Below, one piece after another: positions 1-64,000 of a stretch of 64,000 bases of DNA. Made by a program: the position numbers and the translations under genes. This DNA is from Methylibium petroleiphilum PM1 (GTDB lineage Bacteria > Pseudomonadota > Gammaproteobacteria > Burkholderiales > Burkholderiaceae_C), in assembly GCF_000015725.1 (NCBI RefSeq), contig NC_008825.1:3224001-3288000 (forward strand), in the 5' to 3' direction. A model generated the notes under the pieces. It worked only from the letters and a program-made list of their open reading frames with translations. It was not told the DNA's origin and made no database searches. Every line of letters starts with the position of its first letter. Within the stretch, counting starts at the first letter, position 1.

Positions 1-1
1 C

Positions 2-106
2 AGCGCCTCGCCGCTGCGTCGCTACCTCGGCAGCGTGTCGGCCCAGGTGGTGGCGGAGTCGGACTGCAGCGTGACCGTGGTGCGCGACCCGGCCGGCCGC
101 GGCTGA
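2..106 (+). CDS. C-terminal end of a universal stress protein (UspA family), partial
   Basis: Only the last 34 codons are in the window; the gene begins upstream. The visible residues include GSVSAQVVAESDCSVTVVR, which matches the closing part of UspA-fold proteins: the G-S-V-S segment after the ATP-binding loop, then the last helix and a final beta strand. Usp proteins are small cytoplasmic stress-response proteins, some of which bind ATP. The gene is convergent with the bestrophin gene and ends 7 nt from that gene's stop. The glycine-rich ATP-binding loop lies outside the window, so ATP binding cannot be judged. Confidence 0.75.
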   Translation, partial: SASPLRRYLGSVSAQVVAESDCSVTVVRDPAGRG

Positions 107-112
107 GCCGCG

Positions 113-1045
113 TCAGCGCAGCACACCGGCCAGCGGCGCCAGCGGCGGCGGCAGGTCCGTCTCGCCCAGCGCCTCCAGCAGGTTGATCTCGATGGTGCGG
201 CAGATCGCCTCGAGCGGCAGGTGGTTGGGCTTCAGGCCGAACGGGTCCTTGATCTCGTCGCCCACGGCGTCGAGGCCGAAGAAGGTGTAGGCGACGACGA
301 GCACCACGAAAGGCGTCAGGTAGCCGATGAGATCGACCAGACCGAACGGCAGCAGGAAGCAGTAGACGTAGGCAGTGCGGTGCAGCAGCAGCGTGTAGGC
401 GAACGGGATCGGCGTGCTCGCGATGCGCTCGCAGCCGGCGGCCGCGGCGGCCAGCCCCGAGACGTGGGTGTCGATCTCGGCGGCGATGCGGGCATCCACC
501 TGCCCGGCGCGCAGCGCCTCGCCGAGGCCGCGCCCCACGCCGCGCAGCAGGTGCTCGGTGCCCAGGCTCGCGGCCCGGAAGGCGCGGGCCTCGTCCGCGC
601 CGAGCAGGCGCTCGATGTCGGGGCCGGCATCGCTGTCGCGCAGCTGGTGGCGCAGGGCGTGGGCGAAACCGATGGTCCGCCGCACCAGCACGGCCCGCGC
701 GTCGTCGGCCGGGTCGGGCGCCGCGGGGGTCTGGAACAGCGTCTGCACCTCGCGCGCGAGGCTGCGCGAACGGTGCACCACATCACCCCAGAGCCGGCGG
801 GCCTCCCAATAGCGGTCGTAGGCCGCGGTGTTGCGGAAACCGAGGAAGATCGCCAGCGCCAGTCCGATCAGCGAGAACGGCACCGGGGTCAGCGTCACCT
901 TCCACTGGAACAGCATGCCGTGGCTGAATGCGACGGCAGTCGCGAGCACGGTGCAGGTGGCCAGGCTCCAGAAGATGCGCGGCAGGATCGACCCGCGCAG
1001 CGCGAAGAACAGCCGCAGGGCGTTCGGGCGGTCGACGACGATCAT
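113..1045 (-). CDS. Bestrophin family anion channel-like membrane protein
   Basis: This 310-residue protein fits the bacterial bestrophin (UPF0187) family, which forms pentameric anion or cation channels in the inner membrane. Visible marks are a first membrane segment at about residues 23-45, the family signature around residues 55-83 (GLALAIFLGFRNTAAYDRYW), and a hydrophobic pair near residues 213-262 followed by the conserved acidic stretch GDEIKDPFG. Length is normal for the family. It lies 46 nt downstream of the YdeI-like gene on the same strand and may be cotranscribed with it. No clear ribosome binding site precedes the ATG. The transported ion cannot be told from the sequence. Confidence 0.85.
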   Translation of the reverse strand: MIVVDRPNALRLFFALRGSILPRIFWSLATCTVLATAVAFSHGMLFQWKVTLTPVPFSLIGLALAIFLGFRNTAAYDRYWEARRLWGDVVHRSRSLAREVQTLFQTPAAPDPADDARAVLVRRTIGFAHALRHQLRDSDAGPDIERLLGADEARAFRAASLGTEHLLRGVGRGLGEALRAGQVDARIAAEIDTHVSGLAAAAAGCERIASTPIPFAYTLLLHRTAYVYCFLLPFGLVDLIGYLTPFVVLVVAYTFFGLDAVGDEIKDPFGLKPNHLPLEAICRTIEINLLEALGETDLPPPLAPLAGVLR

Positions 1046-1091
1046 GGCGCGGACGGGCTCGGTGGCCGGCCGGGAGCACGCAGGTCGCGCA

Positions 1092-1472
1092 TCAGGCCGG
1101 CGGCTTGTGCCAGAGGCCGCTGCGCCGCGCCTCGTCGACCTTGGCCTGCCCGGCCGGCTGCATCAGGCCGGCGGCCTCCAGCGCCTCGGCACGGCGCTGG
1201 TGCGGACCGGACCAGGCACTCTTGGGCTTGCGCGGCGCGAACCACAGCAGCGAGCGGCGCTCGTCGAGCCGGCCCTGCTTGCTGTCGATCCAGCCGAAGC
1301 ACAGCGCCTCGTCGATCGCCTCGTCCAGCGTCGGCGCCTCGTGGTCGCTGCCCTTGCGGGCCATCACCAGCCACACGCCGTTGGCCTGGCCCTGATGCCG
1401 GCTCAGCCAGCGGCGCCATGCAGCGCGGTCGGCCGCTTCGACGGCGTGGGGGGGCAGGGTGTCTCCAGGCAT
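1092..1472 (-). CDS. YdeI/OmpD-associated family protein, short form lacking the C-terminal domain
   Basis: The 126-residue product matches the N-terminal part of the YdeI/OmpD-associated family. Core motifs are GVWLVMARKGS, LDEAIDEALCFGWIDS, FAPRKPKSAWS and AAGLMQPAGQAKV. Full-length members as I know them run to about 190 residues and add a C-terminal OmdA helical domain. Here the frame stops soon after the core, and no remnant of that domain is visible in the 46 nt before the bestrophin gene. It may be a natural short variant or a truncated gene. Function is not known beyond a reported link to peptide or bacteriocin tolerance in relatives. Confidence 0.75.
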   Translation of the reverse strand: MPGDTLPPHAVEAADRAAWRRWLSRHQGQANGVWLVMARKGSDHEAPTLDEAIDEALCFGWIDSKQGRLDERRSLLWFAPRKPKSAWSGPHQRRAEALEAAGLMQPAGQAKVDEARRSGLWHKPPA

Positions 1473-1511
1473 CGCGGGCTTTCTCGGTCGGGGGCGGTTC
1501 GGGGGCGCGCC

Positions 1512-2942
<1,431 letters not shown>

Positions 2943-3047
2943 GCCGGCCCGGGGCCCGGCGGCAGCCCAGCCGGCTCCGGTCTGAACGGCGCGAAGGGGC
3001 TTTCACACCCACGTCACAAGGCGTAGTCTCCGCCCAGGAGGCTTGCA

Positions 3048-3839
3048 ATGAACGCTGGGTGCCGCCGTGTCCTGACCCTCGCGCTGACTGCGGCTTGCGC
3101 CGGCGCCCCGGCGCTGGAACTCGCCTACGAACCGACCTCGCTCAACTGGACCGCCGGCGAGGTCGGGCGCATCGGCACCGAGACGCTGCAGCAGACCGTG
3201 GCCAGCGCCGCAGCACGCGACCGGCTCGGTTGCGTACAGCACTGCGAGCGCCTGCAGCGCATCTTCGACCGGCTGGTCGCCGAAGCGCGCCGGCAGACCC
3301 CGCGCGCCGCCGTGCTGCCGTGGTCGCTGACGGTGCTGCACCACGACGACACCGGTGCCTTCGCGCTGCCCGACGGCCAGGTGGTCGTGTCCGAGACGCT
3401 GATCGAGGATCGCGGCCTGTCCGACGAGGCGCTGGCCTTCGTGCTGGCGCACGAGATGGCGCACAGCATCCTCGAACACGAACGCCAGATGCTGACCGCC
3501 GGACGCCTGCTGCTGCCGCGCCAGGTGGAGCGCAGCGTGCCCGACATGTATGTCGAGCTCGAGCACAACTTCGGCCTGCTGAAGTCGCTGGAGCCGGTTC
3601 TGCAGCAGGGCGAGTTCGAGGCCGACGAACTGGGCCTGCTGCTGGCCGCGCTGGCCGGTTTCGCGCCGGCCCGGCAGCTCGAGTTCATGCAGAACGAGGT
3701 GGCCGAGGACGACGGCCGGCGGCCGGTCGCCGCCACGCACCCGCCGGCCACCGAGCGGCTGGCGCGGCTGCAGGAACGGCTGCCGCTGGCCTGGCGGCTG
3801 GTCCAGGCGCGTCGGGAGCACGCGACCCGCCGCCCCTGA
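3048..3839 (+). CDS. Periplasmic M48-family zinc metalloprotease
   Basis: The 263-residue protein has a short signal peptide (about residues 1-22, ending at an Ala-rich site) and an M48 peptidase domain. Zinc ligands are in HEMAH (H135 and H139, catalytic E136), with the third ligand in EFEADELG and the family's late ATHPP segment. These are features of Ste24/Oma1-like and BepA/LoiP-type proteases. Members of this group in the periplasm take part in outer membrane protein quality control; the exact substrate here is unknown. A good ribosome binding site (AGGAGG) precedes the ATG. It is convergent with the lipoprotein gene that follows. No TPR domain is present, unlike BepA. Confidence 0.88.
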   Translation: MNAGCRRVLTLALTAACAGAPALELAYEPTSLNWTAGEVGRIGTETLQQTVASAAARDRLGCVQHCERLQRIFDRLVAEARRQTPRAAVLPWSLTVLHHDDTGAFALPDGQVVVSETLIEDRGLSDEALAFVLAHEMAHSILEHERQMLTAGRLLLPRQVERSVPDMYVELEHNFGLLKSLEPVLQQGEFEADELGLLLAALAGFAPARQLEFMQNEVAEDDGRRPVAATHPPATERLARLQERLPLAWRLVQARREHATRRP

Positions 3840-3864
3840 GCGCCGAAGCCGGCGTGGCGCCGGC

Positions 3865-4329
3865 TCAGTTTGGCAACGCTGCCAGGCTGTCGCCCTGCAC
3901 CAGCACGCGGTCGTTCACGCGGAGGCCGAGGTCACGTTGTCCCACCACGGTCTGTGTCCCGCCACCGTCGAGTTCGACGGTGTATTCATAGCGGGGCTGC
4001 GGCGGCGCCTTGGGGCCGGCGTCGACAGTGGCCGCCGGCGCGGCCGGTGCCTCGGATCGGGCTGCCGGCGCAGACGCCGACGCGCGCTTGTCGCGCTTGC
4101 CGCTCGCCGGCGGCTTCGCCTTGGCGGCCGGGGCCGGCTTGGGCACCGCGGTTGGCACGGCGGCGGCGGCCACCGGTGGGTCGACCCATGCCGCGAAATA
4201 GGTGATCCGGCTCACCGTGGCATTGCCCTGCGCCGCAGCGGACCCGCCCGGTTCGGCAGGACGAGACGAGGCACAGCCCGCCAGCGCGACGGCGAGCGAC
4301 AGGGCGAGGGCGGGAACACGGACGGGCAT
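3865..4329 (-). CDS. Small outer-membrane-type lipoprotein with Ala/Pro/Lys-rich linker
   Basis: The start at 4329 gives a classical lipoprotein signal: [19 protein letters not shown], with a lipobox ending at Cys19. A GAGGAG ribosome binding site lies upstream. The mature part has a low-complexity Ala/Pro/Lys linker (about residues 50-100) and a C-terminal small beta domain, [25 protein letters not shown]. That end resembles the C-terminal strand region of SlyB/Rickettsia 17-kDa-type proteins, but the glycine zipper of those families is absent. Probably anchored in the outer membrane. An in-frame ATG 14 codons upstream would bury the signal peptide and was rejected. Function unknown. Confidence 0.7.
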
Positions 4330-4459
4330 GGCGGGGCACTCCTCGAGGCGATGCCGAGCGAGTGTGCCCAAGCCCGCGGCCTGCGCGCATGAACTTGCGT
4401 GGCGCGGCCTCCCGCATTCGAGTGGCTTGCCAGGCCCGCGGTCGCGCGGCAGCCGCCGC

Positions 4460-4861
4460 TCACGCCGGGTCGTCGTACTTCAGGTACTTGAAGCGGGCGT
4501 CGTCGTTGGGCGTGCCCTCGAGCACCGCGCCCGCCTCCTTCGCCGGCTGCCACTGGACCACCTCCTCGATCTTCTTCGCCAGCGCGAAGTCCTTCTCGGT
4601 CACGCCCTTGGCGGCGTGGTTGACCAGCTTCACCACCACGAAGGCGTAGCTGACCGCCAGGTCCGGGTGGTGCCAGGCCGCCTCGGCGAGATGCCCGACG
4701 GTGTTGACGACCATCAGCGTGGCCTTCCAGCCGCTGGTCCTGTACTTGCGCCGGATCCAGCCATCCTCGTAGGTCCAGTGCGGCAGTTCGGCCTTCAGCC
4801 GGGCCTCGATCTCCTCGGGAGCGTAGACCTCGTCGGCCCCCTTGCTGCGCCATTGCGTCAT
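4460..4861 (-). CDS. phhB: 4a-hydroxytetrahydrobiopterin dehydratase (pterin carbinolamine dehydratase)
   Basis: A 133-residue cytoplasmic protein of the PCD/DCoH family, which dehydrates 4a-hydroxytetrahydropterin formed by aromatic amino acid hydroxylases. The active-site signature is present as [18 protein letters not shown] followed by [19 protein letters not shown], containing the conserved His-His-Pro and the later His. The N-terminal 30 residues and C-terminal 25 residues go beyond the minimal fold of about 95 residues. No phenylalanine hydroxylase gene is adjacent, so the in vivo partner is not shown here. It lies 36 nt downstream of murB on the same strand. Confidence 0.9.
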
Positions 4862-4897
4862 CGCCGTCTCCTCGATGGCCGGACCCTTGCCCAGCGG

Positions 4898-5926
4898 CTA
4901 CACCACCACCGGCTCCGGTTCGAGCCGGATGCCGAAGCGGCCGTAGACACTCTCCTGGATGGCCTGCGCCAGCGTCACGATCTCGCCGCCGATGGCCTGT
5001 CCGCGGTTCACCAGCACCAGCGCCTGCTTCTCGTAGACGCCGGCCTGGCCGATCGACTTGCCCTTCCAGCCGCAGGCGTCGATCAGCCATCCTGCCGCGA
5101 GCTTGAAACTGCCGTCGGCCATGGGGTAATGCACGATGGCCGGGTCGCGCGCGATGATGTCGCGGCACTGCTCCGGCGTGACCACCGGGTTCTTGAAGAA
5201 GCTGCCGGCGTTGCCGATCACCGCCGGGTCGGGCAGCTTGGCGCGGCGGATCTCGCAGACCCAGTCGTACACCTGGCGCGGCGTCGGGTGGCTGATGCCG
5301 GTGTCGGCCATCCTGCGCTCCAGGTCCAGGTAGCCCAGCACCGCGGTCGGTGGCTGCGGCAGGCGCAGTCGCACGCGGGTGATCAGGCAGCGGCCGGCGA
5401 GCGCCTGCTTGAACACGCTGTCGCGGTAGCCGAAGCGGCAGGCCGCGGCGTCCAGCGTGAGCGCGGCGCCGGTCTGCAGGTCGATGGCGTCGAGCGAGTC
5501 GAAGCGGTCCTTCAACTCCACACCGTAGGCGCCGATGTTCTGCACCGGCGCGGCGCCCACGCTGCCGGGGATCAGCGCCAGGTTCTCCAGCCCGGGCAGG
5601 CCCTGCTCCAGCGTCCAGGCGACGAACGCGTGCCAGTTCTCACCGGCGCCCGCCTCGACGATGACCGCATCGTCCCGGCGCGCGAGCACGCGACGCCCGG
5701 CGATCTCCACCTTGAGCACCAGCGCACGCAGGTCGCGGGTGAGCACGATGTTGCTGCCGCCGCCCAGCACGAATTTCGGCATCGCGGCCAGATCGGGGTC
5801 GGCCAGCAGGCGCTGCACGTCCTCGGGTGCGTGCACGCGCACCAGCCGCTGGGCCAGCGCGGGCAGGCCGAAGCTGTTGTACGGCCTCAGGCTGACATTG
5901 GTTTCGACGGCGGGCAGGTCCGGCAT
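4898..5926 (-). CDS. murB: UDP-N-acetylenolpyruvoylglucosamine reductase
   Basis: MurB uses NADPH and bound FAD to reduce UDP-GlcNAc-enolpyruvate to UDP-MurNAc for peptidoglycan synthesis. The FAD-binding core shows NSFGLPA near the start, [14 protein letters not shown] and [20 protein letters not shown]. The C-terminal catalytic domain shows the proton-donor serine in AGSFFKNP and a Glu near the end in RLEPEPVVV. Length (342) and the long C-terminal region fit the type I (E. coli-like) enzyme. It is divergent from yajQ with only 42 nt between the starts. The start codon has no Shine-Dalgarno sequence. Confidence 0.96.
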
Positions 5927-5932
5927 GGCAGA

Positions 5933-5938
5933 ATTTTC
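5933..5938 (-). promoter_or_regulatory. Candidate -10 box for a leaderless murB transcript
   Basis: On the minus strand GAAAAT lies 6 nt before the murB ATG and no Shine-Dalgarno sequence is present. This is one of eight similar cases in the window; alone it is weak. Confidence 0.3.
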
Positions 5939-5968
5939 GCTGATCTCCGTCTCAGGAAGCCCTTCATC

Positions 5969-6457
5969 ATGCCCAGCTTCGATACCGTGCTAGAACCCAA
6001 CCTCGTCGAGGTGCGCAACGCGGTCGACCAGAGCAGCAAGGAGATCGGCACGCGCTTCGATTTCAAGGGCTCGTCGGCGCGCGTGGAGCTCAAGGACAAG
6101 GACATCACGCTCTACGCCGACAGCGACTTCCAGCTCTCGCAGGTGATGGACATCCTCACGCTCAAGCTCACCAAGCGCAGCGTCGACGCGCGCTTCCTCG
6201 ACAGCAGCGCCAAGATCGAGAAGATCGGCGGCGACAAGGTCAAGCAGGTGCTCAAGGTCAAGGAAGGCATCGACAGCGAGACGGCGAAGAAGATCCAGCA
6301 ACTGATCAAGGCCAGCAAGATGAAGGTGCAGGCCGCGATCCAGGGCGACGCGGTGCGCGTCACCGGCGCCAAGCGCGACGACCTGCAGGCGGCGATGGCG
6401 CTGATCCGCAAGGACGTGGCCGACGTGCCGCTGTCGTTCAACAACTTCCGCGACTGA
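5969..6457 (+). CDS. yajQ: YajQ-family nucleotide-binding protein (putative cyclic di-GMP effector)
   Basis: A 162-residue cytoplasmic protein of the YajQ (UPF0234) family with its standard N terminus [18 protein letters not shown] and core GTRFDFKG. The C-terminal half shows [20 protein letters not shown] and ends in PLSFNNFRD, all family hallmarks. Members bind nucleotides, and some Xanthomonas and Pseudomonas members were reported as c-di-GMP effectors. An AGGAAG ribosome binding site precedes ATG 5969. The retropepsin-like gene follows after 12 nt, suggesting cotranscription. Whether this copy binds c-di-GMP is inference. Confidence 0.93.
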
Positions 6458-6469
6458 GCCGGCCGAGGG

Positions 6470-7123
6470 ATGCGCGCCGCACTGCTGTCGGCCGTGCTGA
6501 TCCTCGCCGCGGCCGGGGCGGCGGCGCAGCAGCCCTCACGTCGCGTGGCCCTGAGCGGCAGCATGGGCAGCCGCGCGCTGCTGGTGATCGACGGCGATGC
6601 GCCACGCGCGGTGGCGGTGGGCAGCACCGTGCAGGGCGTCAAGTTGCTCAGCGTGAACGAGGCGCAGGCGGTGGTCGAGATCGACGGCCGGCGGCAGACG
6701 CTGCGCCTCGGCGAAGCGGCGGTGAACCTGGGCGGCGCGGCCAGCGCCGGCAGCGGCACCCAGATCACCCTCAGCAGCGACGCCAACGGCCACTTCCAGG
6801 CCCAGGGCCAGATCAACGGCCGTGGCGTGCTGTTCCTGGTGGACACCGGCGCGACCATGATTTCGATGGGGCAGGACGAGGCCGAGCGCCTGGGCCTGGC
6901 CTACAAGAACGGCGAGCGCATCGGCCTGCGCACCGCCAACGGCAACACCGTGGGCTACCGCATCTCGCTGAACACGGTGCGGGTCGGTGACGTCGAGGTG
7001 CACAACGTGGCGGCGGTGGTGCAGCCCCAGCCGATGCCCTTCATCCTGCTCGGCAACAGCTTCCTGACGCGCTTCCAGATGAAGCGCGAGAACGACACGC
7101 TGCTGCTGCAGCGGCGCTACTGA
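6470..7123 (+). CDS. Retropepsin-like aspartic protease (TIGR02281 family), exported
   Basis: The 217-residue product begins with a signal peptide (about residues 1-20, ending AAAQ). A small N-terminal domain follows that resembles PilP/GspC-like segments (VAVGSTVQGVKLLSVNEAQAV). The C-terminal aspartic protease domain has the catalytic motif FLVDTGAT (D125) and a late hydrophobic ILLGNSFL loop. Bacterial clan AA proteases of this type carry one catalytic Asp per chain and act as dimers. It probably works in the periplasm. The gene follows yajQ by 12 nt and is convergent with ggt. Substrate unknown. Confidence 0.82.
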   Translation: MRAALLSAVLILAAAGAAAQQPSRRVALSGSMGSRALLVIDGDAPRAVAVGSTVQGVKLLSVNEAQAVVEIDGRRQTLRLGEAAVNLGGAASAGSGTQITLSSDANGHFQAQGQINGRGVLFLVDTGATMISMGQDEAERLGLAYKNGERIGLRTANGNTVGYRISLNTVRVGDVEVHNVAAVVQPQPMPFILLGNSFLTRFQMKRENDTLLLQRRY

Positions 7124-7156
7124 TCGCGCACCGGCGATGCGCGACGTGGCTGTTCT

Positions 7157-7189
7157 CAAGGAAACGTCGGGCCGCCCCAAGTTTCCTTG
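7157..7189. terminator. Inverted repeat between convergent genes, likely bidirectional terminator
   Basis: CAAGGAAAC (7157-7165) and GTTTCCTTG (7181-7189) are perfect inverted repeats around a 15-nt loop, between the stop codons of the retropepsin gene and ggt. There is no long T run on either strand, so termination efficiency is uncertain. Confidence 0.45.
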
Positions 7190-7238
7190 ACCCCCGCGGG
7201 GGGGCGGGCTGGGCGCAGACCGGCCCTGGGGGTGCTCA
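7169..7238. repeat. GC-rich intergenic repeat, copy A
   Basis: This stretch shares its layout with 47903-47973: a GGGCCGC start, a CCAAG block, an ACCCCC-x-CGGGGGGGCG core, a CCGG block, a G-rich run and a final TCA. Copy A ends exactly at the stop codon of ggt on the minus strand. It overlaps the inverted repeat at 7157-7189. I recall similar elements scattered in other Burkholderiales genomes but cannot verify this here. Confidence 0.5.
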
Positions 7239-8960
7239 GTAGCCGGCCGCCAGACCGGTGTTGCGCCGCGGGTCGTTGGCGCCGTAGTAGCGGTTGCTGC
7301 CGACCGGCTTGCCGCCCAGCGAGGGCGCGCCGACCAGGATGGCTGCCAGATGGTTGGCCGGTTGCGGGGCGCCGAATCGGTGCCCCATGCCGAGCAGGAT
7401 CTGCCGCGTGTCGGGGCTCAGCGCGAACGGCTCGAGGTTCGTCGCCTCCGGCTGCCACTGCTGGTGGAAGCGCGGGGCATCGACCGCCTCCTGCACCGTC
7501 ATGCCGTAGTCGATCAGGTTCAGCAGCACCAGCGCCGTCACGGTGATGATGCGGCTGCCGCCGGGCGTGCCCAGCACCAGCACCGGCTTGCCGTCGCGCG
7601 ACACGATGGTCGGGCTCATCGAGCTGAGTGGACGCTTGCCGGGGGCGATCGCGTTGGTTTCGCCCTGCACCAGACCGTACATGTTCGCGGCGCCGAGCTT
7701 GATGGTGAAGTCGTCCATCTCGTTGTTGAGCAGCACGCCGGTGCCGGCCGCGGCGACGCGGGCGCCGAACCAGTCGTTGAGCGTGTAGGTCACCGAGGCC
7801 GCATTGCCCTCGCGGTCGATGATGGAGTAGTGGGTGGTGTTGCTGCCCTCGTGCGGCGCGACGCCGGGTCGCAGGTCCTGCGACACGCCGGCCCGCGCCG
7901 GGTCGATGGCGGCCCGGATGCGCGCCGCGTAATCCTTGTCGAGCAGGCGCTCCAGCGGGTTGTGCACGAAGTCGGGGTCGCCCAGGTAGCTGTTGCGGTC
8001 GACGTAGGCGTGGCGCATCGCCTCGATCTGGTAGTGCACGCCCTGCGCCGCGCCATAGCCCAGCTCCTGCAGCGGATAGCCCTCCAGGATGTTGAGGAGC
8101 TCGCACAGGATCACGCCGCCGGCGCTCGGGGGCGGCGCCGAGACGATCCGGTAGCCGCGGTAGTCACACTCCACCGGCGCGAGCTCGCGGGTCGCGTACC
8201 GGTCCAGATCGGTCTGCGTGATCAGGCCGCCACCGGCCCGGCTCGACGCCACCAGCGCCTCACCTACCGGACCCTGGTAGAAGCCGCGGCTGCCGTGGCG
8301 GGCGATGCGCTGCAGCGTGCGCGCCAGGTCCTTCTGCACCAGCCGCTGGCCGGCGGACCACGGCGCTCCCTCGCGCAGGAAGATCGCGGCCGAGGCCGGG
8401 TCCTTGCGGAAGTCGTCGGTCGCGGTAGCGAGCATGGCGATGTCGCCCGGCTCCAGCACGAAGCCGCGACGCGCCAGTCGCAGCGCGGGTGCCACGAGAG
8501 CCGCACGTTGCATCGTGCCGTACTTCACGCGCGCGAACTCGAGCCCGGACACCGTGCCGGGCACGCCGACGGCCAGATGGCCGCGCGTGCTGAGACCCTT
8601 GACCGGCTGGCCATCGGCGCCGAGGTACATGTCGGCCGTGGCCGCGAGCGGCGCCTTCTCGCGGAAGTCGAGAAAGGTCCTGCGGCCATCGGCGAACTGC
8701 AGCGTCATGAAGCCGCCGCCGCCCAGGTTGCCGGCCGCCGGGTAGACCACCGCCAGCGCGTAGCCGACCGCCACCGCGGCATCGACCGCGTTGCCGCCGC
8801 GCTGCAGCACGTCGACCCCGACCTGCGTCGCCAGCCGGTGCGCGGTGACCACCATGCCGTTCTCGGCCGCCACCGGCGCGACCGACGCCGCCTGCACGGC
8901 CATCGCGACCAGCACCGCGGCCGCGGCAAAGAGGGACCTCAAGCATTGGGCTGCATGCAT
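7236..8960 (-). CDS. ggt: Gamma-glutamyltransferase, periplasmic
   Basis: GGT removes gamma-glutamyl groups from glutathione and related peptides by transfer or hydrolysis. The 574-residue precursor has a signal peptide (about residues 1-25) and matures by self-cleavage before the catalytic threonine, here T375 in GSNTTHYS. The large subunit has RGGNAVDAAVAVGYAL and GGGGFM; the small subunit has SMSPTIV and LGTPGGSRII, all typical. I chose ATG 8960 because AGGAG lies at proper spacing; an upstream GTG adds six residues. A second, signal-less family member occurs at 24435-26060. Confidence 0.94.
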   Translation of the reverse strand: MHAAQCLRSLFAAAAVLVAMAVQAASVAPVAAENGMVVTAHRLATQVGVDVLQRGGNAVDAAVAVGYALAVVYPAAGNLGGGGFMTLQFADGRRTFLDFREKAPLAATADMYLGADGQPVKGLSTRGHLAVGVPGTVSGLEFARVKYGTMQRAALVAPALRLARRGFVLEPGDIAMLATATDDFRKDPASAAIFLREGAPWSAGQRLVQKDLARTLQRIARHGSRGFYQGPVGEALVASSRAGGGLITQTDLDRYATRELAPVECDYRGYRIVSAPPPSAGGVILCELLNILEGYPLQELGYGAAQGVHYQIEAMRHAYVDRNSYLGDPDFVHNPLERLLDKDYAARIRAAIDPARAGVSQDLRPGVAPHEGSNTTHYSIIDREGNAASVTYTLNDWFGARVAAAGTGVLLNNEMDDFTIKLGAANMYGLVQGETNAIAPGKRPLSSMSPTIVSRDGKPVLVLGTPGGSRIITVTALVLLNLIDYGMTVQEAVDAPRFHQQWQPEATNLEPFALSPDTRQILLGMGHRFGAPQPANHLAAILVGAPSLGGKPVGSNRYYGANDPRRNTGLAAGY

Positions 8961-9106
8961 GGCAAAGCTCCTGGGCACACGTCGTCCGCTCGAGGACGCT
9001 CGGCCCAGGATAGCCCGCAGGCCCCGGCCTGTGCGGGACGCAGGGCATCACCGCAGCCGGCCGCTGCGGCGCTGCACAGTCCCGGTGAGCGTATGGAGCC
9101 GCTCGC

Positions 9107-9112
9107 TACACT
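9107..9112 (+). promoter_or_regulatory. Candidate -10 box for leaderless rsuA transcript
   Basis: TACACT ends 5 nt before the rsuA ATG. No ribosome binding site is visible, so transcription may begin at or next to the start codon. Confidence 0.4.
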
Positions 9113-9117
9113 GCCGG

Positions 9118-9819
9118 ATGCGCATCTCGCAGGTGTTGTTCTCCCAGGGTTTCGGCACCCGGCGCGACTGCGCCGGGCTCATCCACGCAGGCGCCGTCGA
9201 GGTGGCCGGGCGCGTGGTCGACGACCCCGACGAGGAGCTGCCGACCGAGGACCTGGTGTTCAGCGTGCAGGGCCGGGCCTGGCCCTTCCACGACAAGGCG
9301 CTGGTGCTGCTGCACAAGCCCACCCACTACGAGTGCTCGCAGAAACCGCGCCACCATCCCGGCGTGCTCTCGCTGCTGCCGACGCCGCTGCGCGTGCGCG
9401 GTCTGCAGCCGGTCGGAAGGCTCGACGAAGACACCACCGGCGCGTTGCTGCTCACCGACGACGGCACGCTCATCCACCGGCTCACATCACCCAAGCACCA
9501 CGTGCCCAAGGTCTACGAGATCACGGCCAAGCATGCGCTGGCCGACGAGCAGATCGCCCGCCTGACCGAGGGCGTGGTGCTCGACGACGATCCCCAGCCG
9601 GTGCGCGCGGCCGCGGCCGAACGCACCGGCGAATTCACGCTGCGCCTCACGCTGACCGAAGGCAAGTACCACCAGGTCAAGCGCATGCTGGCGGCGGTAG
9701 GCAACCGCTGCGAGGCGCTGCACCGCAGCCGCATCGGCGCGCTGGCCCTGGACGACCTCCCGGTCGGCCAGTGGCGCTGGGTCGGCCCGGACGAGCGGGC
9801 CCGGCTGCTGCAGAAGTAG
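9118..9819 (+). CDS. rsuA: 16S rRNA pseudouridine synthase (RsuA type)
   Basis: The 233-residue protein has an N-terminal S4 RNA-binding domain (about residues 1-55) and a RsuA/RluB/E/F catalytic domain. The catalytic aspartate lies in VGRLDEDTTGALLLTDDG, followed by HRLTSPKHHVPKVYE and EGKYHQVKRMLAAVGN, which agree with RsuA more than with RluB or RluF. RsuA makes pseudouridine 516 in the 530 loop of 16S rRNA. ATG 9118 fits the S4 domain start; longer in-frame extension upstream is arginine-rich and unlike the family. Convergent with the response regulator gene. Confidence 0.88.
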   Translation: MRISQVLFSQGFGTRRDCAGLIHAGAVEVAGRVVDDPDEELPTEDLVFSVQGRAWPFHDKALVLLHKPTHYECSQKPRHHPGVLSLLPTPLRVRGLQPVGRLDEDTTGALLLTDDGTLIHRLTSPKHHVPKVYEITAKHALADEQIARLTEGVVLDDDPQPVRAAAAERTGEFTLRLTLTEGKYHQVKRMLAAVGNRCEALHRSRIGALALDDLPVGQWRWVGPDERARLLQK

Positions 9820-9848
9820 CGGCCCCGCGCCGCCGCGCCAGGCCGGCA

Positions 9849-10478
9849 TCAAGCCTGGATCAGTCCCCAGCGCAGCGCCACCAGCGTGATCTCGCTCTGG
9901 TTGCTGGCGTTGAGCTTCTGCTTGATGTGGTACAGGTGCGTGCCGACGGTGCTGGGCGAGAGCTTCAGCGTCTCGGCGATCTGCGCCACCGTCATGCCGC
10001 GCGCGAGCTGGATGAAGACCGAGAACTCGCGCTCGCTCAGCATGTCGGCCGGGCTGGTCTCGCCGTCGATCTGTGCCACCGCCAGGCGCTGCGCGGTCTG
10101 GGCGTCCACGTAGCGCTCGCCACGCGCGACGGCCGTCACGGCAGCGATCAACGCCTCGGGCGCGCTGCGCTTGGCCAAGTAGCCCAGCGCGCCGGCGCGC
10201 AGCACGCGCTGCGGATGTGCGGTGTCCTCGTGGGCCGACAGCACCAGCAGCTTGAGCTTCGGGTCCTGGGCCAGCAGCCGCCGCACCGCTTCCAGCCCGC
10301 CCATGCCGGGCATCGACAGGTCCATCACCACCACGTCGGGTCGCGCCTTGGGCACCGCCAGACAGGCTTCCTCGCCGGTCTCGGCCTCGGCCACCACCTC
10401 GATGTCGGCATTGGCCAGCAGCATGCGAAAGCCCATGCGCACCAGCGCATGGTCGTCGACCAGCATCACGCGGATCAT
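9849..10478 (-). CDS. NarL/UhpA-family response regulator with LuxR-type HTH
   Basis: The start at 10478 gives a 209-residue regulator. The receiver domain (about residues 1-120) has acidic pocket residues in LVDDHALVR, the phosphoacceptor D53 in VVMDLSMPG, and the switch residues LVLSAHE and YLAKRSAPE. The C-terminal LuxR-type helix-turn-helix shows LSEREFSVFIQLARGMTVAQ and LSPSTVGTHLYHIKQKL. The cognate kinase gene lies upstream with a 184-nt gap, on the same strand. Such pairs control respiratory, sugar phosphate and, in some proteobacteria, PQQ-linked alcohol oxidation genes. The target here is unknown; pqqA, divergent from the kinase, is a candidate by position only. Confidence 0.92.
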   Translation of the reverse strand: MIRVMLVDDHALVRMGFRMLLANADIEVVAEAETGEEACLAVPKARPDVVVMDLSMPGMGGLEAVRRLLAQDPKLKLLVLSAHEDTAHPQRVLRAGALGYLAKRSAPEALIAAVTAVARGERYVDAQTAQRLAVAQIDGETSPADMLSEREFSVFIQLARGMTVAQIAETLKLSPSTVGTHLYHIKQKLNASNQSEITLVALRWGLIQA

Positions 10479-10662
10479 GTTCAGGCAGGACGCAGCAAAG
10501 AGAAGATCGGCAGGACAGCCCGGCCCGCGAGGGCCCGGCCGCTGGGACAGCCTAACGCAGCCGGCTGCTGACGGCCTCCTATCGTTGTCCCCCACGTGGC
10601 ACGCAGTGAAGCGGCCGCCGTGTGCCATCGCGGAGCGCTACCGGCGCCGGCCGACGCGCGCT

Positions 10663-12042
10663 TCACGCCGGCTCCGCCGCGGTGAACGGCAACCACACCC
10701 GCAGGGCGACACCGCGCGGGCTGCGGTTGTCGATGCGCAGCACACCGCCCAGCGCCTCCACGCGCTCGGCCAGCCAGCGCAGGCCGTAGTGGCCGCCGTC
10801 CTGCCGCGCCTTCTCGCGCCAGTCGGGCGCAAGGCCCTGGCCGTCGTCGTCGACCTGCAGCTCGGCGCCTTCGGACTCGGCATGCAGGCTGACGCTCAGC
10901 TGCCTGGCCTGGCCGTGGCGCAGCGCGTTGGTCAACCCCTCCTGGGCCGCACGGTACAGCGCCAGCGTCGCTTCGCTGCCCAGCTGCACGTCGCCCAGGT
11001 CGATGTGCAGTTCGACGCTGGCCTGCGGCTGGCTGACCCGGGTGCGCTCGACCAGGTCGCGCAGCGCATCGGCCAGCCCGAAGACGTCGAGCACCAGCGG
11101 CGCCAGCCGCGGGATCAGGCCGTGCATCGCATCGTAGAGGCGCGAGCTTTCGTCGGCGATCACCTGCGCGGCGCGCGCGGCCTCGGGGTCGGCGATGGCG
11201 ACACGCTGCGCCACCGACAGCGCCAGGCTGCGCATGCCGGTCACCGACTGGCCCAGTTCGTCGTGCAGCTCACGAGCGATCAGGCGGCGTTCCTGCTCCA
11301 GGTGGCGGTCGATCCAGCGTGCCAGGTCGCGGCGGTCGGACAGCTCGTGCTCGGCCTGCGCGGCCCGGCGCTCGGCCTCGATGCGCTCGCTGACGCCCAC
11401 CACCATGCGGTTGAAGGCGGCGCCGATGGCAGCCGCCTCGGTGCCCGGCAGGCGCGGCAGCGTGACGTCGAGCTGCCCGGCCTCGATGCGGTTGAGCGCC
11501 GCGACGATCTGCCCGAACGGCTCGACCGTGCGGCCGACCACCCAGAACACCACCAGGTTGAGAACCGCCAACACGCCCAGCGCGGCCAACCCCAGCACCG
11601 CGAACTGGTCCCAGGCATCGAGCGCCGCGCGCGAGGGGTCGGCCCGCACCACCAGCGTGCCGTCGGGGAAATCCATCTTCTGCGGCTCCAGCGGCGGCGC
11701 CATGAAATCGACGAACCAGTCGGGCGCATCTCGGCCCGACTTGTAGGGCGACGGCGGCGACTGGTAGACCAGTTCGCCCTTGCCGTCGAGCAGCGTGATG
11801 TCGTTCGCCCGCACGCGGCCCACCCCCTGCAGGTAGCCGATCATCGCCGGCGTGCCGCGCGCCGCCTGCAGCCACAGCGTGCGCTGCAGCAACTGCGCGG
11901 CCACGCGGTTGGCGGCCTCGATCTCCTCCCGGATCGCGTCGCGCGCGCTCTTGACCTGCAGCGCCATGACGGCCACCAGGCACAGCGCCACCAGCACACC
12001 GACGATCAGGTGGATCTTCAAGCGCAGACTCATGCGCCGCAT
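10663..12042 (-). CDS. Membrane sensor histidine kinase (HisKA_3 type)
   Basis: About 459 residues. Two membrane segments (about residues 8-28 and 147-170) flank a periplasmic sensor region of roughly 115 residues that I cannot assign to a family. A HAMP-like linker (VVGRTVEPFGQIVAALNRIE) and coiled coil follow, then a HisKA_3 dimerisation domain with phospho-accepting His in LIARELHDELGQSVTGM. The HATPase domain has EGLTNALRHG (N box) and DDDGQG. Domain order matches NarX/UhpB-type kinases paired with NarL-type regulators such as the downstream gene. Start could be ATG 12042 or ATG 12033; neither has a strong ribosome site. It is divergent from pqqA. Confidence 0.9.
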   Translation of the reverse strand: MRRMSLRLKIHLIVGVLVALCLVAVMALQVKSARDAIREEIEAANRVAAQLLQRTLWLQAARGTPAMIGYLQGVGRVRANDITLLDGKGELVYQSPPSPYKSGRDAPDWFVDFMAPPLEPQKMDFPDGTLVVRADPSRAALDAWDQFAVLGLAALGVLAVLNLVVFWVVGRTVEPFGQIVAALNRIEAGQLDVTLPRLPGTEAAAIGAAFNRMVVGVSERIEAERRAAQAEHELSDRRDLARWIDRHLEQERRLIARELHDELGQSVTGMRSLALSVAQRVAIADPEAARAAQVIADESSRLYDAMHGLIPRLAPLVLDVFGLADALRDLVERTRVSQPQASVELHIDLGDVQLGSEATLALYRAAQEGLTNALRHGQARQLSVSLHAESEGAELQVDDDGQGLAPDWREKARQDGGHYGLRWLAERVEALGGVLRIDNRSPRGVALRVWLPFTAAEPA

Positions 12043-12085
12043 GGTATCGGCCGGCCACCCGCCGGCGCGGCGCCGATTCCAGAAA

Positions 12086-12160
12086 ATCATGAGGCGCGAA
12101 TCATGGCCGGGACCCTGCCCGACGGCCGCTCACGTGGGCATCATGAGCCATGAGTTGACG
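12086..12160 (+). promoter_or_regulatory. pqqA/kinase divergent control region with ATCATG repeats
   Basis: ATCATG occurs three times (12086, 12100 and 12140). CATGAG occurs at 12088, 12142 and 12149. TTGACG at 12155-12160 matches a -35 hexamer in 5 of 6 bases, but no good -10 follows at 16-18 nt, as often seen at activator-dependent promoters. The repeats are candidate binding sites for the neighbouring response regulator. This is inference from position. Confidence 0.35.
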
Positions 12161-12223
12161 GGAAACCGTTCACTCCGCAGCCGCCAAACCGGCCCTGTGC
12201 CACCCGAGTGAAGGAGATTCGAC

Positions 12224-12298
12224 ATGCAATGGCAAAAGCCCCAAGCGACCGACCTGCGTTACGGCTTCGAGATCACGATGTACATCTCGAACCGTTGA
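12224..12298 (+). CDS. pqqA: Coenzyme PQQ precursor peptide PqqA, orphan
   Basis: This 24-codon gene encodes a peptide with the PqqA pattern: KP near the start, DLR at 10-12, then GFEITMYISNR to the end. Glu16 and Tyr20, three residues apart, occupy exactly the positions of the Glu and Tyr that PqqE cross-links to form pyrroloquinoline quinone. The length equals that of known PqqA peptides. An AAGGAG ribosome binding site lies 7 nt before the ATG, and a strong terminator follows after 41 nt, so it is a single-gene transcript. None of pqqB, C, D or E is in the window. The divergent sensor kinase and regulator may control it. It is too short for most automatic gene callers and may be unannotated. 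Confidence 0.9.
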   Translation: MQWQKPQATDLRYGFEITMYISNR

Positions 12299-12339
12299 TG
12301 ACAACGGTTCCGGCCGGCCTTGCGCCGGGCCGGTTCAGG

Positions 12340-12365
12340 AAGGCCCGCCTCGAGCGGGCCTTTTT
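12340..12365 (+). terminator. Rho-independent terminator after pqqA
   Basis: AAGGCCCGC (12340-12348), a 5-nt loop CTCGA, and GCGGGCCTT form a 9-bp stem running into a T run ending at 12365. A weaker GC-rich dyad (12311-12332) precedes it. It separates pqqA from ribF. Confidence 0.85.
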
Positions 12366-12407
12366 GCGTCTGCTCCCGAGGCGACAGGGTCCTGCGCGCG
12401 CTGTCGC

Positions 12408-12413
12408 GATAAT
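12408..12413 (+). promoter_or_regulatory. Candidate -10 box for leaderless ribF transcript
   Basis: GATAAT (5 of 6 to consensus) ends 6 nt before the ribF ATG with no Shine-Dalgarno sequence. The pqqA terminator upstream means ribF needs its own promoter, which supports this site. Confidence 0.5.
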
Positions 12414-12419
12414 CCGCCG

Positions 12420-13469
12420 ATGCAAGTGTTCCGAGGTCTGCACCACATCCTGCTGGCCGATGGCGGCGCGTCGGCCGTCACGGTCGGCAACTTCGATGGC
12501 GTGCACCGCGGCCACCAGGCGATGCTGGCGCTGCTCAAGAGCGAGGCCGAGCACCGCGACCTGCTCAGCACCGTGCTGACCTTCGAGCCCCATCCGCGCG
12601 ACTTCTTCGCCGCGCGTGCCGGCACCCCGGCCAAGGCGCCGGCGCGCATCGCCACGCTGCGCGACAAGCTCGGCGAACTGGCGCGCTGCGGCGTGCAGCG
12701 CGTCGTCGTGCTGCGCTTCGACCAGACCTTCGCCGACCAGTCGCCGCAGGCCTTCATCGACGACGTGCTGCTGCGCGGCGTGAAGGCGCGCTACGTGCTG
12801 GTGGGCGACGACTTCTGCTTCGGCGCGAAGCGGGCCGGCGACTACGCGATGCTCGACGCCGCCGGCGAACGCCAGGGCTTCGACGTGGCGCGGATGATGA
12901 GCTACGAGGTGCACGGCCTGCGCGTCAGCAGCTCGGCGGTGCGCGAGGCGCTGGGCGCCGGCGACATGGCGCTGGTCACCCGCCTGCTGGGGCGGCCCTA
13001 CAGCATCAGCGGCCACGTCACCCACGGCCGCAAGCTGGGCCGCGAGCTCGGCGCCGGCCCGGACGGCGGCGACGGCTTCCGCACGCTGAACCTGCGTTTC
13101 CCCCACCCCAAGCCGGCCGCGCACGGCATCTACGTCGTGCGCACCCACGGCCTGACCGCCGAGCCGCTCGACGGTGTGGCCAGCTTGGGGGCCCGCCCCA
13201 CGGTGGACGACAGCGGCCGGGTGCTCCTCGAAGTGCACTGCCTGGACTGGCCTGCGCACCTGGGCGCCGAGGGGGGCTACGGTAAACTCGTCCGCGTGGA
13301 ACTGCTGCACAAGCTACGCGACGAAGCCCGCTACGACGGGCTCGCTGCGCTGACCGCCGCGATCGCGCAGGACGTGAGCCAGGCGCGCCAGTGGCTGACG
13401 AGCAGCCCGCACGCGGCCCATGCGGCCGAGCGCCGCCAGACCACCCGCGATCGAATTCAGGGCCGCTGA
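12420..13469 (+). CDS. ribF: Bifunctional riboflavin kinase/FAD synthetase
   Basis: RibF phosphorylates riboflavin to FMN and adenylates FMN to FAD. The N-terminal nucleotidyltransferase domain (about residues 1-185) has [15 protein letters not shown] and [12 protein letters not shown]. The C-terminal flavokinase domain begins at [10 protein letters not shown] and includes GIYVV and [10 protein letters not shown]. Oddity: after GRKLG (203-207) about eight Gly/Asp/Pro-rich residues (212-219) are inserted before the FRTLN segment that replaces the usual FPTAN loop; Thr222 and Asn224 are kept. The 349-residue length is slightly above normal, with a polar tail. It starts the conserved ribF-ileS-lspA cluster. 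Confidence 0.95.
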
Positions 13470-13555
13470 CCCTGCGGCGCCGGCGCCCGCTGCGCCGACG
13501 CACCCCCTGCCCTGTCCCCGCCGCGCGCCGCCCGCGCGGCCGCGCCGAGAACGCC

Positions 13556-16396
13556 ATGAGCACCGACCAGCCCACCGACTACCGCGCCACGCTGAACCTG
13601 CCCGACACGCCCTTCCCGATGCGCGGCGACCTGCCCAAGCGCGAACCGGGCTGGGTGAAGCAGTGGGAGCAGCAGGGCACCTACCAGCGCCTGCGCGACG
13701 CCCGCGTCGGCCGGCCGCGCTTCGTGCTGCACGACGGCCCGCCCTACGCCAACGGCCAGCTGCACATCGGCCACGCGCTGAACAAGGTGCTGAAGGACAT
13801 GATCGTCAAGGCGCGTCAGCTGGCCGGCTACGACGCGCTCTACGTGCCGGGCTGGGACTGCCACGGCCTGCCGATCGAGAACCAGATCGAGAAGCTGCAC
13901 GGCCGCGGCCTGGGGCGCGACGAGGTGCAGGCGAAGAGCCGTGCCTATGCCACCGAGCAGATCGAGCAGCAGCGGGCCGACTTCAAGCGCCTGGGCGTGC
14001 TCGGCGCCTGGGACCAGCCCTACCGCACGATGGACTTCGGCAACGAGGCCGGCGAGATCCGCGCGTTGAAGCGCGTGATGGAGCGCGGCTTCGTCTACCG
14101 CGGCCTGAAGCCGGTGTACTGGTGCTTCGACTGCGGCAGCTCGCTGGCCGAGTTCGAGATCGAGTACGAGAACAAGTCCTCGCCGACGGTGGACGTGGCC
14201 TTCCTGGCCGCCGAGCCGCAGAAGCTCGCCGCCGCCTTCGGCCTGCCGGCGCTGGCCAAGGACGCGTTCGCGGTGATCTGGACCACGACGCCATGGACCC
14301 TTCCCGCCAACCAGGCGCTGAACCTCAACCCCGAGCTCGAGTACGCGCTGGTCGACACCGAGCGCGGCCTGCTGCTGCTGGCCAATGCGCTGGTGGAGAA
14401 GTGCCTGGCGCGCTACGGCCTGGCCGGCACGGTGCTCGCCACGACCGCCGGCCAGGCGCTCGAGGGCCTGGAGTTCCACCATCCGCTGGCCCACGTGCAC
14501 CCGGGCTACGCGCGCCGCAGCCCGGTCTACCTGGCCGACTACGCCACCGCCGAGGACGGCACCGGCATCGTCCACTCGGCGCCGGCCTACGGCGTGGAGG
14601 ACTTCAACTCCTGCATCGCGCACGGGATGAAGCACGACGAGATCCTGAACCCCGTGCAGGGCAATGGCGTGTACGCGGCCGAGCTGCCGCTGTTCGGCGG
14701 CCAGTTCATCTGGAAGGCCAACCCGCTGATCGTGCAGGCGCTGCAGGATGCCGGCCGGCTGATGGCGACCGCAAAGCTCGAGCACAGCTACCCGCACTGC
14801 TGGCGCCACAAGACGCCGGTGATCTACCGCGCCGCGGCGCAGTGGTTCGTGCGCATGGACGAGGGCGAGGGCGTGTTCACCGTCGACAAGGCGCCGAAGA
14901 CGCTGCGCCAGACCGCGCTGGCGGCGATCGACGCCACCGCCTTCTACCCCGAGAACGGCCGCGCCCGACTGCGCGACATGATCGCCAACCGGCCCGACTG
15001 GTGCATCAGCCGCCAGCGCAACTGGGGCGTGCCGCTGCCTTTCTTCCTGCACAAGGTGAGCGGCGAGCTGCACCCCGACACGCTGGCGCTGATGGACCGC
15101 GCCGCCGCGCTGGTGGCGCAGGGCGGCGTGGAGGCCTGGTCGCGGCTCGACCCGCGCGAGTGGCTGGGCGAGGCAGCCGGCGATTACGCCAAGAGCACCG
15201 ACATCCTCGATGTGTGGTTCGACTCCGGCTCGACCTTCTTCCACGTGCTGCGCGGCAGCCATGCCGGCGCCGGCCGCGACGACGGCGGGCCCGAGGCCGA
15301 CCTCTACCTCGAGGGCCACGACCAGCACCGCGGCTGGTTCCACAGCTCGCTGCTGATCGCCTGCGCGATCGAGGGCCGTGCGCCCTACCGCGGCCTGCTG
15401 ACGCACGGTTTCGCGACCGACGGCCAGGGCCGCAAGATGAGCAAATCGCTCGGCAACACCGTGGTGCCGCAGTCGGTGAGCGAGAAGCTGGGTGCCGAGA
15501 TCATCCGGCTGTGGGTCGCCAGCACCGACTACTCGGGCGACCTGAACATCGACGACAAGATCCTCGCACGCGTGGTCGACGCCTACCGGCGCATCCGCAA
15601 CACGCTGCGCTTCCTGCTCGCCAACACCAGCGACTTCGACCCGGCGACCGACGCGGTGCCGGACGAGCAGTTGCTGGAGATCGACCGCTACGCGATCGAC
15701 CGCGCGGCGCAGCTGCAGGCCGAGATCCTGGCGCACTACGAGGTCTACGAATTCCACCCGGTGGTCGCGAAACTGCAGGTCTACTGCAGCGAAGACCTCG
15801 GTGCGTTCTACCTCGACGTGCTGAAGGACCGGCTCTACACCACCGCCCCGAAATCGCTGGCGCGGCGCAGCGCGCAGACCGCGCTGCACCGCATCACCGG
15901 CGCGATGCTGCGCTGGATGGCGCCGTTCCTGAGCTTCACCGCCGAGGAGGCCTGGCCGATCTTCGCGCCGGGCGTGTCGCCGTCGATCTTCACGCAGACC
16001 TATACCCCCTTCGCGCCCCCCGATGCCGCGCGCCTGGACAAGTGGGCCCGCGTGCGCGAGATCCGCGATGCCGTCAACAAGGAGATCGAGGCCGTCCGCA
16101 CCGCCGGCGCGGTGGGCGCCTCGCTGCAGGCCACGGTGGCGGTCGGCGCGCCGGCCGACGACCTGGCGCTGCTGCAGTCACTGGGCGAGGACCTGAAGTT
16201 CGTGTTCATCACCTCGGCCGCCACCGCGGCGGCGGCCGACGCGCTGACGGTCGCGGTCACGCCGAGCAGCGCCGCCAAGTGCGAACGCTGCTGGCACTAC
16301 CGCGACGACGTCGGCGCCGACCCGGCCCACCCGACGATCTGCGGCCGCTGCACCAACAATCTCTACGGTGCCGGCGAAAGCCGCACGGTGGCCTGA
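13556..16396 (+). CDS. ileS: Isoleucyl-tRNA synthetase
   Basis: A 946-residue class I synthetase that charges tRNA-Ile with isoleucine. The HIGH motif occurs in HIGHALNK, the KMSKS loop in [12 protein letters not shown], and the editing (CP1) domain is present between them with [12 protein letters not shown] and the YEDGTGIVH-like segment [17 protein letters not shown]-terminal zinc finger is formed by CERCWHY and CGRCTNNL. Length and zinc finger fit the bacterial (mupirocin-sensitive type) enzyme. It lies 86 nt downstream of ribF and 4 nt upstream of lspA. ATG 13556 was chosen because homologues start just before the [18 protein letters not shown] segment. Confidence 0.97.
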
Positions 16397-16400
16397 CGCC

Positions 16401-16895
16401 ATGGCCAGGACAACGACCCTCGGCCGCGGCGGCCTGCTCACCTGGCTGGGCGTCGCACTGATCGTGATCGTGCTGGACCAGCTCACCAAGACGCTGATCC
16501 TCGGCCACTTCCAGTACGGCGATGCACGCCACGTGACGGGCTTCTTCAACATCGTGCGCGTGCACAACACCGGCGCGGCGTTCAGCTTCCTGGCCGGCGC
16601 CTCGGGCTGGCAGCGCTGGTTCTTCGTCGGCCTGGGCCTGGTGGCGGCCGGCTTCATCGTCTGGATGCTGCGCAGCCAGGGGCACCAGCGCCTGTTCGCC
16701 TGGGCACTGTCGCTGATCCTCGGCGGGGCCATCGGCAACGTGATCGACCGGCTGCTGCACGGCTACGTGGTCGACTTCCTCGACGTCCACTGGGCCGGCT
16801 GGCATTTCCCGGCCTTCAACATCGCCGACAGCGCCATCACCGTGGGCGCCGCGCTGCTGATCCTCGACGAACTGCGGCGCGTGCGACGCGGCTGA
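16401..16895 (+). CDS. lspA: Prolipoprotein signal peptidase II
   Basis: LspA cleaves signal peptides of diacylglyceryl-modified prolipoproteins in the inner membrane. The 164-residue protein has four membrane segments and both catalytic aspartates, in [16 protein letters not shown] and [11 protein letters not shown], together with the conserved NTGAAFSFL loop. It starts 4 nt after the ileS stop, so the two are very likely translated from one message. The window encodes several of its likely substrates, including FlgH and the lipoprotein at 3865-4329. Confidence 0.96.
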
Positions 16896-16972
16896 CGACC
16901 GGGCGGCCGCGGGGCCAGCCGCGCCGCTGCCACCGACCTTGTGCTCGGTGTCTACCCGCTAGGACCGCGGGC

Positions 16973-16994
16973 CGCGCAGCGTCTACGCTGCGCG
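16973..16994 (+). promoter_or_regulatory. Hairpin and -10-like hexamer abutting the DUF2189 start codon
   Basis: CGCGCAGCG and CGCTGCGCG form a perfect 9-bp stem with a TCTA loop, ending 1 nt before the ATG. TACGCT (16984-16989) inside it is -10-like and ends 6 nt before the ATG. No ribosome binding site is present. Either the gene is leaderless or the hairpin masks its start. Confidence 0.4.
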
Positions 16995-16995
16995 C

Positions 16996-17823
16996 ATGAC
17001 CTCCGACGACCCCGCGCCACTCGGACCCGCACCCGACCTGGGTCCGCCGCCCGGCGCCGCGCTGACCGCCTTCGACCTGCCGCTGACCCGACTGCACCTC
17101 GGCGACCCGCTGCGCTGGCTGGCGGCCGGCTGGCGCGACTTCCGCCGCTGTCCCGGACTGGGCCTGTTCTACGGCGGCTGCTTCGTGGCGATGGGCTGGT
17201 TGTTGATGCTGGTGTTCCGCCATGCACCGGCCTACACGCTGGCGCTGTCGGCCGGCTTCCTGCTGGTCGGCCCCTTCCTGTGCACCGGGCTCTATCACGC
17301 GAGCCGCGCGCTCGAACGCGGCGAGCGGCCTTCGCTGGCCGCGTCGCTGTGGGCCTGGCGCGAACGGCCGGGCAGCATGGCCCTGTTCGGCGGGGCCCTG
17401 CTGATCCTCGAGATGCTGTGGGGACGCGCCGCGCTGATCGTGTTCGCGCTCAGCTTCGACGGCATGCCCGACTTCAAGGGCTCGCTGCTCGCGCTGCTGG
17501 ACCCGCAGAACCTCGGCTTCATCACCGCCTACGTCGGGGTCGGCAGCGTGTTCGCCGGGCTCATCTACGCGGTGAGTGCGGTGTCGATCCCGCTGCTGCT
17601 CGACCGGCCGGCCGACGCGATCACCGCCGCCCTGGTCAGCCTGCGGCTGGTGCTGACGCAGACCGGCGTGATGCTGGCATGGGCGGCGCTGATCGTCGTG
17701 CTGGTCGTGCTGGCGATGCTGCCGGGGTTCCTGGGCCTGCTGGTGATCGGGCCGGTGCTGGGTCACGCGTCCTGGCATGCCTACCGCAGTGCGGTCGGCG
17801 CGCCCGGCACCGCGGGCGGCTGA
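16996..17823 (+). CDS. DUF2189 multi-pass inner membrane protein
   Basis: The 275-residue protein has a Pro-rich polar N terminus (about 25 residues) followed by five or six hydrophobic segments. Family-like features are the TRLHLGDPLRWLAAGWRDF opening, GPFLCTGLY after the second membrane segment and IPLLLDRP before the last pair. This agrees with DUF2189, whose function is not known; some members lie near cytochrome oxidase genes. Nothing nearby gives a role. It is convergent with the quinone oxidoreductase gene, with 10 nt between the stops. Confidence 0.8.
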   Translation: MTSDDPAPLGPAPDLGPPPGAALTAFDLPLTRLHLGDPLRWLAAGWRDFRRCPGLGLFYGGCFVAMGWLLMLVFRHAPAYTLALSAGFLLVGPFLCTGLYHASRALERGERPSLAASLWAWRERPGSMALFGGALLILEMLWGRAALIVFALSFDGMPDFKGSLLALLDPQNLGFITAYVGVGSVFAGLIYAVSAVSIPLLLDRPADAITAALVSLRLVLTQTGVMLAWAALIVVLVVLAMLPGFLGLLVIGPVLGHASWHAYRSAVGAPGTAGG

Positions 17824-17833
17824 GCCGCCCGGC

Positions 17834-18829
17834 TCAGGGCAGCAGCACGCTGCAGCCGGTGGTCAGGCGGGCCTCCAGGTCGCGGTGCGCCTGCGCCGCG
17901 TCGGCCAGCGCATAGCGACGCTCGACCGGGATCCTCACCTCGCCGCTGCCGACGACAGCGAACAGGTCGTCGGCCATCGCCTGCGTGCTCTCGCGCGTGG
18001 CGATGTGGGTGAACAGCGTCGGTCGGGTCACGTACAGCGAACCCTTGGCTGCCAGCACGCCCAGGTCCACCGGCGGTGCCTTGCCCGAGGCGTTGCCGAA
18101 GTTCGCCAGCAGGCCGAAGGGCTGCAGCACATCGAGCGACTTCTCGAAAGTGTCGAGGCCCACCGAGTCATAGACCACCTTCACGCCACGCCCGCCGGTG
18201 AGCTCCTTCACGCGCGCGACGAAATCCTCGCGCCGGTAGTTGATGGCGTGCTCGGCGCCGTGCTGCACGGCCAGCGCGCACTTCTCGTCGCTGCCGGCGG
18301 TGCCGATCAGGCGCAGGCCCAGCGCGCGCGCCCACTGGCAGGCGATCAGGCCCACGCCGCCGGCCGCGGCATGGAACAGCACGCTGTCGCCCGGCTGCAG
18401 GCCGCCCTGCGGCAGCGTCTTCTTCAGCAGGTACTGGACGGTCAGGCCCTTGAGCATCATCGCGGCCCCGGTCTCGAAGTCGATGCCGTCGGGCAGTTGC
18501 ACCACGCACTTGGCCGGCATCACCCGCGCCTCGCAATAGGCTCCCGGCGGCGCGCTGGCGTAGGCGGCGCGGTCGCCGGCGCGCAGGTGCGTCACGCCGG
18601 CGCCGACCGCCTCGATCACGCCGGCCCCCTCCATGCCCAGCGTGAGCGGCATCGGCAAGGCGTACAGGCCGCTGCGCTGGTAGACGTCGATGAAGTTCAG
18701 CCCGCAGGCATGGTGGCGGATGCGCACCTCGCCGGGACCGGGTTCCCCGATCGGCAGGTCGACGAGTTGCATCGCGTCGGCACCGCCGGCGTGCGGGACC
18801 TGGATGGCTTTGACGGTGGCTGCGGGCAT
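17834..18829 (-). CDS. Quinone oxidoreductase (zeta-crystallin-like MDR family)
   Basis: A 331-residue cytoplasmic medium-chain dehydrogenase/reductase without the catalytic zinc ligands, like Qor/zeta-crystallin, which reduces quinones with NADPH. Visible features are NFIDVYQRSGLY, the GMEGAGVIEAVG segment, the NADPH-binding loop HAAAGGVGLIACQWARALG and DSVGLDTFEKSLDVL. ATG 18829 has a GAGGA ribosome site. A small DUF2007 gene is divergent with 63 nt between starts. Confidence 0.92.
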   Translation of the reverse strand: MPAATVKAIQVPHAGGADAMQLVDLPIGEPGPGEVRIRHHACGLNFIDVYQRSGLYALPMPLTLGMEGAGVIEAVGAGVTHLRAGDRAAYASAPPGAYCEARVMPAKCVVQLPDGIDFETGAAMMLKGLTVQYLLKKTLPQGGLQPGDSVLFHAAAGGVGLIACQWARALGLRLIGTAGSDEKCALAVQHGAEHAINYRREDFVARVKELTGGRGVKVVYDSVGLDTFEKSLDVLQPFGLLANFGNASGKAPPVDLGVLAAKGSLYVTRPTLFTHIATRESTQAMADDLFAVVGSGEVRIPVERRYALADAAQAHRDLEARLTTGCSVLLP

Positions 18830-18892
18830 GCGGGAGTCCTCGGGGGTTTCGTGTTCTCCGGTATCGTGCCAGGGTTCCCAAACCCCTTGCCG

Positions 18893-19216
18893 ATGCGCCG
18901 ACTTCGACCTGCCCCCAACCTCGCCATCGCCACGCTGTGGGCCGACCTGCTGGGGCAGGCGGGCATCGCGGCCACGGTGCAGCGGGCATTCGCCAGCAGC
19001 ATCGCCGGCCAGGTGCCGCCCGACCAGGCCCTGCCCGAGGTCTGGATCCAGCACGAGGAGCAGTTCGACCGCGCCGGCGTCATGCTCGACGAGCTGACGC
19101 ACTGCCCGCCGCGTCTGTGGGTCTGCCCGGGCTGCGGCGAGCGCATCGACGGTCCGTTCGAGCAGTGCTGGAACTGCGGCGCCGCCATGCCGCCCGACCC
19201 GCCGAGCCGGCTCTGA
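18893..19216 (+). CDS. DUF2007-type putative signal transducing protein with C-terminal zinc ribbon
   Basis: A 107-residue protein. The first 65 residues resemble the DUF2007 fold (ATLWADLLGQAGIAATVQ.., PEVWIQHEEQFDRAGVMLDEL), a small PII-like domain. The C-terminal end has a rubredoxin-type zinc ribbon, CPGCGERIDGPFEQCWNCG, with two CxxC pairs. The role of these proteins is not known. An in-frame GTG at 18866 could add nine residues. The EamA-family exporter starts 6 nt downstream, so the two are probably cotranscribed. Confidence 0.65.
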   Translation: MRRLRPAPNLAIATLWADLLGQAGIAATVQRAFASSIAGQVPPDQALPEVWIQHEEQFDRAGVMLDELTHCPPRLWVCPGCGERIDGPFEQCWNCGAAMPPDPPSRL

Positions 19217-19222
19217 GCGTCG

Positions 19223-20188
19223 ATGACCGGCCTGACCCCTCGCGTTGCCCTGCTGATGACCCTGCCGCCCCTCATGTGGGCCGGCAACGCGGTGGTCGGC
19301 CGGCTCGCGGTGGGCAGCGTGCCGCCGCTGACGCTGAACCTGCTGCGCTGGGGGCTGGCCCTGCTGTTGCTGCTGCCGCTGGGCTGGCGGGTGTTCCGCG
19401 CGCCGCGCGAACTGGCGGCGCGCTGGCCGCACCTGCTGCTGCTCGGCACGCTGGGCGTGGGCAGCTACAACGCGCTGCAGTACCTGGCGCTGCAGACGTC
19501 CACGCCGATCAACGTGACGCTGATCGCCGCCAGCATGCCGGTCTGGATGCTCGCGATCGGCGCGCTGTTCCATGGCGTGCGTCCGCAGCGCCGCCAGCTC
19601 GCGGGCGCCGCGCTGTCGCTGGCCGGCGTGGCGCTGGTCATCGCGCGCGGCAACCCGGCGGCGCTGGCGCGCGTGCAGTTCGTCACCGGAGATCTCTACA
19701 TCCTGGTGGCAATCGTCGCGTGGGCGTTCTACAGCTGGATGCTGGCGCGCCCGCCGGAGCATCTGCGCGGCGCGCGGCAGCCGCTGCTGCAGGCCGAGGG
19801 GCAGGTGCCGCGCCCGTGGACCTGGTCCGAGGTGCTGCTGGTGCAGGTGGCGTTCGGACTGATCAGCGCTGCGGCGGCCGCCGCGGGCGAGCAGGCGCTC
19901 GGCAGCGCGCCGATCCGATGGAACGCCTGGGTGGTGGCCGCGCTGCTGTTCGTCGCCGTCGGCCCCTCGCTGATCGCCTACCGCTGCTGGGGCTTGGGTG
20001 TCGCGCTGGCCGGTCCGGCGGCGGCGGCCTTCTTCGGCAACCTCACGCCGCTGTTCGCCGCGCTGCTGTCGGCCGCGCTGCTGGGCGAGCTGCCGCAGTG
20101 GTACCACGGCGTGGCGTTCGCACTGATCGTGGCCGGCATCGGGGTGTCGACGCGACGATCGACGCCCGGACGCCGCGACGGCCCCTAG
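19223..20188 (+). CDS. DMT-superfamily (EamA) transporter
   Basis: This 321-residue inner membrane protein has ten predicted hydrophobic segments in two EamA repeats, the first opening with PPLMWAGNAVVGRLAVG and the second near AIVAWAFYSWMLARPP. The loop between repeats is longer than usual (about 45 residues, residues 175-220). EamA proteins export small metabolites such as amino acids; the substrate is unknown here. It directly follows the DUF2007 gene. Confidence 0.88.
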   Translation: MTGLTPRVALLMTLPPLMWAGNAVVGRLAVGSVPPLTLNLLRWGLALLLLLPLGWRVFRAPRELAARWPHLLLLGTLGVGSYNALQYLALQTSTPINVTLIAASMPVWMLAIGALFHGVRPQRRQLAGAALSLAGVALVIARGNPAALARVQFVTGDLYILVAIVAWAFYSWMLARPPEHLRGARQPLLQAEGQVPRPWTWSEVLLVQVAFGLISAAAAAAGEQALGSAPIRWNAWVVAALLFVAVGPSLIAYRCWGLGVALAGPAAAAFFGNLTPLFAALLSAALLGELPQWYHGVAFALIVAGIGVSTRRSTPGRRDGP

Positions 20189-20278
20189 ACAGCCCCTCTC
20201 CAGCCCCTAGTCCGACGAACGTTTGGTCGCATCCGTGGCGCGGTCGGCTCGCTATGATCCGCGCAAGCAGCCGCTCCC

Positions 20279-22681
20279 ATGCACACCTCCCGCGACGTCG
20301 CCCTTCCGCAAGCGCACGACTGGCATCGGCTCCCGGGGCTGATGATGGCAATCGGCCGCGACGCGCGCCTGCTGGCCGTGAACGAACCGCTGGCGGCATG
20401 CACCGGCTGGCACCGCGACGCCGCCGCCGACGGCGAGGCGTGGCTCGACCGGCTCTCCGCGCCGTCGCGCCGCGAGCTGCTGAAGGCACTGGACCATCTC
20501 GACACGGCCGACCGCTTCCGCCTCGAGCTGCAGTTCCGCCGGCCTGGCGGCGAGGTCGGCTGGCTCGAGTGCGATGCACGATGGAACCGCGACACCGAGC
20601 TCTGCCTGTGCGCGCTGCACGACGTGAGCGCGCGCAAGCGCACCGAGCTCGCGCTGCGCGAGCAGACCACGCAGCTGCGAGTGCTGGCCGACAACGTGCC
20701 GGCGCTGATCGCCTACTACGAACAGCAGGGCTTCCGCTGCACCTTCGCGAACCGCCACTATGCGAGCGCACTGGGCTGGACCCCCGAGAACATCCTCGGC
20801 CGCACCGCGGCCGAGATCGTCGGCGAGCGCGGCTGGCAACAGATCCGCCCCTACATCGAGCGGGTGGTCGAGACCCGCGCCCAGGTGTCCTACGAGCGCG
20901 AACTGACCGATGCCGCCGGCCGGCCGCAATGGCTCGAGGTCGACGTGCTGCCGAACTTCGACGACGAGGGCGAGCTGTCGGGCGCCTTCGTGCGGGTCAC
21001 CGACATCACCAAGCACCGGCTGGCCGAGCGCGCCGTGCGCGAATCGGAAGAACGGCTCGCGAAGTTCATGCAGGCGAGCGCCGAGGGCATCCTGTTCCAC
21101 CGCAACGGCACGGTGATCGACATCAACGAGCCGATCTGCGAGCTCACCGGCTACACCCGCGACGAGGTCATCGGCCGGCAGACCGCGGAGTTCCTGGCGC
21201 CCGACCACCTGCCGCGCGCGCAGCAGGCGCTGGCCACCGGCGCCGAGGCGGCGTGGGAGAGCGTCGCGCTCGGCCGCGCCGGAGAACGCATCCCGGTCGA
21301 GCTGATCACGCGCTCGATCATGCGCAACGGCGAGCGGCTGCGCCTGGTGATCGTGCGCGACATCCGCGAGCGTGTGGCCGCGCAGGCGCGCATCCACCAC
21401 CTCGCGCACCACGACGCGCTGACCGGGCTGCCCAACCGCGCCGCCTTCGGCCTGCAGCTCGAGCGACTCACGGCCTCGCACCGCAGCGGGGACGCGCAGA
21501 TCGCGCTGCTGTTCATCGACCTCGACCACTTCAAGCGCATCAACGACTCGCTCGGCCACCTGGTCGGCGACCTGCTGCTGCAGACCGTGACGGCGCGCAT
21601 CACCGACAACCTTCGCGCCGACGACCTGGTGGCACGCTTCGGCGGCGACGAGTTCATGGTGCTGATCCCGGGCGTGACCGACCGCAGCGTCGTGGAGCAG
21701 GTGGCGGGCAAGCTGCTGGCGGTGATCGAGGCGCCGCTCGAGGCCGCGGGCCGGTCGATCTCGGTGTCGCCGTCGATCGGCGTCTCGCTGTTCCCCGAGC
21801 ATGGCCGCACGCCGGCCGAGCTGATCCAGCATGCCGACGCGGCGATGTACATGGCCAAGGCGCGCGGTCGCGCCAACGTGCAGTTCTTCGACCCGGTGGT
21901 GGCCAGCGCCGCCTACGACGCGCTGGTGGTCGAGAGCCAGCTGGCGCAGGCGCTGGAGACCGGGGCCTTCGAGCTCCACTACCAGCCGCAGCTGCGCTCC
22001 GGCGACGGCCGGCTGGTCGGGGTCGAGGCGTTGATCCGCTGGCACCATCCCGAGCGCGGCCTGCTGCTGCCCGATGACTTCATCCCGGTGGCCGAGGAGC
22101 GCCGGCTGATGCTGCCGATCGGCCAGTGGGTGCTGCGCGAGGCGATGCGCTGCGCCCGGCGCTGGCATGCGCAGGGGCTCGAGCTGCCGATCTCGGTCAA
22201 CCTCAGCAGCATGCAGTTCCAGCAGCGCGGCTTCGTCGACTCGCTGGCCGAACTGCTGCGGCAGGAGCAGGTGAACGGGGCATGGCTGGAGCTCGAGCTC
22301 ACCGAGCGCATGCTGATGGACGACCTGGACGAGGTGAAGGCCACGCTGGCGCAGCTCAAGGCGCTGGGCATGCGCATCTCGGTCGACGACTTCGGCACCG
22401 GCTACTCGTCGCTCGGTCACCTGAAGGAACTGCCGATCGACAAGGTGAAGATCGATCGATCCTTCGTGCAGGACGTGCCGCAGAACGCCGACGCCGCGGC
22501 CATCGTGCAGGCGATCGTGCAGCTCGGCCGCAGCCTGGGCATGACCGTCATCGCCGAGGGCGTGGAGACCGAGGCCCAGGAGCGCTTCCTGCGCGAGCTG
22601 GGTTGCGAGGAACTGCAGGGCCTGCGGATCGCGCCGCCGCTCTCGGAGGCCGACCTGCAGCTCTGGGCCTCGCGGCGCTAG
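20279..22681 (+). CDS. PAS-PAS-PAS-GGDEF-EAL cyclic di-GMP signalling protein
   Basis: The 800-residue protein has no membrane segment. Three PAS-like sensor regions cover about residues 10-375 (the last with LTGYTRDEVIGRQ). A GGDEF domain has its intact motif at 455-459 and an RxxD inhibitory site (R446-D449) five residues before it. An EAL domain follows with EAL at 583-585, DDFGTGYSSL, KIDRSF and EGVET. All key catalytic motifs look intact, so it could both make and degrade c-di-GMP, with the PAS region setting the balance. TATGAT 21 nt upstream may be a -10 box. The next gene is convergent. Confidence 0.93.
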   Translation: MHTSRDVALPQAHDWHRLPGLMMAIGRDARLLAVNEPLAACTGWHRDAAADGEAWLDRLSAPSRRELLKALDHLDTADRFRLELQFRRPGGEVGWLECDARWNRDTELCLCALHDVSARKRTELALREQTTQLRVLADNVPALIAYYEQQGFRCTFANRHYASALGWTPENILGRTAAEIVGERGWQQIRPYIERVVETRAQVSYERELTDAAGRPQWLEVDVLPNFDDEGELSGAFVRVTDITKHRLAERAVRESEERLAKFMQASAEGILFHRNGTVIDINEPICELTGYTRDEVIGRQTAEFLAPDHLPRAQQALATGAEAAWESVALGRAGERIPVELITRSIMRNGERLRLVIVRDIRERVAAQARIHHLAHHDALTGLPNRAAFGLQLERLTASHRSGDAQIALLFIDLDHFKRINDSLGHLVGDLLLQTVTARITDNLRADDLVARFGGDEFMVLIPGVTDRSVVEQVAGKLLAVIEAPLEAAGRSISVSPSIGVSLFPEHGRTPAELIQHADAAMYMAKARGRANVQFFDPVVASAAYDALVVESQLAQALETGAFELHYQPQLRSGDGRLVGVEALIRWHHPERGLLLPDDFIPVAEERRLMLPIGQWVLREAMRCARRWHAQGLELPISVNLSSMQFQQRGFVDSLAELLRQEQVNGAWLELELTERMLMDDLDEVKATLAQLKALGMRISVDDFGTGYSSLGHLKELPIDKVKIDRSFVQDVPQNADAAAIVQAIVQLGRSLGMTVIAEGVETEAQERFLRELGCEELQGLRIAPPLSEADLQLWASRR

Positions 22682-22726
22682 GGCCGTTGACGCGACCGGA
22701 GGGCTCGCGCCCGTGCTGCGCAGGCC

Positions 22727-23509
22727 CTAGAACGTGCCGGGGTAGGCCCCGCCGTCCATCAGCAGGTTCTGACCGGTGATGTAGCCGGCCTGGGCGCCAC
22801 ACAGGAAGGCGCACGCCGCGCCGAACTCGGCCGGCGTGCCGAAGCGCCCCGCGGGGTTCTTCAGCGCACGCTGCGCCATCACCTGCGCCGTCGTCAGGCC
22901 GCTGGCCTGCGCGGCACCCTCCAGCGTCCTGGCGAGCCGTTCGGTCTCGAACGGGCCGGGCAGCAGGTTGTTGATCGTCACATTGCGCGCCACCGTCGTG
23001 CGCGACAGGCCGGCCACGAAGCCGGTGAGCCCCGAGCGCGCGCCGTTGGACAGGCCCAGGATGTCGATCGGCGCCTTCACCGCCGCCGACGTGATGTTGA
23101 CGATGCGGCCGAAGCCGCGCGCCATCATCGGATCGACCACCGCCTTCATCAACTCGATCGGCGTCAGCATGTTGGCGTCGAGCGCCGCGATCCAGGCGGC
23201 GCGGTCCCAGTCGCGGAAGTCGCCGGTCGGCGGACCGCCCGCGTTGTTCACCAGGATGTCGACCTGCGGGCACGCCGCCAGCGCCGCGGCACGCCCTTCG
23301 GCAGTGGTGATGTCGCCGGCGACCGCGCGCACCTCGATGGCCGGGTTCGACGCGCGCAGCGCGGCCGCCGCCGCCTGCAGCGCCTCGGCCCCGCGCGCCG
23401 TGATCACCAGGTTCGCGCCCTCGGCGGCGAGCGCCTGCGCGCAGCCCAGGCCGAGCCCCTTGCTGGCGGCGCACACGAGCGCCCATTTGCCGGTGATGCC
23501 CAGATCCAT
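22727..23509 (-). CDS. SDR-family protein lacking the catalytic Tyr-Lys pair
   Basis: A 260-residue Rossmann protein of the short-chain dehydrogenase/reductase type with a cofactor loop (AASKGLGLG, residues 15-23) and NNAGG (88-92). Ser141 of the usual triad is present, but the YxxxK motif is replaced: position 154 is Ser and 158 is Arg (LGLSNGARSG). The C-terminal TGQNLLMDGG is normal. I recall a BKR-like SDR subfamily with the same change, so this is likely an inherited feature, not a sequencing error. It closes the tctBA-ggt-EamA-SDR run of genes, 17 nt after the exporter. Activity and substrate are unknown. Confidence 0.85.
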   Translation of the reverse strand: MDLGITGKWALVCAASKGLGLGCAQALAAEGANLVITARGAEALQAAAAALRASNPAIEVRAVAGDITTAEGRAAALAACPQVDILVNNAGGPPTGDFRDWDRAAWIAALDANMLTPIELMKAVVDPMMARGFGRIVNITSAAVKAPIDILGLSNGARSGLTGFVAGLSRTTVARNVTINNLLPGPFETERLARTLEGAAQASGLTTAQVMAQRALKNPAGRFGTPAEFGAACAFLCGAQAGYITGQNLLMDGGAYPGTF

Positions 23510-23526
23510 GTCGTGCTCCTTGTCGT

Positions 23527-24435
23527 TCAGCGCGCCCGCGCCAGCAGCCAGATGCCCACCAGCACCAGCGCGGTCCCGGCAGCGACCCAGGCGGTGAAGG
23601 GCTCACCGAGGATCACGATGCCCATCAGCAGCGTGCTCATCGGTCCCACCATGCCGGTCTGCGCCGCCAGCGTGGGGCCGATGCGCTCGATCGCCATCAT
23701 CACCATCAGCACCGGCGCCACGGTGCAGACCGTGGCGTTCAGCAGCGACAGCCACAGCGCCGGCTCCGGCACGGCCAGCGCCACCGCCGGCGAGCGCAGC
23801 ACGAAGAACTGCGCGATGCACAGCGCGCAGGCCACCGTGCTCGCCAGGCCCACCAGCCGCATCGAGCCCAGGCGCTGCACGAGCTCGCCGCTGTAGACCA
23901 GGTAGACCGCATAGCTCACCGCGCTGGCGAACACCAGCAGCGCGCCCAGCACGACGTCGGGCCCCTGGAAGCCGACCTCGTGGCCGAACACCAGCAGCAC
24001 GCCGAGGTAGCTGACGCCGATCGCCAGCGCCTGCGGGCGCGTCACGCGCCGGCCGAACAGCAGCACGCCGAAGGCCAGCACCAACGTGGGGTTGAGGTAG
24101 AGGATCAGCCGCTCCAGGCTGGCGCTGATGTACTGCAGGCCCAGGAAGTCGAGGAAGCTCGCCAGGTAGTAGCCGGTGACGCCGAGCAGCAGCACCATGC
24201 GCCTGTCGTGCGCCGTCAGCGGCCGCCTGCCGCGGCTGACCCACCAGGCCATCGCCAGGAACAGCGGCAGCGCGAACAGCATGCGGAAGAACAACACCGT
24301 GACGGCGTCGAGGCCGTGGCGGTACAGCAGCTTGGCGACGATGGCCTTGCCGGAGAAGGCGATCGCACCGGCCATCGCCAGCGCCAGCCCGCCCCAGGGC
24401 AGGCCGGGCCGCACCGCGGACGGCGGTGGCGACAC
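23527..24435 (-). CDS. DMT-superfamily (EamA) transporter
   Basis: A 302-residue inner membrane protein with ten hydrophobic segments in two EamA repeats (LALAMAGAIAFSGKAIVAKL near the start; GPMSTLLMGIVILGEPFT near the end, a typical EamA close). I set the start at GTG 24435, whose first base overlaps the last base of the upstream gamma-glutamyltransferase stop (TAGTG). This suggests translational coupling and a shared metabolic role, perhaps export of an amino acid product. Substrate unknown. Confidence 0.85.
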   Translation of the reverse strand: MSPPPSAVRPGLPWGGLALAMAGAIAFSGKAIVAKLLYRHGLDAVTVLFFRMLFALPLFLAMAWWVSRGRRPLTAHDRRMVLLLGVTGYYLASFLDFLGLQYISASLERLILYLNPTLVLAFGVLLFGRRVTRPQALAIGVSYLGVLLVFGHEVGFQGPDVVLGALLVFASAVSYAVYLVYSGELVQRLGSMRLVGLASTVACALCIAQFFVLRSPAVALAVPEPALWLSLLNATVCTVAPVLMVMMAIERIGPTLAAQTGMVGPMSTLLMGIVILGEPFTAWVAAGTALVLVGIWLLARAR

Positions 24436-26060
24436 TACCAGCCCACCGCCTGGCCGTCGCGCCGAGGATCGCTCGCGGCGACGTAGCCCTCGACCGCCGG
24501 ATCGCCCAGGCGCCAGATGAACTGCCCGGCGCCGAAGTCCTGGTAGCTGTCCTGGATCACTTCCATACGGTGACCCAGCGCCGCCAGGCCCTGCACCGTG
24601 GCCAGGTCCATGCCGGCCTCGACGTTGATCTCCAGGCCGGCGTTGTAGCGCCAGCGCGGAGCGTCGCAGGCGGCCTGCGGGTCCTGGCCGTAGTCGACCA
24701 TGCGCACCAGCGTCTGCAGGTGACCCTGCGGCTGCATGTTCGCGCCCATCACGCCGAAGCTCATGCGCGGCGCGCCGTCGGCATCGCTCAGGAAGGCCGG
24801 GATGATGGTATGGAAGGGCCGCTTGCCCGGTGCCACGACGTTGGGGCTGCGCGTGTCCAGGCTGAAGGCGTGGCCGCGGTTCTGCAGGCTCAAGCCCCAG
24901 TCCGGCAGCACCACGCCGGAACCGAAGCCCATGTAGTTGCTCTGGATGAAGCTCACCATCATGCCGGTCTCGTCGGCTGCGGTGAGGTAGATGGTGCCGC
25001 CCTTGACCGGGTTGCCGGCGCCGAAGTCCTGGGCGCGTTTCGGGTCGATCAATCGGGCCCGGACGGCCAGGTAGTCGTCGGCCAGCAGCTGTTCGGCACT
25101 CACCTCCATGCTGCCGGGCTCGGCCACGTAGCGGTAGACGTCTGCGAAGGCGAGCTTCATCGCCTCGATCTGCAGGTGTTGCGACGCCACGCCGTCGACC
25201 GGCAGTGCGGCGACATCGAAGTGCGCCAGGATGCCGGCCGCGAGCAACGCCGCGAGGCCCTGCCCGTTCGGCGGAATCTCGTGCAGCACCTGACCGCGGT
25301 AGGCCTGCGCGATGGGCGTGACCCATTCGGGTCGGTAGGCGGCGAAGTCCTGCACGGTCAGCGCGCCGCCCTGCGCGCGTGCCTGCCGCGCCAGCGCCTC
25401 CGCGATCTCGCCGCCATAGAACGCCGCGCCGCGCGTCGCGGCGATCGCGTGCAGCGCCCGGGCCGCACCGGGCAGCTTGAACAACTCGCCGACCCGCGGC
25501 GCGCGGCCCTGCGGCAGGAAGGCCTCGGTGAATCCGGGCTGAGCCACCAGCGCCTCCACCTGGGCGGCGGCGGCCCACTTCTGTCCCACCACGACCGGCA
25601 CCGCATAGCCGCGCTCGGCCACCTCGATCGCCGGCGCCAGCAAGTCGCCGAAGGGCAGCTTGCCGAAGCGCTCGCTCAACGCCAGCCACGACGCCACCGC
25701 GCCAGGCACCGTCACGCTGTCCCAGCCGCGCGCCGGCGGCGAGATCGTGTCGCGACCGTACTTGCGATGGAAGTACTCGGGCGTCCAGGCCTGCGGCGCG
25801 CGGCCCGAGGCATTGAGTCCGTGCAGCGCCTGCCCGTCCCAGAGGATGCAGAAGGCGTCCGAGCCCAGGCCGTTGCTGCAGGGCTCGACGATCGTCATGA
25901 CCGCGGCGGTGGCGACCGCGGCATCGACGGCATTGCCGCCAGCCGCCAGCATGCGCAGCCCGGCCTGGGCCGCCAGCGGATGCGAGGTGGCGACGACGTT
26001 GCGTGCGAACAGCGGCAGGCGCTGGCTGCCGTAGCCCGCCCGGTAGTCGAAGGGGTTCAT
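24435..26060 (-). CDS. Gamma-glutamyltransferase family protein, signal-less
   Basis: A 541-residue member of the GGT/Ntn-hydrolase family (YwrD-like group). It has AGGNAVDAAVATAAVMTIVEP at residues 40-60, NGLGSDAF, and the nucleophile threonine in KGGTIYLTAADE, where the precursor would cleave itself. The small-subunit motif PFHTIIPAF is also present. Unlike the ggt at 7236-8960 it has no signal peptide and so probably acts in the cytoplasm. It may hydrolyse gamma-glutamyl or acylated amino acid compounds. The exporter gene is coupled to its stop; tctA lies 93 nt upstream on the same strand. Confidence 0.9.
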   Translation of the reverse strand: MNPFDYRAGYGSQRLPLFARNVVATSHPLAAQAGLRMLAAGGNAVDAAVATAAVMTIVEPCSNGLGSDAFCILWDGQALHGLNASGRAPQAWTPEYFHRKYGRDTISPPARGWDSVTVPGAVASWLALSERFGKLPFGDLLAPAIEVAERGYAVPVVVGQKWAAAAQVEALVAQPGFTEAFLPQGRAPRVGELFKLPGAARALHAIAATRGAAFYGGEIAEALARQARAQGGALTVQDFAAYRPEWVTPIAQAYRGQVLHEIPPNGQGLAALLAAGILAHFDVAALPVDGVASQHLQIEAMKLAFADVYRYVAEPGSMEVSAEQLLADDYLAVRARLIDPKRAQDFGAGNPVKGGTIYLTAADETGMMVSFIQSNYMGFGSGVVLPDWGLSLQNRGHAFSLDTRSPNVVAPGKRPFHTIIPAFLSDADGAPRMSFGVMGANMQPQGHLQTLVRMVDYGQDPQAACDAPRWRYNAGLEINVEAGMDLATVQGLAALGHRMEVIQDSYQDFGAGQFIWRLGDPAVEGYVAASDPRRDGQAVGW

Positions 26061-26153
26061 GGTTCGATTATGGGCAGCGGCCTCGCCGCTCGCTGCCCGG
26101 ACCGTCCTGCCACAGCCGGATGCGGGGGCTTGGAGAGCCCCCGGGGCGCAGCG

Positions 26154-27662
26154 TCAGTCGGCGTCCTGGAAGGCTTCTTCGCGCTTGCTGCGGATCGAGG
26201 GCAGCATCACCACCACGATCATCGCCACCGCCGCCAGCAGCAGAGCGGCCGACAGCGGACGGGTCGCGAAGGTGCTCCAGTCGCCGCGGCTCAGCAGCAG
26301 CGCGCGGCGCAGGTTCTCCTCCATCATCGGCCCGAGGATGAAGCCCAGCAGCAGCGGCGCCGGCTCGCAGCTGAGCTTGTAGAACAGGTAGCCGATCAGG
26401 CCGAAGCCGGCCGCCATGTAGACATCGAAGTTATTGTTGTTCAGCGTGTACAGGCCGATGCAGCAGAACGTGAGGATCGCGGGGAACAGAAAGCGGTAGG
26501 GCACCGTCAGCAGCTTGATCCAGATGCCGATCAGCGGCAGGTTCAGCACCACCAGCATCAGGTTGCCGATCCACATGCTGGCGATCAGGCCCCAGAACAG
26601 CTCGGGGTTGCTGGTCATCACCTGCGGGCCGGGCTGGATGCCCTTGATGGTCATCGCGCCGACCATCAGCGCCATCACCGCGTTGGGGGGGATGCCGAGC
26701 GTGAGCATCGGGATGAAGCTGGTCTGCGCGCCGGCGTTGTTGGCGCTCTCCGGACCCGCGACGCCGCGGATGTCTCCCTTGCCGAACTTGCGCGCGTCCT
26801 TCGCGACCTTCTTCTCCAGCGTGTACGCGGCGAACGAGGCCAGCAGCGCGCCCCCGCCCGGCAGGATGCCGAGCACCGAACCGAGCGCCGTGCCGCGCAG
26901 CACCGCAGGCGCTGCCAGCTTGAAGTCTTCCTTGGTCGGCCACAGACCGCCCACCGACTTGGTGAACACCTCGCGGTGCTCGGGCGGCTGGCCGAGGTTG
27001 GCGATGATCTCGCCGAAACCGAACACGCCCATCGCGATGGCGACGAAGCCGATGCCGTCGGTCAGCTCGGCGATGTCGAAGCTGTAGCGCGGCACGCCGG
27101 AGATCACGTCGGTGTTGATCTGGCCCAGCAGCAGGCCCAGCACGATCATCGAGATGGCCTTCACCAGCGACCCCGAGGCCAGCACGACCGCGCCGATGAG
27201 GCCCAGCACCATCAGCGAGAAGTACTCGGCCGGGCCGAACTTGAAGGCCAGCTCGGTGAGCGGCGGCGCGAACGCGGCCAGGATGATGGTGCCCACGCAA
27301 CCGGCGAAGAACGAGCCCAGGCCGGCCGTGGCGAGCGCGGCGCCGGCACGGCCCTGGCGCGCCATCTGGTAGCCGTCGATCGCGGTCACGACCGAGCTCG
27401 ACTCGCCCGGCACGTTGATCAGGATCGCGGTGGTCGAGCCGCCGTACTGCGCGCCGTAGTAGATGCCGGCCAGCATGATCAGCGCCGGCGTCGCGTCGAG
27501 CGCGTAGATCGACGGCAGCAGCATCGCGATGGTGGCGACCGGGCCGAGGCCGGGCAGCACGCCGATCAGCGTGCCGAGCACGCAGCCGAAGAAACCGTAC
27601 AGCAGGTTCTGGAACGAGAGCGCGACGCCGAAGCCGGTCGCGAGGTTGTTGAGCAGGTCCAT
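26154..27662 (-). CDS. tctA: Tripartite tricarboxylate transporter large permease subunit
   Basis: TctA is the 12-segment membrane subunit of the TTT family, which imports carboxylates with a periplasmic binding protein (TctC). The 502-residue protein shows GVLPGLGPVATIAMLLP, YYGAQYGGSTTAILINVPGE, GILPGGGALLASF and LGIPPNAVMALMVGAM, all TctA hallmarks. It follows tctB by 16 nt. No tctC is next to it; in Burkholderiales binding proteins are often encoded elsewhere. The substrate cannot be told. Confidence 0.95.
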   Translation of the reverse strand: MDLLNNLATGFGVALSFQNLLYGFFGCVLGTLIGVLPGLGPVATIAMLLPSIYALDATPALIMLAGIYYGAQYGGSTTAILINVPGESSSVVTAIDGYQMARQGRAGAALATAGLGSFFAGCVGTIILAAFAPPLTELAFKFGPAEYFSLMVLGLIGAVVLASGSLVKAISMIVLGLLLGQINTDVISGVPRYSFDIAELTDGIGFVAIAMGVFGFGEIIANLGQPPEHREVFTKSVGGLWPTKEDFKLAAPAVLRGTALGSVLGILPGGGALLASFAAYTLEKKVAKDARKFGKGDIRGVAGPESANNAGAQTSFIPMLTLGIPPNAVMALMVGAMTIKGIQPGPQVMTSNPELFWGLIASMWIGNLMLVVLNLPLIGIWIKLLTVPYRFLFPAILTFCCIGLYTLNNNNFDVYMAAGFGLIGYLFYKLSCEPAPLLLGFILGPMMEENLRRALLLSRGDWSTFATRPLSAALLLAAVAMIVVVMLPSIRSKREEAFQDAD

Positions 27663-27678
27663 GACAGTGCGCCTCGCT

Positions 27679-28143
27679 TCAGCCGCCCAGGAAGGTGGGC
27701 CACATCGGGATCGTGAGGTTCAGGCCCTTCACGAACACCAGGTAGCTGCCGACGGTGAGGATCACGCAGGTCGCCAGCACGCCTTTCCAGTGGAACTCGT
27801 CCCCGCCGAAGCTGGCGATCACGATCAGGATCGGCACCGTGATCGCCATGCCCAGCCGCGGCAGCAGCGCGCCGAACAGGATCACCGCGCCCAGGATCAG
27901 CAGCAGCGGCTTCCAGGCGATGCGCCCGATCGGGTCGCCCCCGTCGCTCTCGATCGTCAAGGCCTTGAACAGCACCGCCGCACCCAGCAGCGCGAGGATC
28001 AATCCCAGCAGCAGAGGAAAGTAGCCCGGCCCGGGCTTGGCCGACGTGCCGAAGCTGTAGGTTGTCGCGCCGATCGCGAAGCCCAGGCCGATGGCGACGA
28101 ACATCACGCCGGACACGAAATCTCGCTGACTCTTGATCTTCAC
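27679..28143 (-). CDS. tctB: Tripartite tricarboxylate transporter small permease subunit
   Basis: The 154-residue protein has four hydrophobic segments and the TctB layout: a first segment after DFVSGVMFVAIGLGFAIG, then GPGYFPLLLGLILALLG, whose GPGYFP motif is typical. It starts with GTG at 28143 behind a strong GAGGAGG site. It is the first gene of the tctBA-ggt-EamA-SDR run. TctB is the poorly conserved small membrane partner of TctA. Confidence 0.92.
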   Translation of the reverse strand: MKIKSQRDFVSGVMFVAIGLGFAIGATTYSFGTSAKPGPGYFPLLLGLILALLGAAVLFKALTIESDGGDPIGRIAWKPLLLILGAVILFGALLPRLGMAITVPILIVIASFGGDEFHWKGVLATCVILTVGSYLVFVKGLNLTIPMWPTFLGG

Positions 28144-28163
28144 CGGATGCCTCCTCGCGGTCC

Positions 28164-28196
28164 GTGCCCTGTGGCACTGTTGTGAACCCGATTCTA
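28164..28196 (-). promoter_or_regulatory. Candidate tctB promoter and dyad
   Basis: On the minus strand TAGAAT (28196-28191) matches a -10 box in 5 of 6 bases. Just downstream GTGCC-ACAG-GGCAC (28177-28164) forms a 5-bp dyad in the leader. No clear -35 is seen. Confidence 0.3.
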
Positions 28197-28270
28197 GGAA
28201 GCGCCCGGCGGCACGCTCTGTGTGGTTTACACGTAGCGTCCGAGAGCCCCGGCGCGATGTCAGCGTCGGT

Positions 28271-30112
<1,842 letters not shown>

Positions 30113-30122
30113 GCAGGTTTCG

Positions 30123-30935
30123 TCAGGCAGCAGTGGGGAGGCGTTCGGGCAGATTCTGCAAGAGCTTGAGCCATTTGCGGGCCGGCAGGTCGAACTTTGC
30201 CTCGATCGCCGCGGCACGGCGTTCGAGTTCTTCACGCCCCGGCCGATCGCTGCCTCGCCAGGCCAGCAGGATGGTGTTGCCCTCGCGGGTCGGCTTGAGC
30301 ATCAGGATCCGGTCGGCACCGAACACCGCGGCGATGCGCCGCGCGCTGCGATCGAAGCTCACGTCGCGGCCGAACAGGTTGACGCTCATCACCCCACCCT
30401 CCGCCAGCAACGCGCGGCAACCGCGGTAGAAGGCCTCGTCGTCCAGCACCGGGGCCGCGGCATCGTGGTCGTAGAGATCGACGCACAGCGCATCGGCCTG
30501 GCCGGCGTGCGCCGCATCGGCCGCGTAGGCGCCGGCGTCGGCCTCGATCACTGCCAATCGCGCGTCGTCGGCCGGCAGCTTGAACCACATGCGGCACACG
30601 CCGATCACGCTCGGGTTGATCTCGACGGCGGTCGTGCGCCAGCGCAGCTTCTTGTGACAGAAGCGCGTGATGGCCGCCGCCCCCAGGCCCAGCTGCACCG
30701 CATGCGGAGGCTCGCCATCGGGGTCCTTCTCGACCGCGGCGCCGTGCAGTCGGTCCGAAAGCAGCATCCACGCCATCATCCGCTGCACGTACTCGAGCTC
30801 GATCTTCTGCGGCTTGGCGATGCGCATCGCGCCCTGCACCCAGGGCGTGCCGAGGTGCAGGTAGCGCACGCCATCGAACTCGGACATCGTGGCCGGCGCG
30901 AGCGTCGGCGACTTGGGCTTGCGGGAGGTCGCCAT
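30123..30935 (-). CDS. Spermidine synthase-like methyltransferase-fold protein
   Basis: The 270-residue protein has the SpeE-type Rossmann core. The AdoMet-like binding region shows VQLGLGAAAITRF, the acidic loop is TTAVEINPSVIGV, and the active-site strand is CVDLYDHDAA. This family includes aminopropyltransferases and related proteins that do not make polyamines, and the N-terminal beta domain of true spermidine synthases is short here. Function is therefore left open. Its ATG shares one base with the stop of the upstream DNA glycosylase gene (TGATG). Confidence 0.75.
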   Translation of the reverse strand: MATSRKPKSPTLAPATMSEFDGVRYLHLGTPWVQGAMRIAKPQKIELEYVQRMMAWMLLSDRLHGAAVEKDPDGEPPHAVQLGLGAAAITRFCHKKLRWRTTAVEINPSVIGVCRMWFKLPADDARLAVIEADAGAYAADAAHAGQADALCVDLYDHDAAAPVLDDEAFYRGCRALLAEGGVMSVNLFGRDVSFDRSARRIAAVFGADRILMLKPTREGNTILLAWRGSDRPGREELERRAAAIEAKFDLPARKWLKLLQNLPERLPTAA

Positions 30936-31498
30936 CAGGAGGTAGGGATCAGTCCGTGTTGTTCGAAGACCGCCCGCCAGGCCGCGAGCTTGCGCTCGAA
31001 AGACCAGCTGGCGTTGGCGGGGCTGGTGGAGGGCAGCCGGTGCACCACCAGCCCGAGCGCGGCGGTGAGGCGCGCCGACCGCGCCGACTCCCCACCGTTG
31101 TGGGCCACGGCCTGCCAGTGCGGCGCAAGCCGGCGCAGGCCGGCCAGGTCGTTGGGCCGCGCGTCGCGGATCGCGCTGTCCAGGCTGCCTTCGCGCCGGC
31201 AGGTGGCGTACACGTCCCACAGGCCGAGACCGCGCGCGGTGAGCTCCTGCAGCCGCCGCGGGTAGTCGAGCGCGCGCAGGTCCACGCCCCACAGCGCTGA
31301 CAGCAGCGGCCAGAAGTGGTTGCGGGGATGCGCGTAGTACTGCTGTGCGGCCAGCGAGGCCGCGCCGGGGAAACTGCCCAGCACCACCAGGCGCGTGGCC
31401 GGGCCGACGACCGGCGGCAGGCCGGACAGAGGCGGCAGCGTGGCAGCGTCGACCCGCGATCCGGCGGCCAGGGCATCCGGCGCCTGCGGTCGGGTCAT
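30935..31498 (-). CDS. DNA-deoxyinosine (hypoxanthine) glycosylase, UDG superfamily
   Basis: The 187-residue protein matches the small UDG-superfamily group active on deaminated adenine (family 6, HDG). Key parts are LVVLGSFPGAASLAAQQYY, with the GSFPG loop, HPRNHFWPLL, and the late VHRLPSTSPANASWSFERK, which replaces the HPSP-type loop of other UDGs. It removes damaged bases in base excision repair. It overlaps the upstream tatD-like gene by ATGA and the downstream gene by one base, so all are one operon. The alternative is a family 4-like uracil glycosylase, but the iron-sulfur cysteines are missing. Confidence 0.82.
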   Translation of the reverse strand: MTRPQAPDALAAGSRVDAATLPPLSGLPPVVGPATRLVVLGSFPGAASLAAQQYYAHPRNHFWPLLSALWGVDLRALDYPRRLQELTARGLGLWDVYATCRREGSLDSAIRDARPNDLAGLRRLAPHWQAVAHNGGESARSARLTAALGLVVHRLPSTSPANASWSFERKLAAWRAVFEQHGLIPTS

Positions 31499-32349
31499 GT
31501 CGACGCCTCCACGGCATCGAGCGTGGCCAGGCGCGGCAGGGCCGTGCGCGCATTGGTCTGGGTCGCGTGCGCCAGCGCCTCGAGCGTCAGGCCTCGCAGG
31601 GCGGCCAACCCGGCGGCGATGCGCGGCAGTTCCGCCGGCTCGTTGCGGCTGCGCTCGCCGGCAGTGCGCTGGGCTGCGGTGCGGTACAGCCACTGTGGCG
31701 GGATGTCGGGCGCATCGGTCTCCAGCACGATGGCCTCCAGCGGCAATTCGGTCGCCAGCCGGCGTAGCTGCAGTGCGCGCTCGAAACTCATCGCGCCCCC
31801 GAAACCGAGCTTGAAGCCCTGGGCCACGAAGGACTGCGCCTGCTGGGCGCTGCCGTTGAACGCGTGTGCGATGCCACCGACCTCCGGCATGCGGCGCAGG
31901 TGCTTGAGCAGGCTGTCGGCCGAGCGGCGCACGTGCAGCAGCACCGGCAAGCCGGCCTCGCGCGCCATCGCGAGCTGCTGCACGTAGAAGTGCTCCTGCT
32001 TCGCGCGATCGAGCCCCGGCACGAAGTGATCCAGACCGATCTCGCCGACGGCGACCAGCCGGGGGTCGTCGCGGTGCGCCGCCAGCGCCTCGCGCAGCGC
32101 ATCGAGCGCCGCGTCGTCGAGCGGGCCGGTGTACATCGGGTGGACGCCGAGCGCATAGGCCAGCCCGTGGCGGTGCGCCAGTTCCCGCACGGTGTCGAAG
32201 TCGAACGGCGCGACCGCGGGCAGCACGATCTGCGTCACCCCGGCATGGCGCGCACGCTCGACCACGGCCGTCCGATCGGCATCGAACTCCGGGGCATCGA
32301 GGTGGCAGTGGGTGTCGGTCCAGCCGGCGGGCACGGTGGGCGTGGCCAT
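31495..32349 (-). CDS. TatD-family metal-dependent DNase
   Basis: A 284-residue TIM-barrel hydrolase of the TatD/YcfH/YjjV family. Metal ligands are in TDTHCHLDAPEF (HxH), VGEIGLDH (Glu), LLHVRRS and ETDAPDIPP (Asp). Family members are magnesium-dependent 3'-5' exonucleases linked to DNA repair, which suits the overlap with a DNA glycosylase gene. ATG 32349 begins the product directly before the HxH motif, and a -10-like hexamer lies just upstream. It is the first gene of the operon that runs to the GspE-like gene. Confidence 0.92.
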   Translation of the reverse strand: MATPTVPAGWTDTHCHLDAPEFDADRTAVVERARHAGVTQIVLPAVAPFDFDTVRELAHRHGLAYALGVHPMYTGPLDDAALDALREALAAHRDDPRLVAVGEIGLDHFVPGLDRAKQEHFYVQQLAMAREAGLPVLLHVRRSADSLLKHLRRMPEVGGIAHAFNGSAQQAQSFVAQGFKLGFGGAMSFERALQLRRLATELPLEAIVLETDAPDIPPQWLYRTAAQRTAGERSRNEPAELPRIAAGLAALRGLTLEALAHATQTNARTALPRLATLDAVEAST

Positions 32350-32355
32350 GGCGAC

Positions 32356-32361
32356 ATTAGA
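32356..32361 (-). promoter_or_regulatory. Candidate -10 box for leaderless TatD-type gene
   Basis: TCTAAT on the minus strand ends 6 nt before the ATG; no Shine-Dalgarno sequence is present. Confidence 0.4.
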
Positions 32362-32506
32362 CCGCGGGCCGCGCCACCGCCCCATCGGGCGCCGGCAGGC
32401 GCAGCGGTTCTGTGGGTAATCCTGGGCCCGCAACGGACGGGCTCGCCCCTACCCTAGCGCGTTTGCTTGCGTCACACGGCCCGATCGGCCCCAAAGGAGA
32501 CCCCGG

Positions 32507-33163
32507 ATGAGCGATTTCTATGGCGATGCACAGCGCCAGCTTCAGGACCGGTTCGGCAGCCGCGCGCTGGCGGACCGCCTCACCGAACTGATCATTCACG
32601 ACGAAGTGCAGGACGACGAGCGCGGCTTCATCGAGAGCCGCGACATGTTCTTCCTCGCCTCGGTCGGCGCCGACGGTCAGCCGTCCTGCTCCTACAAGGG
32701 CGGCGCCCCGGGCTTCGTGCGGGTGGTCGACGCCAGGACGCTGGCCTTCCCGAGCTACGACGGCAACGGCATGTTCCTGTCCACCGGCAACATCCGCACC
32801 AGCGCGAAGATCGGCCTGCTCTTCATCGATTTCGAGACCCCGCACCGCCTGCGCGTGCACGGCGAGGCCTCGATCGCCGACGACGACCCGCTGAAGGCCC
32901 ACTACCCGGGGGCAGAGCTGGTGGTGAGGCTGGCGATCTCGTCGATCTTCGTCAACTGCCCGCGCTACATCCACCGGCACCAGAAGATCGCACCGTCGAA
33001 GTACGTGCCGCAGGCCGCCTGCGAAGCGCCGCTGGCGCAGTGGAAGCGGATCGACCTGGTGCAGGACGTGCTGCCGGCGCAGGACGTGGCCCGCGTCCCC
33101 GCGGCCGGCGGGGTGATCGACTTCGGCAACTACCTGGGCAAGGTGGCCGCCGGAGACGGCTGA
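32507..33163 (+). CDS. Pyridoxamine 5'-phosphate oxidase-family (FMN split-barrel) protein
   Basis: The 218-residue protein has a split-barrel flavin-binding fold: FFLASVGADGQPSCSYKGG, then TLAFPSYDGNGMFLSTGNI, and IGLLFIDFETPHRLRVHGE. This layout belongs to the broad PPOX group (MSMEG-like F420/FMN enzymes), not to true PdxH, whose C-terminal arginine motif is absent. Substrate unknown. An AAAGGAG site precedes the ATG. It ends 4 nt from the stop of the convergent HDOD gene. Confidence 0.82.
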   Translation: MSDFYGDAQRQLQDRFGSRALADRLTELIIHDEVQDDERGFIESRDMFFLASVGADGQPSCSYKGGAPGFVRVVDARTLAFPSYDGNGMFLSTGNIRTSAKIGLLFIDFETPHRLRVHGEASIADDDPLKAHYPGAELVVRLAISSIFVNCPRYIHRHQKIAPSKYVPQAACEAPLAQWKRIDLVQDVLPAQDVARVPAAGGVIDFGNYLGKVAAGDG

Positions 33164-33167
33164 ACGC

Positions 33168-34379
33168 TCAGGCGTCCAGCTGCGCCGCTTTCGCCAGCGC
33201 GCGCAGCAGGCCGCGGTTGATCTCGGCCGGATCGGTGAACAGGCCGTCGCAGGCCTCGCGGATCGCGTCCAGCGCGTTGCCCTCGACCGCGCGCACCAGC
33301 GTGCAGTACGGGGCATAGGGCCCGGACTCGTCGGCCAGTGCCTGGTACACCCGCTCGGGCACCGGGATCGTGCTCAGCAGATCGGAGAACGGCTGCTTGA
33401 ACATGCGGTCGAGCAACGAGAACACGCCACAGATGAAGAGCTCGTTGCGCATTTCCTCGTCGCCGAGGTTGCGCACCAGCTCCTCCATCAGCATGCCCCG
33501 GCGCACGGCGGCGAACATCACCGGCTTGAGGTTGGCGTCCTTGCTGCCGGTGGCCAGCAGCAGTGCCAGCCAGCGCTTGAGCCGGCTGTAGCCCAGCATC
33601 ATGATGGCGTGGCGAAACGAGCTGATCTCCACGCTCAGCCCGAAGGCCGGCGAATTGATGTAGCGCATCAGCTTGAAGGCCAACGTCGGGTCGCGCCGCA
33701 GCGTGTCCTCGAGCTTCTCGATCGGCTCCTGCTGGTCGACCCGGTGGATCAGCTCGACCATCACCTGCAGGTCCGGCGTCGCCGCCTTGGGGTCCTTTTC
33801 CTTGCTGACCGACGAGTGCGCGATCGCATCGTCCATCGGCCAGCCGAGCACCGCGACCGCGCCGCGCGCGAACGAGGCCTCCATGTCGACGAGCGTGTTC
33901 ACGCCCGACTGCACGTAGCCGATGCTGCGCGTGAAGCCGGCGGCCGGTGCCGTCTCGCCGACGCGGCGGTCGTCGGCCAGGTCGACGATCGAGTAGCGGA
34001 AACAGGGCAGCACCTCGCGAGGCAGTTCGCGCAGCGGCCGGCCCTTGATGAGCAGGGTGCTGCCACGCGCATGCAGGTCCTGGATGGCCTGGGTGTGCGC
34101 CTCGTCGCCGGCCATGAAGGCCGGGATCTCGATCATCACGTTCGGCGTCGGCTGCGCCTGCAGCAGGCCGGTCAGCAGGTTCTCGCTGACGACGTTCAGC
34201 GACACCTGGCCGCCGCCCTCGGGCCACACGCCGGCCACCTCCTCGAGCAGGCCGGCCGCGTCGAGTTCGGCGCCGGGCTGCAGCGGGAACACCGTCAGAC
34301 GGGTCGCGCTGACCGTGCGCTGCCGGTCGATCATCGGGGAGTAGCTCAGCGCCACCTGGCCAAGGAGGGAGTCACTCAC
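33168..34379 (-). CDS. Degenerate EAL plus HDOD signalling protein
   Basis: The 403-residue protein combines an N-terminal EAL-like fold (about residues 1-190) with a C-terminal HDOD domain (about 200-395; LEDTLRRDPTLAFKLMRYIN). It matches the YuxH/CdgJ group. The EAL motif itself is missing: the strand that should carry it reads SATRLTVFP. Metal-binding residues are also not evident, so it probably binds partners instead of cutting c-di-GMP. Vibrio CdgJ and other EAL-HDOD proteins affect motility. It lies 21 nt downstream of flgL, so it is likely the last gene of the flg operon. Confidence 0.85.
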   Translation of the reverse strand: MSDSLLGQVALSYSPMIDRQRTVSATRLTVFPLQPGAELDAAGLLEEVAGVWPEGGGQVSLNVVSENLLTGLLQAQPTPNVMIEIPAFMAGDEAHTQAIQDLHARGSTLLIKGRPLRELPREVLPCFRYSIVDLADDRRVGETAPAAGFTRSIGYVQSGVNTLVDMEASFARGAVAVLGWPMDDAIAHSSVSKEKDPKAATPDLQVMVELIHRVDQQEPIEKLEDTLRRDPTLAFKLMRYINSPAFGLSVEISSFRHAIMMLGYSRLKRWLALLLATGSKDANLKPVMFAAVRRGMLMEELVRNLGDEEMRNELFICGVFSLLDRMFKQPFSDLLSTIPVPERVYQALADESGPYAPYCTLVRAVEGNALDAIREACDGLFTDPAEINRGLLRALAKAAQLDA

Positions 34380-34400
34380 GAAAGGGTCTCCGCAGACGAA

Positions 34401-35597
34401 TCACACATTGAGGTATTGGAACAGCGACAGGTTCTGTACCGAAGCATAGGACTTCAGCGCTGCCTCGTAGCCGGTCTGTTGTTTCTGGAACGTGGAAATC
34501 GCCTCGACCATGTCGAGATCCTCGGCCTGCGAGCGGTCGGTCTGCGCGGCGAGCTTCTGCCCGCTCAGGCGCTCGGCGGCGCGGTCGATGCGGTTCAGCG
34601 TCTCGCCCGCCACGGCGCGCTGCGCCGTCAGCTTGGCGCTGGACGCGTCGATGTCGCGCAGCGCGGTGGCCACCGACTGCGCGATCTGGCCGTTGTTGCG
34701 CCCGGGCGTCTCCAGCTCGGTGGCGACGCGGTCGAGCACATCGAAGATGCTGAGCGACGCCGAGGACGGGGTGATGTCGAAGCGGTCGGCGTCGGCCGGC
34801 GCGCCGGTCACGGTGAACGACAGGCCGTCGATCTCGATCGCCTGCCCGCTCTGGTAGGGCACGTCGGTCAGTGCGGTCGGGTTGCCGTCACGCAGCACGG
34901 TGTAGGTCGTCACGCCGCCGGCCACGGTGAAGCTCAGGCTGTAGGGATCCCCGGTCGCAGCCGACGGATCGATCACGCTGCCGGTGTTGATCCACCCGGT
35001 GCCCGCCTGCTGGGTGGCACTGGTCACGAACACGCCGTTGCCGCTGGAGGCCTGCAGCCAGGTGCTGCGGCCGTCCATCGTCAGCGGCAGCGGCTCGGTG
35101 GAGGGCGCGCCGGTCTCGCCCGACACGCCGCGGAACTGCACGCCGGTCGGCGTGTCGACGAACGGCGGGTTGCTGGCGCCCTGCCCGGCGAACAGATAGC
35201 TGCCGGCGCCGTCGGGGCTGTTGGCGATGGTCAGCAGTTCGGCGCGCATCTGGCGCAGGCTGATCGCGAGGTTGGCGCGCTCGGCGTCGCTGAAGCTGGC
35301 GTTGCCGGCCGAGACCACCGAGTCGCGCGCCTGCTGGAGCAGGCCCAGCGCGTCGCCGAGGGTCGATTCGGTCTGGCTCACCGCGTTCATGCTGGCGTCG
35401 ATGGCCCGCTGCGTCGCGGCGCTGCGCGCCTCGACGGCGAGCGCCCGTTCGGCCCGGGCGGCGGCCGTCGGGTCGTCGCTGGCGCGGTTGACGCGCTTCA
35501 GGCTGCTCATCTGCTCCTGGCTGCGGCTCAGCTCCTGGGCCCGGCGCTGCAGGTTGGCGATGGTGGCGTCGTAGGTGCTGGAAGTGCTCACGCGCAT
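34401..35597 (-). CDS. flgL: Flagellar hook-associated protein 3 (hook-filament junction)
   Basis: FlgL forms the second ring of the hook-filament junction. The 398-residue protein has the flagellin-like N-terminal coiled segment (MRVSTSSTYDATIANLQ.., MSSLKRVNRASDDPTAAAR) and the matching C-terminal helix (EDLDMVEAISTFQKQQTGYE..). I chose ATG 35597 because the protein then starts like other FlgL proteins, and GAGGA lies upstream. An ATG ten codons earlier overlaps the flgK stop. It is exported by the flagellar type III system and needs FlgN as chaperone in known systems. Confidence 0.95.
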   Translation of the reverse strand: MRVSTSSTYDATIANLQRRAQELSRSQEQMSSLKRVNRASDDPTAAARAERALAVEARSAATQRAIDASMNAVSQTESTLGDALGLLQQARDSVVSAGNASFSDAERANLAISLRQMRAELLTIANSPDGAGSYLFAGQGASNPPFVDTPTGVQFRGVSGETGAPSTEPLPLTMDGRSTWLQASSGNGVFVTSATQQAGTGWINTGSVIDPSAATGDPYSLSFTVAGGVTTYTVLRDGNPTALTDVPYQSGQAIEIDGLSFTVTGAPADADRFDITPSSASLSIFDVLDRVATELETPGRNNGQIAQSVATALRDIDASSAKLTAQRAVAGETLNRIDRAAERLSGQKLAAQTDRSQAEDLDMVEAISTFQKQQTGYEAALKSYASVQNLSLFQYLNV

Positions 35598-35623
35598 GGA
35601 GGAATCCTCGTCGTGTCGATCGG

Positions 35624-37585
35624 TCAACGGGCGGCGACGCTGAGCAGCGTGTCGAACACGCTCTGCGCCACCTGCAGGACCTTGGCAGCGGCCTGGTAGG
35701 CCTGCTGGAACTGGATCAGGCGGGCGGCTTCCTCGTCGAGGTTCACGCCGGACACGCCGGCGCGCGCCGCCTCGGCATTGGTCGCGACGGCGGTGGAGAT
35801 GTTGCTCGACGAGCGTGCGCTCTGCACGCGAACGCCGATGTCGGCCATCGCGCTGGCGTAGGCGCTGGTGATGCTCTCGCCGGCCGACACCACACCACCG
35901 GCCAGCAGCTGCTCGCCCACGATGCCGGCGTCGCGCAGGGCCAGCAGCGACAGCGCGTTGCCGTTGTTCGCGGCCGGGAAGGTGGTAGGCGCGACCTGCA
36001 CAGCGTCGCCGCTGCGCGGTACGCCGGCCAGCGTCAGTTCGAAGCCGTTCAGCGCGATGGTCGACCCCGCGGTCCAGGTGCCGGTGCCGCTGCTGACCAC
36101 CGCGTTGCCGGCGTCGCGCAGCTCCCAGTTGTAGTTGCCGCTGTCATCGGTGAAGCTGATGTTCGCGGTCTGGGTCGGGTCCAGCGCCGTGCTGGTGACG
36201 GTGAGCGAGCCCACCGTGGCGGTGCCGGTGTTGCCGGAGGCCACCGTCGCGACCACCGGCGACGACGCGGCGATGCCGTTGGGGTTGTTGAGCACCCGCG
36301 CCATGCCCTGCGCGGCCTGGCTCACCGGCTGCAGCAGGAAGCGGTCGGTCGCGCCCGGCGCCGGCGTGCCGATGGCGAGTGTGAAGCCGTCGACGGTGTC
36401 GCCGTCGGCGACGGTGCGCGTCACGCCGTCGCTGAGCCGGGTCAGGAAATACTGCCCCGGCGTGCTGGCGTCGGTGCGGAGTTCGTAGTCGCTGGCCTGC
36501 AACTGCTTCGGATCGGCCACGGTGAGCGAGACCGAAGACAGGAAGTTGCCGCCGGCATCGCGCGCATTGGTCGACGCCGGCAGCGCCGCGGGTGCACCGA
36601 GCGCGAACATCGGTGCACCGCTGCCCGCCGGCTGCCCCAGGTCCAGGCCGAGCGACTGCTGGCGGTTCACCGCGCCGGCGATCGCACTGGCCAGCTGCCC
36701 GATCATCGCCCGTGCGTCGGCCAGATCCTGGTTCTGGAAGGCCAGCAGGCCGGGCAGCTTGCCCGCCACCAGCGAGTCCTCGGGCAGCAGGCGCTCGCCG
36801 CCGGCCTCGCTGATCGCCAGGCGCACCTTGGCGGCGTCGTAGGCGTCCGGCACGACCTTGAGCTGCTGGGCATTGCTGCCGAGCACCAGCCGCTGGCCGC
36901 CGCCGATGAAGACCCCGAGCGAGCCGTCGTCGGCCTCGATGGTGGTGACCTGCACGTAGCTGCCGATCTCGCTGATCAGCTGGTCGCGCTGGTCGAGCAG
37001 GTCGTTCGGCGCATGGCCGCTGCCCTGCGCCGCGGCGATCTGGCGGTTGATGTCGGCCACGCGCTTGGCCAGCGTATTGACCACCGTGACCGAGTTCTTC
37101 ACGTCCTCGGTCACGCCGCTCTGCAGCGCGTCGAGCTGGCTGTCGGCGGCACGGAACCGCGAGGCCAGTTCCTCGGCGCGCGCCAGCACCACCTGGCGCG
37201 CCGAGGCATCCTGCGGGCGGTTGGCCACGTCGACGAAGGCATTCAGCAGGTCGCCCGCGGCATAGCCGAGGCCGGACTCGCCGGTCGGGAACACCTTCTC
37301 CAGGCGTTCGAGCTGTTCGAGCCGCGCCGCGTCGCGTGCGGCCTGCGACTTCGACATCGCGGCGTCGCGCGTCAGGAAGGCGTCGCTCGCCCGCGTCACG
37401 GTCTGCACGCTCACGCCCTGGCCGAAGAAGCCGGCGCCGGTCGACTGACCGCCGGCCGTGCCGAGCTCGACCTGCTGGCGCGAGTAGCCGGGCGTGTTGG
37501 CATTGGCGATGTTGTTGCCGATCGTCTGCAGCGTCGCGTAGTTCGCGAACATCGCGCGCGTTCCGAGGGACATCAGGCCGGCCAT
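35624..37585 (-). CDS. flgK: Flagellar hook-associated protein 1
   Basis: FlgK is the first hook-filament junction protein. The 653-residue sequence has the N-terminal rod/hook motif (GTRAMFANYATLQTIGNNIANA), the D0/D1 coiled regions and the C-terminal SGVNLDEEAARLIQFQQAYQ segment shared by FlgK proteins. It is longer than the E. coli protein (547 residues) owing to an expanded Gly/Thr/Ser-rich surface domain (about residues 330-540). It starts 10 nt after flgJ and ends 26 nt before flgL. Confidence 0.96.
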   Translation of the reverse strand: MAGLMSLGTRAMFANYATLQTIGNNIANANTPGYSRQQVELGTAGGQSTGAGFFGQGVSVQTVTRASDAFLTRDAAMSKSQAARDAARLEQLERLEKVFPTGESGLGYAAGDLLNAFVDVANRPQDASARQVVLARAEELASRFRAADSQLDALQSGVTEDVKNSVTVVNTLAKRVADINRQIAAAQGSGHAPNDLLDQRDQLISEIGSYVQVTTIEADDGSLGVFIGGGQRLVLGSNAQQLKVVPDAYDAAKVRLAISEAGGERLLPEDSLVAGKLPGLLAFQNQDLADARAMIGQLASAIAGAVNRQQSLGLDLGQPAGSGAPMFALGAPAALPASTNARDAGGNFLSSVSLTVADPKQLQASDYELRTDASTPGQYFLTRLSDGVTRTVADGDTVDGFTLAIGTPAPGATDRFLLQPVSQAAQGMARVLNNPNGIAASSPVVATVASGNTGTATVGSLTVTSTALDPTQTANISFTDDSGNYNWELRDAGNAVVSSGTGTWTAGSTIALNGFELTLAGVPRSGDAVQVAPTTFPAANNGNALSLLALRDAGIVGEQLLAGGVVSAGESITSAYASAMADIGVRVQSARSSSNISTAVATNAEAARAGVSGVNLDEEAARLIQFQQAYQAAAKVLQVAQSVFDTLLSVAAR

Positions 37586-37595
37586 GGGCTACTCC

Positions 37596-38444
37596 TCACG
37601 CGGTCAGGGTGCGCTGCAGGCGCAGCGTGGTGTTGATGACGCGACCGAGCTTCGCGGCATAGGCCGGATCGGTGGCGTAGCCGGCGCGCTGCAGGTTCAC
37701 CGCGAAGCCTTGCGCGGTGCCCCCCTGCTCCACCACCTTGGCGTAGCGCGGGCTGTTCTTGATGAGGCTGGCGTAGTCGCGGAACGCGTCTTCCGGCGTC
37801 GCGTAGGCGCGGAACTTCGCCTTCACCTTCTGCGGCTGGCCATTCACGTACTCGGTCGTGGTGACCTCGGTGACGGCGCCCTTCCAGCTGGCGCCGGCCT
37901 TGATGCCGAACACATTGTGGCTGCTGCTGCCGTCCGCGTTCTTGATCTCGCGCTGGCCCCAGCCCGATTCGTGCGCGGCCTGGCTCAGGATGAAGGCGGC
38001 GGGGATGCCGGTCTCGGCCTCGGCCTGCTCGGCAGCGCTGTTGTGGCGCGCCACGAAGTCCTGTGCCCGCGACGCGCCGGGCAGGCGGTTCCACACCTGC
38101 GCGCCCTCGGCAGCGCCGGCCCGCGCCGTGGGCGCGGTGACGGCGGCGACCTTGCCGTTGAGCTGCTGCTCGAGCTGCCGCGCGATCTGGGCGCTCAGCC
38201 CGCCGGGCAGGCCGGTGAGCTTCTGCGCGAACTGGGTGTCGAGCAGCTCGGTGCCCATCTGGGTGCCCGAGTTGTCGAGCATGCCGCTGGACATCGTGGC
38301 CTGGCGCATGCTCTTCATCAGCTGCTGCATGAACAGCGCCTCGAACTGCTTGGCCGTCTCCTTGATCGCCGCACGCGGGTCGGCGCTCGCGTTCGCCTGC
38401 AGCGAGCGCAGCGCGTTGGCGTCGAGGCCGACGGTCGACTTCAC
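37596..38444 (-). CDS. flgJ: Flagellar rod-assembly protein with muramidase domain
   Basis: The 282-residue protein has two domains. The N-terminal rod-capping part (KETAKQFEALFMQQLMKSMR) and a C-terminal glucosaminidase domain with the catalytic Glu in QAAHESGWGQREI cut a hole in peptidoglycan for the rod. The dual-domain form is typical of beta- and gammaproteobacteria. It follows flgI with a 1-nt gap and precedes flgK by 10 nt. Confidence 0.96.
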   Translation of the reverse strand: MKSTVGLDANALRSLQANASADPRAAIKETAKQFEALFMQQLMKSMRQATMSSGMLDNSGTQMGTELLDTQFAQKLTGLPGGLSAQIARQLEQQLNGKVAAVTAPTARAGAAEGAQVWNRLPGASRAQDFVARHNSAAEQAEAETGIPAAFILSQAAHESGWGQREIKNADGSSSHNVFGIKAGASWKGAVTEVTTTEYVNGQPQKVKAKFRAYATPEDAFRDYASLIKNSPRYAKVVEQGGTAQGFAVNLQRAGYATDPAYAAKLGRVINTTLRLQRTLTA

Positions 38445-38445
38445 G

Positions 38446-39600
38446 TCAGATCACCTCGAGCTCGGCATTCAGCGCGCCCGCCGCCTTGATGGCCTGCAGG
38501 ATCGCAAGCAGTTCCTGCGGCGTCGCACCGAGCGAGTTCAGCGCCTTCACGACGTCGGTGAGCTGCGTACCGGCCGGCAACTGGATCAGCGAGCCGGCGT
38601 CCTGCTTGATGGCAATGTCGGCGCGCTCGGCCACCACCGTCTGGCCGCTCGACAGCGGGCCCGGCTGGCTGATGACCGGCTGCGAGCTGATCGTGACCGA
38701 CAGGTTGCCGTGCGCCACCGCGCAGGGGTTGAGCGTGACGGACTGGTTCACCACCACCGAGCCGGTGCGGGCGTTGACGACCACGCGCGCAGCCGGCGCG
38801 GCCAGGTCGATCGGCAGGTTCTCGATGTCGGCCAGGAAGGCCACGCGCGCATTCGCGTCGGCCGGCATCAGCACGCGCACCGTGCGGCCGTCCAGCGCCT
38901 GGGCGGTGTTCGCGCCCATCTTGGAGTTGATCACGCGCGCCACTTCACGCGCGGTCGAGTAGTCGGCGGCGTTGAGGTCGAGCTGGATCGCATCGCCCTG
39001 GGCCAGCGGCGTGGGCACGCCGCGCTCCACGGTGGCGCCGCCGGGCACCCGGCCAGCGTTGAGCGTGTTGACCTGGACCTTGGAGCCGCCGGCCGAGGCG
39101 CCGGCGCCGCCGATGATCAGGTTGCCCTGCGCCAGCGCGTAGATCTGGCCGTCGGCACCGCGCAGCGGCGTGACGACGAGCGTGCCGCCGCGCAGGCTCT
39201 TGGCATTGCCCATCGACGAGACGTTGATGTCGATCTGCTGGCCTGGCTGCGCGAACGGCGGCAGCGAGGCGGTGACCATCACCGCGGCGACGTTGCGCAA
39301 CTGCACGCTGGTGCCGGGCGGCACCGTGACGCCCAGCTGCTGCAGCATGGCGTTGAGGCTCTGCGTCGTGAACGGGGTCTGGGTGGTCTGGTCGCCGGTG
39401 CCGTCGAGGCCGACGACGAGGCCGTAGCCGATCAACTGGTTGGAGCGCACGCCTTGCACGGCGGCCACTTCCTTCAGGCGCGCGGCCTGGGCATCGACCG
39501 GCCACCAGACGGCCGCACTGGCGATGAACAGGCTGAACGCGATCAGCAGGCGCAGCAGCAGGTCGGCGCGCTGTTCAGCAGGGAAGAAGGGGCGGTGCAT
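38446..39600 (-). CDS. flgI: Flagellar P-ring protein
   Basis: FlgI forms the P ring around the rod in the periplasm. The 384-residue precursor has a signal peptide ending near residue 39 (WWPVDAQAARL) and the strongly conserved opening VQGVRSNQLIGYGLVVGLDG, then LRGGTLVVTPLRGADGQIYA and a C-terminal TPQELLAILQAIKAAGAL. Export is by the Sec route. The N-terminal region before the hydrophobic core is longer and more charged than usual, so a start slightly downstream cannot be excluded, though no better codon is seen. Confidence 0.96.
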   Translation of the reverse strand: MHRPFFPAEQRADLLLRLLIAFSLFIASAAVWWPVDAQAARLKEVAAVQGVRSNQLIGYGLVVGLDGTGDQTTQTPFTTQSLNAMLQQLGVTVPPGTSVQLRNVAAVMVTASLPPFAQPGQQIDINVSSMGNAKSLRGGTLVVTPLRGADGQIYALAQGNLIIGGAGASAGGSKVQVNTLNAGRVPGGATVERGVPTPLAQGDAIQLDLNAADYSTAREVARVINSKMGANTAQALDGRTVRVLMPADANARVAFLADIENLPIDLAAPAARVVVNARTGSVVVNQSVTLNPCAVAHGNLSVTISSQPVISQPGPLSSGQTVVAERADIAIKQDAGSLIQLPAGTQLTDVVKALNSLGATPQELLAILQAIKAAGALNAELEVI

Positions 39601-39642
39601 GGTGGTGGCTTTCCCAGGGGGATGCCACCATTCTGGAAAACT

Positions 39643-40317
39643 TTAGAGTGGCAGAACGTTCAAAAAGAAGCGTCCCAACCAGCCTATTCCCTGCGCTTCG
39701 GCCTGGGCACCGCGGCCGCGCTGCTCGATGCGCACGTTGGCGATCTGCGCCGACGCGACCGAGTTGCCGGGCTGGATCGCCCGCGGGTCGACCTGGCCGG
39801 AGAAGCGCAGCACGTCGACATGCTGGTTCACGCCGATCTGCTTCTCGCCGCTGATGACGAGGTGCCCGTTCGGCAGCACGTTGATCACGGTGGCCGTGAT
39901 GGTGCCGCTGAAGGTGTTGGCGCTGGCCGTCGTGCCCTTGCCCTCGAAGGCCTGCTCGTTGCTGCCGGTGGCCGAGGCGCGCTTGAAGGAGTTGGGCGCG
40001 AAGAACGGCAGCGCCGAGATGCTGCCGTTGACCGAGCCGTTCTTGTCGATGCTGCTGGTGGACTGCTGGCTGGCCGCCACCTTCTCGACGATCTGCACCG
40101 TGATCGTGTCGCCGACCAGGCGCGCGCGGTGGTCCTCGAACAGCGGCCGGTAGCTGGCACCCTGGAAGATCGCGCCGTTGTTGACCGGCGGTGCCACCAC
40201 CGCCTGCGGCAGCACCGGCGAGGTGTCGGCGATGTCGACCTTGGGCGCCATCGCCTGGCAGCCGAACAGCAGGACGAGCGGCGCCAGCGCAGCGACACGG
40301 CAGAGGGCGAAGGACAT
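39643..40317 (-). CDS. flgH: Flagellar L-ring lipoprotein
   Basis: FlgH forms the outer membrane L ring. The start at ATG 40317 gives a 224-residue precursor with a lipobox (VLLFGC, Cys20). Family parts include GAIFQGASYRPLFEDHRARLVGD, SNEQAFEGKG and NGHLVISGEKQIGVNQ. Conserved end: GIGWLGRFFLNVLPL. A GTG at 40338 overlaps the flgG stop (GTGA) and would add seven residues; either start is possible. Anchoring requires lipid modification and LspA cleavage. Confidence 0.95.
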   Translation of the reverse strand: MSFALCRVAALAPLVLLFGCQAMAPKVDIADTSPVLPQAVVAPPVNNGAIFQGASYRPLFEDHRARLVGDTITVQIVEKVAASQQSTSSIDKNGSVNGSISALPFFAPNSFKRASATGSNEQAFEGKGTTASANTFSGTITATVINVLPNGHLVISGEKQIGVNQHVDVLRFSGQVDPRAIQPGNSVASAQIANVRIEQRGRGAQAEAQGIGWLGRFFLNVLPL

Positions 40318-40334
40318 GGCGGCGGCTTTCAGGC

Positions 40335-41117
40335 TCACAGCTGGGCCAGCTTCTGCAGCATCTGGTCCGAGGTCTGGATGGCCTTGGAGTTGAGTTCGTA
40401 GGCGCGCTGGGTCTGGATCATCGCGACCAGTTCCTCGACCACGTTGACGTTGCTGCCCTCCACGAAGCCCTGGGCGATCGCGCCCAGGCCGTTGCTGTCC
40501 GGTGCGCCGGCGTTCGGCGTGCCCGAGGCCGCGGTCTCGGTGTAGAGGTTCTCGCCGCGCGGCTCCAGGCCGGCCGGGTTCACGAAGCTCGCGAGCTGGA
40601 TCTGGCCGACCGTCTGCGCGGCGGCCTGGCCGGGCAGCGTGACGCTCACGTTGCCGTCGGCACCGATGGTCACGTTCTGTGCATTGGCCGGGATGGTGAT
40701 GCCGGGCTGCACGACGTAGCCGTTGTTCGTGACCAGCTGACCCTGCGCACTGACCTGGAAGGCCCCGTCGCGGGTGTAGCCGGTGGTGCCGTCGGGCAGC
40801 TGGATCTGGAAGAAGCCCTGGCCCTTGACCGCGAGGTCGAGCGGGTTCGTGCTCTGCTGCAGCGAGCCCTGGCTGAACTGGCGCGAGGTGGCGACGGCGC
40901 GCGTGCCCAGGCCGAGCTGCAGGCCGGTGGGCAGCTGCGTCTGCTCGGAGCTGTTGGCGCCGGGCTGGCGGATGGTCTGGTACATCAGGTCCTCGAACAC
41001 CGCGTGCGAACGCTTGTAGCCGTTCGTCGCGCTGTTGGCGAGGTTGTGCGAGATGTGGTCCAGCTGGGTTTGCTGGGCTTCCATCCCGGTCTTCGAGATC
41101 CAAAGGGAACGCATCAT
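40335..41117 (-). CDS. flgG: Flagellar distal rod protein
   Basis: The 260-residue protein matches FlgG: an N-terminal rod motif ([18 protein letters not shown]), [20 protein letters not shown], and the C-terminal [19 protein letters not shown]. FlgG builds the distal rod. It lies 99 nt downstream of flgF, the largest gap inside the operon; that gap shows no clear terminator. A second ATG one codon later is equally possible. Confidence 0.97.
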
Positions 41118-41216
41118 GGCGGGGGGCTCCTCATCGACCGATCATGACGGGGATGAAGGCGAGCGAGAGCGGGATAAGCGCCCGGATCGGGCCCCAGTTC
41201 CGCCGGGGCCCGGACA

Positions 41217-41945
41217 TCAGCCGTTCATCGACAGCAGCTGGCTGGCGGCCTTCTCGTCGCCCTCGGCCGTCTGCAGCATCTTCATCTGGCTCTCGAACTG
41301 GCGCGCCGCAGCGATCATGGCCACCATGTTCTCGATCGGGTTCACGTTGCTGCCTTCGAGCGTGCCTTCGGCCACGCGCGCGTTCGGGTCGACCGGCAGG
41401 TCGCCGTCGGCGGCGCGGAACAGGCCGTCATCGCCGCGCTGGAGCGCGGCCTCGGGCGTCACGAGCTTGAGGCGGCCGACCGAGGTGACGCCGCCGTTGG
41501 CCTGCTTGACGCTGACGGTGCCGTCGGCGGCGATCTGCGGCGACGAGTTCGCCGGCAGTGCGATCGGGCCGCCATCGCCCAGCACCGTGAGGCCGCCGGA
41601 GGTCTTCAGCGTGCCCTCGGCGTCGACCTGCAGCGAGCCCATGCGGGTGTAGGCCTCGGTGCCGTCGAGCCCCTGCACGGCCAGCCAGGCGTTGCCCTGC
41701 ATCGCCACGTCGAGCGCGCGGCCGGTGGCGGCCATCGGCCCCGGGGTGGGGTCGTAGCCGGTGGTGGTCTCGAGCGAGTAGACGCGCGTGCTGGCGCCGT
41801 CGCCGCGCACGGGCACGGCGCGAAAGGCCTGCAGCTCGGCGCGGAAGCCGGTGGTCGAGGCGTTCGCGAGGTTGTTCGCGAGCGTCTCCTGCCGCTGCAT
41901 CGTCGCCTTCGCGCCCGACATCGACAAGTAGATCATCCGGTCCAT
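41217..41945 (-). CDS. flgF: Flagellar proximal rod protein
   Basis: The 242-residue protein starts MDRMIYLSMSGAKATMQRQ, the usual FlgF opening, and has LANNLANASTTGFRAEL and a C-terminal VNPIENMVAMIAAARQFESQ. FlgF is one of the proximal rod proteins exported by the flagellar type III apparatus. It lies 25 nt downstream of flgE. Confidence 0.95.
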   Translation of the reverse strand: MDRMIYLSMSGAKATMQRQETLANNLANASTTGFRAELQAFRAVPVRGDGASTRVYSLETTTGYDPTPGPMAATGRALDVAMQGNAWLAVQGLDGTEAYTRMGSLQVDAEGTLKTSGGLTVLGDGGPIALPANSSPQIAADGTVSVKQANGGVTSVGRLKLVTPEAALQRGDDGLFRAADGDLPVDPNARVAEGTLEGSNVNPIENMVAMIAAARQFESQMKMLQTAEGDEKAASQLLSMNG

Positions 41946-41970
41946 CGCGACTCCTCAGTGCCCGCTGCAA

Positions 41971-43233
41971 TCAGCGCAGGTTGACCAACGTCTGCATCAT
42001 CGAGTCCTGCGTCTTCACGGTCTGCGCGTTGGCCTGGTAGACGCGTTGCGCGGTGATCATGTTGACCAGCTCGCCGGTCAGGTCGATGTTGCTTTCCTCC
42101 AGCGCGCCGGACTGCAGCACGCCGAAGTTGCCATCGCCGGCCGCGCCGACCACCGGATCGCCGGAGGTGAAGGTGGTGGCCCAGACGTTGTTGCCCAGCG
42201 GCTGCAGGCCCTGCGGGTTGCGGAAGTTGGCGAGCTCGAGCTGGCCGCCCGGCTTGGACTGGCCGTTGCTGTAGCGCGCCATGATCACGCCGTTGGCCTC
42301 GATCGAGATGCCCGACAGCTGGCCGGGCGCGTAGCCGGTCTGCGACATGTCGGTCACGCCGAAGCCCGAGCCGTACTGCGTCGCGCTCGTCACGTCGAGT
42401 TCGATGCCGGTGATCGGCAGCGTGGTGCCGCCGGCGGCGTTGGTGGTCGCGGGGATGTTGATCGGCACCGCACCGACCGGCGCCGTCGGCGCCGAGCCGT
42501 TGGCCGGGAAGGTCATCGTGGTGCTGGGCAGCGCGGCGCCAGTGCCGTCGACGCTGATCGGCGTGCCGTTCGCGGTCACGTACACGTCCCACTGGTCGGC
42601 GCCGGACTTCTGGAAGTAGTAGGTCAGCGCCACGTCCTGGCCCTTGGCGTCGTAGACCGTCACCGAGGTGGCGTTGTTGTAGGTGGCCGGATCGTCGAAG
42701 TCGATGCCGCCGGTGGCCGGCGTGGTGACGGCCTGGCGCGCGTCGAGGTTCATCTCGATCGCGATGCGGTCGGTCGCGCGCGGCGCGATGCCGGCGGTCG
42801 GCAGCTGGATCGCCTGGGCCTGGCCCGGCACGATCACGCCCTGGCCGTCGGCCGGGTAGCCCAGCAACTTGTAGCCCGAGTTGTTGACGATGAACCCCTC
42901 GCGATCGATCTTGAACTGGCCGTTGCGTGCGTACATGGTCGGGTTCTTGCCGTCGCTCACCTGGAAGAAGCCTGAGCCGTTGATCGCCAGGTCCATCGGG
43001 TTGTCGGTGGTGGTGATGTTGCCCTGCGTGAACTGCTGGGCCACGGTGGCCAGATTGACGCCGATGCCGACCATGTTGGTGCCCGAGCCGTTCAGCGCGT
43101 TGGCGTACACGTCGCCGAACTCTGCGCGCGAGCTCTTGGCCCCGAAGGTGGATGCATTGGCGACGTTGTTGCCGATGATCTCGAGGTTCTTGCTGGCGGC
43201 GTTCAGACCGGACAGACCTTGCTGGAAGCTCAT
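41971..43233 (-). CDS. flgE: Flagellar hook protein
   Basis: FlgE polymerises into the hook. The 420-residue protein begins MSFQQGLSGLNAASKNLE and shows NNVANASTFGAKSSRAEF, the middle D1/D2 region rich in Thr/Gly, and the closing SNIDLTGELVNMITAQRVYQ. Length is close to that of E. coli FlgE (402). It lies 37 nt downstream of flgD, the hook cap. Confidence 0.97.
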   Translation of the reverse strand: MSFQQGLSGLNAASKNLEIIGNNVANASTFGAKSSRAEFGDVYANALNGSGTNMVGIGVNLATVAQQFTQGNITTTDNPMDLAINGSGFFQVSDGKNPTMYARNGQFKIDREGFIVNNSGYKLLGYPADGQGVIVPGQAQAIQLPTAGIAPRATDRIAIEMNLDARQAVTTPATGGIDFDDPATYNNATSVTVYDAKGQDVALTYYFQKSGADQWDVYVTANGTPISVDGTGAALPSTTMTFPANGSAPTAPVGAVPINIPATTNAAGGTTLPITGIELDVTSATQYGSGFGVTDMSQTGYAPGQLSGISIEANGVIMARYSNGQSKPGGQLELANFRNPQGLQPLGNNVWATTFTSGDPVVGAAGDGNFGVLQSGALEESNIDLTGELVNMITAQRVYQANAQTVKTQDSMMQTLVNLR

Positions 43234-43270
43234 GGGGAATTCCTCTTCGGTAGGGGGCGGCAGGCGCGGC

Positions 43271-43924
43271 TCAGGAGATGGCCTTGACCTGGGTGTAGGG
43301 GATCGAGCCGCCGAACAGCAGCTCCAGGTTCAGGGTGTCGCCGCTGGTGGAGACGGCCTTCACGAGATCGGTGGTGAGCGGCGTGGCCGTCAGCGTCGTG
43401 CTGCCGGCCTTCGCCGTGACGCGGAAGGTCATGCCGTCGGTGCTGGTGCCGGTGGGCGCAGTCCATTCGAAGCCGCTGCGGCCGGCCGAGGCGGCCCCCA
43501 TGTTGATGGTGTCGACCACCCGGCCGCTCGGCGACAGGATCTCGACCTTCACGCTGTCGGCTGCGTTGGCGAGCTCGAAGCCGCCGGCCGTCGTGCCGTC
43601 CTCGCCGAAGTGCAGCTTGCTGCCTGCCATCAGCACGGTGTGGCCCACCAGCCCGGCGCCTTGCAGCACCTGCGAGGACAGCATCTGGCTCGACAGCGAC
43701 TTCACGGTCTGGTTGAGCGTGCTGATGCCGGTCACCGTGTTGATCTGCGCGATCTGGCTGGTGACCTGCGCGTTGTCCATCGGGTTCATCGGATCCTGGT
43801 TCTTCATCTGCGTGACCAGCAGCTTGAGGAAGCGTTCGGAGCCGTCGTCCGTCTTGGTGGTGGTGCTGCCGTTCAGCGCGTCGTACACGCTGGACGAACT
43901 GTTGGTGACGGGGGCGGTGGCCAT
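43271..43924 (-). CDS. flgD: Flagellar hook-capping protein
   Basis: FlgD caps the growing hook. The 217-residue protein has the conserved N-terminal FLKLLVTQMKNQDPMNPMDN segment, followed by SQIAQINTVTGI and a C-terminal beta domain (GGFELANAADSVKVEILSPS). Order flgC-flgD-flgE is standard. Confidence 0.96.
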   Translation of the reverse strand: MATAPVTNSSSSVYDALNGSTTTKTDDGSERFLKLLVTQMKNQDPMNPMDNAQVTSQIAQINTVTGISTLNQTVKSLSSQMLSSQVLQGAGLVGHTVLMAGSKLHFGEDGTTAGGFELANAADSVKVEILSPSGRVVDTINMGAASAGRSGFEWTAPTGTSTDGMTFRVTAKAGSTTLTATPLTTDLVKAVSTSGDTLNLELLFGGSIPYTQVKAIS

Positions 43925-43950
43925 GGCGGATCCTGTTCAGGAAGGAGTCG

Positions 43951-44367
43951 TTACTGACCCATCTGCAGCGTCTTCAGCAGCAGGGTCTTGGCGGTGTTCA
44001 TCACTTCGATGTTGTTCTGGTACGAACGCGAGGCCGAGATCATGTTGACCATCTCCTCCACCGCATTGACGTTGCTGTAGGTCACGTAGCCGTCGGCATC
44101 GGCCTGCGGATGCTTGGGGTCGAGCACCTTGCGGCCCGGGGCGTTGTCCTCGGTGACCTGCGAGACCTGCACGCCGGCGGCGGTGCCGGCTTCGCCGGGC
44201 TGCTGGAAGGGCAGCGTCTGGAACACGACCTGGCGCGCCTTGTAGGCCTTGCCGTCGGGGCCGGCCACGGTGTCGGCGTTGGCCAGGTTGGAGGCGACGA
44301 CGTTGAGCCGCTGGCTCTGCGCGCTCACCGCGCTGCCGCTCACGTTGAAGATGTTCAACATCGACAT
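43951..44367 (-). CDS. flgC: Flagellar proximal rod protein
   Basis: The 138-residue protein opens [20 protein letters not shown] and has [23 protein letters not shown] and the C-terminal [19 protein letters not shown] of FlgC. ATG 44367 gives the family start and lies 11 nt after flgB. Confidence 0.96.
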
Positions 44368-44378
44368 GATCGTTCCCC

Positions 44379-44783
44379 TTACTGGCCGGTGATCGCGCTG
44401 AGCATGGTGCGCACGCTGCCGTTGATGAAGCGCAGCGTGGCCTCGTAGTGCACGGCGTTGTCGGCGAAGGCCGCGCGCTCGCGGTCCATGTCGACCGTGT
44501 TGCTGTCCAGATTGGTCTGGCTCGGCGTGGCGTACTTCAGTCCGGCTTCGCTGCGCGCACCGGCGGTCGGGCTCAAGTGCCCGGCCTGCGTGGCCGATAG
44601 CGCATTGCCGGGCGTTGCGGCGCCCGTGGCCTCGCGCAGCGCGGCACCGAAGTCCATGTCGCGGGCCTGGTAGCCCGGCGTGTCGGCATTGGCGATGTTG
44701 CTCGCGATCAGGCGCTGGCGCTCCGACCTCAGCAGCAGCGCCTGGGTCTGGAAGTTCAGCGAGTTCGTGAGTCGGTCCATCAT
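44379..44783 (-). CDS. flgB: Flagellar proximal rod protein
   Basis: First gene of the flgB-L operon. The 134-residue protein starts [20 protein letters not shown], with [20 protein letters not shown] and a C-terminal [19 protein letters not shown], as in FlgB. ATG 44783 was chosen over one 16 codons upstream because the family begins here. It is divergent from flgA with 147 nt between starts. Confidence 0.95.
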
Positions 44784-44859
44784 GATGAAGTGCCCGGACG
44801 GATGGCCACGCTGGGTGGCAATGGTGGGCATTCTTGGTCGTGACCGTCTGAAACATTAG

Positions 44860-44893
44860 CGGGAATAGGACCCTCTTCCCCGCTCAATTCCCG
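44860..44893. promoter_or_regulatory. Dyad in the flgB-flgA divergent region
   Basis: CGGGAAT (44860-44866) and ATTCCCG (44887-44893) are perfect 7-bp inverted repeats separated by 20 nt, midway between the two divergent flagellar operons. It is a candidate site for a flagellar master regulator such as FlhDC, by position only. Confidence 0.3.
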
Positions 44894-44916
44894 GCCCGCC
44901 GACGCAGGCCGCCCCC

Positions 44917-44943
44917 TAAAGTCCTGCTCGATGAAGCCGAACG
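44917..44943 (+). promoter_or_regulatory. Candidate promoter at the flgA start
   Basis: TAAAGT (44917-44922) ends 8 nt before the flgA ATG and could be a -10 box for leaderless flgA. The same bases also fit a sigma-28 -35 (TAAAGTCC), with N11 and GCCGAACG (consensus GCCGATAA) overlapping codons 2-5 of flgA. The two readings exclude each other for flgA expression. Confidence 0.35.
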
Positions 44944-45650
44944 CCGTCCCTGCCGCCCTCGCCCTGTGCCTGCTCCTGCTGGCCGTCGCGACCGCGTCGC
45001 TGCCCGCCCGGGCGCAGGACGCCGCGGCCACCGCCGTGCTGGCCGAACAGGTGCGCAGCCTGGCCCTGAAGAGCTCGCAGCCGGCTGCCGGCCTGCGGGT
45101 CGAGGTCGAGGCCGGCGCGCTGGACCCCCGCCTCAAGCTGGCGCCCTGCCAGCAGATCGAACCCTATCTGCCCACCGGCTTCAAGCCGTGGGGCCGCACG
45201 CGCGTGGGCCTGCGCTGCCTGCAGGGCGAGAAGAAGTGGAACGTCTACCTGCCGATCACCGTCAGGGTGTACGGCCGCGCGCTGGTCGCCGCCAGCGCGC
45301 TGCCGGCCGGTACCGTGCTCACCGCCGCCGACCTGCGCGAAGCCGAGATCGACCTCGCGGCCGATCCGGCCGCCGCCCTCACCGATCCGCAGGAGGCCAT
45401 CGGCCGCTCGCTGCTGCGCATGGTCAGCGCCGGCGAAGACCTGCGCCAGAACCTGCTGCGCGCCCGCCAGTGGTTCGCCGCTGGCGAGACCGTGCAGCTG
45501 GTCGCCGTCGGCCCCGGCTTTTCCGTCCAGAGTGAAGGCCAGGCGATCACGCCGGGCCTCGACGGCAGCCCGGTGCGCGTGCGCACCGAGAGCGGCCGCA
45601 TCGTCACCGGCCTGCCGGTCGGCGAGCGGCGCGTCGAGTTGCGGCTGTGA
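44931..45650 (+). CDS. flgA: Flagellar P-ring assembly chaperone
   Basis: FlgA helps FlgI assemble in the periplasm. The 239-residue precursor has a signal peptide (about residues 1-28, ending PARAQ), then the conserved LAPCQQIEPYLPTG segment and RVGLRCLQGEKKWNVYLPI. A SAF domain follows, beginning at the ALVAASALPAGTVLTAADLR stretch, and the C-terminal part keeps PVRVRTESGRIVTG. It lies at the usual place, divergent from flgB, followed by flgM. Confidence 0.95.
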   Translation: MKPNAVPAALALCLLLLAVATASLPARAQDAAATAVLAEQVRSLALKSSQPAAGLRVEVEAGALDPRLKLAPCQQIEPYLPTGFKPWGRTRVGLRCLQGEKKWNVYLPITVRVYGRALVAASALPAGTVLTAADLREAEIDLAADPAAALTDPQEAIGRSLLRMVSAGEDLRQNLLRARQWFAAGETVQLVAVGPGFSVQSEGQAITPGLDGSPVRVRTESGRIVTGLPVGERRVELRL

Positions 45651-45707
45651 CCCGCGCCTGAACCCGGAGCTTGCCGTGCCATCGCGTCGCTGTTACAAAA
45701 GAATCTC

Positions 45708-45734
45708 TCAAGTTCGGCGAGCCCTCGTCGATAC
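45708..45734 (+). promoter_or_regulatory. Sigma-28 (FliA) promoter of flgM
   Basis: TCAAGTTC (45708-45715), an 11-nt spacer, and GTCGATAC (45727-45734) match the FliA consensus TAAAGTTT-N11-GCCGATAA in 6 of 8 bases in each half. It lies 54 nt before the flgM ATG. A late promoter for flgM is expected from enteric systems. Confidence 0.75.
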
Positions 45735-45788
45735 CGCTGGGATGTTGAACCGTCCGGGGGCTCTGCCCCTGGATTGCAGGAGTCCGTC

Positions 45789-46097
45789 ATGAAGATCGGT
45801 CAAACCTCCACGCCCGCCGCCGATGCTGCGATCCTGGCTCGCTCCAATGCCGAAGCCGGCGCCGCAGCGGCCAAGGCCCGCGTCGCTCAGGCCGCAGACG
45901 CCGGCACCAGCACGGTGGAGCTCTCCAGCACTGCGACGGCCCTGCTGGCCGGCGCCAGCAGCCCGGAGTTCGACGCTGCCAAGGTGGAGCGCATGAAGCA
46001 GGCGATCGCCGACGGCTCCTTCAAGGTGAACGCCGATGTCATCGCCGACAAGCTGATCGCCAATGCGCAGGAAATGCTCGACGCCGTGAAGCGCTGA
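45789..46097 (+). CDS. flgM: Anti-sigma-28 factor
   Basis: FlgM binds FliA until the hook is complete and is then exported, releasing late gene expression. The 102-residue protein has the disordered Ala-rich N-terminal half and the FliA-binding C-terminal helices (DAAKVERMKQAIADGSFKVN, ADVIADKLIANAQEML) of the family. It has its own sigma-28 promoter. GCAGGAG lies before ATG 45789; the ATG five codons upstream lacks a site. Confidence 0.93.
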   Translation: MKIGQTSTPAADAAILARSNAEAGAAAAKARVAQAADAGTSTVELSSTATALLAGASSPEFDAAKVERMKQAIADGSFKVNADVIADKLIANAQEMLDAVKR

Positions 46098-46137
46098 GCC
46101 CGGTCCGCCGATTCCCACCGCCCTTCCCCACGCCCTC

Positions 46138-46530
46138 ATGCAGACCGATCCGAGCTCCACCCAGCTGCGCGCGTCTGCGCCCCAGATCCTCGAGGCCTCG
46201 ATCGCCGACGTCGAGCAGCGCCTGGCCGCCCTGGCGCAGGCGCTGCTCGAGCGCGACAGCCGCGGCGTCGACACGGCCGCCGTCGAGCTGCAACGCGCCC
46301 TGGCCACCGCCCTCGACTGCTTCAGCCGCCACCGCGGCCCGGTGCCGACGGCCCTGCGCCAGCGCCTGGCCCAGGCCAGCGGCCAGGTCGCCTCGCAACG
46401 CGACACGCTGGCGCGCGCCACCGCGGCCCTCGACCGCGCGATCGAGGTGCTGATCCCGCGCGAAGCAGCCGTCTACAACGCACGCGGCGCAGCAGCGCTG
46501 GCCGCGCACAGCGGGGTGGTGAAGGCCTGA
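46138..46530 (+). CDS. flgN: FlgN-like flagellar export chaperone
   Basis: The 130-residue, mostly helical protein directly follows flgM, the usual place of flgN. Sequence conservation in this family is low; heptad-like leucine patterns (VEQRLAALAQALLERD, LQRALATALDCFSRH) and the C-terminal VYNARGAA segment fit. FlgN escorts FlgK and FlgL, which are both encoded in this region. The assignment rests on position more than on motifs. Confidence 0.75.
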   Translation: MQTDPSSTQLRASAPQILEASIADVEQRLAALAQALLERDSRGVDTAAVELQRALATALDCFSRHRGPVPTALRQRLAQASGQVASQRDTLARATAALDRAIEVLIPREAAVYNARGAAALAAHSGVVKA

Positions 46531-46559
46531 GGCCCGGCGAACCCCAGGCTTCTTCCTCG

Positions 46560-46579
46560 CGGCGCTCTCAGGAGCGCCG
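46560..46579 (+). terminator. Possible terminator after flgN
   Basis: CGGCGCTC-TCAG-GAGCGCCG is a perfect 8-bp hairpin 30 nt after the flgN stop. The following TTCGCATTCC is only weakly T-rich. Confidence 0.45.
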
Positions 46580-46699
46580 TTCGCATTCCGGGCGGCATTC
46601 GGCCCGCGACCGGAAAAGCACGGTCCCTGCCCCGCTTATCTCGCTCAAGTTTTCGCGGCCTCCCGGAAGAATCCTCCTTCAGGACTCTTCCGAGGAACC

Positions 46700-47863
46700 A
46701 TGGCCGATCAAGGCGCCCAAGACCGCAACCTGCCCGCGTCAGAACGCAAGCTGAAGAAGGCGCGTGAAGACGGGCAGGTGCCGCGCTCGCGCGACCTCGG
46801 TCACTTCGCGGCCGTAGCGGCCGGCATCGCCCTGCTGGCGGCGATGGCCCCCACTGCCACCGGCTGGATGACGCGGCTGCTGCAGAGCGGCCTGCGCTTC
46901 GATGCCGGCACCCTCAACGGCACCGCCAGCATGTCCGAGCGCCTGGCCGAACTGGGCGTGCAGTTCGCGTGGGCGATGCTGCCGATCGGGGCGGTGATGG
47001 TGCTGGCGGCGCTGGCGAGCAGCCTCACGGTCGGCGGCTGGAACTTCACGCTCAAGGCGATCGAGCCCAAGTTCAGCAAGCTCAACCCCCTGACCGGTCT
47101 CCCGCGCATGCTGTCGGCCGACCGCCTGGTGGACACCGTGCGCAGCTGCGTGCTGGCGCTGGTGATCGGGCTGGTCGGTGCCTTCTATCTGTCGCAGAAC
47201 GTCTTCCAGTTCACCAGCACGCTGACGCTGCCGCTGCCCACTGCGCTGGCCCAGGCCGGCAACGACGTGCTCTACGGGCTGATGTTCCTGCTGCTCGCGC
47301 TGGCCGTGTTCGCCCTGATCGATGTGCCACTGCAGCGCTTCCAGCACGCCAAGCGGCTGAAGATGAGCCACCAGGAAATGAAGCAGGAGCACAAGGAGAA
47401 CGAGGGCAACGTCGAGGTCAAGGCCAAGGTCAAGGCGCGCATGCGCGAGATGGCCAACCGCCGCATGCTCGCCGCCGTGCCCAAGGCCGACCTGGTGGTG
47501 ATGAACCCGACCCACTATGCGGTCGCGCTGAAGTACGAGGAAGGCCGGGGCGGTGCCCCGCGCGTGGTCGCCAAGGGCGCCGACCTGATGGCGATGCGCA
47601 TCCGCGACCTCGCCAAGGATTCCAAGGTGCCGGTACTGCAGGCCCCAGTGCTGGCGCGTGCCCTGTACGCGCACGCCGAGCTCGACCGCGAGATTCCGAT
47701 CGCGCTCTACACCGCGGTGGCCCAGGTGCTGGCCTATGTGTACCAGCTGCGCGCCGCGCTGGCCGGCAAGGCACCGCTGCCGGGCGAACTGCCCGAGCTG
47801 CCGGTGCCCGCCGAGCTCGACCCGCACAACAAACCGTCTTCCGATGCCGGAGCCCTCGCATGA
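46700..47863 (+). CDS. flhB: Flagellar export apparatus substrate-specificity switch protein
   Basis: FlhB is a membrane part of the export gate that switches from hook to filament substrates. The 387-residue protein starts with a polar N terminus (LPASERKLKKAREDGQVPRS), has four hydrophobic segments and a cytoplasmic domain. The self-cleavage site NPTH is present in VVMNPTHYAVALKYEEGRG. The C-terminal tail after about residue 355 is Pro-rich. It opens the flhB-flhA-flhF-fliA operon. Confidence 0.97.
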   Translation: MADQGAQDRNLPASERKLKKAREDGQVPRSRDLGHFAAVAAGIALLAAMAPTATGWMTRLLQSGLRFDAGTLNGTASMSERLAELGVQFAWAMLPIGAVMVLAALASSLTVGGWNFTLKAIEPKFSKLNPLTGLPRMLSADRLVDTVRSCVLALVIGLVGAFYLSQNVFQFTSTLTLPLPTALAQAGNDVLYGLMFLLLALAVFALIDVPLQRFQHAKRLKMSHQEMKQEHKENEGNVEVKAKVKARMREMANRRMLAAVPKADLVVMNPTHYAVALKYEEGRGGAPRVVAKGADLMAMRIRDLAKDSKVPVLQAPVLARALYAHAELDREIPIALYTAVAQVLAYVYQLRAALAGKAPLPGELPELPVPAELDPHNKPSSDAGALA

Positions 47864-47902
47864 AGTCACTGACACCCATCGGAGCTGAGCGGGCCGAGCG
47901 CC

Positions 47903-47973
47903 GGGCCGCTCCCAAGCCGGCCCGCACCCCCACGGGGGGGCGAACGGCGTACTCGCCGGTCGGGGGGCGGTCA
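47903..47973. repeat. GC-rich intergenic repeat, copy B
   Basis: Shares blocks with 7169-7238 (GGGCCGC, CCCAAG, ACCCCC-x-CGGGGGGGCG, CCGG, final G run and TCA). It lies between flhB and flhA, with the final TCA running into the flhA ATG. A 38-codon frame (47860-47976) spans it, overlapping both neighbours by ATGA; I regard it as unlikely to be a gene. Confidence 0.5.
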
Positions 47974-50075
47974 TGAACCCGATGCTCTCCCAAGTCCAGG
48001 CCTGGCTGGGTCCCAACGCCCGCATGATCCGCAGCCTGGCAGTGCCGCTGCTGGTGCTGATGGTGCTGGCGATGATGGTGCTGCCGCTGCCGCCGCTGGC
48101 GCTGGACCTGCTGTTCACCTTCAACATCGCGATCGCGCTGATGGTGATGATGGTGTCGGCCTACATGGTCAAGCCGCTGGACTTCTCGGCCTTCCCGGCG
48201 GTGATCCTGCTGACCACGCTGCTGCGGCTGTCGCTGAACGTGGCCTCGTCGCGCGTGGTGCTGATGGAAGGCCACACCGGCCCGGGCGCCGCCGGCGCGG
48301 TGATCGAGAGCTTCGGCCACTTCCTGATCGGCGGCAACTTCGCGGTCGGCATCATCGTGTTCGCGATCCTGGTGGTCATCAACTTCATCGTGGTGACCAA
48401 GGGCGCCGAGCGCATCGCCGAGGTCGGCGCGCGCTTCACCCTGGACGCGATGCCCGGCAAGCAAATGGCGATCGACGCCGACCTGAACGCCGGCCTGATC
48501 GACGAGAAGGAGGCCAAGCGCCGTCGCGCCGAGGTGGGCAACGAGGCGGAGTTCTTCGGCTCCATGGACGGTGCCAGCAAGTTCGTGCGCGGCGACGCGA
48601 TCGCCGGCATGCTGATCCTGTTCATCAACATCGTGGGCGGCTTCATCATCGGCGTGGTCCAGCACGACCTCAGCGCCGGCAAGGCCGCCGACAGCTACAT
48701 CCTGCTGGCCATCGGCGACGCGCTGGTGGCGCAGATCCCGGCCCTGCTGATCTCGGTGGCGGCCGCCATGGTGGTGTCGCGCGTCGGCAAGGAGCAGGAC
48801 GTCGGCGAACAGATCATGGGCCAGATGTTCAAGACGCCCAAGTCGGTGGGCATCGTTGCCGGCGTGATCGGGCTGCTGGGCGTGATCCCGGGCATGCCGC
48901 ACTTCGTGTTCCTGCTGATCGCGAGCGCGCTCGGCTACGTCGCATGGCTGATGCACCAGCGCGAGCAGCGCGCCAAGCTGGCGCCCCCCAGGCCGGCCGC
49001 CGCGGCCGGCCCGGCCCCCGACGCCGAGGCCAGCTGGGACGACCTGCAGCCGGTCGACACGCTGGGCCTGGAAGTGGGCTACCGCCTCATCGCGCTGGTG
49101 GACAAGGAACGCCAGGGCGACCTGATGACGCGCATCAAGGGCGTGCGCCGCAAGTTCGCGCAGGACGTGGGCTTCCTGCCGCCGTCGGTGCACATCCGCG
49201 ACAACCTCGAGCTGCGCCCCAGCATGTACCGGCTCACGCTGCGCGGCGCCGTGATCGGCGAGGGCGAAGCCTTCCCCGGCATGCTGATGGCCATCAACCC
49301 CGGCCACGCCAGCACGCCGTTGATCGGTACCACCACCACCGACCCGGCCTTCGGCCTGCCCGCCACGTGGATCGAGGAGCGCCAGCGCGAAGCGGCGCAA
49401 ATGGCCGGCTATACGGTCGTTGATTGCTCGACCGTGGTGGCGACCCACCTCTCACACTTGATGCAAGTGAATGCAGCGCGCCTGCTGGGCCGCGTGGAAA
49501 CGCAGCAGCTGGTCGAGCATGTGACGAAGTTGGCACCCAAACTCATCGAAGACGTGGTCCCGAAGATGGTCCCCATCGCCGCCCTCCAGAAACTGCTCCA
49601 GCTGCTGCTGGAGGAAGGCGTGCACATCCGCGACATGCGCTCGGTGGTGGAAGCGCTGGCCGAGCACGTCGGCGCCAACCCCAACCTCGCCAACGACCCG
49701 CAGGAGCTGTCGCGCCGTATCCGCGTGGCACTGGCGCCTGCGATCGTGCAGCAGATCTACGGCCCGGTGCGCGAGCTCGAGGTGATCGCCATCGAGCCCG
49801 ACCTCGAGCGCCTGCTGTCGCAGGCCCTGACCTCGCAGAACGGCCCGGTGCTGGACCCCAGCATGGCCGACATCCTGACCCGTTCCGCCGCCGACTCCGC
49901 CAAGCGCCAGGAGGACCTGGGCCACCCGGCCTGCCTGCTGGTGCCCGATGCGATCCGCGTGCCCATCGCCCGTTTGCTCAAGCGCGCCGCGCCGCGGCTG
50001 CGTGTGCTCTCGCACAGCGAGATCCCAGACACCCATTCGATCCGCATCGGCTCGATCATCGGCGCCGCCGCTTGA
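47973..50075 (+). CDS. flhA: Flagellar type III export gate protein
   Basis: FlhA forms the nonameric export gate ring. The 700-residue protein has about eight N-terminal membrane segments (to residue 330) and a large cytoplasmic domain. The FHIPEP signature region is present (EVGARFTLDAMPGKQMAIDA, then the acidic/basic cytoplasmic loop). The C-terminal domain includes ELRPSMYRLTLRGAVIGEGE. It is followed by flhF after 37 nt. Confidence 0.97.
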   Translation: MNPMLSQVQAWLGPNARMIRSLAVPLLVLMVLAMMVLPLPPLALDLLFTFNIAIALMVMMVSAYMVKPLDFSAFPAVILLTTLLRLSLNVASSRVVLMEGHTGPGAAGAVIESFGHFLIGGNFAVGIIVFAILVVINFIVVTKGAERIAEVGARFTLDAMPGKQMAIDADLNAGLIDEKEAKRRRAEVGNEAEFFGSMDGASKFVRGDAIAGMLILFINIVGGFIIGVVQHDLSAGKAADSYILLAIGDALVAQIPALLISVAAAMVVSRVGKEQDVGEQIMGQMFKTPKSVGIVAGVIGLLGVIPGMPHFVFLLIASALGYVAWLMHQREQRAKLAPPRPAAAAGPAPDAEASWDDLQPVDTLGLEVGYRLIALVDKERQGDLMTRIKGVRRKFAQDVGFLPPSVHIRDNLELRPSMYRLTLRGAVIGEGEAFPGMLMAINPGHASTPLIGTTTTDPAFGLPATWIEERQREAAQMAGYTVVDCSTVVATHLSHLMQVNAARLLGRVETQQLVEHVTKLAPKLIEDVVPKMVPIAALQKLLQLLLEEGVHIRDMRSVVEALAEHVGANPNLANDPQELSRRIRVALAPAIVQQIYGPVRELEVIAIEPDLERLLSQALTSQNGPVLDPSMADILTRSAADSAKRQEDLGHPACLLVPDAIRVPIARLLKRAAPRLRVLSHSEIPDTHSIRIGSIIGAAA

Positions 50076-50112
50076 TCCGCCCCCCTGACAGACCCCGACC
50101 CAGAGGCTCCGC

Positions 50113-51678
50113 ATGAACGTCCAACGCTTCACAGGCCGTACCTCGCGCGACGCGATGACCAAGATGCGCCAGGCCCTCGGCGACGACGCCGTGGTGCTGT
50201 CGACCAAGCCCTGCCCCGAAGGCATCGAGATGCTGGCGATGGCGCCGGGCGCGCTGGCCGCGGTCGAGCGCCAGGCCGCCGTGCAGCAGCAGGCCGCCGC
50301 CGCGCAGCCGGCGCCCGCCAAGCCCGCGAAGCCGGTCAAGGCCGCCAAGGGTGGCCGTTCCGCGACGGCCGACGATGTGCAGCAGGACGTGGAACAACTG
50401 TCGATGAGCACGCTGTCCTTCCAGGACTACGTGCGCGACCGCATGCTGAAGAAGCGCGAGGCCGCGTTGCGCGGCGAAGCGCTGCGCGAGGAACGCACCG
50501 AGCCGACCCTCAACGTCGCCCCGATGGCGCCGGCCCGTGCCGCCGCCCAGGCGACGCTGTACGCCCAGGATCTGGACGACGACGATGCGGTCGACGCGGC
50601 GGTCGATGCCGTGCAGCACCGGATTGCCAGCCAGCAGGCCGCCACCATGCCGGTGCTGCGCGAGCAGGTGGTCTACGGCCGCCAGACACAGTCCGCCACC
50701 GCCAGCCCGCCGATCCTGCGCGAGGCCCAGGCCGATGCCACGATGCTGAGCGAGCTGCGCTCGATGAAGGGGCTGATCGAAGAGCGCTTCGGCGCGCTGG
50801 CCTTCATGGAGAAGCTGCAGCGCGAGCCCGCTCAGGCCAAGCTGACCCAGAAGCTGCTCGAGTGCGGCTTCTCGCCGGTGCTGATCCGCAAGCTGGTGGC
50901 TGGCATGACGGCCGACGTCGGCGACGAGCAGGCCTGGGCCGCCAGCGTGCTGGAGCGCAACCTGATGACCGGCGAGCGCGAGCTGCCGATCGAGGACCAG
51001 GGCGGCGTGTTCGCGATGATCGGCGCCACCGGCGTCGGCAAGACCACCTCGACCGCCAAGCTGGCCGCCGCCTTCGCCACCCGGCATGGCGCGTCCAACC
51101 TCGGCCTGATCACCCTCGACGCCTACCGTCTCGGTGCCCACGAACAGCTGCGCGCCTACGGCCGCATCCTCGGCGTGCCGGTGCACACCGCCCACGACCG
51201 CACCGCGCTGGAAGACCTGCTGGAGCTGCTGTCGGCCAAGAAGATGGTGCTGATCGACACCGCCGGCGTCGCCCAGCGCGACACCCGCACGCGCGAACTG
51301 CTCGACATGCTGGCGCACCCTTCGATCAACAAGCTGCTGGTGGTCAACACCGCCGTGCAGGGCGAGACCATCGACGACGTGATGACCTCCTACCGTGCCG
51401 CCGCCTGCAAGGGCATCGTGCTGTCCAAGCTCGACGAGGCCGTGAAGCTGGCGCCGGCACTCGACGCCGTGATCCGCCACAAGCAGAAGATCGTCGCGGT
51501 GGCCAACGGCCAGCGAGTGCCCGAGGACTGGCATCGCCTGTCGGGTCAGGCCCTGGTGCACCGCGCGCTGCGCGCCACCGGCAGCCCGGCCTACAACTTC
51601 GACGCGAGCGAGATGAACCTGGTGTTCGCCACGCCGCAGATGACGGAGCGCCGCCCCGTACCGGCCGGCCGCGCCTGA
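50113..51678 (+). CDS. flhF: Flagellar SRP-type GTPase
   Basis: FlhF sets flagellar number and position, usually at the pole, and recruits early components. The 521-residue protein has an N-terminal B domain (MNVQRFTGRTSRDAMTKMRQ), a long Ala/Gln-rich linker (about 55-95) and the NG domain with P-loop GATGVGKTTSTAKLAA, the DTAG motif (LIDTAG) and KLDEA. Length is in the usual range. Its normal partner FlhG should come next; the next gene is instead degenerate. Confidence 0.95.
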   Translation: MNVQRFTGRTSRDAMTKMRQALGDDAVVLSTKPCPEGIEMLAMAPGALAAVERQAAVQQQAAAAQPAPAKPAKPVKAAKGGRSATADDVQQDVEQLSMSTLSFQDYVRDRMLKKREAALRGEALREERTEPTLNVAPMAPARAAAQATLYAQDLDDDDAVDAAVDAVQHRIASQQAATMPVLREQVVYGRQTQSATASPPILREAQADATMLSELRSMKGLIEERFGALAFMEKLQREPAQAKLTQKLLECGFSPVLIRKLVAGMTADVGDEQAWAASVLERNLMTGERELPIEDQGGVFAMIGATGVGKTTSTAKLAAAFATRHGASNLGLITLDAYRLGAHEQLRAYGRILGVPVHTAHDRTALEDLLELLSAKKMVLIDTAGVAQRDTRTRELLDMLAHPSINKLLVVNTAVQGETIDDVMTSYRAAACKGIVLSKLDEAVKLAPALDAVIRHKQKIVAVANGQRVPEDWHRLSGQALVHRALRATGSPAYNFDASEMNLVFATPQMTERRPVPAGRA

Positions 51679-51709
51679 GCTTCCAGATCCCGACGACCCC
51701 GCTGCCGCC

Positions 51710-52609
51710 ATGTCCACCGACCTGCCCCGCCGCGCCTGCCGCCCCGCCACCGACAGCTGGTACAACCAGCTCGACGATCTGCCGACCCACCCCGCACCGG
51801 CCGACCAGGCCCAGGGCCTGCGCCGCCTGTTCGTGAGCCGCACGATGCGCTGCATCCCGGTGGTGTCCAACCCGAAGATCGCCTTCGGCGGTGCCCTGCT
51901 GGAGCGCCTGTGCAGCGCCTACGCCGAGCAGGGTCTGCGCACGCTCGTGGTCGACGCCGGCGAGAACGCCCGCGCACCAGCCGAGCTGGCGAGCTTCGAC
52001 CTCGCAGAGGGCGTGGAGACGCTGAGCCCGCACGTGAGCTACCTCGCTGCCGGCGGCCTGACGCTGCGCTTCGTGGATGCGAGCGGCTCGACCTCCGGCT
52101 TCCTCGACGCCATTTCCGAAGCCGCTCCCGACATCGATGTGCTGCTGGTGCATGCCAGCGCTGCCGAACTGGCCCGTCTGTTCGCGCGTCGCGTTCAGGA
52201 GCTGCAGGCGGCCACGGTGCGCCCCATCGTCCTGTGCGACGAGCAGCCCGACAGCGTCACGCACGCTTATGCGGCCATCAAGCTGCTGGCGACGCGCGCC
52301 GCCTTGCTGACGCACGACCTGCTGTTCAGCGCCCCGCCCGATTCGCCGCGCGCGGCCAAGGTGGCCGAACGCATGGCGCGCTGCGCCGACGACTTCCTGG
52401 GGGCCACGCTGCACGACTGGGTGGCCGTCGACCCGGCCGAGGCGCCCACCGATGGCCCGAGCCTGCGGCTGAAGCGCCTGGCACGTGAACAGCTCGCCTG
52501 CGCACTGCCGCACACCGTGAGCGACAGCGTGTTCGGCGCACTGGCCGGCGAGATCGGCGCACGCTCCGCGCTGCCGTCGCTGGGCTCGCGCCTGCCGCGG
52601 TCGCGCTGA
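51710..52609 (+). CDS. FlhG/FleN-like MinD-fold protein without a P-loop
   Basis: The gene sits in the flhG slot between flhF and fliA. The 299-residue product keeps the MinD-like layout after residue 45: a beta strand and helix (CIPVVSNPKIAFGGALLERL), then LRTLVVDAGENA (78-87), where MinD proteins have their second switch. The Walker A sequence KGGxGKT is absent; residues 52-61 read VSNPKIAFGG. The C-terminal half has DVLLVHASAAELARLFARR. I infer an FlhG descendant that no longer binds ATP. FlhG normally limits flagellar number with FlhF, so control here may differ. It could also be an unrelated protein that took this position. Confidence 0.6.
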   Translation: MSTDLPRRACRPATDSWYNQLDDLPTHPAPADQAQGLRRLFVSRTMRCIPVVSNPKIAFGGALLERLCSAYAEQGLRTLVVDAGENARAPAELASFDLAEGVETLSPHVSYLAAGGLTLRFVDASGSTSGFLDAISEAAPDIDVLLVHASAAELARLFARRVQELQAATVRPIVLCDEQPDSVTHAYAAIKLLATRAALLTHDLLFSAPPDSPRAAKVAERMARCADDFLGATLHDWVAVDPAEAPTDGPSLRLKRLAREQLACALPHTVSDSVFGALAGEIGARSALPSLGSRLPRSR

Positions 52610-52659
52610 ATCCCCGATCGAAGACCGAACGAACCGCCGAACACCGCCTGGAGCCCGAC

Positions 52660-53373
52660 ATGTACACCGCCACCGGTCGCCTCGAAACGAACGCCATGAT
52701 CAAGCAGTACAGCCCGCTGGTGCGTCGTCTTGCGCACCAGATGATCGCCAAGCTGCCGGCCAACGTGGAGATCGACGACCTGATCCAGGTCGGCCTGATC
52801 GGCCTCACCGACGCGATGTCGCGCTTCGACAGTGCGCAGGGCGTGCAGTTCGAGACCTTCGCCACCCAGCGCATCCGTGGCGCGATGCTCGACGAGCTGC
52901 GCGGCAGCGACTGGATGAGCCGCGGCAACCGCAAGCAGCAGCGCGAGATCGAGGTCGCGGTGCACAAGCTGCAGCAGCAGCTCGGCCGCGCGCCGGCGGA
53001 GAGCGAGATCGCCAAGCAGATGGGCCTGTCGCTTGCCGACTACCAGGAGCTGCTGGGCAAGGTGCGCGGCACGCAGCTCGTCTATCTGGAGGACATGTCC
53101 GGCGACGATGGCGACAACGACTTCCTCGACCGCCACGTCGCCGACGAGAACGAGAACCCGGTGGCCCTGCTGCAGGACCATCGCATGCGCCTGGCGCTGA
53201 TCGAGGCCATCAAGACCCTGCCCGAGCGCGAGCAGTTCGTGATGGGGATGTACTACGAGCAGGACATGAACCTCAAGGAGATCGCCGCAGTGCTGGGCGT
53301 GACCGAATCGCGCGTCTGCCAGCTGCACAGCCAGTCGATCGCGCGCCTGCGCGCCAAGCTGCGCGATCACTGA
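52660..53373 (+). CDS. fliA: RNA polymerase sigma-28 factor
   Basis: FliA directs transcription of late flagellar and chemotaxis genes. The 237-residue protein has region 2 (YSPLVRRLAHQMIAKLPANV, DLIQVGLIGLTDAMSRFD), region 3 and region 4 with the helix-turn-helix (MNLKEIAAVLGVTESRVCQL). It is inhibited by FlgM, encoded at 45789-46097. It follows the FlhG-like gene by 50 nt and precedes the chemoreceptor-like gene by 31 nt. Confidence 0.97.
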   Translation: MYTATGRLETNAMIKQYSPLVRRLAHQMIAKLPANVEIDDLIQVGLIGLTDAMSRFDSAQGVQFETFATQRIRGAMLDELRGSDWMSRGNRKQQREIEVAVHKLQQQLGRAPAESEIAKQMGLSLADYQELLGKVRGTQLVYLEDMSGDDGDNDFLDRHVADENENPVALLQDHRMRLALIEAIKTLPEREQFVMGMYYEQDMNLKEIAAVLGVTESRVCQLHSQSIARLRAKLRDH

Positions 53374-53404
53374 AACCCAAACAAGAAGCGAGCACGAGAC
53401 AACC

Positions 53405-54751
53405 ATGCTGAGCCTGTTCAAGAAGACCCCGAGCGCGGCCACCGACCCGGCACCCGTCGCGGCGCCAGCTCCCGACCTGCGCCAGGCGGTGCAGAGCATC
53501 GCCCAGGCGGCCTCCCGTCTCGGCCGTGACGCGGCCGAGGTGCGCGGCCTGATCGAGGACAGCAACCAGGTCAACCAGCGCCAGGTCCAGGCGCTGCAGA
53601 CGCTCGGCAGCCAGCTGGGCGAGGTGCAGCGCGCGCAAGGGGGCATCGGCACCACCACCACCGAGAGCCTGAAGGCGGTGGAGCGCGCACGCGCCGCGGT
53701 GGAGCAGGTGGGCACCGAGGTGGGCGGCATCGTCGACACGCTGCGCCAGGTGGCGGCCGCGGCCGGACAGATCACGCAGATCGCGCTGCAGACGCGGCTG
53801 GTGGCGTTCAACGCCTCGGTCGAGGCCGGCCGGGCCGGCGAGGCCGGACGCGGCTTCGGTGTCGTGGCCGACGCGGTGAAGGACCTGTCGGCCAAGGTCG
53901 AGGCCTCGTCGAAACAGATCATGAGCACCGTGGCCGAGCTCGACCAACGCGTCGGCGCGCTGGCGCGCGAGATCCAGTTGCGCGAGGGCGAGGCGCCGCA
54001 AGGCGCCTTCCACCGGGCGCTGGCCGAGGTGCAGGGCGGGGTCGGCAGCATCAGCGCCGCGGCGGTGCAGAGCCGCACGATCTGCGACGGCCTGAACGAG
54101 CAGATGGCCGCGATCGACCGCGAGATGCAGCGCTCCAGCCAGACGCTGGGCAGCGCCACGGCGCGCAGCGAAGCCTTCCTGAAGGTCAGCGAGAACATGA
54201 TCGAGGTGGTGGCCGACTGCGGCATCGACACCGACGACACGCCCTACATCCGCGGTGTCCAGGAGGCGGCCTCGCAGATCAGCAAGTTGCTGGAGGACGC
54301 GCTGCGCACCAACACCATCGCCATCGCCGACCTGTTCGACGAGAACTACCAGGCCGTGCCCGGCACCAACCCGGCCCAGCACACCACGCGCTTCGTCGCG
54401 CTGGCCGACCGGCTGTTCCCGCAGGTGCAGGAGCGCCTGCTGACGCTGAACCAGAAGGTCGTCTACTGCATCGCGGTCGACCGCAACGGCTACGTCGCCA
54501 CGCACAACCGCCAGTACTGCAACCCGCAGCGCAGCAACGACCCGGTGTGGAACACCGCGAACAGCCGCTACCGCCGCATCTTCAACGACCGCACCGGCCT
54601 CGCGTCGGCGCGCAACACCCGGCCCTTCCTGCTGCAGACCTACCGGCGCGACATGGGCGGCGGCAACTTCGTGCTGATGAAGGAAGCCGCAGCACCGATC
54701 ACCGTCAACGGTCGCCACTGGGGCGGCGTGCGGCTGGCGTTCCAGTTCTGA
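53405..54751 (+). CDS. Soluble chemoreceptor-like protein with C-terminal Cache-type sensor
   Basis: The 448-residue protein has no signal or membrane segment. Its first 260 residues are a coiled coil with the methyl-accepting signalling tip at about 125-160 (ITQIALQTRLVAFNASVEAG, then GRGFGVVADAVKDL). Several conserved tip residues differ from the usual IA.QTNLLALNAAIEAA and DEVR. The C-terminal part (about 290-448) carries a Cache-like sensor, with VDRNGYVATHNRQYCNPQ and the ITVNGRHWGGVRL close, which in most receptors lies in the periplasm before the membrane. Domain order is thus reversed. It is the last gene of the flhBAF-fliA operon; no ribosome site or promoter of its own is clear. Confidence 0.85.
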   Translation: MLSLFKKTPSAATDPAPVAAPAPDLRQAVQSIAQAASRLGRDAAEVRGLIEDSNQVNQRQVQALQTLGSQLGEVQRAQGGIGTTTTESLKAVERARAAVEQVGTEVGGIVDTLRQVAAAAGQITQIALQTRLVAFNASVEAGRAGEAGRGFGVVADAVKDLSAKVEASSKQIMSTVAELDQRVGALAREIQLREGEAPQGAFHRALAEVQGGVGSISAAAVQSRTICDGLNEQMAAIDREMQRSSQTLGSATARSEAFLKVSENMIEVVADCGIDTDDTPYIRGVQEAASQISKLLEDALRTNTIAIADLFDENYQAVPGTNPAQHTTRFVALADRLFPQVQERLLTLNQKVVYCIAVDRNGYVATHNRQYCNPQRSNDPVWNTANSRYRRIFNDRTGLASARNTRPFLLQTYRRDMGGGNFVLMKEAAAPITVNGRHWGGVRLAFQF

Positions 54752-54772
54752 GCCTGACCCGATCGACACAGG

Positions 54773-54796
54773 ACGGCGCCCCAGGGCGCCGTTTTT
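54773..54796 (+). terminator. Rho-independent terminator closing the flhB-fliA operon
   Basis: ACGGCGCC-CCAG-GGCGCCGT forms a perfect 8-bp stem followed by a T run, 22 nt after the chemoreceptor-like stop. Confidence 0.9.
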
Positions 54797-54859
54797 CATG
54801 GGCGAGCGCCAAGCCCGGACATTCGGCAGGTGCATTGCGGCCGGCCGCGCGAACGCGCA

Positions 54860-54865
54860 CAGAAT
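54860..54865 (+). promoter_or_regulatory. Candidate -10 box for leaderless DUF6607 gene
   Basis: CAGAAT ends 7 nt before ATG 54873. The strong terminator just upstream means this gene needs its own promoter. No Shine-Dalgarno sequence is seen. Confidence 0.4.
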
Positions 54866-54872
54866 GCGCCGC

Positions 54873-56021
54873 ATGAAGAAGTCCCCCGCACTGCTGTTCC
54901 TGCTTGCGCTGCTGACCCTGCCCTGGGCCGCTGCGGCCTACACCGAGGCGACTCCGGCCGCCGCACCCAGCCAGTTCATCTTCGCCTGGCCGCTCGGCGA
55001 GGCGGCACTGAAGCCGCGCGGCGCCAGCACGCGCGGCGTGCCGGTCGAGCTCGACACCGCGGCCGGCGAGGCCTGGAAGCGGCTGCGCGAGCCCGGGCTC
55101 AGCGCGCGCGAGCGCGACCGCCGCGCCATCCTCGCGATGGCCGGTCCCTACCGCGTGAGCTTCGACTTCCTCGAAGTGCTGCGCTTCGACCCCGCGCTGA
55201 AGCCGGACGCGCCCTACCAGAGCTGGGGCACCGAGCAGGTGTTCGTGTCCGAGGACCGCGGCGACTTCATCGCGCTGCAGCACATTCTGGTGATGAGGGT
55301 GCAGATGCAGGACGGCCAGGTCAGTGAGCCCATCGTCGTGCGGCACTGGCGGCAGGAGTGGCGCTACGAGGCCGACAGCCTGCTCGCCTACGAAGGCCGC
55401 AACACCTGGGTGCGCCGGCCGGTGCCGGCCGGCGAACGCAGCGGCAGCTGGGTGCAGAGCGTGCTGCAGGTCGACGACTCGCCGCGCTACGCGGCGCGCG
55501 GGCGCTGGCAGCATGGCGACAGCTTCTCCACCTGGATCGGCGACGAGACCTGGCGCCCGCTGCCGCGGCGCGAGTTCAGCGTGCGCAGCGACTACCAGGT
55601 GCTGGTCGGCAGCAACCGTCACACCATCACGCCCGGCGGCTGGGTGCAGGAGGAGAACAACCTGAAGCTCGCGCTCGGCGACGGCGGCCGGCCGCGCGCG
55701 ACGTTGCCCTATCTGGCGCGCGAGTACGGCGTGGCGCGCTACGAGCGCATCACCGGCCACGACTTCAGCGCCGGCCAGACCTACTTCGAGCGCACCGAGC
55801 CGTTCTGGGCCGAGGTGCGCGCCGCCTGGCGCCGCATCGGCAGCGCCCAACCGCGCTTCGCGCTGCGCGCACCGGTCGACCAGGGCGGGCTGTTCGCGCC
55901 CTTCTTCGAGTACGCCGAGGGCCTGGTCGAGGGCAAGCGTTTCGACGTCGACGATGCCCGGCGCTTCATCGACCGGACGCTGGCCGAGCGCTACCTGGCC
56001 GGCCTGCCGGCGCCGCCGTGA
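54873..56021 (+). CDS. DUF6607 family exported protein
   Basis: The 382-residue product has a clear signal peptide (MKKSPALLFLLALLTLPWAA, cleavage near residue 22). The mature protein is rich in aromatic and charged motifs typical of DUF6607: YRVSFDFLEVL, VVRHWRQEWRYEADSLLAYE, SWVQSVLQVDDSPRYAA, TWRPLPRREFSVRSDYQVLV and GWVQEENNLKL. The role is unknown; probably periplasmic. ATG 54864 is an alternative start three codons earlier but overlaps the candidate -10. Convergent with the WS/DGAT gene. Confidence 0.75.
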   Translation: MKKSPALLFLLALLTLPWAAAAYTEATPAAAPSQFIFAWPLGEAALKPRGASTRGVPVELDTAAGEAWKRLREPGLSARERDRRAILAMAGPYRVSFDFLEVLRFDPALKPDAPYQSWGTEQVFVSEDRGDFIALQHILVMRVQMQDGQVSEPIVVRHWRQEWRYEADSLLAYEGRNTWVRRPVPAGERSGSWVQSVLQVDDSPRYAARGRWQHGDSFSTWIGDETWRPLPRREFSVRSDYQVLVGSNRHTITPGGWVQEENNLKLALGDGGRPRATLPYLAREYGVARYERITGHDFSAGQTYFERTEPFWAEVRAAWRRIGSAQPRFALRAPVDQGGLFAPFFEYAEGLVEGKRFDVDDARRFIDRTLAERYLAGLPAPP

Positions 56022-56051
56022 TCGCCACCGCCGGGCGTGCGTGAGGCGCCC

Positions 56052-57488
56052 TCACTCACCCCACGGCAGCATCAGCGTCACCAGCAGCAGCTTCTCGAAC
56101 TCGGGGGCGAAGCGCTCGATGATCGCCTCGGGGTCCGGGCACAGCGTCGAGTCGGTGATCAGCCCGAACTGCACGCCGCCACCATAGGAGAGGATGGACA
56201 CGCCCATGCCGATATCGCCCGACTGCGGCACCCAGAACATGGTCTGCCGCAGCGTGGCGCCGCAGAACTTCAGCGGTTCCTTCGGTCCCGGCACGTTGGT
56301 CATGACCGCCGTCGCCTTCTTGGCGAACAGGTTCAGCAGCGCGTGCTGCACCGGCTTGACCAGCAGCCCGGCGATGGCGAGCACGCCGAACGCGAGCACC
56401 GGCTGGTAGCTGCCCTTGAGCTCGTTCATGCGGCGGCGCACCGCGTAGACACGCTGCACCGGGTTGGCGATGCCGATCGGCAGCACCAGCGGCACCAGGC
56501 CGAAGCGGTTGCCCAGCTGATGTGCCTTCTCCAGCGGCCGCAGGTTGACCGGCACCATCGCACGGATCTCCTTGCCGGTGGGATCTTCGCCCTTCGCCGC
56601 GAGGTAGCCGCCGATTGCGCCGGCGGCGCAGGCCAGCAGAACGTCGTTGATCGACGCGCCCAGTGCCTTGCCGACCGAGCGCACGTCGTCCAGCGGGATC
56701 GGCTCGCACCAGGCCACGCGCTTGCCGGTGCCGGGCTTGCCCTTGAGCCGCGTCGGCGAGTCGTCGGGCATCAGCGCGAGCGCAGCGACGTCCTTGACGA
56801 TCTGGGCGCCGGTGAGCGCCATCTCGACCGAGCCGAACAGCGGCTGCTGCGGCTTCGACAGCAACTCGACGGACTTGGCCACGCCGTCGCCGTAGAGGCC
56901 GATGGCCTTGATCGCGACGTCGGTGATCGGCTTGAGCACCGCGTCGCTCAGCCAGTCCTTCTCGTCGTCGGGCTTCTGCGCGCGCTCGGGCGGCGGCTTG
57001 CCGCCGTCGGTGATCGACAGCATCACCGAGATCAGCGCGATGCCGTCGGCGATGCAGTGGTGGATGCGCGCGATCATCGCGCTGCCGCGCCGGCCTTCGA
57101 CGTCGGGGTAGTCCTCGATCAGGTGCAGCTGCCACAGCGGGTGGGCCGGGTCGAGCGGCGTGGTCGCCAGCTCGGCGGCCCGCGCCTCCAGCGCCTGGCG
57201 CGGGCTCTGACCCTTGCGCGGCGACAGTCGCTCGCTGCGCACGTGGCGCTGCAGGTCGAAGGCGCGGTCGGTGACCCAGCTCGCGCCCATCGCGTCCTCC
57301 ACCACCTTCTGGCGGAAGCGCCTGTACTTCAGCAGGCGCTCCTCGACACGCTGGCACAGCGCCGCATGCGACACGCCGGGCTCGAGCAGCCAGACGCCCA
57401 GGATCATCATCAGGTTGGACGGGTTGTCCATGCGCAGCCACGCGGTATCGACACGCGACATGCGCTCCGGCGTGGCGGTGGCCATCAA
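56052..57488 (-). CDS. Wax ester synthase/acyl-CoA:diacylglycerol acyltransferase (WS/DGAT)
   Basis: WS/DGAT enzymes esterify fatty alcohols or diacylglycerol with acyl-CoA to form storage lipid. The 478-residue protein has the active-site motif HHCIADG (HHxxxDG) in the N-terminal half, PLWQLHLIEDY, and the C-terminal NDVLLACAAGAIGGYL and TNVPGP segments. Length is normal. It is membrane-associated in known cases, without membrane-spanning segments. A second ATG one codon downstream is equally possible. It is divergent from the acyl-CoA-binding protein gene, which would bind its substrate. Confidence 0.92.
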   Translation of the reverse strand: MMATATPERMSRVDTAWLRMDNPSNLMMILGVWLLEPGVSHAALCQRVEERLLKYRRFRQKVVEDAMGASWVTDRAFDLQRHVRSERLSPRKGQSPRQALEARAAELATTPLDPAHPLWQLHLIEDYPDVEGRRGSAMIARIHHCIADGIALISVMLSITDGGKPPPERAQKPDDEKDWLSDAVLKPITDVAIKAIGLYGDGVAKSVELLSKPQQPLFGSVEMALTGAQIVKDVAALALMPDDSPTRLKGKPGTGKRVAWCEPIPLDDVRSVGKALGASINDVLLACAAGAIGGYLAAKGEDPTGKEIRAMVPVNLRPLEKAHQLGNRFGLVPLVLPIGIANPVQRVYAVRRRMNELKGSYQPVLAFGVLAIAGLLVKPVQHALLNLFAKKATAVMTNVPGPKEPLKFCGATLRQTMFWVPQSGDIGMGVSILSYGGGVQFGLITDSTLCPDPEAIIERFAPEFEKLLLVTLMLPWGE

Positions 57489-57593
57489 GGGTCTCCTCGG
57501 GTTGTTCTCGGGTTTTGGCCGCGACGATGCTCGGTAAGATCGACAGCGTCAATCTGATTTTCACTGCTGTCCCCTGCCCACGAGGAGCGCTCC

Positions 57594-57848
57594 ATGGCCG
57601 ATCTGAAAGCCCGCTTCGATGCCGCCGTCGCTGCGTCCAAGACCCTGCCGGAGAAGCCGGACAACCAGACCTTGCTGAGGATCTACGCCCTCTACAAGCA
57701 GGCAACCGCCGGCGACGTGGACGGCAAGCGCCCCGGCTTCTCCGACATGGTGGGTCGCGCGAAGTGGGACGCGTGGAATGAACTGAAGGGCACCGCCGGC
57801 GAGTCTGCGCAGCAGGATTACATCGAGTTGATCGAGTCGCTGAAGTAG
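57594..57848 (+). CDS. Acyl-CoA-binding protein
   Basis: The 84-residue protein is a complete ACBP four-helix bundle. Signatures are RFDAAVAASKTLPEKPDN, LLRIYALYKQATAGDV and KWDAWNELKGTA, with the Lys and Tyr residues that bind CoA. Such proteins carry long-chain acyl-CoA in the cytoplasm. A CGAGGAG site precedes the ATG. Its divergent neighbour makes wax ester or triacylglycerol from acyl-CoA, so a shared role in lipid storage is likely. TAAGAT at 57535 may be its -10 box. Confidence 0.94.
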   Translation: MADLKARFDAAVAASKTLPEKPDNQTLLRIYALYKQATAGDVDGKRPGFSDMVGRAKWDAWNELKGTAGESAQQDYIELIESLK

Positions 57849-57886
57849 GGAGTCGCGCTTGGCATGTGCAGCGTGTGAGCGCTGCT

Positions 57887-57992
57887 GACCAGGGCATCGG
57901 GTGAACGGCTGCGTTCGTGTCCCCCGCGGCCGGCCCCGCGGGCCGACCGCTCCTCCTTTACCTCACTTCGCCATTCACCCGATGCCCTGGTC
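57887..57992. repeat. 19-bp perfect inverted repeat
   Basis: GACCAGGGCATCGGGTGAA (57887-57905) is repeated exactly in inverse at 57974-57992, 68 nt apart. The interval contains the internal GC hairpin and the left arm of the second pair. Confidence 0.9.
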
Positions 57993-58130
57993 GCACGCAC
58001 CACCGCGGCACGCGAAGGCTTTACAACCCCAGCACACCGCGGTGTATTGAAGCGCCGTGACGGGCCGCTGTGTGGAGTGAAGTAGAGGAGGAGAGCCCGG
58101 CCGGAGGGCGGGCTCGGGGGACATGAACGC
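57911..58130. repeat. Long imperfect inverted repeat crossing the 19-bp pair
   Basis: The arm 57911-57968 pairs with 58076-58130. The best blocks are 57911-57926 with 58115-58130 (16 pairs, one G-U) and about 57950-57967 with 58076-58093 (18 pairs, one G-U and one mismatch). The middle blocks match poorly. The right arm of the 19-bp repeat falls in its loop, so both stems together would form a pseudoknot or exclude each other. Confidence 0.8.
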
Positions 58131-58198
58131 AACACAGTGGACCGGCGCGGCGCCCGCTCAGCGCTCGCATACAGGCCGTATGAAACGTGCAGACCTTG

Positions 58199-58546
58199 TC
58201 AGGTCTTCTTGCGCGCTGCCTTCTTCGCCGCAGCCGGCGCCTTGGCGCGCTTGTGCTCCGCCGCCAGCAGGCCGTCGAGGTTCTTCTCGATCTCGCCCTC
58301 GATGGTCTTCTGGAAGGCGCCGAGCAGGAAGCTCAGCTTCGCGGCGAGCTCGAAGGCATCGCTGCGCACGAGCAGCGTGCCGTTCACGCCACTGCGCGTG
58401 AAGTGCACCACGTCCTCGTCATCGCCCTCCTCCACCGTGCATTCCATGCCGAACTTGGCCTCCGCATCTTCGGCCCATTTCCACGCGATCTCGCGGGCGC
58501 GCTTGAGGCCGAGCTGGTGGGGGCGATGCAGGGCGATGTCGGGCAT
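58199..58546 (-). CDS. Polyhydroxyalkanoic acid system family protein
   Basis: The 115-residue protein fits the PHA-granule-region family (TIGR02610-like): PDIALHRPHQLGLKRAREIA near the start, VHFTRSGVNGTLLVRSDAFE and LSFLLGAFQKTIEGEIEKNL. The tail (about residues 97-115) is rich in Lys and Ala, like the DNA-binding tails of PhaM or histone H1-like proteins. Its role is probably in PHA granules or their link to the nucleoid, but no pha genes are adjacent. Confidence 0.8.
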   Translation of the reverse strand: MPDIALHRPHQLGLKRAREIAWKWAEDAEAKFGMECTVEEGDDEDVVHFTRSGVNGTLLVRSDAFELAAKLSFLLGAFQKTIEGEIEKNLDGLLAAEHKRAKAPAAAKKAARKKT

Positions 58547-58564
58547 GGAGGCACTCGGTTCGGT

Positions 58565-59656
58565 TCAGGGCGGCGGCAGCTGACGGCCGGCTCCGAGTGT
58601 GGCGCGGCGTTCGGCCTGCGGCAAGCTGGCGAGGCGCCGCACCTCGGCGTAGAAACGCGCGAAGTCGCGACCCTCGGCGGCGAACAGTGCCTCGAAGCCC
58701 GGCACCAGCGCGTTGTAGGCCGACTGCACCCCCAGGCTGGCGTTGTTGGCCCGCGCGAACCAGGCGTCGTAGCCGCCGTAGCCAGCCCACGGACCTGCCT
58801 TGAGGCGCGCGTGTTCGGCGCGCATCTGCGCCATCAACGTGGCCTTGCCGGCACGCTTGTCGGCTTCGCTGCCGGGCCCGCGGTACAGCGCGTCGAGCTG
58901 CGTGCGGGTGGCGAGCACGAGCGTGCGGAAGTCGCGGCGGCGTGCGTCGTAGCGCTCGTACTCCTCGCGTGCCGACACATCGGCCCGTTGCGCGAGCCAG
59001 CGCTCGCCACCGAGGCGTTCGACCGCGGTCGCGAAGCTTTCGTTGAACTCGGTGTCGTCCTTTGCATAGGCCACCTGGTGCGCCAGCTCGTGGAAGATCA
59101 GCCGTGCCAGCTCGCCTTCGGGGTAGCCGATGAAGGTATTGAGCAGCGGATCGGCAAAGAAGTCACCGGGCAGCTTGCCGAGCGTGGAATAGGCAGGCAC
59201 ACCGTAGACGCTGACCTCCTGGCCCTGGGACAGCAACTCGGCCGCCAGCGCGTCGGCCGCGCCGCGGTCGAAGTAACCGCGGTAGCCGACGCAGCCGACC
59301 ACCGGGAAGCACCAGGTCTTCAACCTCAGCGACAGCTCGGGCGCCGCGACCACGTTCCACACCACGGCAGGCCGGCCGAGGTCGGCATAGCGGCGGTAGC
59401 TGGCGTTGTCGGGCAGGCCCAGCTCCTGGACAGCGAAGTCGCGGATGCGCTGGCTCAGCAGCAGGCGCTCGCGCAGCACGGCCGGCGTGCCGGCGTCGGC
59501 CAGCCAGTCGTCGACCGGCTTCGCGGCGCGCATCACGCCGAGGTGGCCCTGCACCGATTGCGAGAGGTAGGCGACGCTGCCGCAACCGCCCAGCAGCGCC
59601 AGCGCAGCACCGACCGCGACAAGAGTGAACCACCAGGACCGTGCACGCAGCAGCAT
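58565..59656 (-). CDS. Lipid-anchored zinc aminopeptidase-like protein (PF10023-type)
   Basis: The 363-residue protein has a lipoprotein signal (VALALLGGC-type lipobox near Cys25). A zinc-binding HELAH lies in RLIFHELAHQVAYAKDD, followed by NESFATAVE, whose Glu is the likely third ligand. YRGYFDRGAADALAAEL and the GVPAYSTLGKLPGDFFADP stretch match the putative aminopeptidase family PF10023. Substrate unknown. The gene is preceded by a -10-like hexamer and no ribosome site. The unknown amtB-linked gene lies 30 nt upstream. Confidence 0.85.
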   Translation of the reverse strand: MLLRARSWWFTLVAVGAALALLGGCGSVAYLSQSVQGHLGVMRAAKPVDDWLADAGTPAVLRERLLLSQRIRDFAVQELGLPDNASYRRYADLGRPAVVWNVVAAPELSLRLKTWCFPVVGCVGYRGYFDRGAADALAAELLSQGQEVSVYGVPAYSTLGKLPGDFFADPLLNTFIGYPEGELARLIFHELAHQVAYAKDDTEFNESFATAVERLGGERWLAQRADVSAREEYERYDARRRDFRTLVLATRTQLDALYRGPGSEADKRAGKATLMAQMRAEHARLKAGPWAGYGGYDAWFARANNASLGVQSAYNALVPGFEALFAAEGRDFARFYAEVRRLASLPQAERRATLGAGRQLPPP

Positions 59657-59663
59657 GGCGCGC

Positions 59664-59669
59664 AGTCTA
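59664..59669 (-). promoter_or_regulatory. Candidate -10 box for leaderless aminopeptidase gene
   Basis: TAGACT on the minus strand ends 7 nt before the ATG at 59656. No Shine-Dalgarno sequence is present. Confidence 0.4.
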
Positions 59670-59686
59670 CGGCCCCATGCGGGGCG

Positions 59687-60399
59687 CTACAGGTAGCGGC
59701 GGATACCGGTCAGCGCAGGGACCCCACTGGCCTCGAGCCGGTCGACGGCCTGCGTGAAGCAGGCGTCTGCGCGCACCGGCCCCAGCAGTTCGGCGAGTGC
59801 CACGTACATCACGTTGATCAGCAGCGTGCCATGGCCGCCGGCCGGCCAGTCGCCATCGAGCGTGCTCACCTGCCCGCTCCACCACAGCGAGGCCGCGTGC
59901 TGCTGGGGCCGCGGCAGGCTGGCAGCGTGGCGGATCAGCGCGCGGCGCACGCGCGCCGGCGTCAGGCCGACCGGCAGGTCGCGAGAGAGCTGGGCCTCGA
60001 TCGCCGCGAAGAAGGCCTGCAGGGCCGCCACCCCCTCGCCCAGCCGCGGCGCCACCGGCGCGACGGAGCCCGGTGGCAGGCTGCCCGGCTCGGTGGACTC
60101 GAAGGGTTGCGAGGACAGTGGATCGTCCGGCAGGCGCCGCGGGTCGCTCTGCAGCGCGCGGAAGATCCTGAGGTGCAGTTCGGCTTCCTTGCCGGCCAGG
60201 CCGAAGCCGTCGGCGATCTGCCGGCAGTAGCGGCTCAGGCCGAGGAACAGCGCGCCGCGCCCCTGGAACTGCTGGCACCACAGCATCACCGCGTCGCGCA
60301 CGCGCGGCGCCTCCAGGTACTCGGCCAGCGCGTGCGCCAGCGCACGCCGCACGGTGACCGGGTCGTTGTCGCGGCTCGCCATCGTCGACGCACCGCCGC

Positions 60400-60403
<4 letters not shown>
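59687..60403 (-). CDS. Unknown protein translationally coupled to amtB
   Basis: I do not recognise this 238-residue protein. It has no signal peptide or clear membrane segment. The first 110 residues are helical and charged (ALAHALAEYLEAPRVRDAVM, LWCQQFQGRGALFLGLSRYC); residues 75-115 are Pro/Ser-rich. The C-terminal part (TLLINVMYVALAELLGPVRA) resembles a small regulatory helical domain. Its ATG overlaps the amtB stop (ATGA), so both are made together. GlnK usually sits beside amtB but is absent here. The start could instead be an ATG seven codons later. Confidence 0.6.
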
Positions 60404-61725
<1,322 letters not shown>

Positions 61726-61760
61726 GACAGATTCCCAACGTTCTGGTGACGCGGCAACGT

Positions 61761-61776
61761 GGCAAGACACATGCCA
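61761..61776 (-). promoter_or_regulatory. Sigma-54 promoter of amtB
   Basis: The minus strand reads TGGCATGTGTCTTGCC, which fits TGGCACG-N4-TTGC with GG and GC exactly 10 nt apart. The expected transcript starts near 61750, some 25 nt before the TTG start. Nitrogen control through NtrC is inferred; no NtrC dyad is evident. Confidence 0.75.
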
Positions 61777-61832
61777 TCGCGTTCGCCGGCGAGCGGACTC
61801 CCATGCGACGCATCGGCCGCGTGACGGACTGC

Positions 61833-63845
61833 TCAGTCCGCGCTCACCTCGACCAGGCAGTCGTAGAAGCTCGGGGCCCGACCGAGGTCGGTGAGCTTCT
61901 GGTGGGTGACTTCGTTCACGTTGCTGCCGCGCACACCGAGCTTGCGCCACCAGATGCCCAGGCCGTTGACCACGCCGGGGCGCGCCCGCTCGCTGAGCAC
62001 GGCCTTGCACCAATACTGGCCACGCTCGTTGAAGACACGCACCAGCGCACCATCGTGGATGCCGCGCGGCGCCGCGTCGCCCGGGTGGATCTCCAGCACC
62101 GGCTCGCCCTCGATGTCCCGCAGGCTCTTCACGTTGACGAAGCTGGAGTTGAGGAAGTTGCGCGCCGGCGGCGAGATCATCGCCAGCGGATAGGCCGCGG
62201 CGAGCGCGGGCGTGCTCTGCGCCGACTCGTGGTTAGGCACGTGGTCGGGCACGCCCCAGCCGGGCGCGTCGATGCGGCAGCGCCCGCTCGGCGTGGGGAA
62301 GCCGCCGTGGGCGAACGGCGCCTCGGGCAGTGGCAGCTGGACCCAGCCGCGGGCCCGCAGCTCGTCGAAGTGGACATGGTGGCCGAAGGCCTGGCGGGCG
62401 ATCGCCTCGTCGCTGTCGCCGAAGCAGGGTTCGTCATAGCCCATGCGCGCGGCAAGGCGCCGGAAGATCTCGGTATTGGGCAGCGCCTCGCCCAGCGGCG
62501 CGACCGCCGCTTCGTTGATCAGCACCGAGGTGTGGCCGTAGCTGCGGTGCACGTCCAGGTGCTCGAGCTGCGTGGTCGCGGGCAGCACGAAGTCGGCGTG
62601 GTCTGCGGTGTCGGTGAGGAAGTGCTCCAGCACCACGGTGAACAGATCCTCGCGCGCGAAGCCCCGCACGACCTGGGGTGATTCGGGCGCCACCGCGACG
62701 GGATTGCTGTTGTAGACCACCAGCGCCTCGATCTTCGGGCCGAAGCCGGCCGAGCTCTCGTGCAGCAGGTCGTCGCCGATGGTGCTCATGTTGATCGTGC
62801 GCGGGCGGCGCGCGCCCAGCAGCTCGGGCCGCTGCAGAGCGCCGTGATCGATCGGGTACCAGCCGCTGCTCGACAGCAGCAACCCGCCGGCGCGATGCCG
62901 CCAGGCGCCGACAAGGCAGGGCAGCGTGGCGACCAGGCGCACCGCGTTTCCGCCTCCATGCACGCGCTGCATGCCGTAGTTGAGGCGGATCGCGGCCGGG
63001 CGCGTGCTGCCGTAGTCGCGCGCCAGGCCACGCACCTGCTCGGCGTCCACGCCGCAGACGGCGGCGGTGCGCTCGGGCGTCCAGGCAAGCGCCTTCTCGC
63101 GCAGCGCCGGCCAGCCCTCGGTGTGGCGGTCGATGTAGTCGTGGTCGAGCCAGTCGTTGACGATCAGCTCGCGCATCAGGCCGAGCACCAGCGCACCGTC
63201 GGTACCCGGCAGCAGCGCAAGGTGCTGGTGGCACTTGTCGGCGGTCTCGGAGCGGCGCGGATCGATGCACACCAGCTTCGCGCCGGCGCGCTTGGCAGCC
63301 TGGGCGTAGGTCCAGAAGTGCAGGTTCGACGCAATGCTGTTGCTGCCCCAGATCAGGATCAGCTTCGCCTCGGCGAAGTGCTCCACGTGCATGCCAACCT
63401 TGGCTCCGTAGCTCGCCGTCAGCGCTTCGCCGCCGGCGCTGGCGCAGATGGTGCGGTCGAGCAGCGAGGCCCCCAGGCGGTGGAAGAAGCGCGCGGCCAT
63501 GCTCTCGCCCTGCACCAGACCCATCGTGCCGGCATAGCTGTATGGCACGATGGCCTGCGGGTCGCGCGCGGCGATCGCCTGCAGGCGCGTCGCGATGGCG
63601 TCCAGCGCTTCGGTCCAGCCGACCTGCTCGAAGCGCCCGGCGCCCTTGGGTCCGACGCGCCGCAGCGGGTGCAGCACGCGCTCGGGGTGGTAGGTGCGCT
63701 CGGGATAGCGCGAGACCTTGGTGCACAGCGCGCCGTGCGTGGTCGGGTGGTCGGCATCGCCCTGGACCTTGACCGCGCGGCCGTCGCGCACCGTGACGCG
63801 CAGCGCGCAGGTGTCGGGGCAGTCGTGCGGGCAGGCGCCGCGCAC
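61833..63845 (-). CDS. Molybdopterin oxidoreductase (DMSO reductase superfamily)
   Basis: A cytoplasmic enzyme of about 670 residues with no Tat signal. An N-terminal 4Fe-4S site is formed by CPHDCPDTC and the later ALCTKVSRY. Molybdenum cofactor regions include LIWGSNSIASNLHFWTYA, CIDPRRSETADK and, in the C-terminal domain, FLNSSFVNVKSL and EIHPGDAAPRGIHDG. It belongs with BisC/formate dehydrogenase-like enzymes of unassigned substrate. No ATG is near the family start; GTG 63845 is taken here, and CTG 63857 would give the family-like MTRSVRGACPHDC. It follows the partial gene by overlap or 8 nt. Confidence 0.88.
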   Translation of the reverse strand: MRGACPHDCPDTCALRVTVRDGRAVKVQGDADHPTTHGALCTKVSRYPERTYHPERVLHPLRRVGPKGAGRFEQVGWTEALDAIATRLQAIAARDPQAIVPYSYAGTMGLVQGESMAARFFHRLGASLLDRTICASAGGEALTASYGAKVGMHVEHFAEAKLILIWGSNSIASNLHFWTYAQAAKRAGAKLVCIDPRRSETADKCHQHLALLPGTDGALVLGLMRELIVNDWLDHDYIDRHTEGWPALREKALAWTPERTAAVCGVDAEQVRGLARDYGSTRPAAIRLNYGMQRVHGGGNAVRLVATLPCLVGAWRHRAGGLLLSSSGWYPIDHGALQRPELLGARRPRTINMSTIGDDLLHESSAGFGPKIEALVVYNSNPVAVAPESPQVVRGFAREDLFTVVLEHFLTDTADHADFVLPATTQLEHLDVHRSYGHTSVLINEAAVAPLGEALPNTEIFRRLAARMGYDEPCFGDSDEAIARQAFGHHVHFDELRARGWVQLPLPEAPFAHGGFPTPSGRCRIDAPGWGVPDHVPNHESAQSTPALAAAYPLAMISPPARNFLNSSFVNVKSLRDIEGEPVLEIHPGDAAPRGIHDGALVRVFNERGQYWCKAVLSERARPGVVNGLGIWWRKLGVRGSNVNEVTHQKLTDLGRAPSFYDCLVEVSAD

Positions 63846-63853
63846 GCTGCGGG

Positions 63854-64000
63854 TCAGCCCGCCGTCGCCTTCCACTTGCCGTCCACCTTGCAGAGCTGCT
63901 GCTCGCTGCGGGCGCTGAGTGCCTTGTGCCGGTTCTCCATCACCACCACGCGGCAACCGGCGCGCTCGCCCTCGCGCGCCGTGACACTCCCCTCGCTGCC
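63854..64000 (-). CDS. C-terminal end of a surface-antigen/lipoprotein-like protein, partial
   Basis: Only 48 codons are in the window; the gene starts beyond its end. The residues GCRVVVMENRHKALSARSEQ and LCKVDGKWKATAG resemble the C-terminal end of small 17-kDa surface antigen-like lipoproteins (a CR-x-V..E..., CK.DGKW pattern). Its stop lies 8 nt before the GTG of the oxidoreductase gene on the same strand, so the two may be cotranscribed. Confidence 0.5.
   Translation of the reverse strand, partial: GSEGSVTAREGERAGCRVVVMENRHKALSARSEQQLCKVDGKWKATAG

Follow-up and report, generated by a model that had tools for sequence, protein, structure and literature searches.

The locus raises the question of how a pqqA gene standing on its own comes to serve PQQ biosynthesis, and what its surroundings have to do with it. 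In the window, the whole 64-kb stretch of Methylibium petroleiphilum PM1 DNA that was analysed, a 24-codon frame at 12224-12298 on the plus strand encodes the peptide MQWQKPQATDLRYGFEITMYISNR, in which E16 and Y20 form the E-x3-Y arrangement of the pair joined into PQQ. The peptide scored 33.6 bits against NCBIfam TIGR02107 (cut-off 20), which identifies it as PqqA, and 30.5 bits against Pfam PF08042 (cut-off 21.1, E 3.3e-6), so that the original prediction of a PqqA pattern with Glu16 and Tyr20 is upheld by both models and both residues. The PF08042 match was the only one in the 4.64-Mb genome; the proposed check for further copies thus leaves the window gene as the single pqqA, with no second one detected by that search. 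At the codon level the gene is identical in DNA to that of the nearest genome, separated by one synonymous change from the next and by few changes from the others. Within 12257-12286, the Methylibium and Rivibacter peptides carry RYGFEITMY, and most relatives have RFGFEITMY. Heading a pqq operon, a usual trait of pqqA and not a defining one, is absent here.

The signals around the frame are those of a single-gene unit. An AAGGAG ribosome-binding site, read directly from the sequence, lies at 12212-12217 (+), and folding placed an intrinsic terminator on the same strand at about 12342-12365, consisting of the hairpin GGCCCGC-CTCGA-GCGGGCC followed by TTTTT; both features had been proposed earlier and are confirmed. 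A comparable terminator follows all seven pqqA genes found at the ribF locus described below, the window copy included. A consensus scan for a terminator and a sigma-70 promoter at pqqA gave no match, and the terminator was therefore taken from folding and the promoter elements from conservation. What did not survive of the earlier description is the bare orphan, because the gene is accompanied by a two-component system divergent from it and by a conserved operator.

The enzymes of the pathway are encoded elsewhere. No pqqB, pqqC, pqqD or pqqE was found within the 64-kb window, as had been noted, although the claimed range of 64 kb on either side was too loose, the window extending only about 12 kb upstream of pqqA. 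The proposed genome search recovered all four: PqqE (500 bits) and PqqC (310 bits) at C1 2.7605-2.7626 Mb, with PqqB (399.6 bits) and PqqD (105 bits) adjoining them, each above its equivalog cut-off. With pqqA at C1 3.2362 Mb, the distance is about 470 kb. No pqqA was found in front of pqqB in the PM1 genome, and alignment with a related genome that carries pqqA at this position showed no convincing remnant. Demand for PQQ is likely because eight PQQ alcohol dehydrogenases encoded in the genome exceed the cut-off of TIGR03075.

Divergent from pqqA on the minus strand lies a gene for a sensor histidine kinase with HAMP, HisKA_3 and HATPase_c domains (10663-12033), whose start is probably at 12033 rather than at the end of the longest frame, 12090. 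Its partner is a LuxR/NarL-type response regulator at 9849-10478 (-; longest frame to 10628), with receiver (98.7 bits) and GerE (57.3 bits) domains above cut-off. The regulator was also considered as ErdR, and this was rejected on a score of 69.5 against the 390 bits of NF041830. The sensor part of the kinase scored 24.4 bits against the LapD/MoxY family PF16448, just under the cut-off of 25, and two of five homologues matched it at E 0.001, a weak resemblance. The association of this pair with pqqA extends well beyond PM1. Among 80 loci from beta- and gammaproteobacteria that encode the kinase, the regulator adjoins it in 79 and pqqA in 75, where pqqA usually heads pqqABCDE; in most, the regulator gene is followed by that of the kinase, at some loci by one for an alpha/beta hydrolase, and then by divergent pqqABCDE. 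Three of the five kinase loci lacking pqqA are cut off on that side, and the other two (L107 and L109) have the pair with full flanks and no pqqA nearby.

In Methylibium, Rivibacter and Aquariibacter the pqq genes beside the pair are reduced to pqqA, and ribF comes next. The regulator pair and pqqA form a module inserted between a pseudouridine synthase gene (9100-9819, +, start approximate) on the left and ribF (12420-13469, +) on the right, both flanks lying outside it. In Piscinibacter, Roseateles, Azohydromonas, Ideonella and Aquincola this site is empty, with the pseudouridine synthase gene some 20-120 bases from ribF. The remote pqqA of PM1 and of five further genomes (G061, G173, G109, G082 and G186) occupies this one site, with the kinase-regulator pair on one side and ribF-ileS on the other. 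In a quick tree the kinase-regulator proteins of the ribF site formed one clade (SH-aLRT 99), which favours a single relocation.

Across a sample of 201 genomes drawn from the family, PqqC exceeded its cut-off in 48, and by a count from the tables pqqA adjoins PqqC in most of these. Remote pqqA was seen in PM1, G061, G082, G186 and G142, with a few other genomes showing contig ends or no pqqA, and both an operonic and a remote copy were present in G173 and G109. Two genomes (G079 and G184) have a strong PqqC and no PqqA match, their pqqA being missed, diverged or absent. A separate kind of split occurs in G142, where pqqA shares one contig (L049:458-8106) with a more distant kinase-regulator pair and with genes for prolyl-aminopeptidase-like, PqqE-like and PqqD-like proteins, and pqqBC lie on another contig (L050). 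In two Aquariibacter-type genomes (L052:6731-10342 and L053:6770-10403), two extra pqqA genes lie on either side of a gene with a GGDEF domain and have an HDOD-like gene next to them, and the operator described below is strong at one copy and weak at the other.

The enzyme genes have a different affinity from the module. PqqB of PM1 shares about 53% identity with its counterparts in regulated operons, against up to 71% with those in unregulated operons outside its own group. The PqqB tree united the six genomes of the ribF site in a clade (100/98) inside a set of regulator-less operons (100/100). Since this PqqB belongs to another operon lineage, the pathway looks chimeric, and these comparisons make it most likely that precursor and regulator derive from one ancestral pqq operon and the enzymes from another. 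The two kinds of operon do occur together, as G198 holds one regulated and two unregulated pqq operons. One history would start from an ancestor with a regulated and an unregulated operon, of which the first would persist as the regulator pair and pqqA at ribF, and the second as pqqBCDE, its own pqqA having been lost in the PM1 lineage. Alternatively, the pair and pqqA could have entered by horizontal transfer an ancestor with an unregulated pqqABCDE, the operonic pqqA being lost later in some lineages. Rivibacter and one Methylibium genome, which possess an operonic pqqA as well as the module, the single clade of module regulators and the ease with which extra operator-bearing pqqA copies arise are all in keeping with such a transfer. 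However, the present trees do not separate it from vertical descent, loss from a two-operon ancestor and module transfer fitting them equally, and vertical descent needs no transfer because many members of the family have regulated operons. We therefore regard the transfer as a tentative alternative, with chances short of even, and retain descent from a two-operon ancestor as our reading.

Upstream of pqqA lies a 33-bp operator of three TCATGA boxes (AtTCATGAAAATCATGAGGCgcGAtTCATGaT), found in front of pqqA in 75 of 76 loci, with a score of 20 bits at the remaining one. In the window it occupies 12076-12108 (+), its first box being degenerate, and scored 49.1 bits with a matrix built without PM1 and its closest kin; random sequence of window length reached at most 1.5 bits in six trials. 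The start of the longest kinase frame, which would add 12034-12090, falls within this operator. At fixed distances past it, 60 betaproteobacterial loci share a CTG block and an A..AT block, consistent with -35 and -10 elements, and these correspond in the window to a putative -35 element CTGCCC (12115-12120, +) and a putative -10 element CATCAT (12139-12144, +).

The PM1 genome contains one such operator site, at pqqA. A candidate at pqqB was rejected, as AAAATCATGA is present there, yet the stretch scores below 10 bits, and no site above 5 bits was found at the PQQ alcohol dehydrogenase loci that were fetched. The earlier idea that the supply of the PQQ precursor is set apart from that of the enzymes fits an operator that is present at pqqA and lacking at pqqB. 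In 15 related genomes the good operator matches were at pqqA, one weaker match stood before an additional pqqE of G173, and the remaining matches with three mismatches included one more pqqA. The operator was absent from the detached pqqBCDE clusters and from the operonic pqqA of G173 and G109, and the extra remote pqqA copies of G173, G082 and G186 carry it, some of them weakly. In G173, Methylibium sp. MGR_bin318, an extra pqqE and then an extra pqqA (L047:7696-9454) each lie behind a weaker operator of their own. Operator and regulator pair also go together in the survey: among 31 pqqA loci, 16 have the operator; at 15 of them the kinase-regulator pair lies no more than about 7 kb away, and the sixteenth is an extra pqqA copy with the pair elsewhere in the same genome. 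None of the 15 operator-less loci has the pair in the wider stretches, some of whose contigs end within a few kb. From this co-occurrence we infer that the regulator binds the operator.

Could the pair be a mere neighbour with other main targets, and pqqA constitutive? The two loci with the pair and no pqqA nearby would suit such an arrangement, as would the fact that binding of the regulator at pqqA is deduced from co-occurrence. It is nevertheless improbable, given the operator at pqqA in all genomes tested, with the extra pqqE as the sole other good match, and the strict co-occurrence of operator and pair. Slightly less probable still is a simple break of a regulated pqqABCDE between pqqA and pqqB with the regulator-pqqA part moving to ribF, which would account for the arrangement of the pair and pqqA as at regulated operons and for the empty ribF site in relatives, but is contradicted by the lack of a pqqA remnant at pqqB and by PqqB of the six genomes, which groups with regulator-less operons, its constraint to regulated operons being rejected (p-AU 4.6e-7, for a grouping chosen after the tree had been viewed).

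Taking pqqA as the regulated target, the membrane histidine kinase would sense a cue tied to PQQ-dependent oxidation, such as an alcohol, a metal or the redox state. The nature of this signal is a guess, because the sensor-domain match falls under the cut-off and extends to only two of five homologues. The kinase would phosphorylate the LuxR-type regulator, which would then bind the three TCATGA boxes, situated immediately before a weak -35 element, and activate pqqA. The distant, operator-less cluster would supply PqqD/PqqE, PqqB and PqqC, which would modify the PqqA peptide in trans. To the account as a whole, that is, a sole pqqA within a regulator module and activated by its regulator, remote enzymes acting in trans and a history of two operons, we assign a probability of roughly 0.78. 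With more reserve, though still on the favourable side of even, we propose that a two-component system conserved in beta- and gammaproteobacteria is dedicated to the control of PQQ supply and acts through a single operator at each pqqA, that the Methylibium group retained only the module of regulator and precursor and combined it with enzymes from another pqq operon, and that supply of the precursor is the controlled step.

Pseudomonas and a few methylotrophs apart, little is known about how PQQ supply is matched to demand. In PM1 a single operator in the genome marks the precursor gene, which makes the idea of PqqA supply as the control point simple to probe genetically. The case indicates that different operons can contribute the ribosomally synthesized precursor of a cofactor and the enzymes that modify it, with the regulator staying with the precursor. 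The operator pattern also offers a convenient way to find regulated pqqA genes, whose small size makes them easy to overlook.

Detached pqqA genes have precedents. In Methylosinus trichosporium OB3b, pqqA is likewise apart from pqqBCDE, and its transcript is reported to be as abundant as that of mxaFI and far above those of the other pqq genes; OB3b is, however, an alphaproteobacterium, and the passages drawn on here mention neither a two-component system linked to the gene nor an operator or a mixed ancestry of the operon (PMC3615186). Methylophilaceae also keep pqqA away from the other pqq genes, with 3-12 copies dispersed from a single set of the latter and, in one genome, pqqDE with an extra pqqA; they differ in copy number from PM1, which has one, and their regulation is not described (PMC4109929). 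As for regulators, systems of the MxaY/MoxY type and PedS2/PedR2 govern PQQ-dependent alcohol oxidation via dehydrogenase genes, the Paracoccus mxaXYZ genes being divergent from their target operon (PMC5018670, PMC6115532). The PM1 pair resembles them in its membrane kinase, and PedS2/PedR2 in its LuxR-type regulator, and is unlike them in having a single genomic operator, at pqqA, and a sensor-domain match below cut-off. Control of the Pseudomonas pqq operon by AgmR and related regulators is similar in that a dedicated regulator is thought to act on pqq genes (PMC12997753); there, however, the pqqABCDE genes lie together, and the PM1 regulator scores far below the ErdR model. No literature report of a kinase-regulator pair at pqqA, or of its operator, was found in a search of incomplete coverage, which is weak evidence, and none of a mixed pqq operon ancestry. 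A detached pqqA is by itself ordinary, and the parts that appear new are the proposed dedicated regulator with its single target and the mixed ancestry of the operon.
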